Assembly (NCBI GenBank): GCA_022072125.1
Contig: JAJVIH010000020.1
Location: forward strand, 1-64,000
Reading direction: 5' to 3'
Origin: Myxococcota bacterium
Lineage (GTDB): Bacteria > Myxococcota > JAJVIH01
Length of the DNA: 64,000 nt
In this document: positions 1 through 64,000 of the stretch, piece by piece
Numbering within the stretch: the stretch's first letter is position 1
Layout: each line of letters opens with the position of its first letter
The notes under the pieces: generated by a model
What the model saw: the letters and a program-made list of their open reading frames with translations, nothing else
What the model was told of the DNA's origin: nothing
Database searches by the model: none
Translations under genes and position numbers: made by a program

Positions 1-86
1 ATTTTTCCACGCTGCCCCGGCGGGAGGCTTGCAAAGGCCGCGCGCGCTGGTACCTTGCCGCCGTCAGGAACCGGGAATCAACCGCC

Positions 87-998
<912 letters not shown>

Positions 999-1205
999 AA
1001 ACCGGAAAAAACCGCCGCTCACCGGCAAGAAGAACATTTTCTCAACTGTATGGATCTCGCCCGGTCACGAAGCTGGTTGATGGCGCTTCCCGCATCAGCC
1101 AATCTCACTCCCGGCGCCTGACGGCGTCCCTCTTTATTCCGGGGGAATGGAAAGGGAATCATCCATGCGGCAGGGCGGGCGGACTCGCACAACCCTGAAG
1201 CGGTG

Positions 1206-2525
1206 CTATTTCCCCGCCGGCACCGGCGGACGGCCGATGGCGTGGTATTCAAAGCCCGCCTGCGCCATGGCGTCCAGCGAATACAGGTTGCGGCCGTCCA
1301 CAATCAGCGGGCGCTTGAGCAGTTTTTTCATGCGCTCGAAATCCGGCTGGCGGAACTCGTTCCATTCGGTCACGATCACCAGCGCATCGGCGCCGGACAG
1401 CGCGTCGTAATTGTTGTCCGTGAATTTGACGCGATCGCCAAACAGGCGGCGGGCGTTGTCCATGGCCTCCGGATCATGGGCGCGGATGGAGGCGCCCGCG
1501 TCCAGCAACGCCTTCATCAACTCCACCGACGGCGCTTCGCGGATGTCGTCGGTTTTGGGCTTGAAGGCGATGCCCCACACCGCGATGGTCCTGCCGGACA
1601 GCGATCCGCCAAAACATGTCCGCAACTTCTGGAAGAGCCGCTGTTTCTGGCGCTGGTTCACCCTGTCCGCCGCCTCCAGGATATCCATCGTGACGCCGTG
1701 CTCGCGCGCGGTGGAGACCAAGGCGCGCACATCCTTGGGAAAGCAGGAGCCGCCATAGCCCACGCCGGGATAAAGGAAAGCGTAGCCAATGCGTTTGTCG
1801 GCGCCCGCGCCCTTGCGCACCAAGTCCACATCGGCGCCGGCCGCCTCGCACAGGTTGGCGATTTCGTTGATCAGGCTGATGCGCGCCGCCAGCAGGCAGT
1901 TGGAGGCGTATTTGGTCATCTCCGCGCTGGGGATATCCATGAAGATGATCGGGTTTTCGTTGCGGACAAAGGGCGCGTACAAACGGCCCATGATGTCGCG
2001 GGCGCGCTGGCTTTCGCAACCAACGACCACGCGATCAGGTTTCTGAAAATCGTTGACCGCGGCCCCTTCCTTGAGAAATTCGGGGTTGGAAACCACCTCG
2101 AATTCCTTCGCGCCCACCTCCAGCAACGCGGCCTTGACCTTCGCTCCGGTTCCCACCGGGACCGTGCTTTTGGTGACCACCAGCGTGTATCCGTTGATGT
2201 TGCGGCCGATGTCGCGGGCGGCGGCGAGGACATACTGAAGGTCCGCGGAGCCGTCTTCATCCTGCGGGGTGCCGACGGCGATGAACACCACCTGCGCGCC
2301 GGGAACCGCTTCCTGGATGCGGGTGGTGAACTTGAGCCTGCCTTCACGGATATTCTGGGCGACGATTTCGGACAACCCCGGCTCGAAAAACGGAACCTCG
2401 CCCCGGAGCAGACGTTCAATCTTCGCGGGATCGATATCCACGCAGGTCACATCGTTGCCGGTTTCGGCGAAGCACGCCCCGGTCACCAGTCCGACATATC
2501 CAGTTCCAATCACAGCGAGTTTCAT
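1206..2525 (-). CDS. ugd: UDP-glucose 6-dehydrogenase
   Basis: 439 residues, the usual length for UDP-glucose/GDP-mannose dehydrogenases, which oxidise UDP-glucose to UDP-glucuronate with two NAD+. The N-terminal Rossmann motif GTGYVGLVTG follows directly after the start. The catalytic cysteine lies in GGSCFPKD at about residue 260, and the C-terminal UDP-binding domain is present (WGIAFKPKTDD). An AGGGGA-like Shine-Dalgarno precedes the ATG. It follows the giant TPR gene on the same strand by 25 bases and may share its transcript. The product would feed surface polysaccharide synthesis, in line with the dehydratase at 10.1-12.1 kb. A GDP-mannose or UDP-ManNAc dehydrogenase is less likely but cannot be excluded without comparison. 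Confidence 0.95.
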   Translation of the reverse strand: MKLAVIGTGYVGLVTGACFAETGNDVTCVDIDPAKIERLLRGEVPFFEPGLSEIVAQNIREGRLKFTTRIQEAVPGAQVVFIAVGTPQDEDGSADLQYVLAAARDIGRNINGYTLVVTKSTVPVGTGAKVKAALLEVGAKEFEVVSNPEFLKEGAAVNDFQKPDRVVVGCESQRARDIMGRLYAPFVRNENPIIFMDIPSAEMTKYASNCLLAARISLINEIANLCEAAGADVDLVRKGAGADKRIGYAFLYPGVGYGGSCFPKDVRALVSTAREHGVTMDILEAADRVNQRQKQRLFQKLRTCFGGSLSGRTIAVWGIAFKPKTDDIREAPSVELMKALLDAGASIRAHDPEAMDNARRLFGDRVKFTDNNYDALSGADALVIVTEWNEFRQPDFERMKKLLKRPLIVDGRNLYSLDAMAQAGFEYHAIGRPPVPAGK

Positions 2526-2550
2526 ACTTCCCCTGACAAATGAATGGTTG

Positions 2551-5500
2551 TTATCCCAGGGCGGCGCGGGTCTGCTGACGCGCGGCGAAAAACGCCTCCG
2601 AGACCAGCCAGGGGATATACATTGCGGCGCCGGGTGCGTTCAACAGCACCTGGGCGATTTCATCGGCGCCGGCGCCCGATGGCGTTTGCGGGGCGTGCAA
2701 ACGCACCAGCGCCTGGACGCCCGCGGCCAGGTCGGTGATACACAGAAAGGCCGCCTGCTCCATGGCGAGGCGCGTGCGCAGAATCCATCCGGCGTAATTG
2801 ACATTGACCCGGCTGGTGAAATCGTGGGCCGCCTCGGTGAGGACTTTCCTGGATTTCCGGCCCAGCGCCTCGCGGATTTTCTCGACTTCTCCGGGATCGG
2901 CGGCGGGGGAGGTCCAGTCCGGCAGGGCGGCGGACGCGATGGCGTGCAGCAGGGATTCCAGCCGGGCCGCGGGCAGCCGCAACACCAGGCTCTGCGCCCC
3001 GATGACGCGGGCGGTCAACCGGGCGGCCGTGAACAGCATTTCCTCGCCGCGCAGGACCGCGTTCAGATCCGCTCCCAGCACCAGCGCGGGCGGGTCGGCA
3101 TGTTCGGCCACGCAGGCCTTCCGCGAGGTTTCGGAGATGAACGCCTCGCAGTCGGGCGCCCCCAGCATTTTCTGGGCCATGTCCACGGCCTTGCGGAAGG
3201 GATCGTCGCCGCGCAGGCGATCCTTCCTTGTCACGCCGTACTGGTCCATCGCCGGGGCGAGCACGCGCTTGAGATCATCGCCGGAATGCGCCAGCAGCGC
3301 GCGCATCAGATCAAATTCATCCGCCGGGAACAGCACGGACTGCACGACCTCCTCGGGAAGGCGCGCGGGCGCAGGCGGAATGCGCGACTTCACCTCGCCC
3401 AGGAAAAACTCGGTATCGTTGTCGCCGGCCCGCAGGCCCCGCAGCACCATGGCGGCGCAGAAAGCGGCGTCCTTGCGTCCCTGCGACTCGAACAGGTGGA
3501 ACATGCCGCGCAAGGCGCCGTAATTGAGCGGATCGTTTTTCAGCAGGTTGCGGAATTCCTCCACCGCCTGGCCCTGCGATGAAGGGTTGCGCGCCATGAG
3601 CAGGGCCAGGTTCGCGCGCGCCTCGCCGTCTCCGGGGCGCAGGCGCAGGGCTTCTTGATAGTGTTCGATGGCGCGCTCCGGCTGGTTGAGGGTGTCCTCG
3701 AACAGGCTGGCCAGCTTGAGGTGAATGGCGGCGGCGCGGTCCGGATCGCGGCCCTCCAGTTCGCGGGCGCAGGCGGAATAGACGCGGGCGCGCTCCTGAT
3801 AATAGGCGGCGTTGCCGCCCGAATGGGTGGAGAGCAGGTTCAGGTAGCGCTCCACCACCTCCTCGTCGGAGGGCTTGATGGCCAGCGCGCTCCGGAGATG
3901 CTGGAGCGCCCGTTGGGCGTCTCCATAACCCCGGTCCGCCAGGTTGCACAGGTCAACATGAATGCGGAAACGCTCTTCCCCCTGCAAGGGAAGCGTGAGC
4001 AGCGCCTCCAGATATCCGGCGGCCTCGTTCCACTGGCCCTGCGCCATGGCGAAACGCACCAGCCTGCGCATCGCCTCGTGATTCCGCGGATCGGCCTCCA
4101 TGACCTTCTTCAGGTGATGAATGGCCTTTTGCGGATTGAGCATGCGCTCATGGTAGAGCACGCCCAGCTTGAGGTGGAGTTCCTTCTGCGCGGCGCCTGG
4201 CTGGGAAGCGGCGAGAGCGGCCTCCAGCTTTTCCGCGGCGGCGCTCCAGTCGCCGCGTTCCTCCGCCATGGCGGCGGCGAGGGCGAGCACGCGGGGATGG
4301 GCCGGCGCCTTCTCCTCCGCCTTTTTCAGGGCGGCCGCGGCGGCGGCGGCGTCCCGGAACTGGCTCCATTGCAGGCGGGCGATATCGGCCAGTTCTCCCG
4401 CCGCCTGCCAGGGGTCTTCAAAACTCGCGGCGCGGCGGCCGCGCAGGTCGAGCAGCCGTTTCCACTCCTTGCGGCGGGAGAACAGGCTGGACAATTGCTG
4501 GATGGCCGTCTCGTCTCCCGGCGCGATTTCCGTCGCGGCGAGCAGGTGGCGGATGGCGCTCTCCTCGTCGTTGAGGTGGTGCAGCGCCAGCGCGGCGGCG
4601 GTCATGCGCGCCTCGAAAATGCTCGCCGGGTCTTCCAACACCAGCAGTTCGCGGTCCACGGTCTCCAACGCCAGCTTCCATTCCTCCTGGCGCAGGCGGG
4701 CTTCGCGGAGCAGGCGCAGGGCGGGCAGGTTTTCCGGGTCCAGCGCGATGCATTCCTCCAGTTGTTCCGCGGCGCCGCCGGGATCATTGAGATGGAACAG
4801 CGATTCATTGGCCATCCGCAGCAGGATGCGCGCCTTGTCGGCCCCTTCGGTGATCGAGGCCTTCAGGCGCAGCACCTCGACCAGGCTGCGGCGGCGATCG
4901 TTCTGGTGATACAGGGTTTCGAGCCGGTTCAGCGCCTCGCGGTTCGATGGATTGATCTTGAGCGCCTGCACGTAGTTCTGGGCCGCCTGGGCGTATTCCT
5001 CGATGCTCTCGCGGAGCATGCCCGCCTCCAGCCAGCCGGTCTGCGCGAACCCGGGATCGCGGGCGAGGGAACTCAGGCGTTCGATCCAGATGGCGCGCGC
5101 CTTGTCGTTCTTGGAGGCCGAATACAGCCTTTCCAGCCCATGCACGGTGTCCAGATCGTCGGGGGCGATGCGCAGCGCCGCCTGCAGCGCCTTGAGCGCG
5201 CCGGAATGATCGCCAATGCGCTCCTCGTACATCCACGCCAGCCGGTGCAGATACGCCACCTGCATGGAGGGACTGCCGGGAATCGCGGCCAGATGTTCGA
5301 TCTGCGCCGCGATCTGATCCCAATTGCCCCGCCGCGCATGCAGATCGATCAGCGCGCGCAACGCGGGCACGAATTCCGGAAAGACCTCCACCGCTTCTTC
5401 ATAGGCCGCCACGGCGTCATCCAGCCGGTTGAGGCGGCGGTCGAACAACTGTCCCAGCTTGAAGAGCAGCAGGGCGCGCGGACCGGCGTCAGCCAACAGC

Positions 5501-7824
5501 TTCGCCTCGGCGCGCCAGACCTCCGCCAGGCCTTCCCAGTCCTGATGCTGCTGCAAAAGCTGCGCGAGCGCGCGCAGCACCGGCATTTCCACGGCGCCTT
5601 CGCGCACCAGTTGCTGGTAAATGATGATCGCCTGGCGCGGGCGCTGGAGCTTTTGCACCAGCAATTCGGCCATGCGGATGCGCAGGCTATGCCGCTGGCT
5701 GACATCGCGGGTGATGCGGGCCTCGCGCTCGTAGGTTTGCAGCAGGTCGTCCCAGCGGGTGGTGGCCTGGTACAGGCGGCCCAGCGCGCGCAGCGCGGGA
5801 AGATAATCCGGGTTGAACACATGCAGCCGCTCGAAGGCGGTGATGGCCTCTTCCCGGTTGACCAGCTTCTCTTCATACACCGAGGCGATCTCGTGCATGA
5901 GCAGGGTGCTCTGCTGGGAATCGGCGGTCAGCGCCAACTCCTTGCCCACGGCGCCCACGTATTTGTCCCACTGGTTGGATGCCGAATAGAGCCGCGCCAG
6001 CGACCGGATGGCCGCAATATTCTTGGGCGACAACTCCAGCAGCCGCAGCAGGGTGTCAATCGCGCCCTGGGTGTCGCCCAGCCGCTCCTCCCGGATGGAT
6101 GCGATGCGGTCCAGCAGATGCGCCTGCTGTTCGGCGCTGGCGTGCTGCAACTCCGATTCATGAAAGGAGACCAGATCATTCCAGCGTTTCAGCTTCTGCA
6201 AGAGTCGCGCCACCGCCTGGCGGGCGGTGGGGTGAACGGGATCAAATCGCAGCACGTCCAGATACACGTTCAGCGCCCGCTCGGAATCGCCGATCTTCTC
6301 CAGATACAATTCACCGAGCTTGCACAGCCGCGCGGCGAATTCGGCGGGCTCCTTGACCGCCTGGATCTCCCGGTGCATCAACTCCGCCAGGTCCTGGTAG
6401 CGGGCGTGACGGGCCAGCAAACGCCCGAGCGCCTGAAACGCCGGCAGATAGGAAGGCGAAAGCTCGATGACCTTCTGGTAACACTCAATGGCGCGCTCCG
6501 GCCTGGACAGCGGCCCCTCCAGCACGGAGGCCAGCCGGAAAAACAGCGAGGTCAGCACCTGCACGTCGGAAGTATTGGCGGCGCGGGTCTCCAGCACCTT
6601 CGCCAGAAATTCGTGCTCGCCCAAGGATTCGCACAGCCGGTCGAGGGTGATGAGCAGCGTGGGATCATCCGGCGTGCGCGCGAACGCCGACTTCAAAACG
6701 CCCAGGGCGCGCCCGGGCTCCCCCAGCTTGTCCTCGTAAATGGACGCCGCTTCCTGCAGCAGGATAGAGGCGCGCAGGGGATCGGGCTGGCGGCCGGATT
6801 CATCAATCAACAGTTCAGCCAGTTCTTCATGCCGTCCCGCCTCGTCCAGAATACGGGTCAGTCCGCGGCGCGCGCCCTGGTTGGCCGGATCGCGCTCCAG
6901 CACCGTGCGGTACAACGCCTCGGCGGGCTCCGGCTGCTTGAGCTTGAACATGAACAGATGGGCTGCGGCGATGCGGAAGGTGTCGCCCAGCGGACCATCG
7001 GTGCAACGGTTGGCGAGTTCGGCGTACAGGCGCACGGCGTCGGGCCAGCGCTGATCCTGCAACACCATGCCGAGTTTGAGGTGCAGAAAGGGCAGATGGT
7101 CGGGGAACTGGCGGATCGCCTCGTCCACTCCATCATAAAACTGCTGCTGGTAGTCATCGGTGGAGGAGAGCATCATTAGACGCTCCCACAGCAGGGCGCG
7201 TCTCCGGTCCGGATCGGACGTATGCTGCAGTTCCTCTTCCAGCAGCCGCAAGGCGAATTCCGGACTGCCCGCGCCGCGGATGACCTCCCGCGCCAGCGCG
7301 ATGGGCGCGGTGACGCGCGGCTCCAACTCAAATGCGCGCTGGTAACTTTCCACCGCCTGCCGGCCCAGCCCCAACTCCTCCTGGTACCAACCGGTCTGGA
7401 AAAACAGCATCGCCGAGGACAGGCCGGGCTGCTTGCGCGCGGCCTCGCGGGTAAACAGGGCGACGGCTTCCTGGTAAAAATCGTCCGGGGACTGCAACGG
7501 CGCGGGCGGCGCGATCAGCGGCACGTGACGGCGCTCGCCCGACACCGGACGCGGAACGGCCATCGCCGGATTGGACCTGGCCCGCGGAGGCAGCGGCTCC
7601 AGGCCTCCTTCGAGTTCCTCGATCTCATCTTCCTGGAGATCAATGACCTCCAACTCCGGATTCCGCTCCGGCACGGGCGCGGCGGGCGGCGGCAAGGACT
7701 CCTGCGCCAGCGGATGCGCCGGCCTCGAAACCGGGCGCGGCTTGGGGATATCCTGCCCCTCCACCCAGAGGTCCGACACCACCTGAATATTGCTGAATTC
7801 GTCGCGGTCTTTATCACGTGCCAT
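2551..7824 (-). CDS. Giant tetratricopeptide-repeat protein, 1757 residues
   Basis: Very long protein built almost entirely of degenerate TPR helices from about residue 110 to 1450. Repeats of the type ALRALGRLYQATTRWDDLL and YQKVIELSPSYLPAFQALG recur throughout. The first 100 residues are Pro/Glu-rich and probably disordered. The last 300 residues are a helical domain without recognised motifs. No signal peptide or membrane segment is visible, so it is probably a cytoplasmic scaffold. The start at 7824 has a GGAAAG-like Shine-Dalgarno upstream. ugd follows 25 bases downstream on the same strand, the only hint of a role. Long TPR scaffolds of this kind are common in Myxococcota, usually without known function. 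An even longer open frame on the opposite strand is a by-product of base composition, not a gene. Confidence 0.88.
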   Translation of the reverse strand: MARDKDRDEFSNIQVVSDLWVEGQDIPKPRPVSRPAHPLAQESLPPPAAPVPERNPELEVIDLQEDEIEELEGGLEPLPPRARSNPAMAVPRPVSGERRHVPLIAPPAPLQSPDDFYQEAVALFTREAARKQPGLSSAMLFFQTGWYQEELGLGRQAVESYQRAFELEPRVTAPIALAREVIRGAGSPEFALRLLEEELQHTSDPDRRRALLWERLMMLSSTDDYQQQFYDGVDEAIRQFPDHLPFLHLKLGMVLQDQRWPDAVRLYAELANRCTDGPLGDTFRIAAAHLFMFKLKQPEPAEALYRTVLERDPANQGARRGLTRILDEAGRHEELAELLIDESGRQPDPLRASILLQEAASIYEDKLGEPGRALGVLKSAFARTPDDPTLLITLDRLCESLGEHEFLAKVLETRAANTSDVQVLTSLFFRLASVLEGPLSRPERAIECYQKVIELSPSYLPAFQALGRLLARHARYQDLAELMHREIQAVKEPAEFAARLCKLGELYLEKIGDSERALNVYLDVLRFDPVHPTARQAVARLLQKLKRWNDLVSFHESELQHASAEQQAHLLDRIASIREERLGDTQGAIDTLLRLLELSPKNIAAIRSLARLYSASNQWDKYVGAVGKELALTADSQQSTLLMHEIASVYEEKLVNREEAITAFERLHVFNPDYLPALRALGRLYQATTRWDDLLQTYEREARITRDVSQRHSLRIRMAELLVQKLQRPRQAIIIYQQLVREGAVEMPVLRALAQLLQQHQDWEGLAEVWRAEAKLLADAGPRALLLFKLGQLFDRRLNRLDDAVAAYEEAVEVFPEFVPALRALIDLHARRGNWDQIAAQIEHLAAIPGSPSMQVAYLHRLAWMYEERIGDHSGALKALQAALRIAPDDLDTVHGLERLYSASKNDKARAIWIERLSSLARDPGFAQTGWLEAGMLRESIEEYAQAAQNYVQALKINPSNREALNRLETLYHQNDRRRSLVEVLRLKASITEGADKARILLRMANESLFHLNDPGGAAEQLEECIALDPENLPALRLLREARLRQEEWKLALETVDRELLVLEDPASIFEARMTAAALALHHLNDEESAIRHLLAATEIAPGDETAIQQLSSLFSRRKEWKRLLDLRGRRAASFEDPWQAAGELADIARLQWSQFRDAAAAAAALKKAEEKAPAHPRVLALAAAMAEERGDWSAAAEKLEAALAASQPGAAQKELHLKLGVLYHERMLNPQKAIHHLKKVMEADPRNHEAMRRLVRFAMAQGQWNEAAGYLEALLTLPLQGEERFRIHVDLCNLADRGYGDAQRALQHLRSALAIKPSDEEVVERYLNLLSTHSGGNAAYYQERARVYSACARELEGRDPDRAAAIHLKLASLFEDTLNQPERAIEHYQEALRLRPGDGEARANLALLMARNPSSQGQAVEEFRNLLKNDPLNYGALRGMFHLFESQGRKDAAFCAAMVLRGLRAGDNDTEFFLGEVKSRIPPAPARLPEEVVQSVLFPADEFDLMRALLAHSGDDLKRVLAPAMDQYGVTRKDRLRGDDPFRKAVDMAQKMLGAPDCEAFISETSRKACVAEHADPPALVLGADLNAVLRGEEMLFTAARLTARVIGAQSLVLRLPAARLESLLHAIASAALPDWTSPAADPGEVEKIREALGRKSRKVLTEAAHDFTSRVNVNYAGWILRTRLAMEQAAFLCITDLAAGVQALVRLHAPQTPSGAGADEIAQVLLNAPGAAMYIPWLVSEAFFAARQQTRAALG

Positions 7825-7980
7825 GGACTTTCCACGCTATCACGTCCGGCGGCCCGAGTTAAAGTTCCAGCCCCACGTCCCCTCACCGGACCCGGTTTTT
7901 TGGGGGGGACTCGCCCTCCCTCCCCCTCCCGCTGCACGGAAGAGAGATGCGGCATGCGAACCATGATCGCATGGAAGTCC

Positions 7981-8008
7981 GCCGCCGCTGCCGCAAGGCA
8001 GCGGCGGC
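7981..8008. repeat. Stem-loop, 12-bp stem with GCAA loop
   Basis: GCCGCCGCTGCC and GGCAGCGGCGGC form a perfect 12-bp stem closed by a GCAA (GNRA-type) tetraloop. No U-tract follows on either strand, so it is not a classical intrinsic terminator. It is the first of four hairpins in this gene-free block. Confidence 0.6.
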
Positions 8009-8277
8009 CCCGCCCCGCGCCAGACCCGGGAGCGCGCGCCATCGCATCCACCGCCACAAGCCCGGAACAATCCCCGGCGCCAGGCCACGCGCGGGCGGAT
8101 GACCGGGCGATATTGCACGAATCGGCTCCCGCAGCCCAAACGGTCAGCCATCCGCGCGGGCCGGCGCGACAACGCGGCTCCGCCTGAACGCGCGCGCGAT
8201 CCCGGGCCTGGCGCCCCCCCAGCGCCCCACGGTCCCCAATCCATACGCGCACCGCGCCCGCACAGGCCGCAGGGGAC

Positions 8278-8335
8278 CGTCCCTATTCCGCGGCCGCGCG
8301 CGCCAGGCCGCGCGCGAGACGCGGAATGGGGACCG
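8278..8335. repeat. Long imperfect inverted repeat, REP/BIME-like
   Basis: The left arm (CGTCCCTATTCCGCG, 8278-8292) pairs with the right arm (CGCGGAATGGGGACCG, 8320-8335) over about 14 bp with one G-U pair and one bulge. The loop is itself a GC-alternating sequence. Just upstream, GGGGACCGTCCC is also near-palindromic. The motif of GGGGAC next to GGAAT resembles dispersed REP-type palindromes mobilised by RAYT (IS200-like) transposases in other bacteria. No transposase is in the window, and copy number cannot be judged here. Confidence 0.45.
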
Positions 8336-8365
8336 CCGCAAGCGGTTGGGGCGCTGGGGGGGGGT

Positions 8366-8390
8366 GCGGCGGGCGCTTTGCGCCCGCCGC
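8366..8390. repeat. Stem-loop, 11-bp stem with TTT loop
   Basis: GCGGCGGGCGC and GCGCCCGCCGC form a perfect 11-bp stem around a three-base TTT loop. It lies 11 bases before the next hairpin at 8402. No U-tract follows. Confidence 0.55.
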
Positions 8391-8401
8391 GCGGGGCGGG
8401 G

Positions 8402-8430
8402 CCTCCCCCCGGCTGCAAGCCGGGGGGAGG
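8402..8430. repeat. Stem-loop, 13-bp stem with GCA loop
   Basis: CCTCCCCCCGGCT pairs perfectly with AGCCGGGGGGAGG over 13 bp around GCA. It is the strongest of the four hairpins. Its arms contain runs of six C and six G. It lies about 245 bases before the lipoprotein start, so it could be in that gene's leader if transcription begins far upstream. Confidence 0.55.
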
Positions 8431-8673
8431 CGGACACCGGAGATCGAACCTTGGGCTGGAAATACGCACTGGGGAAAGGCGCGCGCCAAACCACGTCACG
8501 GGAGTCATACCGTGGACGGCGAGCCTTCCCTTGCCGGTTTTTCCGGCAGACCCGGCGTAACGTTGTCAGAAATGTCCCGTAGTCATATAGCCAGAATGTG
8601 TTCCATCCGGACGCCCCGGCTTGGCCGGTGGAGACGCTTGGCGCGCCACATCCCCTTCGCCGATGGGAAAACC

Positions 8674-9648
8674 ATGATGAATGATCCCGGCTCCCATTAC
8701 CGCCTGGTCACCGGCTTGTTGCCCGTGCTGTTGCTGTCCTGTGGAACCACCGTGGAAGCGGGTCCCGGGGAAAGCGGGGCATCCAGGGATATGCCCGTGG
8801 GCGAGCGTCCCATGCCGCCCGCCGCCTTTCCCGCCACCAGCTTTTTGCGGCAGCCTCCCTGGTATGATGGCAAGGGGGAAGTCTCGGCCTACCGGTCAGT
8901 GATCCAGCGGTACAACGCGCCACGCAGGAGCATTGAGTTTCACGTGGTGGTCAGCGAGACCTTCAACCGCGAAAAACTGGTGAAGCAGGAGTCGCCCACG
9001 CCTCCCGGCAACCAGATCACCGTGACGAAGTTCAACCTGGTCCGGCATTTTCAGACGGGTATTTATGACTACCACCAGGTCGCCAGCGTTTTTCTGGATC
9101 AGCAGACCGCCATGCCCATCAAGCAGACCTTCACTTCGGCGGAATGGTGCGGCCTGACCTTCAAGGAAATCCTGCCCCGGGCCGGATTGACCCGCATGAC
9201 CGTCAATACCTATTGGGATCCGGAGGCCTCGGCGGCGTATGAACTGGATACCCCCCGGGGCGTGCTGACCAATGAATCGCTGCCCGTAACCCTGCGCGCG
9301 CTGCCTTTCGCGACGGGCGCTGTTTTCGCCGCCCCCATGATACCGCCGCAAATGAGTTCGCGCGGACCGCGTCCGGAAATCCGCGAGGCGAGGATCGTCA
9401 TCACGGGGAAGGAAAATGTGACCGCGCCGGCGGGCGCGTTTGAATCCTGGCGGGTGGAAGCGGATTGGGGCGGACCGGCGAAGGATGTGTTGTGGTTCGC
9501 CGAATCCAGTCCTCACCTGCTGGTGAAGTGGGACCAGGCGGAGGGCCATCGCCACGAACTGATTGTCAGCAAACGGCTGGAATACTGGAAGATGAACACG
9601 CCAGAATGGTCGCCCGCAAAGGCGTTGGGCGTGGAACTGGTTCCCTGA
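8674..9648 (+). CDS. Lipoprotein, possible DUF3108-like
   Basis: 324 residues from the ATG at 8674. The first 25 residues form a lipoprotein signal peptide with a lipobox ending LLLLSC, so the mature protein would be lipidated and periplasmic or outer-membrane. The reading frame is open further upstream, but that part is compositionally odd and would bury the signal peptide, so 8674 is preferred. The mature part has alternating beta-rich segments. Its C-terminal portion (NVTAPAGAFESWRVEADW, then DVLWFAESSPHLLVKW) is reminiscent of DUF3108 periplasmic proteins, where a conversion-factor sentence like this closes a beta barrel. This assignment is from memory of the family pattern and is weak. 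The SET-domain gene follows 63 bases downstream. Confidence 0.75.
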   Translation: MMNDPGSHYRLVTGLLPVLLLSCGTTVEAGPGESGASRDMPVGERPMPPAAFPATSFLRQPPWYDGKGEVSAYRSVIQRYNAPRRSIEFHVVVSETFNREKLVKQESPTPPGNQITVTKFNLVRHFQTGIYDYHQVASVFLDQQTAMPIKQTFTSAEWCGLTFKEILPRAGLTRMTVNTYWDPEASAAYELDTPRGVLTNESLPVTLRALPFATGAVFAAPMIPPQMSSRGPRPEIREARIVITGKENVTAPAGAFESWRVEADWGGPAKDVLWFAESSPHLLVKWDQAEGHRHELIVSKRLEYWKMNTPEWSPAKALGVELVP

Positions 9649-9670
9649 GCCGCGCAGGAAGCCTCCTGGT

Positions 9671-9706
9671 GAATTCTTGACTCCTTCGCCGCATGGCGAA
9701 GAATTC
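9671..9706 (+). promoter_or_regulatory. Overlapping hairpins and promoter-like hexamers before SET gene
   Basis: Two mutually exclusive pairings share one arm: GAATTCTT (9671-9678) with AAGAATTC (9699-9706), and CTTCGCC (9684-9690) with GGCGAAG (9695-9701) around GCAT. The same stretch carries TTGACT (9677-9682) and AAGAAT (9699-9704) at a 16-base spacing, a plausible sigma-70 pair. Its transcript would start at or next to the ATG at 9712. There is no Shine-Dalgarno before that ATG (CCCCC). It may be a terminator for the lipoprotein gene, a promoter, or both. Confidence 0.35.
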
Positions 9707-9711
9707 CCCCC

Positions 9712-10092
9712 ATGGGCGTTCGCATCCACCGTTTTCCACACAAAGGCCGTGGCGTGATCGCCGCGCGTGATTTTTCCCCCGGGGAACTGGTTGAATCCGC
9801 TCCGGTGATCGTGATTCCCGACCGGCAATGGCCCGCCATCGAGCATACGGTCCTGTACGACTACTGCTACGGTTGGGGACCCCGGCAGGAGCATGTGGCG
9901 CTCGCCCTGGGGTACGCCTCGCTGTACAACCATTCGTACCGTCCCAATGCGCGCTACGACCGGGATGAAGCGGCGGAAGTCCTGCACATCACTGCGATCC
10001 GGCCCATCCAGGCGGGGGATGAGATCACGGTGAATTACAACGGCGATCCCGATTCAAGGGACCCTGTCTGGTTTGAGGTGAACGAAGGGTAG
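9712..10092 (+). CDS. Small SET-domain protein (putative protein lysine methyltransferase)
   Basis: 126 residues that are nearly all SET domain. The N-terminal strand is KGRGVIAARDFSPGELVESAPV. The signature NHS motif (N73-H74-S75) lies in LYNHSYRPNARY, followed by the SAM-pocket segment GDEITVNYNG. SET enzymes transfer a methyl group from SAM to lysine side chains; bacterial single-domain versions have few known substrates. The cysteine-rich post-SET region of eukaryotic enzymes is absent. It sits between a lipoprotein gene and a convergent polysaccharide gene, so context does not suggest a target. The start has no Shine-Dalgarno but begins directly before conserved sequence. Confidence 0.85.
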   Translation: MGVRIHRFPHKGRGVIAARDFSPGELVESAPVIVIPDRQWPAIEHTVLYDYCYGWGPRQEHVALALGYASLYNHSYRPNARYDRDEAAEVLHITAIRPIQAGDEITVNYNGDPDSRDPVWFEVNEG

Positions 10093-10147
10093 CCTGCTGT
10101 TCTGCCCGGCGCCAGCGGCCATGGGGCGGGACGCCCGATCAGGATCA

Positions 10148-12142
10148 TCAGTTGGAGTGCGGAACCGGCGCGCCCAACGCATCCGCCGCGGCGTTCAGGG
10201 GGCGCACGGCGGTGTTTTCCCCCGATTGGGTGGACAGGCCCGCCATCTCAAACCGCTCCTCCGGCACCAGCGCCTTGATGGCCTCGCGCACCTGGTCACG
10301 GGTGGCGCCATTGGTGAGTTTTTTCAGCACCGCGAAGCCCTCTTCCACCTTCTGGCGGTCCAGGATGGCGAAGCGGCCAATGAATATCTTCGGGTGAATG
10401 GTCTTTTCGATATTCTCGCCATCCACCGCCAGTTCTTCAAATAGCTTTTCACCCGGGCGCATGCCGGTAAACCGGATTTCGATGTCCTTGTGGGGCTCCA
10501 GTCCGCAGAAGCGGATAAGGTCCTCGGCCAGGGTGACAATCTTCATGGGTTTGCCCATGTCGAGAATGAATATCTCGCCGCCCTGCCCGATGGCCGCCGC
10601 CTGCAGCACAAGCTGCGTGGCCTCTGAAATGGTCATGAAGTACCGGACCATGTCGGGATGGGTGACCGTCACCGGGCCGCCGCGGGCGATCTGTTTCTGG
10701 AAGGTGGGGATGACGCTGCCCATGCTGCCCAGCACATTGCCGAAACGCACGGTGATGAAGCGGGTTGTTCCCTGCCCGCTGATGGACTGAAGGTACAGTT
10801 CCGCCAGCCGTTTGGACGCCCCCATGATCGAGGTGGGGTTCACCGCCTTGTCCGTGGACACCATGACAAATTTGCCCACCCCGGACTGACAGGCGATATC
10901 CGCCACCTTCTGGGTGCCGAACACATTGTTCTTCAGCGCCTCGCCCGGGTTGGCCTCCATCATGGGCACGTGCTTGTGGGCGGCGGCGTGAATCACCACG
11001 TCGGGGCGGTATTCCCCCATGATGGCGCGCAACCGTTCGGAATCGCAGATATCCGCCACGCAGGGAACCACCGGAATATGGGGAAATTCGTCGCGGAGTT
11101 CGCTGTCAATATGGAAAAGATTGTTTTCCGCCTGCTCCACCAGCACCAGCACGGAGGGTTCAAAACGGCAAACCTGGCGGCACATCTCGCTGCCAATGGA
11201 GCCGCCGGCCCCGGTCACCAGCACGCGCTTGCCCTGAAACGACCGCGCCATGGATTCCATATCCAGTTGGACCGGCTCGCGCCCGAGCAGGTCGTCGGGC
11301 TGGACCTCGCGCACCCGGCTGATCTTCATCCGGCCATCCACCAGCGAGAAGATGCCGGGGACAATGCGCGTATGAACGCCGGCCTCCTTGCAGCGAGTCA
11401 TGATGCGCTTCATGGATTCGCTGGACAGGCTGGCGATGGTGATGATGGCCTCGGACACCCGGTATTTGCGGGCCAACTCGGGGATATCGTCGCAAACCCC
11501 CAGCACCGGAATGCCCTGCACCACATGATTGAGTTTGGCGGGATCGTCATCCACAAAGCCCACCGGGGACAGGTTCAGATCCCGGCGGCTCTGGATTTCC
11601 CTGGCGAAGATGACCCCCGCCCGGCCCGCGCCAATCAACAGGACCGGCTTGGCCTCCCCCTTGTGGGCCTGGTGAGATGCGGCTTCTTCCCGTTCATACT
11701 GGATGCGCCGGAGCACGCGGGCCCCCAGCAACAGCAGAAAGGTCAGAAAAGCCTCCAGGACAATCACCGAAATGGGTATGCGGAGATACTGGTAACTGGC
11801 GGGCAGAAGCAACCGGAACAACAGGAAGAAAAAGCTGGGAATGGCCACGGCGGTCAGGAAGACCCGCACGTCCGCCAGCCCCACATAGCGCCAGATGATC
11901 CGGTTGACGCCAAACAGGTAGTTGCAAAACAGCCGCACACCCACAACGTATGGGGTGAGCAACAACATCTGCTTGGTGTGAAATTTCAGATCGCCCGGTT
12001 CAAATTCCGGCAGGTCAACAAAGCGGATGGAGTAGGCGGTCGCCATGGAAATGGCGATCAACAATCCATCCACGATCAGTTGGGAGGGACGGGAATACAT
12101 CCATGCTGTTTTGGTCGCGCCGCTGGTCCGCAATTCAGACAT
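10148..12142 (-). CDS. Membrane nucleoside-diphosphate-sugar 4,6-dehydratase (CapD/WbpM/PglF family)
   Basis: 664 residues from the ATG at 12142 (an upstream in-frame TTG at 12175 would add 11). Four N-terminal membrane segments span about residues 15-140. A CoA-binding-like Rossmann domain follows (GAGRAGVIFAREI, VGFVDDDP). The C-terminal short-chain dehydrogenase domain carries TGAGGSIGSEM and STDKAVNPTSIMGASKR. The catalytic tyrosine of YxxxK is replaced by methionine (MxxxK), as in WbpM/PglF 4,6-dehydratases. These enzymes make UDP-4-keto-6-deoxy sugars for O-antigen, capsule or glycoprotein synthesis at the inner membrane. It lies 115 bases downstream of the asparagine synthetase gene on the same strand, a common pairing in exopolysaccharide loci. 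The nucleotide-sugar substrate cannot be read from the sequence. Confidence 0.9.
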   Translation of the reverse strand: MSELRTSGATKTAWMYSRPSQLIVDGLLIAISMATAYSIRFVDLPEFEPGDLKFHTKQMLLLTPYVVGVRLFCNYLFGVNRIIWRYVGLADVRVFLTAVAIPSFFFLLFRLLLPASYQYLRIPISVIVLEAFLTFLLLLGARVLRRIQYEREEAASHQAHKGEAKPVLLIGAGRAGVIFAREIQSRRDLNLSPVGFVDDDPAKLNHVVQGIPVLGVCDDIPELARKYRVSEAIITIASLSSESMKRIMTRCKEAGVHTRIVPGIFSLVDGRMKISRVREVQPDDLLGREPVQLDMESMARSFQGKRVLVTGAGGSIGSEMCRQVCRFEPSVLVLVEQAENNLFHIDSELRDEFPHIPVVPCVADICDSERLRAIMGEYRPDVVIHAAAHKHVPMMEANPGEALKNNVFGTQKVADIACQSGVGKFVMVSTDKAVNPTSIMGASKRLAELYLQSISGQGTTRFITVRFGNVLGSMGSVIPTFQKQIARGGPVTVTHPDMVRYFMTISEATQLVLQAAAIGQGGEIFILDMGKPMKIVTLAEDLIRFCGLEPHKDIEIRFTGMRPGEKLFEELAVDGENIEKTIHPKIFIGRFAILDRQKVEEGFAVLKKLTNGATRDQVREAIKALVPEERFEMAGLSTQSGENTAVRPLNAAADALGAPVPHSN

Positions 12143-12257
12143 AACAAACCATCCAGACGGTAAATCCCCTAGCAAAAATAAGGGTTTTTGGCAACCGCGC
12201 CTGTGACGCCCGTCATGCCGGGGGAATGATCTGGATTCCGGAACGGGTCAAATTGGG

Positions 12258-14129
12258 TCACAAACAGTTTCCAGCCCAGATATTCAGGTTGACCAGTATC
12301 CACGCTTTCCAGATTGCACCATCGTTTCCCGCCATGGCGCTGTCCAGCAGTTCCTTGCGATAGCGGTTGCTGACAATCGAACTGGCGAAGGCGTTTTCAT
12401 CCAGGAGCGTTGACGAAAACTGGCTGCGCAACGGCCCCCGGAACCAGGTCAGCACCGGACTGGCGAACCCCTTCTTGGGGGCGAATACATCCAGCGGAAT
12501 CCGTTTGGCCGCGGCGCGTTTCAAAATCATCTTTCCCTGAATCCGCCCGGAATGAAAACCAAAATAATCGCGAACGGAAAGCCCGGCGCACCAGGCGGTG
12601 AAATCCCGGTCGAGAAACGGACAACGGCCTTCCAGCGAATGCATCATGGTCATCTTGTCCGCCTTGAGCAGGATATCATTGGGCAGCCAATGTTCCTGCA
12701 TGCCAGCCAGCATCAGACCCACATAATCCTGGATGGCGGAACGGCGGTAAAACTCGCCAATCACGCTCTCCAATGGGTCGTGCGACAGATAATCCGGATT
12801 GAGCACCTCTCCAGGAATGGCTTTCAGGTTCAACTCCCCGGTCATGGTGAACCGGTATTCCCGCAGTTCATCCACTCCTTGCAGGTTCATGCGCCTGAGC
12901 CCGGTTCGAAACTTCCCCCTGAGGATTCTTTCCGCCCCTCCCGTCAGGTGGGGAGCCCGGACCGACCACCAGAACTTCCGGACCATATCCCACTGATACC
13001 GGTCCACGATGGAGTCGTATCCGGCGAGAATTTCATCGGCGCCTTCCCCGAACAACACCACCGTGACCTCTTTCACCGATTCCCGGGCAAGAATGCCTGT
13101 GAACACATTCACCCAATCGGCCATGGGTTCTTCCACACTGGCCGCCGCCGCGGACAAGTTGCTCCAGAATTGATCCGGAGCGACCGTGATGGTGCGGTGC
13201 TCACATCCAAAATACCGGGCGATCCGGGCGGCGTCATTCCCTTCACTGTCAGGGAAATCATCAAAACCAATGGCGTATGTCCGGACGTGGTTGTGCCCCA
13301 GTTCCCGCATGGCCGCCACGGTGCAGGCCGAATCCACCCCGCCGCTCAGGAAAACGCCCAGCGGACGCTCCGACATGAGGTGGCGTTCAACGGCGTCGCG
13401 GAACCGGGACCACAACTCCTCGGGAGAATGCCGGATACGGGTTCTGGTGGAGGCGTACCAGGGTTGAAAAAACCGCTCGCGTTCGATGGCGCCGCCAGCC
13501 GATATGGTGATCCACTCTCCGGGAGCCAGCTTTTCAACATCCTTGAACCCTGTTCCCGGACCCGGAACATACCGGTAAAACAGATAATTGCTAATGGCTT
13601 CCGGATCGGGCTTGCCGGCGGAAAACCCCGCGCTTTTCAGCGCCCGGACCTCGGAAGCGAATAAATATCTTTCTCCGTGTTTCGCCCAATACAGGGGTTT
13701 TTGACCATAATGATCCCGGGCGGCGACAATCCTGCCTTGTTGCTGATCCAGAATCAGAACGGCGAACATGCCGTTGAGCAGGGCGAACGCACCGGTTCCG
13801 TATTCTTCATAGAGATGCAGAATCACTTCCACGTCGCTGTGGGAACGGAACCTGTGGCCGCGCGCTTCCATTTGCGAGCGCAAGGATTTGTAATTGTAGA
13901 TTTCCCCATTGCACACCAGGTGGATATCCCCGGTTTCATTGGAGAAAGGTTGTTGTCCGCTGGCGATATCAATGATGGAGAGCCGGACCATGCCAATGGC
14001 TCCGGGTCCGGAAGCACATTCACCGGCTCCATCCGGCCCGCGATGCCGCATGGATTGGGCCATCAGGCGCACAATTTCAAGAGGAGCAGCGGAACCATCC
14101 ACGCTCCAGATACCTGCAATGCCGCACAT
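12258..14129 (-). CDS. asnB: Glutamine-hydrolysing asparagine synthetase
   Basis: 623 residues, typical length for AsnB. The protein starts MCGIAGIW, placing the nucleophile Cys2 of the N-terminal glutaminase domain directly after the initiator. Glutaminase residues appear in NGEIYNY. The C-terminal synthetase domain has the ATP pyrophosphatase loop LSGGVDS at about residues 262-268. It converts aspartate, glutamine and ATP to asparagine. In bacteria such genes often lie in polysaccharide clusters, where they may instead amidate a sugar or uronic acid. The adjacent nucleotide-sugar dehydratase supports that reading but does not prove it. The start is fixed by the need for Cys at position 2. 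Confidence 0.93.
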   Translation of the reverse strand: MCGIAGIWSVDGSAAPLEIVRLMAQSMRHRGPDGAGECASGPGAIGMVRLSIIDIASGQQPFSNETGDIHLVCNGEIYNYKSLRSQMEARGHRFRSHSDVEVILHLYEEYGTGAFALLNGMFAVLILDQQQGRIVAARDHYGQKPLYWAKHGERYLFASEVRALKSAGFSAGKPDPEAISNYLFYRYVPGPGTGFKDVEKLAPGEWITISAGGAIERERFFQPWYASTRTRIRHSPEELWSRFRDAVERHLMSERPLGVFLSGGVDSACTVAAMRELGHNHVRTYAIGFDDFPDSEGNDAARIARYFGCEHRTITVAPDQFWSNLSAAAASVEEPMADWVNVFTGILARESVKEVTVVLFGEGADEILAGYDSIVDRYQWDMVRKFWWSVRAPHLTGGAERILRGKFRTGLRRMNLQGVDELREYRFTMTGELNLKAIPGEVLNPDYLSHDPLESVIGEFYRRSAIQDYVGLMLAGMQEHWLPNDILLKADKMTMMHSLEGRCPFLDRDFTAWCAGLSVRDYFGFHSGRIQGKMILKRAAAKRIPLDVFAPKKGFASPVLTWFRGPLRSQFSSTLLDENAFASSIVSNRYRKELLDSAMAGNDGAIWKAWILVNLNIWAGNCL

Positions 14130-14236
14130 GTGGTGATTTTGTTGGGCGATCTACCCTTTTCGCCCTGCCCCCGTGCTGTCAAACCCCATTGGACAGCGTA
14201 TATGGCTGTATATACCGGAGTCACCGCATAATCCAG

Positions 14237-15133
14237 CTAAAACTCCAGGCCAATCTTACCGGAGAGGGAATACAGGGGGTTATCCGCTCCCAGGGCCACA
14301 TCACCCTCGAAATAGATGGCGAATTTGTAGACCAGCAGCCTTAAACCGCCCACCAGTTTGTGAAGGGAAAGCGTGCGCTGGCCAAAAACCACTTCCGTAC
14401 CCGGGTTGTCCTGCAGGCTGGAAGGGGAAGGATCGATCAGGTTGCCGCCGGTGAACACCAGGTTCATTCCATACGCGGCGAATGGGGTCAGGGTGAAATT
14501 GCCCAGAATGCCGATCTCCTTGGACAGGACGCCATTGAACTCGGAGACCGTCAGGCGGATATCCGAGTTGCCGACCACCTGGGTGACCGCGCCGCGAATC
14601 GCGAAATCGGGCAGGTACCAGAACCCTTCCAGCGGAGCCCATTTGACCTCTCCGCCCAGACCCAGCAACTGGCTGGAAAACAGCACGTCAAAATGTCCGC
14701 CGATTTCAAAACCGAAGGGCAAGCCCTTGCGGGCGTGCAGCGTGCCCGTGGACAATACCGAGTCGGGCGCGCGGTCATCCACCGCTTTCCAGTAGGGTTG
14801 ATCGGCGTTGATGACCGTGAAGCTGGTGAAAAATCCCAGATCCCAGCCGGAAAGGCCCAGGGTTTCCGCGGGTTGCAGCAGGCGGGGAGCCATGGCGAAG
14901 CCCACTTCCTTCATCAGGGAGTCAAACCCCGCCTCGTCCTTCTCGAAGACTCCGCCCCGTCCGCCGCAGGAGTAATTGCTGGCGCCGGCGGCGGTTTGGC
15001 AACGCACCAGGCCGCTCAGCCGGAAATCATTCGGCCCCGCCCGGGACGCCGCCGGCGCACACAGAACGGCCAGCAACACCATCAGGCGCGCCGCCGCAAT
15101 CGCCAGTTGGCGGGATATGAGCCTGGGGATCAT
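14237..15133 (-). CDS. Exported protein, probable outer-membrane beta-barrel
   Basis: 298 residues with a signal peptide of about 32 residues (hydrophobic core LMVLLAVLCAPAA, cleavage after ASRA). The mature protein is rich in alternating Gly/aromatic segments such as FGFEIGGHFDVLFSS and LTPFAAYGMNLVF and ends in phenylalanine (GKIGLEF), the classic outer-membrane barrel C-terminus. No family was recognised. It overlaps the double-FHA gene by four bases (stop TGA of one, ATG of the other) and is last in the secretin/FHA operon. It may be an outer-membrane component or substrate of that apparatus. This link rests only on gene order. Confidence 0.7.
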   Translation of the reverse strand: MIPRLISRQLAIAAARLMVLLAVLCAPAASRAGPNDFRLSGLVRCQTAAGASNYSCGGRGGVFEKDEAGFDSLMKEVGFAMAPRLLQPAETLGLSGWDLGFFTSFTVINADQPYWKAVDDRAPDSVLSTGTLHARKGLPFGFEIGGHFDVLFSSQLLGLGGEVKWAPLEGFWYLPDFAIRGAVTQVVGNSDIRLTVSEFNGVLSKEIGILGNFTLTPFAAYGMNLVFTGGNLIDPSPSSLQDNPGTEVVFGQRTLSLHKLVGGLRLLVYKFAIYFEGDVALGADNPLYSLSGKIGLEF

Positions 15134-16818
15134 TTCTCCAGCATTTCCTCGCGGGCCTTTTTGTACACCGGGGATGACTCCAGGGTGATCTTCATGGCCT
15201 CGCCATGACGCCCCTGGCTTATCAGTTCCTCGGCCTTCTTTTCCAGACGTCCCAGAAAGGTCTTGGTCTTGGCGTGGTTGTTGTAAATTTCATGGGCCTG
15301 CTTGAAGCGTTTGAAGGCCTCTTCGTAAAGCTGGCGGCCGTAATCCTTTTCCGCCTGTTCGGCGAGGTAATCCGCCACCTTTTCGGCGGCGAGATTGCGG
15401 AACTCGCTGGCGGCGTCCATCCGCATCATCTGGCGTTCCACCCGGTCGAGGTTCTTCAACCCGGCGAGGGCGTTTTCCAGGTCGCCCTGTGCAATCCTGT
15501 TTTTGATATCCTTGGAAAGGCCGCTGACCTCTCCCAGCATGCGCAGAATATCCACGGCGTCGCGGCTGTTGCCGCGGGCTTCCGCCTTGACGATTTCCTC
15601 GGCCTTCACAAACCGGCCTTCGTAATAATTCAGCATGGCCTCGGCCAGCTTTTCATTGGGAATGCTGTCGCGAATCCGCGCGGCGGGCAGGCGCTTGAGC
15701 ACCTCGGTGTAATACCGGCTGGACTCGTCCACCCGTTCAAACTCCTTGACCGCCACTTTCCAGGACTTGGCGTCGAAAGCCCGGACGCCGTTTTCGTAAA
15801 ACTCCTGGAAGCGCTTTTCCTTGCCGATCTCCTCCCGGAGTTTCTGCGCCTCGCCGTTGTCCGGATCAACCTCCAGGGCCTCGTCCACGCGCAGGCTGGC
15901 CTTGCTCCAATCGCGTTCCCCCATGAGTTTCTTGGCTTCGGAGAGGGCGGAAAGCACCTTCTGGTTGACGACGGTTTCTTCCTGCTCCACCTGCTGCTGT
16001 TCCGCATCCTGGTTTTTCAGCCGGATGACCACGAAGAGCAGGATGGACAACAACACCACCAGGAAAACCCCGGCCAGAATCCACAGGTTGCGCAGTTCGT
16101 TCTTGTCCAGCGCGGGCTTGGGGGGAGGCGGAGGCGCCGCGGCCAGACCGCCAGTCGCGGGCCGTCCGGCCGGTCCGGCGGCGGGCGCGACGCCGGGGAC
16201 GGTGAATTCGAAGTCAATGACGCCAATCCGCACCTTGTCTCCCGGATCAAGGGGGGATGTGGTGATTTTATTGCCGTTGACATGGGTGCCGTTGGAACTG
16301 CCCAGATCCTGAATGATCCATTGGGCGCCCTGGATGCTGATGCGGACATGCTGCCGGGAGATGGAGTTGTCGGCGACGACGATCCCGTTGCCCTGTTCGA
16401 TCCGGCCCAGGGTGAAGCTGCGGTCCGGGGGAAAGGGGAAACTTTGTCCGGCGAATTTTCCCGACACCGCCTTCAGCGAGGGCGACTGGACGCGGGGCTT
16501 TTCATCGAAACGGGCGGCTTCCGAGCCGGCGAAAGCGATTTCAAACCCGCCCACGTCAATGGAGCAGGAGGGATCAATCGAGACCGCTTCGGTGATTTTG
16601 TGCCCGTTGACGTAGACGCCGTTGGAACTGCCCAGGTCCTGAATGCAGCACTGGCCTTCCCAGATGTAGATGCGCGCGTGGTTGCGCGAAACGCTGGGGG
16701 CGTTGAGGATCAGGTCGTTGCCCGGATCACGGCCAATGGTGATGACCTCCTCCTGCATGGTGTGTTCCATGAGGTGGCCGGTGGGCGCACGGATGACGAA
16801 GCGATAGGCGTTTGCCAT
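15130..16818 (-). CDS. Tandem-FHA membrane protein with C-terminal helical repeats
   Basis: 562 residues. Two forkhead-associated domains occupy about residues 22-80 (GRDPGNDLIL, SRNHARI, DLGSSNGVYVNG) and 130-195 (GRIEQGNGIVV, SRQHVRI, DLGSSNGTHVNG). All show the Gly-Arg, Ser-x-x-His and Asn-Gly residues that bind phosphothreonine. A Pro/Ala linker leads to one membrane helix at about 245-267. The last 290 residues are charged, helical and TPR-like (VDPDNGEAQKLREEIG). Both FHA domains lie before the helix and so are presumably cytoplasmic. It lies 14 bases after the FHA-CpaF gene in the same operon. A Ser/Thr kinase should supply the ligand, but none is in the window. Confidence 0.88.
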   Translation of the reverse strand: MANAYRFVIRAPTGHLMEHTMQEEVITIGRDPGNDLILNAPSVSRNHARIYIWEGQCCIQDLGSSNGVYVNGHKITEAVSIDPSCSIDVGGFEIAFAGSEAARFDEKPRVQSPSLKAVSGKFAGQSFPFPPDRSFTLGRIEQGNGIVVADNSISRQHVRISIQGAQWIIQDLGSSNGTHVNGNKITTSPLDPGDKVRIGVIDFEFTVPGVAPAAGPAGRPATGGLAAAPPPPPKPALDKNELRNLWILAGVFLVVLLSILLFVVIRLKNQDAEQQQVEQEETVVNQKVLSALSEAKKLMGERDWSKASLRVDEALEVDPDNGEAQKLREEIGKEKRFQEFYENGVRAFDAKSWKVAVKEFERVDESSRYYTEVLKRLPAARIRDSIPNEKLAEAMLNYYEGRFVKAEEIVKAEARGNSRDAVDILRMLGEVSGLSKDIKNRIAQGDLENALAGLKNLDRVERQMMRMDAASEFRNLAAEKVADYLAEQAEKDYGRQLYEEAFKRFKQAHEIYNNHAKTKTFLGRLEKKAEELISQGRHGEAMKITLESSPVYKKAREEMLEK

Positions 16819-16832
16819 GGTTCCGCGTTAAC

Positions 16833-18842
<2,010 letters not shown>

Positions 18843-18851
18843 GGAACAGCT

Positions 18852-20279
18852 TCAGTCGAGAATGCCGTAGAGAAGTTCGCTTTCCGCTTCCTTGTAACGG
18901 TCCTGCCCTTCCTTCACCAGGTTCTGGATTTGCGGCGAAGCGGCGCTGACCACGCGGGGGGTCACGAAGACCAGCAAATCGGTCTTGCGATCCGTGAACG
19001 TGCGCTGCCGGAAGAACTCGCCCAGGATGGGAATATGCCCCAGGCCGGGGAATTTGGTGACATCCTTGCCTTCGCTCCACTCGAACAGGCCGGACAGCGC
19101 CACGGTTTCGCCCGAGCGGACCGCCACGCTGGTGGAAATGCGGCGGACGCGGAATCCGGGGATGCCCTGAACCGACAGCGACTGGTCCACATCCGACACT
19201 TCCGACAGGATTTTGGTGCGGATATTGCCCGCCTTGTCAGCCACCGGCTCCATGGACAGACGGACGCCGAACTCCTTCCATTCCACCGCGATTTGATTCT
19301 GGGTGATCAGCGGAATCGGGATTTCGCCGCCAGCCAGGAAGCTGGCCTTGTCGCCCGAAGCGCACACCAGCTTGGGCTGGGCGAGCACGCGGGCGTACCC
19401 ATCGTTGAACTGCATGCCAAAATTGAAGTTGGCGTTGCCCAGGCCTTCGATCCGGAAAAGCGAGGAGTCGTTGCCCGGCCCCAGCAGGATTTTTTCATAG
19501 GCCAGCGTGGGATTGACCGTTCCGGAAATGTCCAGAGGCAGCTTGGCGCCGATCTTGTCGTTGCTGTTCTTCTTGATCTCCACGAACTGCACTTCGATGT
19601 AGATCAGGAAGTTGACGCCCACGGTGAGCAGGTTGACCACGTCGCGGCCCAGCGCCGACAAAAGCAGATCGGCCTTGCGCAACTCCTCCTTGGTGGAAAC
19701 CGATCCTTCCAGGAAAATCGTGTTGCCAATGACCACCGCGCGGGCGTCCTTCAGGCCGTTGTTGATGAGCGTGGCGGAGATGGTGTCGGCGACGGATTTG
19801 GCGGCGCTGGCGTCCAGGCGCACCAGGTTCTTGACGTTGCCGTACATCTTGGACAGTTCGTTGACACGATCGAAGTCCTCGGTCGAATAGGCCACGCCCT
19901 CGATCACGATTTCATCGCCCACCATCCGGACATCAATGCCCTGACGGTTCCCCAACTCCCGCTTGAGGTCCCGCAGGTTGGCGCTGGAGCCCCCCTTGCC
20001 CACGACGACCGCATAGTTTTCCTGCCCCTTGTCCTTGAACAGGATCAGCGAGGTCCGGCCCTGTCCCACGCCGGTGACGATGATCTTGTTGTCTCCCAGC
20101 ACCTTGACATCGGCGATGGCGGGGTCGCCAATCGAGATTTTCTTGACCCCGGAGACATTCACGACCTTCTGTTCGCCCACACTGATGTACAGGGTGCGCT
20201 CGTCATTCTGCGCCCAGGCCGCAGACACCCACAACAGCGGACACATCACAAATAACAGCAAGCCCAGACGGTTCAGCAT
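18852..20279 (-). CDS. cpaC: CpaC/RcpA-type secretin (Tad pilus outer-membrane channel)
   Basis: 475 residues with a cleavable signal peptide (LLLFVMCPLLWVSAAWA). The N-terminal pilus-formation domain (VVNVSGVKKISIGDPAIADV) is followed by a BON/N1-like domain. The C-terminal secretin barrel contains QPKLVCASGDKASFLAGGEIPIP and VALSGLFEW. Such proteins form the outer-membrane pore of Tad/Flp pili. It is the first gene of the four-gene minus operon, with a good GGAGAGGGG Shine-Dalgarno. No prepilin, prepilin peptidase, TadB/TadC, TadE or TadZ gene is present nearby, so the system is either split across the genome or reduced. Confidence 0.93.
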   Translation of the reverse strand: MLNRLGLLLFVMCPLLWVSAAWAQNDERTLYISVGEQKVVNVSGVKKISIGDPAIADVKVLGDNKIIVTGVGQGRTSLILFKDKGQENYAVVVGKGGSSANLRDLKRELGNRQGIDVRMVGDEIVIEGVAYSTEDFDRVNELSKMYGNVKNLVRLDASAAKSVADTISATLINNGLKDARAVVIGNTIFLEGSVSTKEELRKADLLLSALGRDVVNLLTVGVNFLIYIEVQFVEIKKNSNDKIGAKLPLDISGTVNPTLAYEKILLGPGNDSSLFRIEGLGNANFNFGMQFNDGYARVLAQPKLVCASGDKASFLAGGEIPIPLITQNQIAVEWKEFGVRLSMEPVADKAGNIRTKILSEVSDVDQSLSVQGIPGFRVRRISTSVAVRSGETVALSGLFEWSEGKDVTKFPGLGHIPILGEFFRQRTFTDRKTDLLVFVTPRVVSAASPQIQNLVKEGQDRYKEAESELLYGILD

Positions 20280-20696
20280 AAACCCCTCTCCAAGGGCGGG
20301 AAGCGGCCAGAAAACAGGGATTTTGAAGGCCGGATGCTATGCAACGGACGCGATGCCTGTCAAGGTTGAGGCATTCCTCCGCCTCCGCTTTCCAGTTTGG
20401 GATGGAGGGGACGCCAAAAGAACCGGCTGGGTCCCGCACCGGGATTGAAGCCTGGTCACCCCATTTCCGCGTTTCCACACGCCGCTTCGCTCGGGTTCCC
20501 CCGTTGTTTGCGCGCCGGAGACGAATCCGCCCTTCTCCAAAACCGGGGATCCATATCCACATCAATCCATCATGCCCGGCGGCGTGCAGCGGGATGCGGA
20601 CCTGCGCCGCCCGGTTGTCTCTAAAGACCGCCCTGAGGCCGCAGCCATCCGGATATCCTGAAAACCGGCATCCGGCCAGCCTTCCGCGGCGAAGGC

Positions 20697-20725
20697 TTGA
20701 CACCCCAACCTGCTGGTGCTTGTAT
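20697..20725 (+). promoter_or_regulatory. Candidate sigma-70 promoter of the receptor operon
   Basis: A perfect -35 hexamer TTGACA (20697-20702) is followed after 17 bases by TTGTAT (20720-20725), a weaker -10. Transcription would start near 20732, ten bases before the palindrome at 20741, so a repressor there could block initiation or early elongation. Confidence 0.45.
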
Positions 20726-20740
20726 CTCTCCCCGTGAACA

Positions 20741-20763
20741 TTATTGCAACTTAATTGCAATAA
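20741..20763 (+). promoter_or_regulatory. Fur-superfamily-type operator (23-bp palindrome)
   Basis: The core ATTGCAACTTAATTGCAAT is extended by TT/AA on each side, giving 10 complementary pairs of 11 around a central T. It can be read as TTGCAA-N5-TTGCAA, the layout I recall for the nickel-responsive Nur box of Streptomyces, or as a 9-1-9 Fur-type repeat. It lies just after the promoter and 9 bases before the receptor start codon. The AT-rich motif stands out sharply from the GC-rich surroundings. Which Fur-family protein (Fur, Zur, Nur, Mur) binds it cannot be told from one site. Confidence 0.6.
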
Positions 20764-20771
20764 ATCCACGG

Positions 20772-23441
20772 ATGATTCAGCCCTCCCATTTTCCAGCACG
20801 GGATGAACAGGCACGGCCCGCCGGACGGGAACGCGCCATTTTCCTCTGCGCCGCCGCGCTGGCCTTGTGGACGCTGGGAGTCTCCGCGATTTCGGACGCC
20901 AGCGGCCATTCCCATGGTCCCGCCACCCAGCCCGCGCTGATTCAGGGGCTGGACCCCGCCGTGCATCCGGACCAGTTGCCGGCCAGCGCTCCCGTCCATG
21001 CGGTCTATATCTTGTGCGTGGATGACGCGGGTTCGGTCTCCAGCGTGCAGGTGGCGACTCCGGCTGGTCCGGTGCTGGATGACGCCTTCAAGGCCGCCGC
21101 CCGGCAATGGCGTTTTCAACCCGCCATGGTGGATGGCAAACCGGTCGTCAGTCATATCAGCGTGCATTATGCCTTCCAGCCCCGTGAGGCGGTGCGGGAT
21201 CAAGGCGCGCCGGCGGCGGTGGCGACCCATACCCATCCAGCGGGAGATCCCCATCACGGCCACTGGTCGGAGGATCCCCACCATTCCCATGAAGCGGGTC
21301 CGGGGGCGGCGACCGCCGCTTCCGCCACCGCTCCCGCGGCCGCGGAGCCGCTGGAGGCGGACCTCCCCATCACCGTGGTGGGGCGAAAGGAGCCGCCCAG
21401 CCGGGGCGCTTCCGACTTCAACCTGCGGGTGGGCGAACTGGGCCGCGTGCCGCGCCTGAACGGCGCCCAACTGCTTCAACTGGCGCCCGGCATCCTGTTG
21501 ACCAACGAAGGAGGGGACGGCCACGCCCATCAGATTTTCCTGCGCGGCTTTGACGCCCGCGAAGGCCAGGACATCGAATTCAGCGCCGCCGGGGTCCCCC
21601 TCAATGAAGTGGGCAATCCCCATGGCAATGGCTACGCCGACCTGAATTTCATCATCCCCGAACTGGTGCTGAACCTTCGCGTGGTGGAGGGGCCTTACGA
21701 TCCCCACCAGGGCAATTTCGCGGTGGCGGGGAGCGCGGAATACGAACTGGGAATGACCAAACGCGGGTTGATGACCAAATACATGACGGGATCGTTCAAT
21801 ACCCATCGTCTGGCGGCGGCCTGGGGACCCGGGGGCGAAAGCGAAGGAACCTTTGGCGGCGCCGAATTGTTCACCTCTGATGGCTTTGGCCGCAACCGCG
21901 ACAGCAAGCGGGGATCGGTGATTGGACAATACGAAGGCAAGCTGGGCGCCAAGGGCCTTTACCGCCTGGGATTCTCTGGCTACGCGGCGGATTATCGCAG
22001 CGCGGGGGTGCTCCGCGAGGATGAATACCTGGCCGGCCGCGTGGATTTTTTTGGAACCCATGATCCCAATCAGGGCGGCGACGCGCAGCGTTTTTCCCTG
22101 TGGGCGGGACTGGACGCCGCCGCGAAGTCCGTGGCGTTCCATCAATTGATGTGGCTGACCTTCCGCGGGATGCGGGTGCGCGAAAACTTCACCGGCTTCC
22201 TGCTGGATGTGCAGGAGCCCCGCCAGCGCCCCCACGGACAGCGCGGCGATCTGCTCGACAGCGACAGCACCGCCTGGACCATCGGCGGCAAAGGCTCCGC
22301 CCGGTTGCACAAAACCTGGCTCGGTCAGGTTCAGGAACTCGAACTGGGTTACTTCGCCCGTTATGATCTGGTGGATGCAATTCAAATGCGGGTGCAGGGC
22401 GCCAACAATATCCCCTACTCCCGCGAAACCGATTACCACGCCAAACTGGCGGATATCAGCCTGTTCGCCGACGGCAACCTGAGGCCGCTGGAATGGCTGA
22501 CGCTGCGCGGAGGCGTGCGCGCGGGGCTTTACACCTTCAATATCCTCAACCGCTGCGCGGTGGATGACGTGCGCAGACCTTCCCGTCCGCCGGGGGACGC
22601 CTCGTGCCTGGATCAACAGGATTTCGGCTACTACCGCGATCCCGCTCAGCGGGCGAATACCTCCGGCCTGGCGGTCATGCCGCGCGCCGCCCTGCTGCTG
22701 GGGCCATGGTGGGGGATCACCCCCTCGTTCAGCTACGGACATGGCGTCCGCTCGATTGATCCGGCGTATATCATCCAGGATTCAACCACGCCGTTCGCGG
22801 GCATCCGCGCGTACGAAGGCGGGCTGACCTGGCGCGGCGTCACTCCGGACATGGAAATCCTGGTGCGGGGGGCGGGCTTCGTCACGCAGGTGGAGCGGGA
22901 CTACATCTTCAGCGAAACCGCGGGGCGCCCCGTGATCGGCGGCGGAACCACGCGGGTGGGCGCCATGACCTCCCTGCGCCTCACCGGAAGACATTTTGAT
23001 CAGGCGGCGAACGCCACCTTTGTCCACAGCACTTTCGACGACACCGGTTTGCTGGTTCCCTACAACCCCGATCTGGTGCTGCGTTCCGACACCGCCGCCT
23101 TCACGGATTTTCCGTGGACCCTGGCCGGAGAAAAAACCGGCGGGGCCCTGTCCATGGGAATCACCTGGGTGGGGAAGCGCCCCCTGCCCTTCGACACCCG
23201 CGGCGACGCCATCTTCACCATTGACGCCAGCGCCACCCTGTCATGGTGGATCTGGGAAGCCGGCGTGATGGCGACCAACCTGCTCGACAACCGCTACCGC
23301 CTGGGCGAATACAACTTCGCCTCCAGCTTTACCCAGCAGGGCGCTCCATCGCTGGTCCCCGCGCGGCATTTCGCGGCGGGCGCGCCGCGCGCCATCTACT
23401 TCGTGCTGACCATGCTGATTCCGGCGGAGGATGAGTCATGA
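20772..23441 (+). CDS. TonB-dependent outer-membrane receptor with N-terminal TonB-type domain and His-rich linker
   Basis: 889 residues from the ATG at 20772. The upstream in-frame extension would overlap the promoter and operator. A signal peptide covers about residues 15-40 (AIFLCAAALALWTLG). Residues about 76-136 match a TonB C-terminal-like fold (VDDAGSVSSVQVATPAG, AARQWRFQPAMVDGKPV), normally found at the end of the energy transducer. A His-rich linker follows at about 152-175 (HTHPAGDPHHGHW, DPHHSH). The plug begins near 200 (LNGAQLLQLAPGI) and carries GGDGHAHQIFLRGFDAR; the rest is a 22-strand-type barrel. Receptors take up scarce ligands across the outer membrane using TonB energy. 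The His clusters and the palindrome suggest a metal or metallophore. It overlaps the next gene by ATGA. Confidence 0.87.
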   Translation: MIQPSHFPARDEQARPAGRERAIFLCAAALALWTLGVSAISDASGHSHGPATQPALIQGLDPAVHPDQLPASAPVHAVYILCVDDAGSVSSVQVATPAGPVLDDAFKAAARQWRFQPAMVDGKPVVSHISVHYAFQPREAVRDQGAPAAVATHTHPAGDPHHGHWSEDPHHSHEAGPGAATAASATAPAAAEPLEADLPITVVGRKEPPSRGASDFNLRVGELGRVPRLNGAQLLQLAPGILLTNEGGDGHAHQIFLRGFDAREGQDIEFSAAGVPLNEVGNPHGNGYADLNFIIPELVLNLRVVEGPYDPHQGNFAVAGSAEYELGMTKRGLMTKYMTGSFNTHRLAAAWGPGGESEGTFGGAELFTSDGFGRNRDSKRGSVIGQYEGKLGAKGLYRLGFSGYAADYRSAGVLREDEYLAGRVDFFGTHDPNQGGDAQRFSLWAGLDAAAKSVAFHQLMWLTFRGMRVRENFTGFLLDVQEPRQRPHGQRGDLLDSDSTAWTIGGKGSARLHKTWLGQVQELELGYFARYDLVDAIQMRVQGANNIPYSRETDYHAKLADISLFADGNLRPLEWLTLRGGVRAGLYTFNILNRCAVDDVRRPSRPPGDASCLDQQDFGYYRDPAQRANTSGLAVMPRAALLLGPWWGITPSFSYGHGVRSIDPAYIIQDSTTPFAGIRAYEGGLTWRGVTPDMEILVRGAGFVTQVERDYIFSETAGRPVIGGGTTRVGAMTSLRLTGRHFDQAANATFVHSTFDDTGLLVPYNPDLVLRSDTAAFTDFPWTLAGEKTGGALSMGITWVGKRPLPFDTRGDAIFTIDASATLSWWIWEAGVMATNLLDNRYRLGEYNFASSFTQQGAPSLVPARHFAAGAPRAIYFVLTMLIPAEDES

Positions 23442-24238
23442 AGGCCGGCCTGATCCTGTGCGCCTGCGCGGCGGTCCTGCTTTCCTGCGGCAGCGCGGGC
23501 AGCGGTCTGCTGGAGTTCGACGCCTTCGCGGCGGGCCCGGCGGACATCGCCGCCAACCAGCCGCTGAAATTCCGGAACGGCCGGGGCTATGCGATCACCC
23601 TGGAGCGCGCGACTCTGTGGATGGGCGCGCTTTACCTGAACCGCAGCCGTCCTTCCGCCGGCGCCCAGGAAACCAGTTGCATCCAGCCGGGCATCTATAT
23701 GCTGGAGGTGCGGGAAGGCCTGCGCGTCAACCTGCTGGACCCCAATCCGCAACAATTTCCCCGGCGCGGAAACGGCACGGAAGACCCGGCCGTCAACGGC
23801 GAAATCTGGCTGCTCGGACCCAACAACGATGTCAACGCCCAGGAAGACCCCACGGTGATCATGGAAGCCGCGGGGGTGGCGGAAAAGGACGGCGTCCGCT
23901 GGCCCTTCGAGGCCCGTTTCACCATCGGCGGCAACCGGGCCATTCCGCAGCGCGACCCGTTCCGCCCCGGAGCGGATCCCATGTGCAAACAGCGGATCAT
24001 CACCGGCATCGCGGCGGATTTCACGCCCCGGGATGGCGGCGGCCTGCTGGTGCGCGCCGACCCCCGCGCCTGGTTCCGGAACGTGGAGTTCGCGGAGTTG
24101 CAGGCCGATCCGGAAAAGCCCGGCCAATACCGGTTCCTGGATCGCAGCGAAGGGCAGCCCAATATCGCCCTCTACGAGGGATTGCGGGCCAATACCGGCG
24201 TTTATGAATTCACCTGGCGGAGTCCAGGAACCCCCTGA
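23438..24238 (+). CDS. Putative metal-operon lipoprotein 1
   Basis: 266 residues with a lipoprotein signal peptide (ILCACAAVLLSC, lipobox LLSC at about residues 14-17). The mature protein begins with a segment LKFRNGRGYAITLERATLWMGAL, a pattern like the start of MbnP-type metal-operon proteins; I cannot confirm the family. Four or more cysteines (for example ETSCIQPG and PMCKQRI) could form disulphides or bind metal. Its start overlaps the receptor stop by four bases, so it is translationally coupled. It may be a surface or periplasmic partner of the receptor. Function is inferred only from this coupling and from its resemblance to the next lipoprotein. Confidence 0.72.
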   Translation: MKAGLILCACAAVLLSCGSAGSGLLEFDAFAAGPADIAANQPLKFRNGRGYAITLERATLWMGALYLNRSRPSAGAQETSCIQPGIYMLEVREGLRVNLLDPNPQQFPRRGNGTEDPAVNGEIWLLGPNNDVNAQEDPTVIMEAAGVAEKDGVRWPFEARFTIGGNRAIPQRDPFRPGADPMCKQRIITGIAADFTPRDGGGLLVRADPRAWFRNVEFAELQADPEKPGQYRFLDRSEGQPNIALYEGLRANTGVYEFTWRSPGTP

Positions 24239-24294
24239 TGCGAGAAGGAGAGGAGGACCATCACACCGGCCTGGCCGGGACATGGAGAGCAACA

Positions 24295-25476
24295 ATGAAG
24301 AGAACGACAATCGGACGGCTGTGGAGCCTGTTTCCCGCGGCCTTGCTGGTCACCGCCTGCGGCGGGGATGGCGATTCCACCGCAAAGGTCAAGGTCACCA
24401 TATCGGGAGAGCGGCTGGGATTGAACGGCTTGGCCTATCCGCCCGCTGCCGGGCAGGAGGCGGCCTTCGCGGATGGCTGGGAGGTCAAATTCGAGCACGC
24501 CCTCGTGACCGTGGACAACATCCGCCTGTCCGGAAATCCGGACAATTCGCCCACCGACAAATCGAAAACCGGCGAGGCCGTGGCGGAACTGAAAGGCCCC
24601 TTCGCCGCGGACCTGGCCAAACCCGGCCCGCTGCCGGGAAAAGGCGGAGAGGGGGACAAGGCCTTTGAACTGGGGGTGATTCCCAATCAGACGCTGAAGA
24701 ACGGCGCCGCGTTTCAGACCGATGAACGATACGCCTTCGGATACGAAATCGTCACGGCGTCCAGTTCCGCCAAACAGATCGGCTTCGACGAGGACAGCAA
24801 AAAGCTCTACGCGGAAATGATCGAAAAGGGCTATTCCATGCTCGTCACGGGAACCGCCGCCTGGAAGGGCCAGAATTGCACGCCGGACGATCCGGTTTTC
24901 AGCGCCATGCCGAAAACCGTCAAAATCAAGTTCGCATTCAAGTCGCCCGCCCAGTACATCAACTGTGAGAATCCGGACAACAACCCCGCCAAGCCCTTCG
25001 ATGGCGAGGAGTCCCAACGCGGCATCGCGCTCAAAACCAATACGGAGACCATCGCCCAGGCGACCATCCACCTGGACCACCTGTTCTTCTCGTCGTTCGA
25101 GCATGATCCGCCGCTCTACTTCGATCAGATCGCCGCCCAGTACATGGGCCAGCAAAACCCCACGGCCACGCTGGAAGACATGGCGAAGGTGGATTTCCAG
25201 GCCTTCAAGACCAGCGATGGAAAACCCCTGCCCTGGCGCAAATGCTGGGAAAAAGCCGAGGCCCAAAGCGGGCAGCGATCCTTCAAGGTGGAAGGCGTTC
25301 CGGTGGATCCATCCGCAGCCCCCGGCGCGGCGTTGCGCAACTACGCGGATTATATCACCTACAACCAGACCACCCTGGGGCACCTGAACGCGGATGGCCT
25401 GTGTTATACCGTTCCCAAATACCCCTCGCCGATGACGGGCGGCGGAGGCCGTCCTGACGATGATCACGATCATTGA
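24295..25476 (+). CDS. Putative metal-operon lipoprotein 2
   Basis: 393 residues from the ATG at 24295, which has a GGAGA Shine-Dalgarno ten bases upstream. An in-frame ATG at 24238 would hide the signal peptide. The lipobox is LLVTAC, followed by GGDGDS. The segment [20 protein letters not shown] aligns in register with GRGYAITLERATLWMGALYL of the preceding lipoprotein (shared Gly, aromatic, Glu, Ala, Leu), suggesting a related beta-sandwich. Paired cysteines occur in the second half (QNCTPDD, INCENPD, RKCWEKA, GLCYTVP). The protein ends DDDHDH, a likely metal-binding tail. It is last in the operon and is followed by a strong terminator. Confidence 0.72.
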
Positions 25477-25519
25477 TCGGTCAATCCCGGTTCGCCGCCG
25501 GGGGAGACTGTGAATGGAG

Positions 25520-25548
25520 CCGGCGCCGCGATCGCGGCGCCGGTTTTT
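25520..25548 (+). terminator. Intrinsic terminator of the receptor operon
   Basis: A perfect 24-bp GC palindrome (25520-25543, half-site CCGGCGCCGCGA) is followed by TTTTT (25544-25548). It begins 43 bases after the stop of lipoprotein 2. The palindrome ends just short of the stop codon of the convergent gene at 25548, so it separates the two units. Confidence 0.85.
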
Positions 25549-26549
25549 CATACTTTCATCTGCTTCAGGCGGGACCAGCCGCCGGCACGCGCCAGCACGG
25601 GACGCACGAAAAACGCCGCCCAGATGATCTTGAACGTGCTCAGCAACCCCTGCATCAGCAGCGAATAGGTCACCGTGGTCTCGGCGGGGCCGAAGGGCGC
25701 GAACAACACCATCACCGCGGCCTGCACCGTGCCGATTCCCTGCACGCCAATGGGCAGGTTGGAAACAATCATCAGCGCCGGCACGATGGCCATCAGCGCC
25801 AGGAACGGGACCTCCACGCCGAACAGGCGCAGGTAGTTCCAGTTCAGGAAAATCACGCCCACCAGCAGGGGCGCCCGCACCAGCACCAGTTTCAGCACCA
25901 GCAGGGGCCGGAAAACCGTGAATCCTCTCATGATGCGGGCGTTCATCAGGCGTTGCGCGGCGGGGTGCGATGGCCGGAACATGCCAATGGCCATCAGCAA
26001 GACCGCCGCGATCACACCGGCGAAGGCGCCGATCATCAGGGGGATCCGGAAATGATCCGGCAACTGGTGGGCGCCCAGCAACACCAGCACCCCCACCACC
26101 GACAAATCGAAAATCAAAAGAGCCAGCATGGAGGATATGGTGCTGATCAGCGAAACCCCGCGCGTCACCGCCATGTAGAGCGCGAACGCCGCCTGCCCGA
26201 GATTGAAATTGACGGCGTTGGCGAGATAACTGGCGGAACGCACCGCCAGCGCTTCCTTCATCGGCAAATCCACCCCGCCGTGGGTGAACAGCATGCGGAT
26301 GGTGAGGGTGTCCATCACCAGCACCCAGAACATCTGAAACAGCACGATCCCGGAGAACAGCGGCAGGTCCACCTGTTGCATGGCGGCCCGCAGACGCTCG
26401 CCGTCCAGGTTGCGGAAGACCATCCACAACAACAGGATGGAGCCCGCCCAGGGCAGCAGGCGCAATATCGCGCGGCGCAGGCGGTCCGCGCGGCCGGGCG
26501 GCTGCCGGGGCGCCGCTATCTCCTGCAATTCTGTTTCGAGTTCCTGCAT
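25548..26549 (-). CDS. LPG-synthase-type integral membrane protein (UPF0104/YbhN family)
   Basis: 333 residues with about eight membrane segments, e.g. LLPWAGSILLLWMVF, FSGIVLFQMFWVLVMDTL and IVSNLPIGVQGIGTVQAAVMVLFAP. The Pro-Gly-Gly-type loop NLPIGVQGIGTVQ resembles the conserved PGGIG region of the lysylphosphatidylglycerol synthetase transmembrane/UPF0104 family. The cytoplasmic aminoacyl-transferase domain of MprF is absent. Members of this family are membrane proteins involved in lipid flipping or glycolipid metabolism; the substrate here is unknown. It converges on the metal operon and diverges from kynU, with about 260 bases between. Confidence 0.75.
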   Translation of the reverse strand: MQELETELQEIAAPRQPPGRADRLRRAILRLLPWAGSILLLWMVFRNLDGERLRAAMQQVDLPLFSGIVLFQMFWVLVMDTLTIRMLFTHGGVDLPMKEALAVRSASYLANAVNFNLGQAAFALYMAVTRGVSLISTISSMLALLIFDLSVVGVLVLLGAHQLPDHFRIPLMIGAFAGVIAAVLLMAIGMFRPSHPAAQRLMNARIMRGFTVFRPLLVLKLVLVRAPLLVGVIFLNWNYLRLFGVEVPFLALMAIVPALMIVSNLPIGVQGIGTVQAAVMVLFAPFGPAETTVTYSLLMQGLLSTFKIIWAAFFVRPVLARAGGWSRLKQMKV

Positions 26550-26808
26550 CGCCGCGCCGCTGTTTTCCGCTCAACCCTGACATTCGCAAAATATCTGACC
26601 CTGGGACCGCCGCTCCGGTCTTCCGGTGAGGATGGCTCCCCGCGCCTCCCCCAAACACGTCCCCTTGCTTGCCGCCCGGAGGGCATGACGGCGCCGGGCG
26701 CCAATCAGGCCGGAAAAACCTCTCACACGGCGCGCCCGCGGGCAAAACTTCGCGCTTGCGGGGGCTGTCCGCGTGCGGCATGATATCCGCGTTTCAACAA
26801 TTTCCAAC

Positions 26809-28080
26809 ATGGTTCAGACAGACACTTCAGAAACCCGCGCATTGCGGCTGGATGCGGATGACCCGCTGGCCCGGTTCCGGCGGGAATTCCTGATTCCGGA
26901 GGGCGCCGGGGGGCAGCCCGCCGTGTACTTTTGCGGCAATTCGCTGGGGCTTCAGCCGCGCAACGCGCGGCGGCTGATTGAAGAGGAGTTGGACGCCTGG
27001 GCCCGCTTGGCGGTGGAAGGGCATTTTCACGCCGTCCGGCCCTGGTATTCCTACCACGAACTGTTCACGGAAAGCGGCGCGCGCCTGGTGGGCGCCAGGC
27101 CCGGCGAAGTGGTGATGATGAACGGCCTGACCGCCAATCTGCACCTGATGCTGGCGAGCTTTTACCGCCCGGCGGGCGGGAGGACGAAAATCCTGATGGA
27201 GGGGTCGGCCTTTCCCTCCGACACCTATGCATTGCAAAGCCGGTTGAAGCTGCTGAACCTGGATCCGGCGCAACACCTGATCGTGCTCCATCCGCGCGGG
27301 GGCGAGGAAAACCTGCGCACGGACGACATCCTCGCGGCGATTGAACAGCATGGCCGCGAACTCGCCCTCGTGATGTTCAGCGGCGTGCATTATTACACCG
27401 GCGAGTATTTTGATCTCCCGCGCATCATCGAGGCGGCGCACCGCGCGGGGGCCTTCGCCGGGTTTGACCTGGCCCACGCCGCCGGCAACCTGCCGCTTGA
27501 ACTGCACGGCTGGAACGCCGACTTCGCCGTCTGGTGCAGCTACAAATACCTCAACGCCGGACCAGGCGCGGTGGCGGGTTGTTTCGTTCACGAACGCCAT
27601 GGCAAGGACCCCTCGATTCCCCGCATGGCGGGCTGGTGGGGAAATGACCCCTCCACCCGGTTCCGCATGCACCTCAATGCGGAATTTGTTCCGCAACCGG
27701 GAGCGGCGGGCTGGCAACTGAGCAATCCGCCGATCCTGGCGCTGGCGCCCCTGCTGGCCTCGCTGGAGATCTTCGATCAGGCGGGGATGGCGGCCCTGCG
27801 GGCGAAGTCGCTGCAACTGACGGGGTACCTGGAGAGCCTGCTGGATCAATCGCCGCCCGGCCGGGTGCGATCCCTGACGCCGCGCGATCCGGAGCGGCGG
27901 GGCTGCCAGCTTTCGCTGTGCTTCGAGCGGGGCGGGCGCGAACTTCATCAGGCGCTGACACAGGCCGGATGCATCTGCGACTACCGCGAGCCCGGGGTGA
28001 TCCGCGTGGCCCCGGTTCCGCTCTACAACAGCTTCCACGATGTGTGGAGATTCCACCGGGTGATTGAACAACATGTCTGA
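26809..28080 (+). CDS. kynU: Kynureninase
   Basis: 423 residues, normal length for this PLP enzyme, which cleaves kynurenine or 3-hydroxykynurenine to (3-hydroxy)anthranilate and alanine. The family start FCGNSLGLQPR appears at about residue 40. The PLP lysine lies in WCSYKYLNAGPG, and FDLAHAAGN holds the cofactor-binding Asp. The start at 26809 is preferred over an in-frame ATG 12 codons earlier because family sequences begin close to it. It overlaps the monooxygenase gene by eight bases, so the two are coupled. With kynurenine 3-monooxygenase it forms the middle of the tryptophan-kynurenine route; tryptophan dioxygenase and 3-hydroxyanthranilate dioxygenase are not in the window. Confidence 0.95.
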   Translation: MVQTDTSETRALRLDADDPLARFRREFLIPEGAGGQPAVYFCGNSLGLQPRNARRLIEEELDAWARLAVEGHFHAVRPWYSYHELFTESGARLVGARPGEVVMMNGLTANLHLMLASFYRPAGGRTKILMEGSAFPSDTYALQSRLKLLNLDPAQHLIVLHPRGGEENLRTDDILAAIEQHGRELALVMFSGVHYYTGEYFDLPRIIEAAHRAGAFAGFDLAHAAGNLPLELHGWNADFAVWCSYKYLNAGPGAVAGCFVHERHGKDPSIPRMAGWWGNDPSTRFRMHLNAEFVPQPGAAGWQLSNPPILALAPLLASLEIFDQAGMAALRAKSLQLTGYLESLLDQSPPGRVRSLTPRDPERRGCQLSLCFERGGRELHQALTQAGCICDYREPGVIRVAPVPLYNSFHDVWRFHRVIEQHV

Positions 28081-29446
28081 ACCCACGCCCGATGTAGCCA
28101 TCATGGGGGCCGGGCTGGCTGGCGCGCTGGCCGCCGTCTACCTGGGCCGGCGGAATCTCCGGGTGGAACTCTATGAAAAGCGTCCCGACATGCGCAAACA
28201 GACGGTGGATCGCGGGCGATCCATCAACCTGGCGCTGTCGGCGCGCGGCATTCACGCGCTGGAGCAGGCGGGCGTCGCCGCGGGGATCATGGAGAAGGCG
28301 ATCCCCATGCGCGGCCGCATGATGCATTCCACCAGCGGTGAATTGACCTTCCAGCCCTACGGCGTCAAGGACACCGACGTGATCAATTCGGTGTCCCGCG
28401 CCGGCCTCAACATGGCGCTGCTGGACGCGGCGGAAAAACTGCCCAACGTGTCCATCCGCTTCGCGCATCCCTGCATGGATGTGTCGCTGGACCCCTTCTT
28501 CGCGGAAGTGCGCGACGGCGTTTCCGGCGAGATCAAAAAGGTCGAAGCTCCCCATATCATCGGGGCGGACGGCGCTTTCTCCGCGGTGCGCGCCCGGCTG
28601 ACGAAGCAGGATCGTTTTACCTGCCGCCAGGAATTTCTCGAACACGGCTACAAGGAGTTGACCATCCCCCCCACGGCCGGCGGCGATTTCGCCATGGAGC
28701 CCAACGCCCTGCACATCTGGCCGCGCGGCGCCTTCATGCTGATCGCCCTGCCCAACGCCGACAAATCCTTCACCTGCACGCTGTTTCTGCCTTTCCTTGG
28801 ACGGGGCGCCTTCGAGCAACTCCACTCGCCCCAGGCCGTGACGGATTTCTTCCACGCCACCTTCCCCGACGCCGTGCCGCTGATGCCCCGGCTGAAAGAG
28901 GAGTTTTTCGCCAACCCCACCAGTTCACTGGTGACCATCCGCTGCGGTCCCTGGCATGTGGGCGGAAAACTCACCCTGCTGGGCGACGCCGCCCACGCCG
29001 TCGTGCCTTTTTACGGCCAGGGAATGAACGCGGCGTTTGAAGACTGTTTTTACCTGGACAAGATCATCCATGAATCGAACGGCGACTGGGAGCATGCTTT
29101 CCGCAGGTATTACGAGGCGCGAAAGCCCAATACCGACACCCTGGCGGAACTGGCCCTCGAAAATTTTGTCGAGATGCGGGACAAGGTCGCGGACCCGGCT
29201 TTTCTGCGCAAGAAGAAATTTGAAAAGACCCTCGCCCGGCTTTTTCCCAAATCCTATATCCCCTTGTACACCCTGGTCAGCTTCACCCTCACGCCCTATG
29301 CGGAGGCCGTCGAGCAGGCGCGCATGCAGGATGCGGTGGTCGAGAGGATTGTGAATGACCTGCGGCGCGCCGGCATCGCCATCACCATTATCCTGCTCAC
29401 CATTCTGGCGATGTCCCTGTTTGGTCCCGAGGCCAGCCTTCCTTGA
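28073..29446 (+). CDS. kmo: Kynurenine 3-monooxygenase
   Basis: 457 residues of FAD-dependent aromatic hydroxylase. The FAD motif GAGLAG lies at residues 12-17. The KMO-typical segments DRGRSINLALSARG and LLGDAAHAVVPFYGQGMNAAFEDC follow. It hydroxylates kynurenine to 3-hydroxykynurenine using NADPH and oxygen. The last 25 residues hold a hydrophobic run (AGIAITIILLTILAMSLFG) long enough to cross or anchor to a membrane, as in mitochondrial KMO and unlike the soluble Pseudomonas enzyme as I recall it. The start may be 28073 or 28064; the first lies inside the ATGTCTGA overlap with kynU. Confidence 0.95.
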   Translation: MSEPTPDVAIMGAGLAGALAAVYLGRRNLRVELYEKRPDMRKQTVDRGRSINLALSARGIHALEQAGVAAGIMEKAIPMRGRMMHSTSGELTFQPYGVKDTDVINSVSRAGLNMALLDAAEKLPNVSIRFAHPCMDVSLDPFFAEVRDGVSGEIKKVEAPHIIGADGAFSAVRARLTKQDRFTCRQEFLEHGYKELTIPPTAGGDFAMEPNALHIWPRGAFMLIALPNADKSFTCTLFLPFLGRGAFEQLHSPQAVTDFFHATFPDAVPLMPRLKEEFFANPTSSLVTIRCGPWHVGGKLTLLGDAAHAVVPFYGQGMNAAFEDCFYLDKIIHESNGDWEHAFRRYYEARKPNTDTLAELALENFVEMRDKVADPAFLRKKKFEKTLARLFPKSYIPLYTLVSFTLTPYAEAVEQARMQDAVVERIVNDLRRAGIAITIILLTILAMSLFGPEASLP

Positions 29447-29464
29447 AACGCCGGACTCCCTGAC

Positions 29465-30739
29465 ATGCCCCTGCTGAGACTGTTGTTTGGCGGCGCGCCC
29501 GCGCTGGAGTCGCGGAATTTCCGCCTGTTCCTCGGCGCGCGTTTTCTGTTCACCCTGGGCGTGCAGATGCAGGCGGTGGCGGTCGGCTACGAATCCTATG
29601 AAAAAACCGCCAGCGCCATGAGCCTGGGCTGGATTGGTCTCGCCCAGTTTCTGCCGCGCTTCATCTTCGCGCTGGCCGCCGGGCAGGCCGCCGACCGTTA
29701 CGACCGCCGCCGGATCGTCATGCTCTGCTATTCGGCGCAGATATTCTGCTCGGCGTGCTTTCTGGCGATGTCCGCGCTGGGTCTGCACAACATGCGGGTG
29801 GTGTACGCGCTGCTCTTCCTCGCGGGAATGTCATTCACCTTCCTGGGTCCGGCGTACCAGTCCCTTCTGCCGCGCACGGTGCCGCAGGAGCATTTGCCCT
29901 CCGCCGTGGCGCTGTCCTCCTCCAACTGGCAACTGGCGGCGATCGTGGGCCCCAGCATCGGCGGCGCGGTCTATGGACTGGCTGGCGCCGCGGGCGCGGT
30001 TTACGCATCGGATCTGTTCATGTCCATCTGCGCGCTGGTGTTCATCGGCGGCATTGATATCCGGTTTCCCAAGGCGGAACGGAGCGCCATCGAACTGCGG
30101 GAGCTTTTCGCGGGGCTGCATTTTGTGTGGGAGCGCAAGCTGATTCTCGGCGCCATCACCATGGACCTGTTCGCGGTGCTGCTGGGCGGCGTCACCGCGC
30201 TGTTGCCCATTTACGCGCGGGATATTCTCCATGCCGACGCGGAAGGTCTGGGCGTGCTGAGGGCCTCGCCCGCCATCGGCGCGCTGGCGATGGGGTTGTG
30301 GCTGGCGCGCCAGCCTCCCATGCAGCGGGCGGGTCCCGCCCTGTTCTGGAGCGTGGCGATCTACGGCTTCGCCACCCTGGGATTCGCGTTTTCCACCTGG
30401 TTTCCGCTTTCGGCGGCCTGCCTGATCCTGCTGGGGGCGGCGGACATGGTGAGCGTGGTCATCCGCCACACCCTGGTGCAAATCAATACGCCAGATGACA
30501 TGCGGGGCCGGGTCAGCGCGGTCAATTTCGTGTTCATCGGCGCCTCCAACCAGCTTGGGGAATTTCGCGCGGGCAGTTTCGCCCACCTGATGGGAGCGGT
30601 CGCCGCGGCCGCTTTTGGCGGCGTGGGTTCGCTGGCCGTGGTGGGAATCTCCGCCTGGCTGTTTCCCCAATTGCGCACGCTGGGCGCGCTGGACAAGCCC
30701 GTCGCCGGTGCGGGAGAGGAAAAACGTTCTGACTCGTGA
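29465..30739 (+). CDS. MFS transporter, EntS/MFS_3-type exporter
   Basis: 424 residues with twelve predicted membrane helices. The loop AADRYDRRRIVM matches the conserved MFS loop 2-3 motif. The C-terminal half keeps the LVQINTPDDMRGRVSAVNFVFIGASNQLGEFRAG block typical of the enterobactin-exporter (EntS)-like branch. It lies 18 bases after kmo in the same direction and is probably cotranscribed, so a kynurenine-pathway metabolite or an amphiphile derived from it is a candidate substrate. This is inference from position; these transporters commonly efflux siderophores, drugs or lipids. Confidence 0.88.
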   Translation: MPLLRLLFGGAPALESRNFRLFLGARFLFTLGVQMQAVAVGYESYEKTASAMSLGWIGLAQFLPRFIFALAAGQAADRYDRRRIVMLCYSAQIFCSACFLAMSALGLHNMRVVYALLFLAGMSFTFLGPAYQSLLPRTVPQEHLPSAVALSSSNWQLAAIVGPSIGGAVYGLAGAAGAVYASDLFMSICALVFIGGIDIRFPKAERSAIELRELFAGLHFVWERKLILGAITMDLFAVLLGGVTALLPIYARDILHADAEGLGVLRASPAIGALAMGLWLARQPPMQRAGPALFWSVAIYGFATLGFAFSTWFPLSAACLILLGAADMVSVVIRHTLVQINTPDDMRGRVSAVNFVFIGASNQLGEFRAGSFAHLMGAVAAAAFGGVGSLAVVGISAWLFPQLRTLGALDKPVAGAGEEKRSDS

Positions 30740-30836
30740 ATGATGGGCCGTCCGCGTCCATCATACAGACGGCGTCAGTCCATCATGCTCCCTCGCGAAT
30801 GCGGGCGCGGCGTTGGATGGAATGGCGGCGGATGGA

Positions 30837-31205
30837 TTACAGCCAGACCTGGGCGGCCAGTTCCTCGCGGATGGTGGAAACCGAATCCATGGGGTCAATC
30901 CACCGGAATGGAAACTGGTTCAACTGCTGGTGCTGTTCCGCAAGCAGCGGACAGGAGGCTGTCAACAGAATGCGCAGACCCTTCCGCACGGAAAACGCCT
31001 GTTCGAGAAATTCGCCGGCCCTGACGCCGGGATAGGTGACATCCAGAATCAGGGCGGCGGGACGCATATGTTCGATGATTTGCAGGGCGTGGCTGGAGGT
31101 CACCGCTTCATGAACGAAGAATCCTTCCAGGCGCAACGCAATCGCCAACGATTTCCGGCGGTTGGCGCTGGCGTCCATGATGACAATCACTGAGCCGGGA
31201 TTCAC
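30837..31205 (-). CDS. Single-domain receiver protein (degenerate response regulator)
   Basis: 122 residues, all one CheY-like receiver fold, starting with GTG at 31205 behind a GAGGGA Shine-Dalgarno. The predicted phosphoacceptor is D55 in ALILDVTYPG and the acidic site is D11 (IMDAS). The conserved Thr/Ser is present in RILLTASC. The universally conserved Lys of the F/Y-x-x-KP motif is missing: the equivalent region reads FRWIDPMDS. It may therefore be a weakly phosphorylatable or pseudo-receiver protein. It has no output domain and no histidine kinase neighbour. A hairpin with a U-tract lies just upstream on the same strand. Confidence 0.8.
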   Translation of the reverse strand: MNPGSVIVIMDASANRRKSLAIALRLEGFFVHEAVTSSHALQIIEHMRPAALILDVTYPGVRAGEFLEQAFSVRKGLRILLTASCPLLAEQHQQLNQFPFRWIDPMDSVSTIREELAAQVWL

Positions 31206-31594
31206 TGCTACGGTCCCTCAACCGTTGACAAAAAAAGTGAGTGCAATGGGTTGGCATGAGAAAGCGGGGGGAACGATCTCTAACCAGCTACGCCACTGCA
31301 CTCGGTGAGAGTCCAAGCAAATCCCGTGCCAAACCTGTACGGGCAGGTTCTTTCACGAAGCACTCACGCGCCGGCGCCGCGTACACATCCTGGCCATATC
31401 CCGGAACCGCTGGATTGAAGCCCATTTGCGGTCATCACAAATCAAAATCCGGGCGTAAAAGACCAGTCATGGGCGGGCGCCGTCACCGCCAATTCGCGAC
31501 GCCTTTGACTCCTAATGATATGCGGGTTTCAGTTGCAATGAAAGGGCGTTTTCAAAAATGAAACCGCCTTTCAAAACTGGAATTTCCCAGTTGA
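31206..31594. other. Region between receiver gene and ftsZ
   Basis: About 390 bases downstream of ftsZ. On the minus strand it contains a 65-nt hairpin with a U-tract (31229-31303) and a smaller inverted repeat AACCTG/CAGGTT (within 31330-31355). An open frame on the plus strand (31241-31561) is basic and repeat-free; I regard it as non-coding because it runs through the structured elements. Around the receiver start, ACGGT and ACCGT flank the Shine-Dalgarno. Confidence 0.55.
31229..31303 (-). ncRNA. tRNA-like hairpin with U-tract (possible ftsZ-operon terminator or sRNA end)
   Basis: Read on the minus strand, GAGTGCAGTGG pairs with CCATTGCACTC (one G-U) to close a 65-nt element, and ACTTTTTTT follows. 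Inner pairs GGTT/AACC and GAGA/TCTC extend the rod. The 5' half (GTAGCTGGTTAGAG) looks like a tRNA D-arm. A 7-bp acceptor-like stem GAGTGCA/TGCACTC is present, but no TPsiC arm (GGTTCGA) or CCA is visible, so it is not a functional tRNA by eye. It could be an intrinsic terminator for the dcw transcript, an sRNA, or a decayed tRNA. Confidence 0.4.
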
Positions 31595-32929
31595 TCAGGA
31601 TTTGCCGGACTGGGTTTTGCTGTCGCCCGATCTGCCATTCCCGGAAATGCTTTCGCTTTTTTTGGGTTCATTTTTCCGGAGGAACGCCGGGATATCGTAT
31701 TCATCCTCGGCGTGCTCCGGAGGAAGACCGATATCCGCCGCCTGCTGGTTGACGGGCGAACTGCCGTGCCGGGCGGCATGGACGGACGCGGACGAGTTCA
31801 GCGGCAACATCGTCTGCAAATCCTCCGCGAACTGAAAATTTCCCGTCACGCGCTTGGGCGGCTCGGGGCGCGGATTGATTTCCGATACACGGCGGCGCGG
31901 CCGCACAATCGCGCCAAGGGTGCGCTCCCGCATGGATTCCAGGGTTTCTTTCTGCTCGACGATTTCGGGAAAACCGGTGGCGATCAGGGTGACTTTGAAT
32001 CCGTCGTTCATGGATTCATCAATCGCCTCGCCGAAGATCACATCCGCTTCTCCAGTGGGATCGGCGGCGTTGGAGATCAGCGACGCCGCCTCCTGAACCT
32101 CGCGGACCAGCATCCCCTCTCCATGGACAAAGTTGATCAGGATGTTGGTGGCGCCGGCGATGGAGTTGTTCTCCAGCAGCGGGCTGGATAACGCCATGCG
32201 CGAGGCTTCAATGGCGCGCCGTTCGCCCGTGGCCTGACCCGAGGTCATCAACGCCCTGCCCTTTCCGCGCATGACGGTGCATACATCGGCGAAGTCCACG
32301 TTGATCACGCAGTGGCGCTGCACCACGTCGGTGACGCAGCGGACAGCCTCCAGCAGCACGTTATCCACTTCCCTGTAGGCGTCCTGCATGGTCATTTCCT
32401 GGTGGGCCATCTCCACCACCTTGTCATTGGGGATGACGATGATGGAATCCACGCATCCGGAAAGCGCCTTGATGCCCGCATCGGCCCGGCGGCCGCGCGA
32501 ACGGGCCTCGAAACTGAAGGGGCGGGTGACCACCGCGACCGTCAAAACACCCATTTCCCTGGCCGTCCGCGCGATGACTGGCGCCGCTCCCGTGCCGGTT
32601 CCGCCGCCCATGCCGGCGGTGATGAACACCATGTCGGCGCCTTCGATGGCCTGGCGGATGCGTTCGATATCCTCCTCGGCGGCCTCGCGTCCCACTTCCG
32701 GATCGGCTCCGGCGCCCAGCCCGCGCGTTTTCTGCGCCCCAAGCTGGATGTGATATGGCGCGAGGTTGTGCGCCAGCGCCTGCATATCGGTATTGGCGGC
32801 GATGAAGTCCACGCCCTCCAGCCCCGCGTTCACGATATGGTTGAGGGCGTTCCCACCACCGCCGCCCACGCCAATGACCTTGATACGCGCGGGCGCATGC
32901 TCCGCGGGAAGAATTTGAAGCATTGTCAT
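31595..32929 (-). CDS. ftsZ: Cell division GTPase FtsZ
   Basis: 444 residues. The tubulin-like GTPase starts at KVIGVGGGGGNALN and has the signature GMGGGTGTGAAPVIA, then the T7 synergy loop NVDFADV. A conserved C-terminal peptide EDEYDIPAFLRKN, which binds FtsA and ZipA-like partners, is followed by a further 25 polar residues, so it is not terminal as in most species. FtsZ polymerises into the Z-ring at mid-cell. Shine-Dalgarno GAGGTG precedes the ATG. It is the last gene of the dcw cluster and follows ftsA by 18 bases. Confidence 0.98.
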   Translation of the reverse strand: MTMLQILPAEHAPARIKVIGVGGGGGNALNHIVNAGLEGVDFIAANTDMQALAHNLAPYHIQLGAQKTRGLGAGADPEVGREAAEEDIERIRQAIEGADMVFITAGMGGGTGTGAAPVIARTAREMGVLTVAVVTRPFSFEARSRGRRADAGIKALSGCVDSIIVIPNDKVVEMAHQEMTMQDAYREVDNVLLEAVRCVTDVVQRHCVINVDFADVCTVMRGKGRALMTSGQATGERRAIEASRMALSSPLLENNSIAGATNILINFVHGEGMLVREVQEAASLISNAADPTGEADVIFGEAIDESMNDGFKVTLIATGFPEIVEQKETLESMRERTLGAIVRPRRRVSEINPRPEPPKRVTGNFQFAEDLQTMLPLNSSASVHAARHGSSPVNQQAADIGLPPEHAEDEYDIPAFLRKNEPKKSESISGNGRSGDSKTQSGKS

Positions 32930-32947
32930 GGAGACATCACCTCGCAG

Positions 32948-34180
32948 TTAGATGATTTCCTTGAACAGGCTCCGGATCCGCCGTCCTATGCTGACCAGAA
33001 AGCCGTTGTCGCCAGAGTTCGATCCGTGTTCGGATGCATGCTGGCTCCCGTAGATCACGAGGCCCACGGCAGTGGAATAATGCGGGCTGGTGCGCACCAC
33101 ATCCACCAGTCCGCCGACGCCGACCGGGCTGCCGCGGCGCACCGGCATTCCGATCATCTCCTCGGCCATCTCGGGCATGCCGTCCATCAGCACGGAGCCG
33201 CCAGTGATGACCACGCCGGAGGCCAGGGTGTCGCGGTTGCCCGAGCGTTCAATCTCGTTGCACACAAGCTGGAAGATCTCCTCCACCCGCGGCTCGATGA
33301 TCTCGCAGAGAATCTGGCGGGCCAGCACGCGCGGTTGGCGGCCGCCCACGCTGGGCACCTCGATGGTTTCGTCCTTCGACACCATGCCGCTGTAGGCGCA
33401 GCCGTGTTTCCGCTTGATGCGTTCAGCATCCGCGGCGGGCGTGCGAAGCCCCACCGCGATGTCATTGGTCAACTGGTTTCCGCCAAGCGGCAGCACCGCG
33501 GAATGCACCAGGGCGCCGTCCTTGAAAATCGCCATGTCGGTGGCGCCGCCGCCCAGGTCCACCACCGCCACGCCCAGTTCGCGCTCCTCGTCGGAAAGCA
33601 CGGCATAGGATGACGCCAACGGGCTCAACACCATGCTGGCGACCTTCAGGCGCGCGGCGTTGCAGCAGCGGATGGTGTCCTGCGCGCGGTTCTGCGCGGC
33701 GGTGACGATATGCACGTTGGATTGCAGGCGCACTCCCGACATGCCCAGCGGGGTCTTGATGCCGCCCTGATCGTCAATCACGAAATCCTGCGGAAGGATA
33801 TGAATGACCTCACGATCGGGAGGGATATGCACGGCCTTGGCGGCGTCAATCACGCGCTGGATATCCGCGTCCTTGACCTCGCGTTCCTTCAGGCCGACCA
33901 CGCCGTTGGAGTTCTGCCCCTGGATATGGCTGCCGGAGATATTCACGTACACGGAGCCAATCTGGCAGCCGGCCATGAGTTCGGCGTCTTCCACCGCGCG
34001 CATCACCGAAGCGACCGTACTCTCGATGTTGATGACCACGCCGCGCCGCATGCCCCTGCTGGGCTGCTGTCCCACGCCGATGATGTCAATGCCGCCTTCC
34101 GGCGTGATCTCGCCAACCACGGACGCCACCTTGGTGGTGCCAATGTCGAGACCGACGATAATTTCCTCGTTCCTGGGCAT
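32948..34180 (-). CDS. ftsA: Cell division protein FtsA
   Basis: 410 residues of actin-like ATPase (GLDIGTTKVASVVGE, VVDLGGGATDMAIF, VITGGSVLMDG) that tethers FtsZ to the inner membrane. The C-terminus IGRRIRSLFKEII is the membrane-targeting amphipathic helix. The start at 34180 has a well-placed AGGAGA Shine-Dalgarno eight bases upstream and matches the family N-terminus MPRNEEIIVG; nine codons further upstream are dispensable. It lies between ftsQ and ftsZ, the classical order. Confidence 0.98.
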   Translation of the reverse strand: MPRNEEIIVGLDIGTTKVASVVGEITPEGGIDIIGVGQQPSRGMRRGVVINIESTVASVMRAVEDAELMAGCQIGSVYVNISGSHIQGQNSNGVVGLKEREVKDADIQRVIDAAKAVHIPPDREVIHILPQDFVIDDQGGIKTPLGMSGVRLQSNVHIVTAAQNRAQDTIRCCNAARLKVASMVLSPLASSYAVLSDEERELGVAVVDLGGGATDMAIFKDGALVHSAVLPLGGNQLTNDIAVGLRTPAADAERIKRKHGCAYSGMVSKDETIEVPSVGGRQPRVLARQILCEIIEPRVEEIFQLVCNEIERSGNRDTLASGVVITGGSVLMDGMPEMAEEMIGMPVRRGSPVGVGGLVDVVRTSPHYSTAVGLVIYGSQHASEHGSNSGDNGFLVSIGRRIRSLFKEII

Positions 34181-34213
34181 GGTCTTTCTCCTGGTTGCTG
34201 GTTGCATGGACGA

Positions 34214-35119
34214 TCACCCTCCGGTGGGGGAGGCCTGATGTCCTCCCGCCCCCTCGAATCGCACCACCACCCGTTCCGGATCGTCCCGCTGGCCCAGGAA
34301 AATCCACGATGCGCGGCGCTGGAGACGCTCCAGCTCGGCCCAGACGCGAGCCAGCTTCGCCAGCTTCGGTTGGGTCAGTTCACCGCCTGTGGACACCCGT
34401 GTTCCTTGGGTCATGACCAGTGTGGGGTAGTTCGAATCACGAATCCAGATTTCGGAAACGTTTGCTATTTTTGACGCCGCGCTTTTCTGGAAGGCCTCGT
34501 GCAGATCGAGGGCGCGGCGGATGCGCCGCGAGGTTCCAGCGGGATCGGCGCGGGTTTCGTCGGCCGTCAAACCCGTGATCAGGGGGCCCGATATCTCTTC
34601 GTTCCACGCCCTGCGGCGGAAAATATGGCCCTCGCGCGTGACGAACCAGACATCATCCAGCACCACCATGGCCGCCGGCTGGTGTTCCTCAATCACCACC
34701 GTGAGCGCGTGGGGAAAATCCCAGAGCATGCTAGCTCTTTTCACCCACGGGTGGTTTTCCAGGGATGCGGCTCCGTGCTGCATGCGCGCAATGAAATAGT
34801 TGGTTCCTTCCCGCACCCCGGCGATGCGCATCACCTCGTCCCTGCCGATGTGGCGCGCGCCTTCCACACGAACCTCGCGCAGCGCCAGCCAGGGCGCTTC
34901 CAGGGCGAATTTCCAGCCGGTCTGCACCAGCACGCCCAGCGCCGTGATGCAGAGAATGATCACGAATCCGGCCGACGCCTGCCGCGCGGCCGATCCCGCG
35001 GAGAGCGACCGCGCGTTTTTCACGCGGCGGTTGCCCTTGGCGGTTACGCGCGCAGCGGCCTTGCCGGCGACGCTGGTTCGCGGACGGACGTGCCTGGTCT
35101 GTGTGGTGGCGCGTTTCAT
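34214..35119 (-). CDS. ftsQ: Cell division protein FtsQ
   Basis: 301 residues. A basic cytoplasmic tail of about 48 residues leads to one membrane helix (residues 49-66). A POTRA domain follows (LREVRVEGARHIGRDEVMRIAG), then the FtsQ beta domain (HPWVKRASM, DDVWFVTREGHIF). In the divisome it links FtsB/FtsL to the septal synthase in the periplasm. It starts one base after the ddl stop codon. The basic tail is longer than in Escherichia coli FtsQ. Confidence 0.93.
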   Translation of the reverse strand: MKRATTQTRHVRPRTSVAGKAAARVTAKGNRRVKNARSLSAGSAARQASAGFVIILCITALGVLVQTGWKFALEAPWLALREVRVEGARHIGRDEVMRIAGVREGTNYFIARMQHGAASLENHPWVKRASMLWDFPHALTVVIEEHQPAAMVVLDDVWFVTREGHIFRRRAWNEEISGPLITGLTADETRADPAGTSRRIRRALDLHEAFQKSAASKIANVSEIWIRDSNYPTLVMTQGTRVSTGGELTQPKLAKLARVWAELERLQRRASWIFLGQRDDPERVVVRFEGAGGHQASPTGG

Positions 35120-35120
35120 G

Positions 35121-36050
35121 TCAGACCTTCAGCGAGGCGCCCTCCAGAATGATCTCGCAGAGCCGCTCGTAGGATATTCCCCGCCAGGCCGCGATTTTGG
35201 GAACCAGGCTCTTGCTGGTCATGCCGGGAAGCGTATTGACTTCCAGCACGAAAGGTTCGCCGCTGGCGTTCACCATGGTGTCCACGCGGGTGACGCCCTC
35301 GCATCCCAGCGATTCGTGGGCCTGTTCGCACACGCGAAGCACCCTGGCCGCCGTTTCCCCGTCCAGGGGGGCGGGGCAGATGTACTGCGTGTCATCGCGC
35401 ACATACTTGGCTTCGTAAGTGTAGAACTCGGTCGCGGGCCGCACCTCCAGCGCGCCAAGCGCGCGCCCATCCACGATGGCCGCCACCACTTCCTTGCCGG
35501 CGATGTACTCCTCGGCGATCGCTTCGTGGTCAATTTTCAGCGCGGTTTCCAGGGCGGCGGCGAAATCCTCCGGCTTGCGGACAATGCTGACCCCCACGCT
35601 CGATCCTTCATTCGCGGGTTTCACCACCAGCGGCCAGCCGGAGGCCAGACGCGGCGGGACGGCGTCCGCGCCGCGCCGGAACACGGCGAATGCGGGGGAC
35701 GGGATGCCGCGCGAACGGAAAATTTCCTTGCTGCGCACCTTGTTCATGGCCAGCGCGCTGGCGAGCACCCCCGGCCCCGTGTACGGGATTCCCATGCACT
35801 CCAGCAGCCCCTGCATGCATCCGTCCTCGCCATAGCGCCCATGCAGGGCGTTGAGGAACACCACTTCGACGGACTTCGCGCGCAACTCCGCCGCGACATC
35901 GCGGCCCACGTCAATCTCCACGGCGCGATACCCCAGCGACCGCAACGCCGCGGCGACTCCCTTGCCGCTGCGCAGGCTGACCTCGCGTTCCGAGCTGAGA
36001 CCGCCCATCAGCACGCCGATGGTTTTTCCAATCAGTTCCTCGCGCTTCAT
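35121..36050 (-). CDS. ddl: D-alanine--D-alanine ligase
   Basis: 309 residues of ATP-grasp ligase that joins two D-alanines for the MurF reaction in the cytoplasm. The N-terminal GGLSSEREVSLRSG and the ATP-grasp segment PLVVKPANEGSSVGVS, IAEEYIAGKEV and EVNTLPGMTS are all present. Length fits the short DdlB class. The start overlaps the murB stop by four bases. It keeps the position between murB and ftsQ seen in many dcw clusters. Confidence 0.97.
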   Translation of the reverse strand: MKREELIGKTIGVLMGGLSSEREVSLRSGKGVAAALRSLGYRAVEIDVGRDVAAELRAKSVEVVFLNALHGRYGEDGCMQGLLECMGIPYTGPGVLASALAMNKVRSKEIFRSRGIPSPAFAVFRRGADAVPPRLASGWPLVVKPANEGSSVGVSIVRKPEDFAAALETALKIDHEAIAEEYIAGKEVVAAIVDGRALGALEVRPATEFYTYEAKYVRDDTQYICPAPLDGETAARVLRVCEQAHESLGCEGVTRVDTMVNASGEPFVLEVNTLPGMTSKSLVPKIAAWRGISYERLCEIILEGASLKV

Positions 36051-36985
36051 GCCGTCTCTCCCATCGCCGGGTGTCCGGGAAACTCCCCCAGCAGTTTCAC
36101 TTCGTATTCAAGACGCACGCCGGTCCGTTCCTGAACGAGCCGCCGCACCCGTTCCGCAAGTTCAAAAATATCGGACGCGCTGGCGCCGCCGGTGTTCACG
36201 ATAAAATTGGCGTGGAGCGGAGAAACCATGGCGCCGCCGATGGCCATGCCCTTGAGCCCGGCGGATTCAATCAGGCGTCCCGCGAAATCCCCTGGAGGAT
36301 TCTTGAAGATGGAGCCCGCGTTGGGGAAATTCAGCGGCTGGGTGGCGCGGCGTTTGGCCTTCAGTTCGCGGATGCGCGCGCGCGACGCCTCGACATCTCC
36401 GGTTGGCAGGCGCAACTCCGCGCTCATCACCACCGATCCGGAAGGCAAGGCGCTCTGGCGGTAGGCGAGCCCCAGTTCGCCGGAAGTCAGGCGCGACTGG
36501 CGGCCATCGGGGGTCATCACCTCGCAGAACCTCAGCACATCGCTGAGTTCGCCGCCGTGCGCGCCCGCATTCATCTTCACCGCGCCGCCAATCACGCCGG
36601 GAATGCCGGCGAGAAATTCCAGCCCCACCAGTCCCGCACGCAGCGCTTCCGCCACCACCGCGGCGTTGCGCGCCGCCGCCCCGGCGATGACCAGATCATC
36701 GCTGATCTGAATCCGTTCAAATTCCCCGCGCAGGACCAGGGTGACGCCGCGCACCCCCGCGTCGCTGACCAGCACGTTGCTGCCGCCGCCCAGAATCAGC
36801 ACGGGCGCGCCAGCTGTGCGGGCTCGCTTCAGCACATCGCGGAGCTGGTCCGGGTTGTCCGCGCGCACGAACACCTCCGCCGGACCTCCCGCGCGCAGGG
36901 CCGTATGCGCGGAAAGCGGCTCCAGCCAGCGCACGCCCGCGCTGACGCCGGTCAACGCCATGCGAACCTGTTCACTCACTTCCAT
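36047..36985 (-). CDS. murB: UDP-N-acetylenolpyruvoylglucosamine reductase MurB
   Basis: 312 residues, FAD enzyme that reduces enolpyruvyl-UDP-GlcNAc to UDP-MurNAc. FAD-binding [16 protein letters not shown] and the catalytic-region [21 protein letters not shown] are present. The C-terminal [22 protein letters not shown] identifies the shorter type II enzyme lacking the extra loop of E. coli MurB. Its start overlaps the murC end by 14 bases; an alternative ATG lies eight codons in. Confidence 0.96.
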
Positions 36986-38372
36986 GCGCTCCCTGTTCCC
37001 GGCTGGCGATGCGGCGGGCCAGCTCGTTGGCGGTCATCCAGATATCCCCGGCGCCGAACGTGATGACCAGATCGCCGGCCCGCAATCCGGGCTCCAGGCG
37101 ATCGGCGATCTCGTTGCGATCATCCACGTACTCCACGTGGCGATGACCGCGATCGCGCATGGCCTGCGCCAGCTTCTCGGCGGTCACCCCCTGCACGGGT
37201 TCTTCTCCCGCGCCGTAAATGCGGGTGACGATCACCTGATCCGCGTAGTTGAAGGCCGCCGGAAATTCATCGAAGAGATCGGCGGTGCGCGAATGCCGGT
37301 GCGGCTGGAAAACCGCGATGGTGCGGCGCTGGAACGCCTCGCGCGCGCCCTTCAGCGTGGCGTGGATTTCGGCGGGATGGTGCCCGTAATCGTCCACCAC
37401 CATGATTCCGCCCGCCTCGCCGCACACGGTGAAGCGGCGTTGCACGCCCTGGAATGACGCCAGCGCGCGGCGCGTCACCTCCAGATCAACGCCCAACTCG
37501 TCGGCGATGGCGATGGCCGACAGGCTGTTCAGCACATTGTGCTCTCCCACCATGCGCAACTCGAATCCGCCGGCGCCGGCCCCGTTGCGGATGAGTTGAA
37601 ACCGGCTGCGGAATCCGTCGAGTTCGACATTCGCCGCGCGATATTGGGCCTGCGGGGAAAAACCGTAGGTCAAAAAGCGTTTCTCCACGCGGGGGAGGAG
37701 CGCCTGCACGTTCGGGTGATCCAGACAGAGGACGGCAAGCCCGTAAAACGGAATGCGGTTGATGAACTGGAGAAAAGCGCCGCTGAGCGCTTCCATGGAG
37801 CCGAAGAAATCCATGTGCTCGCGATCGATATTGGTCACGATGGCGTAGTCCGGCGACAGATGCAGGAATGACCCGTCGGATTCGTCGGCCTCCGCGACGA
37901 CATATTCTCCGCCGCCCAGCCGGGCGTTGGCGCCAATCGCGTTGACCTTGCCGCCGATGATCATGGTGGGGTCCAGCCCCGCTTCGGCGAGAATGCCCGC
38001 CACCATGGTGGTGGTGGAGGTTTTGCCGTGCGTTCCCGCCACCGCGACGCCGGACTTCATGTTCATGATCTCCGCCAGCATCTCGGCGCGCGGAATCACG
38101 GGGATTTTGCGCAGGCGGGCGGCCACGACCTCCGGGTTGTCGCGCTTGACCGCGCTGGAGATCACGACCACATCGGCGTCCGTGAGGCTGGAGGCGGCAT
38201 GTCCAATCGAAACGCCGCACCCCAGCTCCGCGAGCCGGCGCGTGGTTTCGGATTCCTTCAGATCGCTGCCCGAAACCCGGAATCCCAGATTCACCAGCAC
38301 CTCGGCGACGCCGCTCATGCCGCTTCCGCCGATGCCGACCAGATGGACGTGGTATTTCCGCCGGCCCAGCAT
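36972..38372 (-). CDS. murC: UDP-N-acetylmuramate--L-alanine ligase MurC
   Basis: 466-residue Mur ligase that adds L-alanine to UDP-MurNAc. It has the N-terminal substrate domain ([18 protein letters not shown]), the ATP loop [15 protein letters not shown], and [16 protein letters not shown]. It starts one base after the murG stop and runs into murB by 14 bases. Confidence 0.97.
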
Positions 38373-38373
38373 G

Positions 38374-39483
38374 TCAGTTCCCTCCCCCCAGGCGCAGCAG
38401 ATCGTCCACGATCTCCGCGGCCGCCCCAGGCTTGCCCAGCGACGCCGCCCGGCGCGACATCTCGCGCAGGCGATCCGGATTCGCCCGCAGGCCGCGCAGC
38501 GCCGAAGCCAGCCCCTCCGCGGTCAGATCGGCCTCCCGGAACATGATCGCTCCGCCGGCGGCGGCGATTTCCGCGGCGTTTTTTTCCTGATGGTTGTCGG
38601 CGGCGTACGGGAAGGGCACGAGAATGGCGGGCAACCCCGCCGCCGCCAGTTCGCTGACGGTTCCCGCTCCCGCGCGGCTGATCGCCAGATCGGCCCAGCG
38701 GTAGGCCTCGCTCATGGGATCAATGAAGGCGTCCACGCGAACTCCGGTTCCGTGATCCTTGTAAAGCTGGAGAATCCGGCCATGGTCATTGGCGCCGGTC
38801 TGGTGCCACACGTCGAAGCCTTCGCGCTCATCGCCCAGCACGCGCAGGGTTTCAACCGTGATTTCGTTGAGCCTGCGGGCGCCCTGGCTGCCGCCGGTGA
38901 TCAGCAGCCGCAGCCGTCCGGATGGATCGCGCGCCGTTTTTTCACCCGGCGCCAGGCCCAAGATGGATTTGCGCAACGGCGTGCCGGTGTACAGGGTGCG
39001 GCGCGCCGGAAACGCGGCGGAAACTCCGGGGAAAGCGATGTAGATTCGCCTGACCACGCGCGCAAGCAGGCGGTTCGCCAGTCCGGGCTCCGCGTTGGGC
39101 TCGATGATCGCGGTGATGGCCCCGCGCAGCCAGGCGGCGGCCACCAGCGGCGCGGATGCGTATCCGCCCACGCCCACGACGAATGCGGGCCGCTCCCGCG
39201 AGAGAATGGACCATGCCTGAAGGAACGAGCGCGGCAGGCGCATCAAACTTCTCATCGCTCCGCTGGCCCCCATGCCTTTCAGTCCGCTGGCGTCCACGAA
39301 ATGCAGGGGATAGCCAAGCGGCGGAATCAGCCTGGCCTCAAGCCCGCGCCGCGTGCCGGCGAAGACCACGCGGTTTCCCGGGGCGCGGGCGCAAAATTCC
39401 TCCGCGACAGCGACGCCCGGATACAGGTGGCCGCCCGTTCCGCCGCCCGCGATCATCAGCGTATGTGCGGATTCCCTGTTCAT
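38374..39483 (-). CDS. murG: UDP-GlcNAc transferase MurG
   Basis: 369 residues. This peripheral inner-membrane glycosyltransferase (GT28) adds GlcNAc to lipid I to make lipid II. The first Gly-rich loop [11 protein letters not shown] and the donor-binding block [32 protein letters not shown] are intact. The start at 39483 forms an ATGA overlap with the ftsW stop. A longer frame upstream only runs through ftsW in another frame. Confidence 0.97.
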
Positions 39484-40661
39484 GCGTCCTTCATCATGAT
39501 GAAACGCTTGGCGGCGTGGGCCCGGCGCGCGTGCGGCTCCTCGAAAGGCTGACCGCCCGCGTGGATATTGAACAGGATCCCGATCATGGTCAGGCTGAGC
39601 ACCAGCGATGTGCCGCCGTAACTGATGAACGGCAGGGTCAGGCCCTTTGTAGGCAACAGGGACATCGCCACCGCCATGTTCACCAGCGCCTGCATGCCCA
39701 GCGACAGCGTCACGCCGAAGGCCAGATAACATCCAAACGCCTCGCGCGCGGTCATCGCGATATATACTCCCCGCCACACCAGCACGGCGAACAGGGCGGC
39801 GACAAAGACCACCCCCACAAACCCCAATTCTTCCGCGATCATGGAGAAGATGAAATCGGTATGCGCCGCCGGCAGGTAGAGCAGCTTTTGCGTGCCCGCC
39901 CCAAGACCCTGCCCTGTCCATCCGCCGGAACCCACGGTGATCAGGGATTCCCAGATCTGGTAACCGATATCCTGTTTGTGCTGTTCCGGATTGAGAAAGG
40001 CCAGGATGCGCCGCATGCGATAGGCCTCCAGCGAAACCGCGGCGAAGGCGAAGCCCGCCCCTGCAAGGCCGAGCATCGCCAGGTAGATCATCCGCGCCCC
40101 CGCGATGAACAGCAGCGAGAAGGTGATGAGCAGCAGCGTGGCGGCGGTGCCGAAATCCGGATGCATCATGACGAGGCCGATCATCACGCTCGCCACGAAG
40201 AGCGGCGGCGCGAAGCCGCTCCACCACAGCTTCACCCTATCCTGTTTCTTCGAGAGGATATACGCGAGATAAATGATCAGGCCGAGTTTGGCGAACTCCG
40301 AGGGCTGGAACGACAGCGGCCCCAAAGGCATCCAGCGCGAGGCGCCCCACGCCTTCCGCCCCACGCCCGGAATCACCACGATGAGCAACGAGATCAGAAT
40401 CGCCGCCAAAAGGGGGGCCACCTTATACGCATAGGACTGGTACGGAATGCGCGACGCGGCGTACATGCCGGTCATTCCCACGATCAGGTAAACCGCGTGA
40501 CGGCGGATAAAATAGTCCGTGGAGCCATGTGTTTTCATGGCGATGATGGCGCTGGCCGAATAGATCATGACCGCGCCGATGACCAGCAGCATCAGCACCA
40601 CGCCCAGAAGGATGGGATCATAGCGGCCGCGCATGCTGTGCATGGAAAGGTTGGCGCTCAA
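39480..40661 (-). CDS. ftsW: Septal peptidoglycan polymerase FtsW
   Basis: 393 residues with about ten membrane segments, SEDS-family glycosyltransferase that polymerises lipid II at the septum with FtsI. The catalytic-region GVGRKAWGASRWMPLGPLSFQPSEF and the C-terminal PFISYGGTSLVLSL are characteristic. It starts with TTG inside a TTGA overlap with the murD stop; an ATG seven codons in is an alternative. Confidence 0.96.
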   Translation of the reverse strand: MSANLSMHSMRGRYDPILLGVVLMLLVIGAVMIYSASAIIAMKTHGSTDYFIRRHAVYLIVGMTGMYAASRIPYQSYAYKVAPLLAAILISLLIVVIPGVGRKAWGASRWMPLGPLSFQPSEFAKLGLIIYLAYILSKKQDRVKLWWSGFAPPLFVASVMIGLVMMHPDFGTAATLLLITFSLLFIAGARMIYLAMLGLAGAGFAFAAVSLEAYRMRRILAFLNPEQHKQDIGYQIWESLITVGSGGWTGQGLGAGTQKLLYLPAAHTDFIFSMIAEELGFVGVVFVAALFAVLVWRGVYIAMTAREAFGCYLAFGVTLSLGMQALVNMAVAMSLLPTKGLTLPFISYGGTSLVLSLTMIGILFNIHAGGQPFEEPHARRAHAAKRFIMMKDA

Positions 40662-42025
40662 GTCCGTTCCCTTTCTCTCACCAGCGCGCGGAAGCTCTCG
40701 CCGCGGTGTTCGTAATTCCTGAACTGATCGAAACTTGCGCAGGCGGGCGACAGCAGCGCGACATCGCCTTCCCGGGCGTCGGCGAGAATCCGCCCGAAAG
40801 CGGTTTCCAGATCGCCCGGCCGGACGTATTTCACCCGGCCATCCAGCGCCTTGGCCATGTTGTCCGCCGCTTCTCCAATCAGGTAAACGCCGCGCACCGG
40901 CCGCTTCTCCAGAGCGGCGGCCAGATCATCGTATTTTTCACCTTTTTCGCGTCCGCCCAGAATCAGCAGCAATGGCTCCCGGAAGCTGTTCACGGCGATC
41001 AGCGCCGAAGCCACGTTGGTCGCCTTCGAGTCGTTGTAAAAGCGGACGCCGTTGATCTCTCCCACCAGTTCGATGCGGTGGGGCAGTCCGGGAAATTCCA
41101 GGATGGCCTTCTGCACATCGCGCACGCCGACGCCCATCAGCCGGGCCGCCGCGACGGCGATCATCATGTTCTCCCGGTTATGCAGCCCGGGAAGGCGCGG
41201 ATTGTCCGCGTTATAGGCCTCCACGCTGTCGCCATGCCTGAAGATGATGGTGGAAAGCGACGGCAGGGAGAGCCCCTCGCTGACCTCATCGGTGCGCGAG
41301 GAAAACGGAACCGGCCGGCCGGGAGATCCGGCGACGATCTTCCTGCACCAGTCGAGTTGGTCGTTGAAAATCACCCAGCCGCTTTCCTTCTGGACCGAAA
41401 ACAGCCTGGACTTGGCGGCGGCGTAATCATTGAGGCTCTTGTACCGGTCGAGGTGATCGGGAGCGAAATTGGTGATCGCCGCGATATCGAACGCGGTCTG
41501 CTCCAGGGTTTCGGACTGGAAGCTGGAAACCTCGACCACAAACACATCGTAATCATCCTGGCGATCCACTCCGTCGCAGAGCGGCACGCCGAGATTGCCG
41601 CCAACAAACACGCGCTTTCCACCCGCCGCGATCACGGCGCCCGTCATCGCGGTGGATGTGCTTTTCCCGTTGGTGCCGGTGATTGCAATCGCGGGCTTGG
41701 CGAGGAAACGCCCGGCGAGCTCCACTTCGCCCAGCACGGGAACGCCCTTCTCCCGCGCGCGCTGCAACCCTTCGATGGCCGGGGGCACGCCGGGGCTGAG
41801 CACGACAAAATCCCGGCGGATGAAATCCACGCCGTCCTGCTGGCCGGGAAGCCATTCCACGCCGGCGGAAGCCATCTCCCCCTGTTGCTCTTCCGTCAAT
41901 GCGCGGGGGTTGATATCGGCGAGATATACGCGCGCGCCGCGCTTCGCGAGGAATTTCGCGGCGGAGCGGCCCGACTTGCCCGCCCCCACCACGAGGATAT
42001 TTGCGCCGGAGACCTGCACGTTCAC
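40658..42025 (-). CDS. murD: UDP-N-acetylmuramoylalanine--D-glutamate ligase MurD
   Basis: 455-residue Mur ligase adding D-glutamate. The N-terminal Rossmann segment NILVVGAGKSGRSAAKFL, the ATP loop ITGTNGKSTSTAM and YNDSKATNVASALIAV identify it. The start is GTG at 42025, inside a GTGA overlap with the mraY stop; the frame is open further upstream but that part overlaps mraY in another frame and lacks homology. Confidence 0.96.
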   Translation of the reverse strand: MNVQVSGANILVVGAGKSGRSAAKFLAKRGARVYLADINPRALTEEQQGEMASAGVEWLPGQQDGVDFIRRDFVVLSPGVPPAIEGLQRAREKGVPVLGEVELAGRFLAKPAIAITGTNGKSTSTAMTGAVIAAGGKRVFVGGNLGVPLCDGVDRQDDYDVFVVEVSSFQSETLEQTAFDIAAITNFAPDHLDRYKSLNDYAAAKSRLFSVQKESGWVIFNDQLDWCRKIVAGSPGRPVPFSSRTDEVSEGLSLPSLSTIIFRHGDSVEAYNADNPRLPGLHNRENMMIAVAAARLMGVGVRDVQKAILEFPGLPHRIELVGEINGVRFYNDSKATNVASALIAVNSFREPLLLILGGREKGEKYDDLAAALEKRPVRGVYLIGEAADNMAKALDGRVKYVRPGDLETAFGRILADAREGDVALLSPACASFDQFRNYEHRGESFRALVRERERT

Positions 42026-43122
42026 CTCAGCTTGAGCGTCGCCAGCGAAATCACCGCCAGGAACGCGCTGACAATCCAGAAGCGGACGATCACCTTGTTC
42101 TCGTGCCAGCCCAGCTTCTCGAAATGATGATGGATGGGCGCCATGCGGAACAACCGCTTGCCGCCCGTGTGTTTGAACCAGGCGACCTGCGCCATGACCG
42201 ACAGCGCCTCCATCAGAAAGACGCCATGCAGCAACGCGGAGAGAAGTTCGTTCTTGGTCAGGATCGCCAGCGTTCCCAGCGCGCCGCCCAGAGAAAGACT
42301 GCCGACATCGCCCATGAACAACTGCGCGGGATGGGCGTTGTACCACAGAAATCCCACGCCCGCGCCCATCAACGCGCCACACAACACGCCAAGTTCCTGC
42401 AGGCCGGGCAGAAACTCGATGTTGAGATATCTGGCCACGTTGAACCCGCCGATGATCGCGCCGGACGCATAGGCGAGTATCAAAAAGGTTCCAGCGGAGA
42501 TGGTCACCGGCACAATCGCCAGGCCATCCAGTCCGTCGGTCAGGTTCACGGCGTTGGCGGTGCCGGCGATCACCAGCATGGCGAAAGGCACATAAAACCA
42601 CCCCAGATCAAGCTGGAAAATTTCGGGCTTGATGAACGGCAGGCCGACGCGGGTGTCAAAGGGCGTGAACTGGATCAACAACGCAACCACAAGTCCCGAG
42701 ACCGCAAATTCACCGGCGAGACGGGCCTTGCCGCTGATTCCGCCGGAACTGCGATCCTTGATCTTCCTGAAATCGTCGAGAAAACCGATGAACCCATAAC
42801 TGCCGGTGACCGCCAGCGCGGCCCACAGAAAATGGTTGGTCCAGTCGGCCATGAAGGCGAGCGCGAAGGCGACCGCGCACAGAATCAGAATCCCGCCCAT
42901 CGTCGGCGTGCCGGATTTTTTCTGGTGCGTTTCCGGGCCGTCGCCGCGGATGGGCTGGCCAAACTTGACCTTGTGCAGCCACGAGATGAAGCGCGGCCCA
43001 AACATCACCGCGAAGAGAAACGCCAACAGAAAGGCTCCGCCCGAGCGGAAGAGGGGAAAACGGAACACGCGCAGCACGGTTTCCGCGTGGGGGTCCAGCC
43101 ACTGGAAGAGATGGAACAGCAT
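42022..43122 (-). CDS. mraY: Phospho-MurNAc-pentapeptide translocase MraY
   Basis: 366 residues, ten membrane helices. It transfers phospho-MurNAc-pentapeptide to undecaprenyl phosphate, making lipid I. The active-site motifs NLTDGLDGLAIVP and MGDVGSLSLGG, and the C-terminal PIHHHFEKLGW histidines, are all present. Overlaps the murF stop by one base (TGATG). Confidence 0.98.
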   Translation of the reverse strand: MLFHLFQWLDPHAETVLRVFRFPLFRSGGAFLLAFLFAVMFGPRFISWLHKVKFGQPIRGDGPETHQKKSGTPTMGGILILCAVAFALAFMADWTNHFLWAALAVTGSYGFIGFLDDFRKIKDRSSGGISGKARLAGEFAVSGLVVALLIQFTPFDTRVGLPFIKPEIFQLDLGWFYVPFAMLVIAGTANAVNLTDGLDGLAIVPVTISAGTFLILAYASGAIIGGFNVARYLNIEFLPGLQELGVLCGALMGAGVGFLWYNAHPAQLFMGDVGSLSLGGALGTLAILTKNELLSALLHGVFLMEALSVMAQVAWFKHTGGKRLFRMAPIHHHFEKLGWHENKVIVRFWIVSAFLAVISLATLKLR

Positions 43123-44561
43123 CAGCCTTCTCCTCCGGAGTTGCGCATGGCTTCCAGGATTCGCTCCATCGCCATGCCGCGGGATCCCTTGATGAGAACG
43201 ATATCCCCGGGTTCGACAAGCCCGCGAAGATAATCGGCCGTCTTCCGGGGATCGTCGAAAAGCATGATCACATGCGGCGACATGCCGGAACGCTCCGCCT
43301 CTTCCGCCAGCCAGCGCGCATGGGGACCAAACGCCACCAGGCGCGTCACTCCGGATGAAGCGACATACCGGCCCATCGCGCGGTGAAGCTCCTCCGACTG
43401 CTCCCCCAGTTCCTTCATGTCTCCCAGCACGGCGATGGCCTGACCGGCGCCGCGCAACTGCAGCATCGCGTCAATACCGGCCTTCATGGACGCGGGGTTG
43501 GCGTTGTAGCAGTCGTTGATGATGACGGCGCCCGCAAACTCCTCAAGCTGCATGCGTTTGCTGATCGGGCGCGCGGCTTCAAGCCCTTTCAGGATATGTT
43601 CGACAGGGGCGCCGGCGGCCAGGGCGGCGGCGGCGGCGGCGGCGGCGTTCATGGCGTTGTGCCTGCCTGGGAACCAGATGACCGGAGCGATGGTTTCACC
43701 GCCGATCCGCAGGGTAACCTGCTGACGCCCCGATCCGGGAGCGGCGGATTCACACAACGCCACGTCGCAGCCCGGATCGCTTCCAAAGGTCACCGTTCGC
43801 AAGGCGTTCCTGGGCAGCTTGCGGACATGCGGATCATCCATGTTGACAACACAGATGGACGCGGGCCGCACGCCGGCGAACAATTCGCCTTTCGCCCGGG
43901 CGACGCCCTCCAGCGTTCCGCCCACGCCTTCCAGATGCGCGGGCCCCACGTTGGTGATCAGCGCCACATCGGGATCGCTGATCTGCGTCATGCGTTCGAT
44001 TTCATGAAAATGGCTCATGCCCATCTCCACCACCACCAGCTTTTCCCTTCCGGTCAGGCGGAAGATCGTGTGCGGAACGCCGATCAGGTTGTTGAGGTTG
44101 CCCATCGTGGAGAGCCAGCTTCCCTCGCCAAACAGTTCTTCCATCCACAACGCGGCCACGCCCGCGATCATCTCCTTGGTGCTGGTTTTGCCATTGGAGC
44201 CTGTCAGCCCAATCACACACGGACGGCATCTTGCGCGATGAACACGGGCGAGTTCGCCAAGCGCATGCAAGGCGTCCTCCACCGGATAGACCAGCGCCGG
44301 AACGCCGGCGGAACGCAGCGCCATTTCCACCGTCACCGCGCGGCCCCGCTCAACCACCAGGGCGGAAGCGCCCTTGCGCGCCGCTTCCACGGCGAAGTCG
44401 TGCGCGTCGAATTGCTCCCCCTTGAGGGCGAACCACAGATCGCCCTCGCCCACGGTCCGCGAATCGGTGCTGACGCCGGCGAATACGCGGTCCCGGTATT
44501 TTCCCGGATCGAGGCCCAATACCTGCGCCACGTCATCAGCCGTGAAGGGACGAACCGTCAT
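43122..44561 (-). CDS. murF: UDP-MurNAc-tripeptide--D-Ala-D-Ala ligase MurF
   Basis: 479 residues. It adds the D-Ala-D-Ala made by Ddl to the muramyl tripeptide. ATP loop GLTGSNGKTSTKEMI; DCYNANPASMKAGIDAM is the family signature. The start at 44561 lies in an ATGA overlap with murE; upstream frame is a continuation through murE and is not used. Confidence 0.96.
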   Translation of the reverse strand: MTVRPFTADDVAQVLGLDPGKYRDRVFAGVSTDSRTVGEGDLWFALKGEQFDAHDFAVEAARKGASALVVERGRAVTVEMALRSAGVPALVYPVEDALHALGELARVHRARCRPCVIGLTGSNGKTSTKEMIAGVAALWMEELFGEGSWLSTMGNLNNLIGVPHTIFRLTGREKLVVVEMGMSHFHEIERMTQISDPDVALITNVGPAHLEGVGGTLEGVARAKGELFAGVRPASICVVNMDDPHVRKLPRNALRTVTFGSDPGCDVALCESAAPGSGRQQVTLRIGGETIAPVIWFPGRHNAMNAAAAAAAALAAGAPVEHILKGLEAARPISKRMQLEEFAGAVIINDCYNANPASMKAGIDAMLQLRGAGQAIAVLGDMKELGEQSEELHRAMGRYVASSGVTRLVAFGPHARWLAEEAERSGMSPHVIMLFDDPRKTADYLRGLVEPGDIVLIKGSRGMAMERILEAMRNSGGEG

Positions 44562-46087
44562 CGCGTCTCTCCGGATTTGAGGGAAAACGCCCGCGCCGCT
44601 TCTTCCCGATCGTCGAAATGATGCTTCTCCATTCCGGTGATCTGGTAATCCTCGTGCCCCTTGCCGGCGACAAGCACGGTGTCGCCCGCCCGCGCGCAAC
44701 GGATCGCCATGCTGATCGCCGCCCGGCGATCGGGCTCCACCGCGTATGCTTTTGACGGCCAGGACCCGGCATCCACGCTGGCGGCGGGAACGCCTCCAGC
44801 CGCGGACGCGCCCTGTTCAATGGCGTTCGTGATGGCGAGCGGGTCCTCGGTGCGGGGGTTGTCGCTGGTGATGATGGCGAGATCGGACCACTCCACCGCG
44901 ATGCGTCCCATCACCGGGCGTTTGCCTGGATCGCGATCCCCGCCGCAACCAAATACAGTGATCAACCGTCCGGCGGTGACCGCCCGCAAGGCGCGGCAGA
45001 CATTTTCCAAGGCGTCGGGCGTATGGGCGTAATCCACCAGGCAGGCCACGCCAAAGGGATTGTCCACCGGCTCCAGGCGGCCCGGCGCGCCGCGGAACTC
45101 TTCCAGGGAGGTCAACGCCGTTTCCGGGGAGATTCCCAGATCCAGAGCCGCGCCCAGGGCGCCGAGCATATTTTGCACATTGTATTTTCCGGCGATGCGC
45201 AAGCGCACATCGAAGACGCCCCATGGCGTTTGCACGCGGCACCGCGTTCCCGAAGCCGTCGCGTCGAGGACGCTGGCGAACAGATCGGCGCGCGGGTTTT
45301 CCAGGCTGTACGCCAGCTTGCGCGCCCCACAGGCGGCGGCGATGCGGCGCCCCGCGGCGTCATCGGCGTTGATCACCGCGATGGCGTCCGCCGCCAAACA
45401 TTCCAGAAACAGGCGCGCCTTGGCGGCTTCGTAGGCCTCCATGGTTTTGTGGTAATCGAGGTGATCGCGGGTGAGATTGGTGAAGATCGCGCTGCGGAAT
45501 TTCATCATCCCGGTGCGGTGCTGGTGAAGCGCGTGAGATGAAACCTCCATCACCACATCGCCGCATCCGGCCGCCAGCATGTCCGCCAGAATCTGCTGCA
45601 GCAATAATGCGTCCGGCGTGGTGTACGGCGCGGGGATGCGCCGCGATCCATAACGGTAGACCACCGTGCCAATCAGGCCGGTGACGCGGCCATTGTTGCG
45701 GAGGATGTCTTCCAGCATCATGACGGTGGTGGTTTTTCCATTGGTTCCCGTCACGCCATGCATCAACATCTTCGCGGCGGGATCGCCGTACAGCGCCGAG
45801 GCGATCACCGCCGCGGCCAGGCGGCTGTCCGGAACCCGCAACATCACGGCGCCGTCAACCGGATCCGCGGGCGGCCTCTCCACGACCAGAAGCCGGGCTC
45901 CGCGCGCGGCCGCATCTTTCAGGAAGAGATGGCCATCCGTTTTCTCCCCATGAACCGCGATAAACACGTAATCCGGTCTGACCTGGCGCGAATCCATGGC
46001 GGCGCCGGTGATGAGCAACTCCGCCTGGCCTTCCGGGCAGGGAACGCCAAGAAGCGCGGTCAACCGCTGGAGGAACATCGCGTTCAT
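44558..46087 (-). CDS. murE: UDP-MurNAc-dipeptide--meso-diaminopimelate ligase MurE
   Basis: 509 residues. ATP loop GVTGTNGKTTTVMML. The specificity loop reads TSDNPRTEDP; the DNPR motif marks enzymes that add meso-diaminopimelate rather than lysine, so the peptidoglycan is of the Gram-negative type. Its start overlaps the ftsI stop by four bases. Confidence 0.97.
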   Translation of the reverse strand: MNAMFLQRLTALLGVPCPEGQAELLITGAAMDSRQVRPDYVFIAVHGEKTDGHLFLKDAAARGARLLVVERPPADPVDGAVMLRVPDSRLAAAVIASALYGDPAAKMLMHGVTGTNGKTTTVMMLEDILRNNGRVTGLIGTVVYRYGSRRIPAPYTTPDALLLQQILADMLAAGCGDVVMEVSSHALHQHRTGMMKFRSAIFTNLTRDHLDYHKTMEAYEAAKARLFLECLAADAIAVINADDAAGRRIAAACGARKLAYSLENPRADLFASVLDATASGTRCRVQTPWGVFDVRLRIAGKYNVQNMLGALGAALDLGISPETALTSLEEFRGAPGRLEPVDNPFGVACLVDYAHTPDALENVCRALRAVTAGRLITVFGCGGDRDPGKRPVMGRIAVEWSDLAIITSDNPRTEDPLAITNAIEQGASAAGGVPAASVDAGSWPSKAYAVEPDRRAAISMAIRCARAGDTVLVAGKGHEDYQITGMEKHHFDDREEAARAFSLKSGETR

Positions 46088-48075
46088 GGCTCCTCCCGCG
46101 CGTGGACGCCGGATGTGAAAAATACGCGGACTTCACGGTTGGCCGGAAGGGGATTTCCCGCGGGAGGATCCTGCTGCTCCGCAATGCCGCTGCCTGCCGG
46201 AGCGACGCGGAGCCCGGCGTCCCGCGCCTGATTCATCGCTTCAATCATGGAGAGCCCGCGCAACTCCGGAACCTTTCCCGAGCCGGGCGCCGCCGGACGC
46301 TGTTCCTCCCGCGCGGGATCATTCACCGGTGGCAAAACCGCCGCCACGCCGCTGGCGCTCACGGGCGTTACTCCCAGGTATTTCAACGATCTGGCGGCGA
46401 TGCGGGAAAACACCGGCGCCGCCACCTGCGAGCCGTACCTGTCCCCTTTGGGCTCATCCACAATCACCAGGATCGTGATACGGGGTTTTTCCAGCGGAAT
46501 GAACCCGGCGTAGGAAGCAATGCGAAGGTGATCCGGATACTCGCCCTTCTCGGCTTTCTGGGCGGTTCCGGTTTTGCCGGCGGACTTGAACCCCTCGACA
46601 TTGGCGGACTTGCCCGTGCCTTGCGGCCCGGTGACCGCATGCATCAGCCGTTTCATGATGCTGGCGGCGGAGGCGGAAACAATCTCTCGCCCTTCTTCCA
46701 GCGGAAATTCCCTGATGGAGGAATCACCGGGTTCGCGCATCCCGCGAACCAGGCGGGGACGGCGCTGAACACCCCCATTGGCGATGGCGGAAACGCCGGA
46801 GGTCAGTTGCAGCGGCGTCACCGAGATTCCCTGGCCAAAGGATACGTTGGCGGTCACTACCTGTCCCCATTGCTCCGCCGGTTGCAACAGACCCTTTGAG
46901 TCAGCAGGATGATCCACGCCGGTGCGCGCGCCAAAACCAAACCGGAGGAAATACTGGCGCAATGTCTCGCCCCCCAGACGCAGGCCGATTTTCGCGGAGC
47001 AGATGTTGCTGGACTGCGCCAGAATCTGCTCGATCGAACTCAATCCCAGACGGTGATCATCCTTGATGACCTTGCCCCCAACCGTCCAGCGGCCATTTTC
47101 GCAATCCAGCCTTTCATCGGGCTGGAGCACGCGATGGTCCAGCGCGGCCGCCAGGGTGAACACTTTCATGGTGCTGCCGGGCTCATAGGCGCCGTTGAAC
47201 GCGAAGGGGTAGCGCTCCAGCACGGAGGCGGTCTGGAAATTTTCCGGCTCGTACGCGGGCCACGATGCGATGGCGAGAATGTCGCCGGTGGCGGGATCCT
47301 GCACCACCGCCGCCGTGCGGAGCGCGTGGCTTTTTTCATGCGCCGCCCGGATTTCCTGCTCGACGATAAGCTGAATGGTGCGATCAATCGTCAGCCAGAG
47401 GTCCGCTCCCCGCGATCCCACCAGTTCGCGCTCATCAGCGAACAGATTGAGCCCCCGGGCGTCGCGCACGCGGGTGACGTTCAGTTTCCGGCCGTTCAAC
47501 ACGTCGTTGAAATGCTCCTCCACTCCTTCAATGCCCTTGTCCAGCCCCATCATGCCCAGCGCGTGAATCGCCAGGGAGCCGTTGGGGTATTGCCGCTCGG
47601 ACTCCTTCACGAAACCAACGCCGGCAAGCTGGAGATCACGCACCTTGCGTGCTGTCTCGTCATCCACCTTGCGCGCCAGCCACTGGAATGACGACTGTGC
47701 GTGGATTCGTTTGCGAACCTGATCCACCGGCATGCCGAGGGCCAGAGCCAACTGACCGGCCACCTGTTCGCGCAAGTCTTCCCGGGACGGCGGACGCGGC
47801 CCGTACATTATCCGGATATCGCCTGGCATGAGATAGATGGAGGATTTTTCCACGCTGACGGCCAGCGGAGCGCCATTGCGATCAAAGATTTCCCCGCGCC
47901 GCGCGGGAATCTCGACGGAAACCTCTGTCTGGCTGTTCGCGAGGCGGGCGTACTTCTCCCCCTGAAGGATCATCAGATCGTACGCCCGTCCCAGCACCAA
48001 CAGAAAAAACACGGCCATCAGGCACGCCATGGCGGCCATGCGAACATGAACCTGATGTCCGGCTTTTCCCGTCAT
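46084..48075 (-). CDS. ftsI: Septal transpeptidase FtsI (PBP3) with C-terminal PASTA domain
   Basis: 663 residues. Membrane helix at about 13-29, PBP dimerisation domain (PARRGEIFDRNGAPLAVS), then the transpeptidase domain with SxxK in YEPGSTMKVF, SxN in QSSNICSAK and KTG in SAGKTGTAQK. It cross-links septal peptidoglycan. After the catalytic domain a Pro-rich linker leads to one PASTA domain in the last 65 residues (VPELRGLSMIEAMNQARDAGL). E. coli PBP3 lacks PASTA; Bacillus SpoVD and several delta-lineage FtsI proteins carry it. Confidence 0.96.
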   Translation of the reverse strand: MTGKAGHQVHVRMAAMACLMAVFFLLVLGRAYDLMILQGEKYARLANSQTEVSVEIPARRGEIFDRNGAPLAVSVEKSSIYLMPGDIRIMYGPRPPSREDLREQVAGQLALALGMPVDQVRKRIHAQSSFQWLARKVDDETARKVRDLQLAGVGFVKESERQYPNGSLAIHALGMMGLDKGIEGVEEHFNDVLNGRKLNVTRVRDARGLNLFADERELVGSRGADLWLTIDRTIQLIVEQEIRAAHEKSHALRTAAVVQDPATGDILAIASWPAYEPENFQTASVLERYPFAFNGAYEPGSTMKVFTLAAALDHRVLQPDERLDCENGRWTVGGKVIKDDHRLGLSSIEQILAQSSNICSAKIGLRLGGETLRQYFLRFGFGARTGVDHPADSKGLLQPAEQWGQVVTANVSFGQGISVTPLQLTSGVSAIANGGVQRRPRLVRGMREPGDSSIREFPLEEGREIVSASAASIMKRLMHAVTGPQGTGKSANVEGFKSAGKTGTAQKAEKGEYPDHLRIASYAGFIPLEKPRITILVIVDEPKGDRYGSQVAAPVFSRIAARSLKYLGVTPVSASGVAAVLPPVNDPAREEQRPAAPGSGKVPELRGLSMIEAMNQARDAGLRVAPAGSGIAEQQDPPAGNPLPANREVRVFFTSGVHAREEP

Positions 48076-48078
48076 CCT

Positions 48079-48408
48079 TCAATCCAGCCAAATCACCTTT
48101 TCGGCTTGTCCCATGCCCAGGCGCTTGGCGGCCTTTTCCACCTCGCTCAAATCGGTGAGCGCATGAAATTCCGCGCGCAGTGTGCGGTTGTGATCGAGAA
48201 GCTGTTCCTGTTCGCGCACTCCCCGGCTGATTTCGTACCCGGTCTCCAGGATTTTCACCTGCACGTAGACATGGTGGAGCAGCGCCGCCAGTATGGCTCC
48301 GGACATGAGCAGGGCTACCGGCAAAATGCGCGGCTGGGTCAGGCGCCATTCCACCACGCGGGTCTGGCGAATCGGCTCCAGGAGTTTGTCCGCGATTGAA
48401 TCCACCAT
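48079..48408 (-). CDS. ftsL: Cell division protein FtsL
   Basis: 109 residues from the ATG at 48408. One membrane helix (about 29-47) is followed by a coiled-coil stretch with heptads (LETGYEISRGVREQEQLLDH, then RTLRAEFHALTD) and a C-terminal LGMGQAEKVIWLD, the usual FtsL layout. It bridges FtsB/FtsQ and FtsW/FtsI. Position between rsmH (5-base gap) and ftsI (3-base gap) supports the call; sequence similarity in this family is always low. A longer frame would run into rsmH. Confidence 0.88.
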   Translation of the reverse strand: MVDSIADKLLEPIRQTRVVEWRLTQPRILPVALLMSGAILAALLHHVYVQVKILETGYEISRGVREQEQLLDHNRTLRAEFHALTDLSEVEKAAKRLGMGQAEKVIWLD

Positions 48409-48413
48409 GACGA

Positions 48414-49376
48414 TCAGTTCTCCACGGGTGACAGGCGTTCCGCGGCGCGAAGCCACGCGCTGCGCGCCCTCGGGTTATTCCGTACTTCCCCGGCGGACGC
48501 CCCCACGGGCTTCCGCGTGAGTTCATTCATGCTGGGCGCCGCCTGTTCCCCGCTGGACCAAGGATCGCGCGGGACCCTGCCGGACAATTCGCGCAGGCGC
48601 TGTTTCACCATGCGATCTTCCAGGCTGTGAAAGGTCAGAAAAACCGCGCGACCGCCGGGTCCGAGCGGTTCCGGAAGACGCGCCAGCAACGCACGGACAG
48701 CGTCCAGTTCGCCGTTGACCGCAATCCGGATGGCCTGAAAAACCAGGGTGGCGGGATGCACGCCCATGCCCTTGCGCGGCGGCTTCAACACCCGCTCGAC
48801 CGCCCGCAGGAGGTCCGCCGTCGTGTTCATGGCGCCGCGCTGGCGGGCTTCCACAATGGCGCGAGCGATGCGCCGCGAACCGCGCACCTCGCCATATTCG
48901 AACAACACGCGGGCGAGTTCCTCTTCATCCGCCGTGGAGAGGTACTCGCGGGCGCTCACGCCGGCGGATTGATCAAACCGCATGTCCAGCGGCGCATCAT
49001 GGCGGAAGGAAAACCCGCGCCCGGGCTGATCCAGTTGAGCGGATGACAAACCAAAATCCGCCAGCAATCCATTCACGTTGTTCACGCCCTCGCTGGCGAG
49101 GAAATCCGGCAGGTCCGTATAGCTGCCCTGCCGGCAGCGGAAACGATCGCCAAAGGTTTTCAACCGCCCGCGCGAATACGAAATGGCCTCGCCGTCGCGA
49201 TCCATGCCCAGCAACACCCCGTCCGGCGATGACGCGCGCAATACCGCTTCACCGTGGCCGCCATAGCCCAGCGTCGCATCCACATAGACGCCGCCGGGCC
49301 GCACCGCCAGCCAGTGCAATACCTCGCTGACCATGATCGGCTCATGGGGAGCCGTTGTCCTGACATCCGCCGTCAC
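48414..49376 (-). CDS. rsmH: 16S rRNA (cytosine-1402-N4)-methyltransferase RsmH
   Basis: 320 residues, SAM methyltransferase of the MraW family acting on the 30S decoding site. SAM motif DATLGYGGHGEAVL, then GLLADFGLSSAQLDQPGRGFSF and the C-terminal LTFHSLEDRMVKQRL are family signatures. It overlaps mraZ by four bases and is second in the dcw operon. Confidence 0.97.
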   Translation of the reverse strand: MTADVRTTAPHEPIMVSEVLHWLAVRPGGVYVDATLGYGGHGEAVLRASSPDGVLLGMDRDGEAISYSRGRLKTFGDRFRCRQGSYTDLPDFLASEGVNNVNGLLADFGLSSAQLDQPGRGFSFRHDAPLDMRFDQSAGVSAREYLSTADEEELARVLFEYGEVRGSRRIARAIVEARQRGAMNTTADLLRAVERVLKPPRKGMGVHPATLVFQAIRIAVNGELDAVRALLARLPEPLGPGGRAVFLTFHSLEDRMVKQRLRELSGRVPRDPWSSGEQAAPSMNELTRKPVGASAGEVRNNPRARSAWLRAAERLSPVEN

Positions 49377-49822
49377 AGGTCTGTCTCCGCGGCGATCTCA
49401 TCGAGATCAATGGTCTGATCGGCCTCAACCTTGGATTTCCAGGCCGCAAAATCGGCTGCATTCCAGATTTCAAAATATTCGCCGCAACCCACCAGCAGGA
49501 CATCCCGTTCCAAATGGGCCTGCGAGAGTTTTTCATCCTCGATTCCCATGCGCCCCTGCGGATCGAGGGTCACCAAATTGGAGCCGCCAATGATCAAACG
49601 GCGAAGGGTTTTGACATCCGTGGCGAACTGGCTGCGGCCATTGAGTTTGTCCACGATTTTCCGCTGGAAAGTCTCCACCGGATACACCCGCAGGCAGCCG
49701 TCCTTGTTGGCCAGCACGCACGCGCACTCCTGCCCCTGATGCCGCAAAAGCTCCCGGAACGCGCTGGGAACCTTCACCCGCTTCTTGGGATCAAGCACGT
49801 ATGGGTGTTCACCCGAAAACAA
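49373..49822 (-). CDS. mraZ: Transcriptional regulator MraZ
   Basis: 149 residues with two SpoVT/AbrB-type half-domains, each with the family DxxxR motif (LDPKKRVKVP and LDPQGRMGIED). MraZ forms rings and binds repeats in front of its own operon, repressing dcw transcription in E. coli. It starts with TTG at 49822, with GGAGG nine bases upstream. It heads the 16-gene cluster. Confidence 0.95.
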   Translation of the reverse strand: MFSGEHPYVLDPKKRVKVPSAFRELLRHQGQECACVLANKDGCLRVYPVETFQRKIVDKLNGRSQFATDVKTLRRLIIGGSNLVTLDPQGRMGIEDEKLSQAHLERDVLLVGCGEYFEIWNAADFAAWKSKVEADQTIDLDEIAAETDL

Positions 49823-49830
49823 GAGATTCC

Positions 49831-49870
49831 GCCTCCACGTTCAACCATTTTAGACCATTTTCAACCACCA
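49831..49870 (-). promoter_or_regulatory. Putative MraZ operator: four TGG repeats at 10-bp period
   Basis: On the minus strand four direct repeats, TGGTTGAAAA, TGGTCTAAAA, TGGTTGAACG and TGGAGGCGGA, follow at exactly 10-base spacing. The known E. coli MraZ box is a set of TGGGN repeats with the same 10-bp period. The last repeat overlaps the mraZ Shine-Dalgarno. A weak promoter (TTGAAG, 17 bases, TATTGG) ends inside the first repeat. Confidence 0.65.
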
Positions 49871-50211
49871 CCAATAAATCACGGCCGTTTTTCCTTCAAT
49901 GTCAGGGATTTTGGGCGCGCTGACCCCTTCTGAGCGGTTAGAAAGCCCTCATATCGCAAAATGATGCATGGCTTTGCACCAGACCCACAAGATGTTGTGG
50001 CTATACAGGAGATCAGCAAAATGGACCGGGAGTATATTTCCCACCTGGAACTGTGCGCTGGATCACCAATTGAATTTCAGTTAACGCGGCCTCCAACCGG
50101 CCTGCGTACGGCGATGAACAAAAAGTAAACATGAGCGCCGCCGCACGGACGGAATCCCAAAAATCATTTGTTTAATAAGTTTGACGCTGTTTTTCGATCC
50201 ACCCGGCGGCG

Positions 50212-50240
50212 TTGCCAACCGGCGCCCGTCCGGCTAATAC
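50212..50240 (+). promoter_or_regulatory. Candidate promoter of the TPR/HELSH pair, possibly leaderless
   Basis: TTGCCA (50212-50217) and TAATAC (50235-50240) are 17 bases apart. The expected start of transcription, about 7 bases after the -10, coincides with the ATG at 50247. There is no Shine-Dalgarno before that ATG (CCGGCGC), in keeping with a leaderless mRNA. Confidence 0.4.
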
Positions 50241-50246
50241 CGGCGC

Positions 50247-50636
50247 ATGAGTGGAAAACAGCCCGCTTCTCCCGCAGATCGCGCCGCCAGGCTGACACTC
50301 GATATCCGTTCGGCCCTGGACGCCAACGACGCCGTGAAGGCCGCCCACCTCTATGAAGAACTCCGTCCGCTGGACTCCGGGGACGGCGCATCCCGGACCG
50401 CGCTGCTGAACGATATTCGCCTGGGACTCGCCCGCGAGGCGGTCCGCCTGGGCAACAACCGCCAGGCCCAGGAACTGCTCCGGCAGGTGCTCGCCTCAAG
50501 CCCGGAACCCGATCAGCGCAGCGAAGCCGAATCCTGGCTCAAGCGCATCCTGCCCGACCGGGCGGCGCTGATCCTGGGCGCGGTCTGTTTTGTGATCTTC
50601 GTTGCGGTGGTCTGGGAGTTCATTCTGCACCGGTGA
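50247..50636 (+). CDS. Small tail-anchored helical-repeat (TPR-like) protein
   Basis: 129 residues. The first 100 form a TPR-like helical unit (ALDANDAVKAAHLYEEL, then LAREAVRLGNNRQAQELLRQVLASSPEP). The C-terminus is a single hydrophobic helix at about 106-125 (LILGAVCFVIFVAVVWEFIL) followed by HR, so it should be anchored in the inner membrane with the repeat in the cytoplasm. The HELSH-motif gene starts three bases after its stop, so the two are probably one unit. No known family recognised. Confidence 0.72.
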   Translation: MSGKQPASPADRAARLTLDIRSALDANDAVKAAHLYEELRPLDSGDGASRTALLNDIRLGLAREAVRLGNNRQAQELLRQVLASSPEPDQRSEAESWLKRILPDRAALILGAVCFVIFVAVVWEFILHR

Positions 50637-50639
50637 GTC

Positions 50640-51494
50640 ATGAACGGCATCCTGGAATTCGCCGGGCAATCGCTGGCTGCTTCGGGGGCTTTTTTCGTCG
50701 CGGTGGTGCTTCCGGTCGGGGCGATGTGCTTCGCCCTGCTCATCCTGACTTCATCCACGGATCGCTGGACCCTGCAGGCGTTTGGGTTTCGCGGACTCTA
50801 CATCACGGGATGGCTGGGCGTGCCGGTGCATGAGTTGTCCCACGCGGCGGCGGCCGTGCTGACCGGCCACCGGATTTGCTCCATCAAATTGTTCAGCCCG
50901 AATCCCAGAACCGGGATGCTGGGCAGCGTGGTCTATGAGATGGACCCGCGAAACCGCCTGAAAACCCTGATCGGCTGCGCGCTCATCCCAATCGCTCCCT
51001 ATTTTGGCGGCGCCCTCTGCCTGTGGGGATTCACCTGGCTGATGGCGCCAGAAGCGCTTTCCGCCGCGCAATTTTCCATCACGCTGCCCGGTGCGAATGC
51101 CATATCGGGCATCGAGCCATGGCTGGACGCGGGCGGTCAGTTGCTGGGGGCCAGCGTGGCCCTGCTGCAGGCGGTCTTCACCCTGGAGCGGATGCAGAAC
51201 CCCTGGTTTTACCTCTACCTGTATTTGTGCGTATGCGTCGGCGCCCACCTCTCCCCTTCCGCGCAGGATTTCGTGAACTGGGTTCCGGCGGTGGTGTTTG
51301 GGGCCGGCGGCATTCTGCTGGCGGGCGCCCTGGTGTCGTGGTTTCCATCGCTGCGGGAGCCCATGTTCAACGCCGGTTCCTGGCTCGCGGGACGTCTGCT
51401 CGGCTTCACCGTGCTGGCCCTGATCATGACCTCGCTGGCGGCGATCCTGATTGGCGGCGCCAGCAGGGTGGTCCTCCGCCTCAGGGGCGAATGA
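50640..51494 (+). CDS. Multi-spanning membrane protein with HExxH motif (putative M50-like peptidase)
   Basis: 284 residues with about six membrane segments. H64-E65-L66-S67-H68 in VPVHELSHAAAAVLTGH is the zinc-binding HExxH signature within a membrane helix, followed by Gly-His at the end of the helix, as in many site-2 (M50) proteases. The second M50 motif (NxxPxPxLDGG) was not found; ALIPIAPYFGG occupies a similar place without Asp, so it may be a divergent or inactive member. It follows the tail-anchored TPR protein by three bases, suggesting a joint role. M50 enzymes cleave membrane-bound regulators or small signal peptides. Confidence 0.72.
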   Translation: MNGILEFAGQSLAASGAFFVAVVLPVGAMCFALLILTSSTDRWTLQAFGFRGLYITGWLGVPVHELSHAAAAVLTGHRICSIKLFSPNPRTGMLGSVVYEMDPRNRLKTLIGCALIPIAPYFGGALCLWGFTWLMAPEALSAAQFSITLPGANAISGIEPWLDAGGQLLGASVALLQAVFTLERMQNPWFYLYLYLCVCVGAHLSPSAQDFVNWVPAVVFGAGGILLAGALVSWFPSLREPMFNAGSWLAGRLLGFTVLALIMTSLAAILIGGASRVVLRLRGE

Positions 51495-51707
51495 ACCGCA
51501 TCAGGCCAACCGGAACCCGCCCGGTGATGCTACCCTCCGCACACCTTCCCTTCCCCCCTCATCTCCAGCGTTCCACCGCATGAAGATGTCTTTTCCGGCC
51601 GGCGGAGGGCGTGGAAAACCATCCGGCTCCTCATCCGTCCATGGGAAATGGGGCGCCGCAAACGGGCGATTCCCGTCCGGCACGGGAGAACATCGCGCCG
51701 GAATGAT

Positions 51708-51736
51708 TTGATTGCCCCCCGCCAATGCGATAGACA
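51708..51736 (+). promoter_or_regulatory. Candidate promoter of the TRAP operon
   Basis: TTGATT (51708-51713) and TAGACA (51731-51736) are 17 bases apart, 34 bases before the first ATG of the solute-binding protein. The hexamers match consensus at four and three positions. The remaining 51495-51707 shows nothing I can assign. Confidence 0.35.
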
Positions 51737-51769
51737 CTGCATGCTACCCATCCCTACAACCCAACGAGT

Positions 51770-52795
51770 ATGAACGTCATGAAGAAGTGCTTGCCGCTCT
51801 TTGTTCTGGCCTTGCTGGCCATCACCTCCAGCGCCTTCGCCCAGGATGTCATCACCATCCGGCTTGGCACCGTGGCGCCGGAAGGCAGCCCATGGGCCTC
51901 CGGCCTGGAAAAATTCAAGAAGATGGTCGAAACCGACTCCGGCGGAAAGGTCAAGGTGAAGCTGTTCCTGGGCGGCGCGCTGGGCGACGAGAACGACATG
52001 ATGCTCCAGTGCAAGCGCGGCCAGATTCAGGCCTTTGGCGGGTCCACCGGCGCCATCGCCTCGCAGGTTCCCGAGGTCAACGTGCTGGAGTTGCCGTACC
52101 TGTTCCGCAACGCGGAGGAGGCGGACTACATCCTGGACAGCGTCATCGGCGACAAGATGGCCAAACACTTCACTGATCGGGGACTGGTGCTCAGCTTTTG
52201 GAGCGAAAACGGTTTCCGCTCGTTCGGCGGCAAGTTTCCGGTCACCAAACCGGAGGACCTGAAAGGCCGCAAGATGCGGAGCCAGGAAAGCCCCATCCAC
52301 CTGGAAACCTACCGGGCCTTTGGCGCCAGCCCCGTGCCCATTCCCACCACCGAGGCGCTGACTTCGCTGCAGACCGGCGTGGTGGATGGCTATGATCAGA
52401 CCCCGCTTTATGCGTTCGCCGCGAGTTGGTTCACCGCCAGCAAGCATATGAGCATCAGCGAACACATCTACCAGCCAGCCGCCATCGTCTTCAACAAGGA
52501 AGCCTATGACAAATGGCCCAAGGAAGTGAAAGACGCCATCACCAAGGCGGCGCAGGAAGTGGCCCCCAAACTGCGCAAGCAGATCCGCAAGATGAACCCC
52601 ATCCTGATTGAGAATCTGCGCAAGGCCGGCGTCGAGGTGAACGTGCTCGGCGACAAGGAACGGGAGCCCTTCATCAAGCTGGCGGAAAAGGTGCGCGAGA
52701 CTTACATCAACAAGGCCAGCGCGCCGGAAAAAGAGCTTTACAAATCCATCACCAAGGGCTTGCAGGATCTTCGCTCCGGCAAGGTGAAAAAATGA
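51770..52795 (+). CDS. TRAP transporter solute-binding protein (DctP family)
   Basis: 341 residues (338 if started at the second ATG, 51779). Signal peptide KKCLPLFVLALLAITSSAFA. The mature protein has the DctP fold: IRLGTVAPEGSPWASGLEKF at the start, the conserved-Arg region LKGRKMRSQESP that usually binds a carboxylate, and the late AIVFNKEAYDKWPKEV. TRAP systems import organic acids using the sodium gradient. The substrate cannot be deduced. It is coupled to the small membrane subunit by an ATGA overlap. Confidence 0.93.
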   Translation: MNVMKKCLPLFVLALLAITSSAFAQDVITIRLGTVAPEGSPWASGLEKFKKMVETDSGGKVKVKLFLGGALGDENDMMLQCKRGQIQAFGGSTGAIASQVPEVNVLELPYLFRNAEEADYILDSVIGDKMAKHFTDRGLVLSFWSENGFRSFGGKFPVTKPEDLKGRKMRSQESPIHLETYRAFGASPVPIPTTEALTSLQTGVVDGYDQTPLYAFAASWFTASKHMSISEHIYQPAAIVFNKEAYDKWPKEVKDAITKAAQEVAPKLRKQIRKMNPILIENLRKAGVEVNVLGDKEREPFIKLAEKVRETYINKASAPEKELYKSITKGLQDLRSGKVKK

Positions 52796-53649
52796 GCCTG
52801 GCCCGTTCGCCCAGCGCCTTTGATCGCATCAGCCAGGCGGCGTACCGTGCGGAGCGCGGGTTCAACGCCTTTGCGTTGCTGTTCATGGGCGTCATTGTGT
52901 TTCTGGACGTGGTTCAGCGGGTGGCGAGCCGCGAAGGCGGTCTGTTGCACAAGCTGCTGGACATTCTCCAGGGCGGCGTGGCGGCGGGCGCGGCTCCGCT
53001 GAGCGCGCAGGGCTGGGTGAACGGGGCCAATACGGCGATTCTGGTGCTCATCAATTTTTTCATCGTCTTCGGGGCTTTCCGGGTGCGTGGCGCGGCCGTG
53101 ACGGGCGGACTGATCGCCAAATCCGCCGTGGTGACCGGCGTGCTCTACGGGCTGGTCCAATTGGTGCTGGTGATTTTCCCCAACGGCCTGGTGTGGAGCC
53201 AGACGCTGGGGCTGGTGCTGATGTTGTGGGTCGGTTGCATGGGGGCCAGCACCGCCACGTATGAAAACCGCCACCTCGCTCTGGACCTTGGCAGCAAACT
53301 CTGGCCCAAGAGCATACTGCCTTATTCCCAGGCGGTGGGAAACTTCCTGACGGGGAGCTTTTGCGTGGTGCTGGCGATCCTGAGCCTGTACAGCCTGAAG
53401 GATCACCATGGCGATTACAGCGCCACCCATGGCGCCGGCGGCGTTTTCGAGGCCATGCCGATCCCCAAATACCTGGCGTTTCTGGTGATTCCAATCTCCT
53501 TCACCTTCATGGCGATCCGCTTTTACGCCCAGATGATTGACGGGTTTCGCGGCGTGACCGCCGAGGAAGACACCCTGCAGATGCTGGGCATCAAGGACAT
53601 GGCCGGACAGGGCGATGGCGAACCCGCCAATCCGGAGCGGCAGTCATGA
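52792..53649 (+). CDS. TRAP transporter small membrane subunit (DctQ family), long form
   Basis: 285 residues, longer than most DctQ proteins (about 160-200). The membrane helix near the start (FNAFALLFMGVIVFLDVVQRV) carries the usual DctQ pattern. The conserved WVGCMGASTATYENRHLALD segment resembles the DctQ signature. Extra hydrophilic stretches lie at 55-80 and at the C-terminus (EEDTLQMLGIKDMAGQG). It lies between the binding protein and the large subunit with ATGA overlaps on both sides. Confidence 0.88.
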   Translation: MSLARSPSAFDRISQAAYRAERGFNAFALLFMGVIVFLDVVQRVASREGGLLHKLLDILQGGVAAGAAPLSAQGWVNGANTAILVLINFFIVFGAFRVRGAAVTGGLIAKSAVVTGVLYGLVQLVLVIFPNGLVWSQTLGLVLMLWVGCMGASTATYENRHLALDLGSKLWPKSILPYSQAVGNFLTGSFCVVLAILSLYSLKDHHGDYSATHGAGGVFEAMPIPKYLAFLVIPISFTFMAIRFYAQMIDGFRGVTAEEDTLQMLGIKDMAGQGDGEPANPERQS

Positions 53650-55202
53650 CCACGGTGGTGCTTCTCGCCACGCTGGGCCTGGTGCTGCTGGGCGCACGCC
53701 TGTTCGTGGTGGTCGGCGTGGCCACCATGCTGTGTTTCATCCTGATCGCCGGCGAGGGGCTCGACCCCAGCAAACTGGTGCGCATCATCAACAAGATGGA
53801 GAGCCTGACGACCAAAAACGTCTTCCTGGCGATTCCATTTTTCGTGGCCGCCGGAACCGTGATGACCCGCGGCGGCATGGCGCAGCGCCTGATCAACGTC
53901 GCCCGCGCGCTGGTCGGCTGGCTGCCGGGCGGACTGGCGATCCCCGCGGTCATCGCCTGCATCATCTTCGCGGCGATCAGCGGCAGTTCACCGGTGACCC
54001 TGGTCGCCGTCGGGTCCATCATGTTCCCGGCGCTGATCGAATCAAAATACCCCTCGCGCACAATCATCGGCCTGCTCACCACGGCGGGATCGCTGGGCTG
54101 CCTGGTTCCGCCATCCATCGCCATGCTGATCTACGCCATCAGCGTTTCCGGCTCCGCCAAGGTGGACCCCAAGGATTTGTTCATCGCCGGACTGGTCCCC
54201 GCGCTCAGCATCACCATGCTGCTGTCGTTGTACGCCTACTGGATTGGCCGCGACGTCAAAGAGGCGCGGGAATCGTTCCGCATGGCCAACCTGTGGAAGG
54301 CGGCTCGCGAGGGCGCCCACGCGCTGTTGCTGCCGGTGCTGGTGCTGGGCGGTATTTACACCGGCCAGTTCACCCCCACCGAGGCGGGCGCGGTGGCCCT
54401 GATCTACTCGGTGCTCGTCACCACCCTGGTCTACCGGGATATCGGCTTCAAGCAGTTGATGGACGCCTTCGGCGAAAGCGCGACCCTGGTCGGCAGCCTG
54501 GTGCTGATTGTCGTGCTGGCGTTTGGCCTGAACGACTTCCTGGCGGTGATCGAGGCCGCCGAACGCATGGGCGAATGGCTGAAATCCGCCGGTCTGTCGC
54601 CGATGATGTTCCTGCTGGTGGTTAACGTGGCGCTGATCTTCATTGGCGCGCTGATGGACAGCGTGAGCGCCACGCTGGTGTTCGCGCCGCTGCTCGCTCC
54701 CATCGCCAAGGATGTCTACGGCATTGATCCCGTCCATTTCGGCGTGGTCTTCGTGGTGAACATGGAGATCGGTTACCTGATGCCGCCGGTGGCCACCAAC
54801 CTGTTTGTCGCCGCCGCCATTTTCCGCCGTCCTTTTGGCGAAGTGGCCTTCGCTGTCTTCCCGACCCTGGGCATAGTCTGCGCCGCCCTGGTGGCCATCA
54901 TGTACATGCCCGTGTTGTCGAAGGGCCTCCTGAACGTCATGGCGGATAAACCGGCGTACGAAAGCTTTCCGTGGGATGGCGCGCCCGCGGTCACAGCCGC
55001 AGGAATGGGACCCGCCGCGCCCGCCGCCGGAACTCCGGGAGCACCGCCGCCAGAGAAAAAGGAAGGCGTCCTCGACATGCAGCAGATGATGCAGATGGCC
55101 GATCTGGATGACGAGGATGAAGACTCCGCCGCGGCCAGCGCCACGGAGACCGCTTCGCCGGGCGGCTCCGCTTCCCCCGCGCCGTCCTCATCGCCTGAAT
55201 AG
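53646..55202 (+). CDS. TRAP transporter large membrane subunit (DctM family) with acidic C-terminal tail
   Basis: 518 residues. Residues 1-435 are a normal DctM permease with about twelve helices (IPFFVAAGTVMTRGGMAQRL, AAISGSSPVTLVAVGSIMFP and LVPPSIAMLIYAISVSGSA). Residues about 437-518 are an unusual Pro/Ala-rich then acidic tail (MQMADLDDEDEDSAAASATE) that no standard DctM carries. The tail starts after the last membrane helix. It forms the energy-coupled channel with the small subunit. Confidence 0.93.
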   Translation: MTTVVLLATLGLVLLGARLFVVVGVATMLCFILIAGEGLDPSKLVRIINKMESLTTKNVFLAIPFFVAAGTVMTRGGMAQRLINVARALVGWLPGGLAIPAVIACIIFAAISGSSPVTLVAVGSIMFPALIESKYPSRTIIGLLTTAGSLGCLVPPSIAMLIYAISVSGSAKVDPKDLFIAGLVPALSITMLLSLYAYWIGRDVKEARESFRMANLWKAAREGAHALLLPVLVLGGIYTGQFTPTEAGAVALIYSVLVTTLVYRDIGFKQLMDAFGESATLVGSLVLIVVLAFGLNDFLAVIEAAERMGEWLKSAGLSPMMFLLVVNVALIFIGALMDSVSATLVFAPLLAPIAKDVYGIDPVHFGVVFVVNMEIGYLMPPVATNLFVAAAIFRRPFGEVAFAVFPTLGIVCAALVAIMYMPVLSKGLLNVMADKPAYESFPWDGAPAVTAAGMGPAAPAAGTPGAPPPEKKEGVLDMQQMMQMADLDDEDEDSAAASATETASPGGSASPAPSSSPE

Positions 55203-55224
55203 CCGCCGGGATCAGGAAACGGAC

Positions 55225-57231
55225 TCAATCGAAGCGCATGACATTCGCTTCGCCCTCTTTGATCAGAAACACCCGCGTGAAGGTGGGCCGCCCCGGAATC
55301 GTGATGGTGAATGCATGGTTGCCCGGGCGCGGGTTCTCAATGCGCGCGTAACCAGTGGCGATAAGATTATCCCCCTGGTAGACCATGGACCCTTCGGGCG
55401 CCATGATTTCCAGCGTGGTGACCTTGGGCTTTTCATCCATCTTGCGCATGGCTTCGACCATTTTCGCGGTCGCCAGCGGGTTGCCCGGATCTTTCTGGAT
55501 GGCCGCCTGATAATGGGCCTTGGCGACCAGGTAGTTGCGCGCCTCCATCGCCTTGTCGCCCTGTTCGATGTAGAACTTCACCAAATCTTCCTTGCTGTCG
55601 CTGGGCGCCGCGGTGGAATTGGGGTTGATCCTGGGATCGCTGGAAGGCGGTATCTGACCTGGCTGAACCAGGACCGGACCGCCATTTTGCTGACCAGCCT
55701 GATTTCCCTGAGCGGGTTGGTCCTGTGGATTCCGCTGGTTTTTCCCGGCGGCTTTCCTGGCGGTTGACTGGGGCGTCCGGTTCACGGGGAGGTCGGGAAT
55801 ATTCCGCTGGCGCTGTTTTTCGGCGAATTCCTCCAGCATGGAATTTCTCACCAGCACCACGACCGATCCAACCACAACCAGTCCAACCAGAATCAGTGTC
55901 ACGATGATTTTGACGTTATTGGCCGGCTCCAGATCCGATTCCCTGACCGATGGGGACCATTCCCGGCTCATGTCCCGCTGCATGCGGAGCCGGGATTCAA
56001 TGGCCTCCATATTGGGTGCGGACGATGCCGCCCCGGGACCTTCCCTCTTGGGGCGGCTGTATCCCGGCAACACGGGGCGCGGCGGCAATCCCACCTTTTC
56101 ATTGGCGATGCCGGGCATGACCGCATCCCACCCGCCTCTGCCATTGGGGGAGGAACCGCCAACGGGTTTGGCCACCCGGGTTTGGTCCGGCGAGACCCTG
56201 GCTTCGCTGGGGGACGCCGCCGGAGCAGCAATCTTCGGTTCAACCTGTTCCGGTGTAAAAAACGGTTTCTGGCGATCAAAATACGAAATCGTGGATTCCG
56301 GCGACATGCCGGGCGGGGGCAATGCGTCTCCAGCCCGGAGGCCCGGCGGAAGGTCCAGTTCCAGCCCGGGCGATGAGCGGATGGGAGCGGCGGCGGCCGC
56401 TACCTGCCCAGCGATGACCTGACCAAATTCCACCGGGCGTTCAATTGGTGGAATCACCATGCTGGCGTCGGGAACCGGTTCGACGCCTGTGACATCGGCC
56501 ATGTCGCCCAGCACCGCCGCGGGGGCGATGGCCGGCGGCTCCGCCATCCTGGCTTGATTTTCCGGCTGCGCGGGAGCTGGTCCGGGAGGGGGCGTATGAA
56601 CCGACCCCGACGCCGGACGAACATATTCCGCGGGTCCCGCCTGATCGGTGACCGGCGCTGGAGGCGGCGCCAGGGCCGCCATGGCCAGTCCCTTGAACCC
56701 GCTGGGACGCGGAGACGCCAGCGGAATTGGGGGCGCCGCCGATGCGGCGGGGTTGGATGCGCGAACCCGCTGCGGCTGCACCAACGCGGGTCCGGACGGC
56801 GGCTGCTCCCACGGCGCCACGGCGGCCGGAACAGACGCCAGATTCCGCATGTTCCGGAACATTTCCAGCGGCTGGCCGTCAATCTCCACCCAGACATTCC
56901 AGCCATCGGATGAACGGGGTTGAGGCGGTTGGGCGTCCCCGGGGGTGATCAGGCGTTGTCCCCACAGTCCCCCCGGGCCGCTGACTTCCAGCAAGGCCTG
57001 ACAGGTCCGCTGTTGGGCTTCCGGACTCTGGAACATCAGGCTGACGCCGTGACCACGGTGGACATCATCCCCGGCGGACACCACCTTGCCCATCAGAATA
57101 TGCGGAGTGGATGAACCGGGAGGAAAACATTCCATGCGAATGGTGGTTCCGGTCTCCAGGCAGGGGGCGATGGGCAGAAAGATGGAGCCGTGCGCGGCGG
57201 CGGAGGGGAAATCGCCGCGCCAACTTTCCAT
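55225..57231 (-). CDS. PilZ-like domain, TM, TPR and PEGA domain protein
   Basis: 668 residues from the ATG at 57231. The N-terminal 110 residues resemble a PilZ domain (FLPIAPCLETGTTIRMECF, GHGVSLMF), though the c-di-GMP-binding RxxxR motif is not visible. A Pro-rich disordered region of about 320 residues follows, then a membrane helix near 437-462 (KIIVTLILVGLVVVGSVVVLV). The outside part has TPR-like helices (AMEARNYLVAKAHYQAAIQKDP) and ends in a PEGA domain (LEIMAPEGSMVYQGDNL, TRVFLIKEGEANVM), found in surface or periplasmic proteins. It is divergent from the DUF1015 gene and has no operon partner. Confidence 0.8.
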   Translation of the reverse strand: MESWRGDFPSAAAHGSIFLPIAPCLETGTTIRMECFPPGSSTPHILMGKVVSAGDDVHRGHGVSLMFQSPEAQQRTCQALLEVSGPGGLWGQRLITPGDAQPPQPRSSDGWNVWVEIDGQPLEMFRNMRNLASVPAAVAPWEQPPSGPALVQPQRVRASNPAASAAPPIPLASPRPSGFKGLAMAALAPPPAPVTDQAGPAEYVRPASGSVHTPPPGPAPAQPENQARMAEPPAIAPAAVLGDMADVTGVEPVPDASMVIPPIERPVEFGQVIAGQVAAAAAPIRSSPGLELDLPPGLRAGDALPPPGMSPESTISYFDRQKPFFTPEQVEPKIAAPAASPSEARVSPDQTRVAKPVGGSSPNGRGGWDAVMPGIANEKVGLPPRPVLPGYSRPKREGPGAASSAPNMEAIESRLRMQRDMSREWSPSVRESDLEPANNVKIIVTLILVGLVVVGSVVVLVRNSMLEEFAEKQRQRNIPDLPVNRTPQSTARKAAGKNQRNPQDQPAQGNQAGQQNGGPVLVQPGQIPPSSDPRINPNSTAAPSDSKEDLVKFYIEQGDKAMEARNYLVAKAHYQAAIQKDPGNPLATAKMVEAMRKMDEKPKVTTLEIMAPEGSMVYQGDNLIATGYARIENPRPGNHAFTITIPGRPTFTRVFLIKEGEANVMRFD

Positions 57232-57476
57232 GTCCTGATAATGAAGGGCGATCGCGTGCAAAGTGTCCCGTCGTGCGCCGCCGTATCCTCTGGCGGATAC
57301 AGATGAAAATAACGGAACCCTCCCCACGGGGCAAGAGGACGGCCGAAAATCACCGGCGCGCCCACCCTCCGGCGCGGGGCTCAACCCTCCAGGCGGCGGG
57401 AAAGTCCTTCACCGCCTTGATTTTTTCGCCGCCGGACGGCAAAAGCGCCCGGTCATTCCGCTTCCGAGGTGTCACC

Positions 57477-58769
57477 ATGGCCCATATCAAGCCGTTCCGC
57501 GCCATCCGTTTCGATGAAGTCCGCCCGGAGGTGCTGGCCCGCATGCTGTGCCCCCCCTACGATGTCATTGATGACGCCCGGCAGGATGAACTTTACAACG
57601 CCCACGAAAACAACATCGTCCGGATTGAATTTGGCAAGACCAGCCCATCGGACCATGAATCGGACAACCGCTATACACGCGCTTCACGTGATTTTAATCG
57701 CTGGTTGCGCGAGGGCGTGCTGCGCCGCGACCGCCTGGCCGCGTTCTACGCCATCGAAGAGACCTACCAGCCCCCATCGGGCGGAGCGCCGGTCACCCGG
57801 CGGGGGTTCCTCGGCGTCTGCAAGCTGGTTCCGTTTTCCGCGGGCGTGGTGCTGCCTCACGAAAAAACCCTGTCCGCGCCCAAGGCCGACCGCATGGCCT
57901 TGATGCTGGCGTGCAACGCCAACCTGAGCCCCGTTTTCTCCCTGTTCGACGACAGCGCGGGGCGCGCCCGCGCCGCCCTGCGCGATGCGCCCGGACAGTC
58001 CGTCAATACGGAATTTGAAGGCGTGAAACTCCGCCTGACCGCCATCACCGATCCGGATCGCGTCAGGGCCATCCAGGAGGCGTTGCAGTTCCAGCCGGTG
58101 TATATCGCCGATGGCCACCACCGCTATGAAACCGCCCTGCGCTACCAGAAGCTGCGCCATGGCGAGGGGTGGCCCAAGGACAGCCCTCCGGATTATGTGA
58201 TGATGTACCTGGCGCCCTTTCAGGACGAAGGACTGCTCATATTCCCCACGCACCGGGTGTTGCACGATCTCGCCAGCATCCCCGCCAATCTGGAGCAGGA
58301 ACTGGCGAAATATTTCAATATCGCCCCCGTGGAGGGCGATACGGCGGCCATCGCCGCACGGACCAGCCAAAGCGCGGCGGTGAACGCATTCGCGCTGGTC
58401 CGCCCGGGGGAAAAACGCGGCCTGTTGCTGGAACTCAAGCCCGGCTCCGCCTCCAGCCTGCCGCATATGCCGGAGGAAGCAGCCCTGCGCGAATTGGATG
58501 TCACCGTGCTGCATGCGGCCATCCTGCGCGGCATTCTGGGGATTTCTCCCGGGGCGCAGGAGCGCAAGCTCAATATCAGCTATGTGAAGGATGCGGCTTC
58601 CTTCGCCAGCACGCTCAACGATGGCCATCACCAGTTGGGGTTCCTGATGCGGTCCACGCGCCTGAAACAGGTGATCTCGGTGGCGTCGTCGGGCGGGGTG
58701 ATGCCTCAAAAAAGCACTTATTTTTATCCCAAACTGCCGACGGGACTGGTGATCAACCCGCTATTCTGA
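57477..58769 (+). CDS. DUF1015 family protein
   Basis: 430 residues, the usual length for this widespread family of unknown function. The N-terminal IKPFRAIRFDEV and CPPYDVIDDARQDEL and the central YIADGHHRYETALRY are the conserved blocks. The start at 57477 has an AGGTG Shine-Dalgarno seven bases upstream; longer frames upstream do not match the family. The histidines in DGHHRYE suggest a metal or phosphate site, but no reaction is established. In other genomes it often lies next to serine biosynthesis genes; not here. Confidence 0.93.
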   Translation: MAHIKPFRAIRFDEVRPEVLARMLCPPYDVIDDARQDELYNAHENNIVRIEFGKTSPSDHESDNRYTRASRDFNRWLREGVLRRDRLAAFYAIEETYQPPSGGAPVTRRGFLGVCKLVPFSAGVVLPHEKTLSAPKADRMALMLACNANLSPVFSLFDDSAGRARAALRDAPGQSVNTEFEGVKLRLTAITDPDRVRAIQEALQFQPVYIADGHHRYETALRYQKLRHGEGWPKDSPPDYVMMYLAPFQDEGLLIFPTHRVLHDLASIPANLEQELAKYFNIAPVEGDTAAIAARTSQSAAVNAFALVRPGEKRGLLLELKPGSASSLPHMPEEAALRELDVTVLHAAILRGILGISPGAQERKLNISYVKDAASFASTLNDGHHQLGFLMRSTRLKQVISVASSGGVMPQKSTYFYPKLPTGLVINPLF

Positions 58770-58827
58770 TATCATACGTTTGGGTTAACCGGTGGAAGCG
58801 GGGGATGACTGTAACGCGAACCGGATT

Positions 58828-59604
58828 ATGCTGAAAACTGCGAAGGAAGCTCCCGCTCCGGAGACCACGGACGGTATTTTCGGCGGCGCGCTGCGTGTGA
58901 TTCAGGGACGTAACGGCTATCGTTTTTCGGTGGACGCCCTGCTTTTGGCCCGGTTTGCCTCCCATGAAACCGGAACCGGTCTTGACTTGGGCGCCGGAAG
59001 CGGCGTGATTTCCCTGGCGCTGACACGAGCCAGCAAGGCGGAGTTTCTGTACGCCATCGAAATCCAGAAAGAACTGGCCGACCGCGCCCAGCGCTCGGTC
59101 AGCCTGAACGGTCTGGAAGACCGGGTCAACGTGCTGCATGGCGATTTCCGCCGCATCGGCGATCACCTGCCGCCGCTCTCCGTGGATTTCGTGGTGGCCA
59201 ACCCACCCTATCAACAGGCGGCCTCCGGCAGGGTCAATCCCAACACCGAACGGGCGATCGCCCGCCACGAGATCGAGATGACCCTCGACGACATGATGGC
59301 CGCCGCCTGCCATGTTTTGCGTGGCCGCGGGCGGTTGTACGTGATTTATCCGGCGCAGGCGCTGGGACGGCTGTTTGAATCAGCGCGCCGCGCCCGCCTC
59401 GCCGTGAAACGGCTTCAATTCGTGCATGGTCATGCGGACGATCCCGCCAAGATGGTGCTGGCGGAACTGATGAAAGACGGCAAGGAAGGCTTGACGGTTG
59501 AATCTCCCATTGTACTTTTCCAGCATGACGGGGCTTACGCACCGGAGATTGGAACCTTCCTTCGCACTGGGGTTGCGGCCCCGCCGCCCACGCCTCCCGC
59601 ATGA
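58828..59604 (+). CDS. TrmN6-like tRNA(Val) adenine-37 N6-methyltransferase
   Basis: 258 residues (270 with the GTG at 58792). SAM motif GLDLGAGSGVISLAL; catalytic N-P-P-Y at residues 125-128 in VVANPPYQQ, the motif of N6-adenine and related amino-methyltransferases. The N-terminal FGGALRVIQGRNGYRFSVDALLL is typical of TrmN6, which methylates A37 of tRNA-Val1 in E. coli. The tail PPPTPPA is not conserved and overlaps the start region of the next gene in another frame. Confidence 0.88.
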   Translation: MLKTAKEAPAPETTDGIFGGALRVIQGRNGYRFSVDALLLARFASHETGTGLDLGAGSGVISLALTRASKAEFLYAIEIQKELADRAQRSVSLNGLEDRVNVLHGDFRRIGDHLPPLSVDFVVANPPYQQAASGRVNPNTERAIARHEIEMTLDDMMAAACHVLRGRGRLYVIYPAQALGRLFESARRARLAVKRLQFVHGHADDPAKMVLAELMKDGKEGLTVESPIVLFQHDGAYAPEIGTFLRTGVAAPPPTPPA

Positions 59605-61036
59605 ATCTCCGGGAACGTGGCGTTCGATCTGTTTTCTCCTGCTGGTTTTCCTGATCATCCCGCCCGGCGCGGAGGCGCGCGCGGCGAAATCCGGATCACC
59701 GGCTGAATCCCCTGCCTCCACGGCGCAAACCTCCCATCCCCAGCTTCACGAACTCTTTCCCGAGCCGCGCGGCTTTGGCCCTCGCATCGCTTTCTGGCGG
59801 ATGGTGTTTGCCGGACTCCATTCCAGCGAGGGTGTGCTGCACGATCTGGATAACCCCGCCATCGTCTATCAAAAGCTGGATCTGAAGGCTTACGAACCGG
59901 AGCCCGGAGACAACGAGGCGCAACGCCGGAGCAAATGGAGCCTGCGAAAAAAAACGATTGACGGCGCGCGCGATGAAATCGCCTCGGCTCTGAAATCCAT
60001 CGCCGCCAAAATCGAGAAACGGACTCCGGCGTTCACCAGCCGGGAGGCGGAAATCCGCCGCCTGTTCAGCCGCTCGGACGGACCAGCGGTCTTCCGCGCG
60101 GCGGCCGGGCGCATCCGCTTTCAGGATGGCATGCGCGACCGCTTCGAGCACGGCCTGATCGCCATGGGGCGCTGGCAGCCCTTGATGGAACGGGCGCTGG
60201 CCTCGCAGGGGGCGCCGGTGGAACTGGTGGCGCTGACTTTTGTCGAGTCCATGTTCAACACGCGGGCGTACTCGAAAGTGGGCGCGGCGGGGGTATGGCA
60301 ACTCATGCCCGCCACCGCGCGCCTGTATATCCGCGTCAAGGACAGCCAGGACGAGCGGCGCGACCCGGCGATCGCCTCGCTGGCGGCGGCGAAGGTGCTG
60401 GTCTTCAATTACAAAATGCTCAAATCGTGGCCGCTGGCCATCACCGGTTACAATACAGGCCCATACCGGGTGAAAAAGGCCGTGGAGCAGGTCGGCGATG
60501 ATCTGACGGATATCGTCGAACGTTTTGACGATGATGGATTTCAGTTCGCGTCATCCAATTTCTATGCGGAATTTCTCGCCGCGCTGGATATCTTCCGCAA
60601 CCATGAGCAAGTCTTCGGCAAACTCAAACGGGAGCCCCCGCTGGCGTATGACGAACTGGAACTGCCGGATTACGTCACGCTGGTGGACCTGGAAAAATAC
60701 GGGGTGACGGATGTGGATCAATTCAAGCGGCTCAATCCGTCTTATATGGGCCCCGTGCTGACCGGCGCGGAAACCCTGCCGCGCGGAGCGAAAATCCGCT
60801 TGCCGCCGGGAACCACCGCGGCGGCACGCGCCGCCTACGAAAAAATCCCGGGCAAATTCAAACGGGACAAACCAGAGGTCCGCAAGTACATCGTCCGCCG
60901 CGGCGACACGCTGGACGCCATCGCGCGCCGCCTGGAACTGACCGTGGAATGCCTGCGCCAGAGCAATGGCGGGGCGCGCGGCAAACTGCGCCTGGGGCAG
61001 GTGCTCAAACTTCCGCATGCGGATGGCTGCCGCTGA
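59525..61036 (+). CDS. MltD-like lytic transglycosylase with LysM
   Basis: About 503 residues; the start is uncertain because the signal sequence (SICFLLLVFLIIPPGAEARA) is preceded by an Arg-rich segment reachable from ATG 59525, ATG 59498 or later TTG/CTG codons. The SLT catalytic domain follows in the middle: the Glu lies in LVALTFVESMFNTRAYS, then GAAGVWQLMPATARLY and ITGYNTGPYRVKKAV. The C-terminus carries a LysM motif (YIVRRGDTLDAIARRL) and a preceding LPRGAKIRLP repeat. It cleaves peptidoglycan glycan strands in the periplasm. It overlaps the methyltransferase gene by about 80 bases. Confidence 0.9.
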   Translation: MTGLTHRRLEPSFALGLRPRRPRLPHESPGTWRSICFLLLVFLIIPPGAEARAAKSGSPAESPASTAQTSHPQLHELFPEPRGFGPRIAFWRMVFAGLHSSEGVLHDLDNPAIVYQKLDLKAYEPEPGDNEAQRRSKWSLRKKTIDGARDEIASALKSIAAKIEKRTPAFTSREAEIRRLFSRSDGPAVFRAAAGRIRFQDGMRDRFEHGLIAMGRWQPLMERALASQGAPVELVALTFVESMFNTRAYSKVGAAGVWQLMPATARLYIRVKDSQDERRDPAIASLAAAKVLVFNYKMLKSWPLAITGYNTGPYRVKKAVEQVGDDLTDIVERFDDDGFQFASSNFYAEFLAALDIFRNHEQVFGKLKREPPLAYDELELPDYVTLVDLEKYGVTDVDQFKRLNPSYMGPVLTGAETLPRGAKIRLPPGTTAAARAAYEKIPGKFKRDKPEVRKYIVRRGDTLDAIARRLELTVECLRQSNGGARGKLRLGQVLKLPHADGCR

Positions 61037-61238
61037 AACCATCCTCACTCCGTCCGGCCGCCGGGCGGCGGCGGCATGGCTTCTCCAGCCGCCATACGCT
61101 CTGAATCAACCGGATGATCGCGCGGGTGTTGACGCCGCCGCCGGCGGCCGTGGTTCCGCTGTTCGGCACGGTGGAAACGGGGAAGCCGCCCCGGCTGCCA
61201 CGGGCATCCCCAAAACGGGACATCCATTGCGCGGGTGA

Positions 61239-61266
61239 TTGACGGCGAGTCAACTTCAGTTAGACT
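61239..61266 (+). promoter_or_regulatory. Candidate promoter of the lipoprotein hydrolase
   Basis: TTGACG (61239-61244), 16 bases, TAGACT (61261-61266). The first half also belongs to the inverted repeat TTGAC-GGCGA-GTCAA (61239-61253), which could bind a regulator. The start codon is at 61298. Confidence 0.45.
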
Positions 61267-61297
61267 CCCGCGCGCCTGTTTCTTCCGGAGATTCGCC

Positions 61298-62650
61298 ATG
61301 ATCCATCGCGCCCGCCACTGGATGTCCACCCTGCTGACCGTTTGCGCGCTGCTCGTGACCGCGTGCGGCGGAACCTCGTTGCCGGCGGTGGGCGATCCCG
61401 GCGTGGACGGCGGCAGCGGCGCATCCGGCAATACTGACGCGCAAACAGGCGACGGCGCTTCCCAGCCTGGCGACGCGGCTTCCAGCCCGGACGGCGCAAC
61501 CTCCACGGATGCAAAACCCGCGGAAGACTCGGGAACTGCTCCTGATACCGGAGAAAACGACGCTGGCGCCGCCGATGTGGAGCCGGCTGACGCAGGCTCT
61601 CCCGACAGCGCGCCAACCGATGCCGGCCCAGCGGATATTGGCGGTCCGGCGGATAACGCGCCCGCCGACGCCTCCGTGGATGCAGGCCCAGCGGATACAG
61701 GACCGGACAGCAGCGTGGCGGATAACAGCCCCGCCGATACCGGAGCCAGCGACTCAGGCGGTTCCGATTCTGGCGGAAACGATGGCGGCGGGACCGTGGA
61801 CCTCAACGGCAAGGGACCCAACCAGGCCCTGTTGCGCGACGACATCAAGGTGAGCGCGGGCGCCCGCCGCAACATCACCCTGACGGTGTGCATTCCATCC
61901 AGCGATGGCAAAAACGCCGGACCTGGCCCCTACCCGCTGCTGATCATCTCTCCGGGTTTCCAGATGGGCCGCGAGCAGTACAAGAGCTACTGCCAGCATG
62001 CGGCGGAATGGGGATTTGTCGCGGTCACCCAGACCTATTCGCAGAGCGGCTTCACGATTGACCACGACGCCATCGCCGGTGAGTTCAAATTCATCATTGA
62101 CTGGGCGGGCGCCAACGCCAGCGGCCTGAACGGCATCGTGGATTTGAACAAGGTCGCGGCGGCGGGTCATTCACTGGGCGGCAAACTCAGCATCCTCGCA
62201 GCCATCAAGGATGCGCGCATCAAGGCGGTCGCGGGCTGGGATCCGGTGGACGCCAACCGCCCGTCGGTCACGCCCGAGCAGATGCCCAATTTCAAGGTCC
62301 CGCTGATGGCGCTGGGAGAAACCCTCGACTCCGCCGGCAGTTTCCAGGCCTGCGCACCGGCCGCGGACAACTACACGCAGTATTACGACAAGGCCGGCTC
62401 ACCCGCGTGGGAGATCACCATCAACGGCGCCGATCACATGGACTGGGTGGACAATCCATCGTGCCCGGTCTGCGGATTCTGCAAAAAGGGAACGCTGGAT
62501 GACAAGGACGTGAAGTCCCTCAGCCGCCGCACCACCATCGCCTTCCTGCGCAAGACCTTGCTGGGAGACAACAGCATGGACGCCTATCTGACCGGCGATA
62601 TCATCAAACAGGACGAGTCCAAAGGACTGGTCAAGCTCAGAAACAAATAA
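61298..62650 (+). CDS. Secreted lipoprotein alpha/beta-hydrolase
   Basis: 450 residues from the ATG at 61298 (GGAG Shine-Dalgarno nine bases upstream). Lipoprotein signal ending LLVTAC. A spacer of about 140 residues follows, built of repeats rich in Asp, Ala, Pro, Thr and Gly (e.g. DAGPADIGGPADN), typical of surface-exposed myxobacterial lipoproteins. The hydrolase domain has an oxyanion-hole region YPLLIISPGF, nucleophile S292 in AGHSLGGK and H380 in NGADHMDW. The general fold is that of chlorophyllase/PET-hydrolase-like or dienelactone hydrolase-type esterases. The substrate is unknown. It is transcribed from its own promoter. Confidence 0.85.
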   Translation: MIHRARHWMSTLLTVCALLVTACGGTSLPAVGDPGVDGGSGASGNTDAQTGDGASQPGDAASSPDGATSTDAKPAEDSGTAPDTGENDAGAADVEPADAGSPDSAPTDAGPADIGGPADNAPADASVDAGPADTGPDSSVADNSPADTGASDSGGSDSGGNDGGGTVDLNGKGPNQALLRDDIKVSAGARRNITLTVCIPSSDGKNAGPGPYPLLIISPGFQMGREQYKSYCQHAAEWGFVAVTQTYSQSGFTIDHDAIAGEFKFIIDWAGANASGLNGIVDLNKVAAAGHSLGGKLSILAAIKDARIKAVAGWDPVDANRPSVTPEQMPNFKVPLMALGETLDSAGSFQACAPAADNYTQYYDKAGSPAWEITINGADHMDWVDNPSCPVCGFCKKGTLDDKDVKSLSRRTTIAFLRKTLLGDNSMDAYLTGDIIKQDESKGLVKLRNK

Positions 62651-62700
62651 AGCTCCCGGTTCGCCCCGCAAGCTGGAGATCGCCTGGAATCACGGCGGTT

Positions 62701-63624
62701 TCACGCCGGTTGTGCGAAAGCCGCGCCTAGCCTGACTGAACGGACAAACGGCGCCTGTTTTTCCAGCGCTGAATGGATGGCGGGAATGCGTTCCTCGCTG
62801 GCGACGGCGATGATGCATCCTCCGCCGCCGGCCCCGGTGAGTTTGGCGCCGGCCGCCCCCGCGGACAGCGCCCGCTCCGTCAGTTCATCGAGTTCCGGCG
62901 TGGACACCTTCAGTTTTCGCAACAGGGCGTGGTTGGCCGTGAGCGTCAGTCCCAACTCATCCACAAGCCCCAGCCGGAAATATGCTTCGGCCCGCGGAAC
63001 CAGTTTGGCGATGGCGAGAAAAATCCGCTCGACCTCTTCAGGCGCCTGATCGCGGAACTGGCGCACCTGCTCCACCATGTCGCGGGTCAGCGAAGGTTTT
63101 TGTCCTGCAAGCACGGCGTGGATGGGCTTTTCCGGTTGGAAGGAAATCACCTCGACCCCGTCCGCGGTGCGGCGGAAACGCAATGGCGTGGCGCTGGCGG
63201 CCGTTCGCAAATCAATCCCCGAAGCGCGCCCGTGAAAAACCTGTTCCAGCCTGGCGGCCAGTTCCAGGGCCTGATTTTCCACGGCCTCCCCACCGCCCAG
63301 AAGCGCCCGGGAGGCCGCCAGCGAAAACGAAGCGGACCAGCCCAAACCAAATCCCGGCGGTGATTCCGATCCGGCGAGGAGTCGCCCGCCCACGCCCAGA
63401 TTCGCGGCCTCCGCCCGTAACAAACGGAAAGCCTCCGCCAAGGGGGAAGCGATCTCACCGGAGATTTCCGCCCCATCCACGTTCAACCGCAACGCGGAAC
63501 CGGAACGCTCAAATCCGGCCTTGACCCCAATTTCCAGCGGACAGGCGATGGCCGGGCATCCATACACCACCGCATGCTCGCCCGCGAGGATGATCTTGCC
63601 ATGCGCGCGGGCGCGGACGGTCAT
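62701..63624 (-). CDS. mvk: Mevalonate kinase
   Basis: 307 residues, GHMP kinase. N-terminal ARAHGKIILAGEHAVVYGCPA is the mevalonate kinase signature, and KLTGAGGGGCIIAV is the C-terminal GHMP motif. It phosphorylates mevalonate for isoprenoid synthesis. The phosphate-binding loop reads PPGFGLGWSAS, with Trp where nearly all family members have Ser (GLGSSA). Its start overlaps the upstream HMG-CoA reductase stop by ATGA, so the two mevalonate pathway genes are coupled. Confidence 0.9.
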   Translation of the reverse strand: MTVRARAHGKIILAGEHAVVYGCPAIACPLEIGVKAGFERSGSALRLNVDGAEISGEIASPLAEAFRLLRAEAANLGVGGRLLAGSESPPGFGLGWSASFSLAASRALLGGGEAVENQALELAARLEQVFHGRASGIDLRTAASATPLRFRRTADGVEVISFQPEKPIHAVLAGQKPSLTRDMVEQVRQFRDQAPEEVERIFLAIAKLVPRAEAYFRLGLVDELGLTLTANHALLRKLKVSTPELDELTERALSAGAAGAKLTGAGGGGCIIAVASEERIPAIHSALEKQAPFVRSVRLGAAFAQPA

Positions 63625-64000
63625 CGCGCATTGGCTCCGGAACGGGCCAGCCGCACGCGGCGCTGGTGCAGATTCATATGCCCGCGCTGGATGCCCTCGG
63701 TGACAAGCGCCTGCACGGCGGCGAGATTCTGGGCCAGGCCCGCGGCGGCCATCACGCAGGACAGGTCCGCCGCTTTTTCACAGCCCAGCAGGCGCGCGGC
63801 CAGCGCCACGTTGGGATGGGTATCGAAGAGCGGACCGACAGTCGTCACCGGCATGGGCACGCTGATTTCGCCGCGCAATCCAGCCGGGGTGCGGACGAAG
63901 CAGGTCAGCGGACGATATACTCCCGATCGTGCGGCCCAGGCGTGCGCCGCCGCCTCCAATGCGCGGAAATCCTGACCCATGGCGATGGCCACGGCGTCAA
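63621..64000 (-). CDS. Hydroxymethylglutaryl-CoA reductase, 3' part (runs off the window)
   Basis: Only the last 126 or so residues are inside the window; the frame continues beyond 64000. The visible part holds AIAMGQDFRALEAAAHAWAARSG, EISVPMPVTTVGPLF, the NVALAARLLGC block, GLAQNLAAVQALVTEGIQRGHMNLHQRR, the classic C-terminus of class II HMG-CoA reductase, with the catalytic histidine in RGHMNLH. It makes mevalonate from HMG-CoA with NAD(P)H. Mevalonate kinase is directly downstream. A start cannot be given. Confidence 0.9.
   Translation of the reverse strand, partial: DAVAIAMGQDFRALEAAAHAWAARSGVYRPLTCFVRTPAGLRGEISVPMPVTTVGPLFDTHPNVALAARLLGCEKAADLSCVMAAAGLAQNLAAVQALVTEGIQRGHMNLHQRRVRLARSGANAR

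Follow-up and report, generated by a model that had tools for sequence, protein, structure and literature searches.

Which substrate is taken up by a TonB-dependent receptor whose gene is preceded by a perfect palindrome and followed by the genes of two lipoproteins? This gene group lies in a stretch of 64,000 nucleotides of a Myxococcota bacterium (the window; contig JAJVIH010000020.1 of GCA_022072125.1). The window is on contig C4 of a home assembly of 3.97 Mb in 78 contigs that is 96% complete. A sequence-only reading had proposed the uptake of zinc, nickel or copper under an operator of the Fur superfamily. The comparative evidence described here speaks strongly for metal uptake under such an operator, with zinc as the favoured metal of the three, whereas two of the clues first given for it, a DDDHDH tail and a histidine-rich linker, were wrong. 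As judged from the sequences, the three genes are probably a zinc-starvation operon under a Zur-like repressor of the Fur family.

Organisation of the operon

The three genes are on the plus strand, the receptor gene at 20772-23441, the lipoprotein gene LPA at 23438-24238 and the lipoprotein gene LPB at 24295-25476, and are followed by a terminator. The receptor and LPA genes overlap by ATGA at 23438-23441. The start of LPB is best placed at the ATG at 24295, which leaves 56 bp between it and the stop codon of LPA, and both lipoproteins have a lipobox (LLSC, VTAC), as expected from the earlier description of two lipoprotein genes in the same direction with an overlap and a short gap. The strong terminator that had been described was also found. 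At about 25518-25548 of the plus strand, a long G+C stem is followed by UUUUU, which gives a Rho-independent type of structure with -31.2 kcal/mol and z = -6.4. The following gene is encoded on the minus strand and converges on this terminator, which a pattern-based scan missed. An Rfam search of the operon region found no RNA element.

A candidate promoter on the plus strand at 20697-20725 was read from the sequence, with a perfect TTGACA at 20697-20702, 5' of the palindrome, and a weak -10 element, TTGTAT, at 20720-20725. The best -10 candidates, TTGTAT or TGTATC, match the consensus at 3 of 6 positions each, and the consensus promoter scan made no call at 20697-20725. The promoter named in the earlier reading is therefore plausible, but not strong.

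Upstream of the operon, CpaF-like and CpaC-like genes (Tad pilus/secretin) are found on the minus strand at 16833-20279 of the window. Downstream, kynureninase-like and kynurenine 3-monooxygenase-like genes follow on the plus strand at 26773-29446. These assignments were made from the translations by eye, and the flanking genes have no obvious functional tie to the operon.

The receptor and the two lipoproteins

The receptor gene starts best at the ATG at 20772 and encodes 889 residues. The assignment to the TonB-dependent receptors was supported in Pfam, with TonB_C at the N-terminus (8.9e-08) and the Plug domain PF07715 (33.7 bits, cut-off 23.9, 5.7e-08). A 22-strand barrel with a domain of the PF00593 type was sought, and no barrel family reached an E-value of 1 in Pfam; the long C-terminal half could be aligned in 18 relatives and its end is barrel-like. 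Searched with the receptor family profile, the PDB gave only the YncD/PqqU plug (2.7e-07) and no ZnuD structure. Beyond this plug, single-sequence and profile searches of the PDB with the receptor, LPA and LPB returned nothing useful.

Between TonB_C and the plug, a histidine-rich linker is encoded at 21225-21294 of the plus strand. It is present as had been reported, but the family alignment showed no conservation in the relatives, and the linker is lost as a clue since it is peculiar to the home genome. The GHAHQ sequence of the plug (21519-21533, plus strand) fared better, being kept in part by the relatives as G-[DE]-GHA-x-Q. In the alignment of the receptor family, the GHA motif of the plug and a HGNGYAD stretch are conserved.

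Besides the two domains, Pfam and NCBIfam gave only a partial match below the cut-off to MxcH, the myxochelin receptor (NF038079 equivalog). This is the sole full-length family hint for the receptor, covering TonB_C and the plug only, and with 72.7 bits against a cut-off of 925 the assignment was rejected. A siderophore (iron) or zincophore receptor of the MxcH type, which would import a small-molecule chelate with the lipoproteins as accessories, is very unlikely, as no siderophore synthesis genes were recognised beside the operon in the inspected loci and the genes linked to the operator point to zinc rather than iron.

LPA (266 residues, beta-rich) and LPB (393 residues) had no family match in Pfam or NCBIfam. 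In 89 LPB sequences, H259, H262 and F264 are conserved at 100%, D261, H363, C224 and C370 at 98%, and E39, D60, G61 and W62 at 94-96%. The HxDHxF motif (H259-F264; 25069-25086, plus strand) and the GH motif (G362-H363; 25378-25383, plus strand) thus contain candidate metal ligands. Conservation makes a metal site in LPB plausible and a disulphide possible. In LPA the structural residues are kept, yet a ligand set of His, Asp or Cys was not found besides the lipobox cysteine. Conserved residues support the idea of a metal-handling partner for LPB, but not for LPA. The DDDHDH tail of LPB (25456-25473, plus strand) exists, but is peculiar to the home genome and unconserved in the relatives, and it was dropped as a metal clue. 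LPA and LPB appear to be distant relatives of one another along roughly 100 residues at the N-terminus (hhalign probability 93%, to which the signal peptide contributes a part).

AlphaFold2 models of the two lipoproteins were built from 17-18 sequences and reached pLDDT values of 84.5 (LPB) and 83.2 (LPA). For both models the top match in the PDB was the copper protein MbnP, found with Foldseek as a weak match. The Foldseek probability was up to 0.97 for LPA, with a TM-score of up to 0.41, and 0.21 for LPB; no TM-score exceeded 0.41 for either lipoprotein. PF20243 and TIGR04052 were unmatched by LPA and LPB in Pfam and NCBIfam, and a MbnP profile from a dedicated alignment gave hhalign probabilities of 0.9% and 0.3% against the lipoprotein profiles. 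Membership in the MbnP family was rejected on these grounds. We read the likeness of the predicted models as a common beta-sandwich architecture and not as proof of kinship. Family searches and structure prediction, which had been proposed for the lipoproteins, thus gave good models and a weak best fold, but no family.

The MbnP match raises the alternative of a copper acquisition operon, in which LPA and LPB would be copper proteins similar to MbnP that hand over copper at the outer membrane. Small ORFs upstream of the receptor in relatives, described below, would fit this too, as they resemble the copper-sensing CruR (PMC9426467). We regard copper as improbable, given the low TM-scores and the lack of profile similarity to MbnP. 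The operon holds only the receptor, LPA and LPB, with no gene for the di-heme partner MbnH, and no copper genes were found under the operator, yet ZigA was.

Conservation of the operon in Myxococcota

Relatives of LPB were found in 35 of 146 genomes of the same phylum, and in 11 of these, the home genome among them, the match was strong. In a species-wide collection, 80 contigs had LPB relatives, nearly all with titles of Myxococcota or 'delta' groups. The three-gene neighbourhood was then looked for in the relatives, as the earlier reading had suggested, and the order receptor-LPA-LPB on one strand was kept at 70 of the 89 distinct LPB loci, essentially all from Myxococcota. Among the other loci, many are truncated where a contig ends. 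The receptor and the two unannotated lipoprotein families occur again and again, in Myxococcus and Corallococcus and as far away as Polyangia. One record titled Comamonas sp. KCTC 72670 (BNCN01000020.1, our locus L136) has an operon of the Myxococcus type with a leader ending in AMPQGP, and is probably a mislabelled or contaminated assembly.

The operator palindrome

The palindrome TTATTGCAA-CTTAA-TTGCAATAA at 20741-20763 is 23 bp long with perfect arms of 9 bp, as had been seen in the first reading, and its chance expectation in the window is 0.00. It ends 8 bp before the receptor ATG at 20772. We looked for its core, TGCAA-N5-TTGCA, in 67 distinct regions of 750 bp 5' of the receptor. The exact core was present in 11 regions against 0.03 expected from Markov shuffles, and the core with at least 9 of 10 positions in 20 regions against 0.63 expected. 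Eleven control palindromes had zero exact matches in the same 67 regions. Most Myxococcus and Corallococcus copies of the operon are without the operator. In locus L128 a second exact operator (L128:8988) lies between LPA and LPB directly before LPB, which suggests a separate control of LPB.

The home genome had no convincing second copy, and the site is effectively unique there. Two candidates, C1:121960 with two mismatches and C1:213352 with the exact core in G+C-rich flanks, had no recognisable metal gene behind them and were counted as chance matches or left undecided. One match was also obtained with the reversed control pattern in the home genome, and the COG0523 gene of this genome has no operator. 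Taken alone, the single site in the home genome would refute the metal-uptake proposal by the criterion set in the sequence-only reading, a palindrome that occurs only here and not before metal genes. The relatives alter this picture, since there it was found before ZigA, COG0523, Fur-type, MerC and transporter genes.

Genes linked to the operator in relatives

The operator sites were inspected in genomes picked for carrying the operon, and many had no recognisable neighbour gene; the list of linked genes is therefore a pattern and not a complete regulon. In three genomes the exact operator is directly before a gene for the zinc metallochaperone ZigA (the proteins of L178 and L151 pass the cut-off of the NCBIfam equivalog, and that of L115 is closely similar). 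It also precedes other COG0523 GTPase genes (L169, L170, L120), MerC-family genes (L200, L169, L076), LPB paralogues (L195, L183, L097, L128) and genes for small secreted histidine-rich proteins in operon-carrying relatives. In L170 it is before an ABC-2 cassette that is followed by an AztD-like propeller. Fur-family regulators occur with the exact operator in L183, where the regulator gene is divergent from a LPB paralogue, and in L080 and L076, next to the receptor. Zur is known to control COG0523 genes, the ABC-2 transporter ZnuGHI and TonB receptors (PMC6103462, PMC4176598, PMC2770081). Since ZigA, COG0523, ABC-2 transporter and TonB receptor genes share one operator, as in known Zur regulons, a Zur-like zinc regulon is indicated.

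Several further observations were made at these sites. One contig, represented by L169 (G148:C281:17000-34000) and L151, has eight exact operators within about 22 kb beside ZigA, COG0523, MerC, NicO-like and Fur-type genes, and is a metal island. The AztD-like beta-propellers (L170:5226-9184 and L125:4497-5738) scored 60-62 bits, far under the AztD cut-off of 400; they are from one genome, one beside the operator-bearing ABC-2 cassette and one beside the receptor operon. At L177:3240 and L188:3463 the operator precedes a gene for ribosomal protein S18 in its Cys-rich (zinc-ribbon) form, which counts against zinc. In Zur regulons, a Cys-free S18 paralogue is expected, not the Cys-rich form. An ORF in L194 that had been taken by eye for a ZIP transporter proved to be ArsP/SO_0444-like and was dropped as evidence for zinc import.

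The main rival to zinc is a nickel or cobalt acquisition operon of the same anatomy under a Nur-like repressor. The sequence TTGCAA-CTTAA-TTGCAA matches the Nur box (tTGCaa-N5-ttGCAA, PMC3919588) perfectly. In L055, the relative that comes nearest to the window by its LPB, the operator is directly before CbiM-CbiQ-CbiO-COG0523 (L055:11963-15292), a cluster that follows the receptor operon at a distance of about 3 kb. Such clusters normally serve nickel or cobalt. A NicO-like gene in L169 also has the operator nearby. Against nickel and cobalt stand the zinc equivalog ZigA under the operator in three genomes and the home genome, in which [NiFe] hydrogenase, urease and CbiM, taken as markers of nickel use, are all absent; we consider this alternative unlikely.

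Fur-family regulator genes were linked to the operon in L080, L076, L151 and L183. The home genome encodes a Fur-family protein (L207:1304-1813, minus strand; G000:C51:1388-1684) that is 40-47% identical to three of the operon-linked regulators, and L207 is most likely the Zur-like repressor of the home genome. The metal specificity is unreadable from the regulator sequences themselves. Also in favour of zinc, the 96% complete home assembly has no ZnuA, so the search for a standard ABC importer with high affinity for zinc came back empty; the only ZIP match was below the threshold.

A receptor and lipoprotein pair could also import a carbohydrate or another nutrient, as in SusC/SusD, where TonB receptors for carbohydrate uptake are paired with lipoproteins. 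Such a non-metal function is extremely unlikely for this operon. The operator is enriched far over chance and common to metal genes, Fur-type regulators stand beside the operon, and LPA and LPB have no match to SusD or a carbohydrate family in Pfam.

Leader ORFs upstream of the receptor in relatives

At 35 of the 67 loci the receptor is preceded by a small ORF for a membrane protein with many His or Cys residues, which ends in an invariant motif. The C-terminus is APKxxPP in 15 loci and AMPQGP in 20. Among 11,913 ORFs of the same loci, duplicates included, these endings occur 24 and 23 times, so nearly all of them sit 5' of the receptor. Beyond the 35 loci, RGPP was seen near the leader C-terminus in L137 and L146. 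In all, leader ORFs are upstream of the receptor in L055, L057-L060, L067-L070, L076-L079, L083, L084, L088, L095, L103, L117 and L123-L150, and in L060, L079, L088, L095 and L117 an operator matching at 9 of 10 positions is upstream of the leader. The window has no leader ORF, and the operator abuts the receptor ATG. An assignment to DUF2946 was rejected, with only 9.5 bits against 23.7.

RGPP is a strong ribosome-arrest motif that was described for small ORFs preceding TonB receptors (PMC12992588), and CruR is the copper-sensing leader of a TonB receptor operon in Bordetella (PMC9426467). By analogy, the ORFs are possibly metal-sensing leaders.

A proposed model for zinc import

The operon structure, the conserved gene order, the enrichment of the operator and its sharing with zinc genes in relatives were all computed. 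From them we infer a model that proposes which metal is moved, in which direction control acts, on which side of the membrane the lipoproteins work and what LPA and LPB each do. At high zinc, a Zur-like repressor, with L207 as the candidate, would bind TGCAA-N5-TTGCA between the promoter and the start codon and block transcription. At low zinc the operator would be freed, and the receptor, LPA and LPB would be made together. The receptor would move zinc, a zinc complex or a zinc protein through the outer membrane, energised by TonB. The lipid-anchored LPB may bind the metal with its invariant HxDH...GH residues, to pass it on to the plug of the receptor on the cell surface or else to receive it in the periplasm, and LPA may be the structural partner within the pair.

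A wider proposal is more doubtful, although conceivable. The operon might represent a phylum-wide zinc system with two new lipoprotein families, in which LPB binds zinc at the surface or in the periplasm and has a dedicated receptor, and to which about half of the carriers add tuning by a leader. A nascent peptide rich in His or Cys would sense the metal and stall the ribosome at its invariant C-terminal motif, APKxxPP, AMPQGP or RGPP, as a zinc counterpart of CruR.

Comparison with known systems

A close parallel is found in Caulobacter crescentus, where ZnuK, ZnuL and ZnuM with ZnuGHI (PMC4176598) likewise include a TonB receptor under a palindrome of the Fur superfamily. COG0523 and ABC-2 genes are under the same operator in the Caulobacter Zur regulon, as they are here in the genomes of relatives. 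In contrast, the Caulobacter operator is of the TGTTATNNNATAACA type (PMC4176598), and no lipoprotein pair is mentioned with the receptors ZnuK, ZnuL and ZnuM, which were compared by description only. The ZnuD-type zinc receptors of Neisseria and Acinetobacter share the proposed TonB-dependent zinc import and histidines in the plug or loops, but the family profile of our receptor matched the YncD/PqqU plug and no ZnuD structure in the PDB. The Nur regulon of Streptomyces coelicolor (PMC3919588) has a box that the operator fits, whereas the associated genes here include ZigA and no nickel enzymes were found in the home genome.

For the lipoproteins, MbnP (PDB 7L6G), which is associated with methanobactin, is the best Foldseek match and is similar as a secreted beta-rich protein with its gene next to a TonB receptor. 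It differs in the TM-scores of at most 0.41, the unaligned profiles, the unmatched PF20243 and the missing MbnH partner. ZepA of Anabaena was considered as a parallel and discarded, as the text (PMC10957091) has neither a lipoprotein nor MbnP. The leaders of the relatives are comparable to the CruR (DUF2946)-BfrG operon of Bordetella pertussis (PMC9426467), with an exported ORF rich in metal ligands before a TonB receptor, and to the RAPP/RGPP arrest peptides (PMC12992588), with a conserved proline-rich C-terminus in the same position. Unlike these, they have no significant DUF2946 match, the window has no leader and the downstream genes differ.

TonB-dependent zinc import under a repressor of the Fur superfamily is already known. 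Judging from the literature searched, neither the lipoprotein pair nor the operator nor the taxonomic setting seems to have been described, in line with the sequence-only reading, which had recognised no described system. For Myxococcota, the open literature searched gave no account of a zinc regulon or of zinc import through the outer membrane. Our analysis yields an operator that can be tested, TGCAA-N5-TTGCA, together with a candidate for its regulator, a receptor and two lipoprotein families that lack annotation. The leader ORFs of the relatives make the hypothesis of metal-sensing arrest peptides directly testable, and a Nur-box sequence in a probable zinc context cautions against assigning metals by the operator sequence alone.

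Follow-up and report, generated by a model that had tools for sequence, protein, structure and literature searches.

The 23-bp palindrome at 20741-20763 of the window (the whole 64,000-nt stretch of DNA analysed here) is very probably a Zur operator, predicted from sequence to repress an operon for a receptor, an MbnP-fold protein and a further secreted protein when zinc is replete. What was computed is the site itself, a second copy elsewhere in the genome, and the conserved position of the site 5' of the same genes in relatives, where it is also linked to zur-like, COG0523 and DUF1826 genes. The operator type is already known, although earlier predictions of it were confined to a neighbouring bacterial group. 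The literature searched contained no description of a Zur motif for Myxococcota, and the site and its copies provide this phylum with a candidate zinc operator and regulon, the latter a small one.

The palindrome and the operon downstream

The features of the locus are as follows.

20741-20763, no strand assigned: proposed Zur operator, 23-bp palindrome (sequence, genome scan, relatives-only matrix, phylogenetic footprint)
20697-20702, plus strand: possible -35 element TTGACA (a tentative direct reading, missed by the consensus scan)
20772-23441, plus strand: TonB-dependent receptor, 889 aa (PF07715, 5.7e-8; PF03544, 9e-8; homologues; alignment)
23438-24238, plus strand: secreted MbnP-fold protein, 266 aa, second gene of the operon (predicted structure and fold match)
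24295-25476, plus strand: putative lipoprotein, third gene of the operon (kept alongside the receptor and MbnP-fold genes in many Myxococcota)
25520-25548, plus strand: strong intrinsic terminator closing the operon (direct reading: 10-bp perfect stem, 4-base loop, TTTTT)

Re-reading the 23 bp, TTATTGCAACTTAATTGCAATAA, as TTATTGCAA-CTTAA-TTGCAATAA gives two arms of 9 bp that match perfectly, with 10 of the 11 pairs complementary, the same pairing as in a preliminary description of this DNA, which had also remarked on a sharp A/T-richness in GC-rich surroundings; that contrast is real, with a GC content of 5/23 (22%) in the palindrome against 63% for the window. Length and quality by themselves do not make the palindrome rare, as the window contains four of like length and quality, with Markov shuffles averaging 1.1. 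Its sequence, however, is highly non-random, and it is the sole A/T-rich member of the four. Elsewhere in the window, two neighbouring GC-rich perfect or near-perfect palindromes (8367-8389 and 8405-8427) are hairpin- or terminator-like.

The palindrome had also been placed between a promoter and a start codon. The start codon is there, an ATG at 20772, 8 bp 3' of the palindrome, being the plausible start of the receptor. The promoter is less certain: the hexamer 17-18 bp past TTGACA is poor, TTGTAT at 20720-20725 makes an unconvincing -10, and a consensus promoter scan reported nothing on the plus strand near 20697-20725.

The receptor contains a His-rich stretch, HTHPAGDPHHGHWSEDPHHSHE. Towards its N-terminus, at residues 81-135, it also carries a domain resembling the C-terminus of TonB (PF03544), which homologues share. 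The receptor stop is overlapped by the start of the MbnP-fold gene (23438), whose product has no Pfam match; the AF2 model of this protein has a pLDDT of 81, and its top six PDB fold matches are all to MbnP 7L6G (best E 1.2e-4). The third reading frame opens at 24238 and has a probable ATG at 24295, and its product, which gave no family or fold match, ends in DDDHDH. Receptor, MbnP-fold and lipoprotein genes are kept together as a trio in many Myxococcota.

Copies of the site in this genome and upstream of receptor homologues

A genome-wide motif scan had been suggested as a check on the palindrome. Across the 3.97-Mb genome, two places have no more than 3 mismatches to the 18 fixed positions of the palindrome, and the reversed pattern has none. 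The one further site, TTATTGCAATTTAATTGTGATAA at C1:121957, lies 28 bp 5' of a DUF1826 gene (PF08856, 5.5e-44) and scores 19 bits with a matrix made from relatives only. A second copy does therefore stand near a metal-homeostasis gene, and it favours an operator that responds to a metal, namely zinc. The exact core TTGCAA-N5-TTGCAA occurs nowhere in the genome other than at 20741-20763; a one-mismatch core at C12:79900 was dropped for its low score with the extended motif.

The core recurs in weak form, TCGCAAACCAATCGCAA (11 bits), 49 bp 5' of the probable ATG of G000:C7:3854-4234 (L256). In the product of this gene an ArsP_1 permease is preceded by a fused N-terminal region that is ZIP-like and includes a His-rich loop. 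We do not claim it as a regulon member, the site being near background and the protein mainly ArsP_1. The genome's own COG0523 gene has no site by it, and neither does its zur-like gene, which is unlinked to the targets. The regulon here is tiny, consisting of two strong sites and this weak, near-background one, and its size, like the lack of sites at these two genes, weighs against the Zur reading.

Of 195 genomes from the phylum, 118 have a homologue of the receptor, and for the phylogenetic footprint we used the upstream regions of 25 usable receptor loci from 13 genera, searching for TTGCAACNNNGTTGCAA (core TTGCAAC-N3-GTTGCAA) with 2 of 14 mismatches allowed. The motif stands 5' of the receptor homologue in 19 of the 25 loci, representing 9 of the 13 genera. 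As a control, 400 permuted half-sites were run, none of which appeared in more than 3 loci, and the motif is absent from the ~3.9 kb downstream of each receptor start region. In some genera a small gene, whose His-containing product is a membrane or secreted protein, stands between the site and the receptor, and the site is then ~400 bp upstream. The position matrix was built from 21 sites, all from relatives; with it, the palindrome at 20741 tops the window at 33 bits, compared to 11 for the runner-up and 18 for the best of 60 shuffles.

Perfect cores number 13 in the 195 genomes. About seven adjoin receptor, zur or DUF1826 genes and one more lies on a contig with receptor, zur and COG0523 genes, the neighbours of the rest being uninformative. 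The many 3-mismatch matches in A/T-rich relatives were set aside as chance.

Regulator and metal

Identifying the Fur-family paralogues, another check proposed at the outset, gave three in this genome: a Fur-like protein (C53), an Irr/PerR-like protein (C1) and a third protein, C51 (G000:C51:1304-1786, minus strand), which has two CxxC pairs. The third has homologues in 103 of the 195 genomes, with Myxococcus xanthus and many other Myxococcota among the named records, and every sequence in its alignment keeps the two CxxC pairs, an HxH and a CL motif. No match to a specific NCBIfam Zur model passed the cut-off for this protein, and its metal specificity is therefore not readable from sequence.

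Homologues of this zur-type paralogue are linked to target genes and to sites in several relatives. A perfect site lies in a zur/DUF1826/COG0523 region of one genome (G169, L153), and another genome (G125, L140) has a site between divergent zur and DUF1826 genes. In a Kofleriaceae MAG (L221), DUF1826, COG0523-zur and a second COG0523 gene each have their own site on the 5' side. The receptor and zur share one cluster at four loci (L156, L205, L225 and L236), and several large-genome relatives have an apparent operon in which rpmG and COG0523 are followed by DUF1826. Across 80 zur-homologue loci there are 6 sites with at most 1 mismatch, where permuted palindromes average 0.08.

The identity of these neighbours speaks to the metal. 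COG0523, rpmG, DUF1826 and zur are zinc-starvation genes (PMC2770081, PMC5786701, PMC6103462), and the same sources repeatedly name DUF1826, COG0523 and TonB receptors as targets of Zur, the DUF1826 family being found in both predicted and measured Zur regulons (PMC2770081, PMC5786701). We infer that the C51 paralogue binds the site, that its metal is zinc and that its action is repression, and likewise where exactly the promoter lies.

Assigning the operator instead to the iron regulator Fur (C53) or to the Irr/PerR-like protein (C1) seems very unlikely. Both proteins are present and both bind palindromes, and the receptor weakly matches MxcH, the model for the myxochelin receptor, at 72.7 bits where the cut-off is 925, but the core is unlike the Fur box GATAATGATnATCATTATC (PMC545781). 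Moreover, it is with homologues of C51, together with zinc-response genes, that the site is linked in relatives.

Methanobactin operons encode MbnP, which binds copper, and the MbnP fold of the second operon gene is what favours a different view, that the operon imports copper or another non-zinc metal chelate and is controlled by a Fur-family regulator sensing that metal. This we also consider very unlikely, given that the same operator is found before zur, COG0523 and DUF1826 genes in relatives and before DUF1826 here.

The Streptomyces nickel regulator Nur has the box core TTGCAA-N5-TTGCAA and, in Streptomyces coelicolor, nik and sod targets. The preliminary description had read the palindrome as Nur-like, and its Fur-family operator stands, strongly supported, while its nickel gives way before targets comprising DUF1826, COG0523, rpmG and a zur-type Fur paralogue. 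The core at 20741 matches this Nur box core exactly, but it is non-discriminating, being shared with the Desulfovibrio Zur_D site. No nik or sod targets were found here, no nickel-uptake or nickel-enzyme genes lie beside either genomic site or the sites examined in relatives, and the genome has no NiFe hydrogenase, the sole nickel enzyme searched for. A Nur operator controlling nickel uptake is very unlikely. We prefer Zur over Nur because the sites adjoin zinc-response genes, nickel genes are absent from beside them, and the core equals that of the Desulfovibrio ZUR site; a Nur-like core should not be taken to mean nickel unless the target genes are examined.

The Desulfovibrio site, ATGCAACnnnGTTGCAT, was itself a prediction, made as the ZUR site of two species of that genus (Rodionov 2004, PMC545781). 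It shares with the site here the TGCAA-N5-TTGCA core and spacing, predicted control by a Fur-family protein and predicted zinc-uptake targets. It differs in its target genes, which are znuABC-zur there and the TonB receptor operon and DUF1826 here, where znuA is absent; in its arms, which are extended here by TTAT/ATAA; and in phylum. Zur regulons with TonB-dependent receptors, as in Neisseria, Caulobacter, Pseudomonas and Acinetobacter (PMC6103462), likewise have an outer-membrane receptor operon as a target, and COG0523 and ribosomal-protein paralogues are targets both there and in the relatives. The E. coli Zur motif quoted in that review, TRWNAYRWTATAWYRTNWCA, is unlike the operator here.

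A proposed zinc-uptake operon

Under the Zur reading, a zinc-loaded dimer would sit on the palindrome just 5' of the ATG in zinc-replete cells and block transcription, the palindrome probably lying just downstream of the promoter or over it. When zinc is scarce, Zur would shed its metal and leave the DNA, and the three-gene operon would be made. The outer-membrane receptor, the MbnP-fold protein and the second secreted protein may then together carry zinc itself or a chelate of it across the outer membrane, zinc being the presumed cargo of the receptor. The copy at the DUF1826 gene would act as the same on/off switch. The absence of ZnuA from this genome, which leaves the inner-membrane step of zinc import unaccounted for, speaks against this reading, as does the copper background of the MbnP fold.

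Another way to view these results is from the side of the operon. They draw attention to an uncharacterised operon of three genes, widespread in Myxococcota, which would serve uptake across the outer membrane and of which one product has the MbnP fold. That fold is known from copper systems, and finding it in an apparent zinc operon is a puzzle. A broader proposal, on which we are evenly divided, is that a zinc regulon common to much of the Myxococcota, with a Nur-like TTGCAAC-N3-GTTGCAA operator, drives the receptor, MbnP-fold and lipoprotein uptake operon, which would give the MbnP fold a zinc-acquisition branch.

A separate observation comes from one relative (L158, G003, 3196-4845), where one perfect TTGCAACAATGTTGCAA site serves both a divergent Fur-family gene and the gene of a secreted protein resembling tetrapyrrole methylases (PF00590). 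This methylase may therefore be zinc-regulated.
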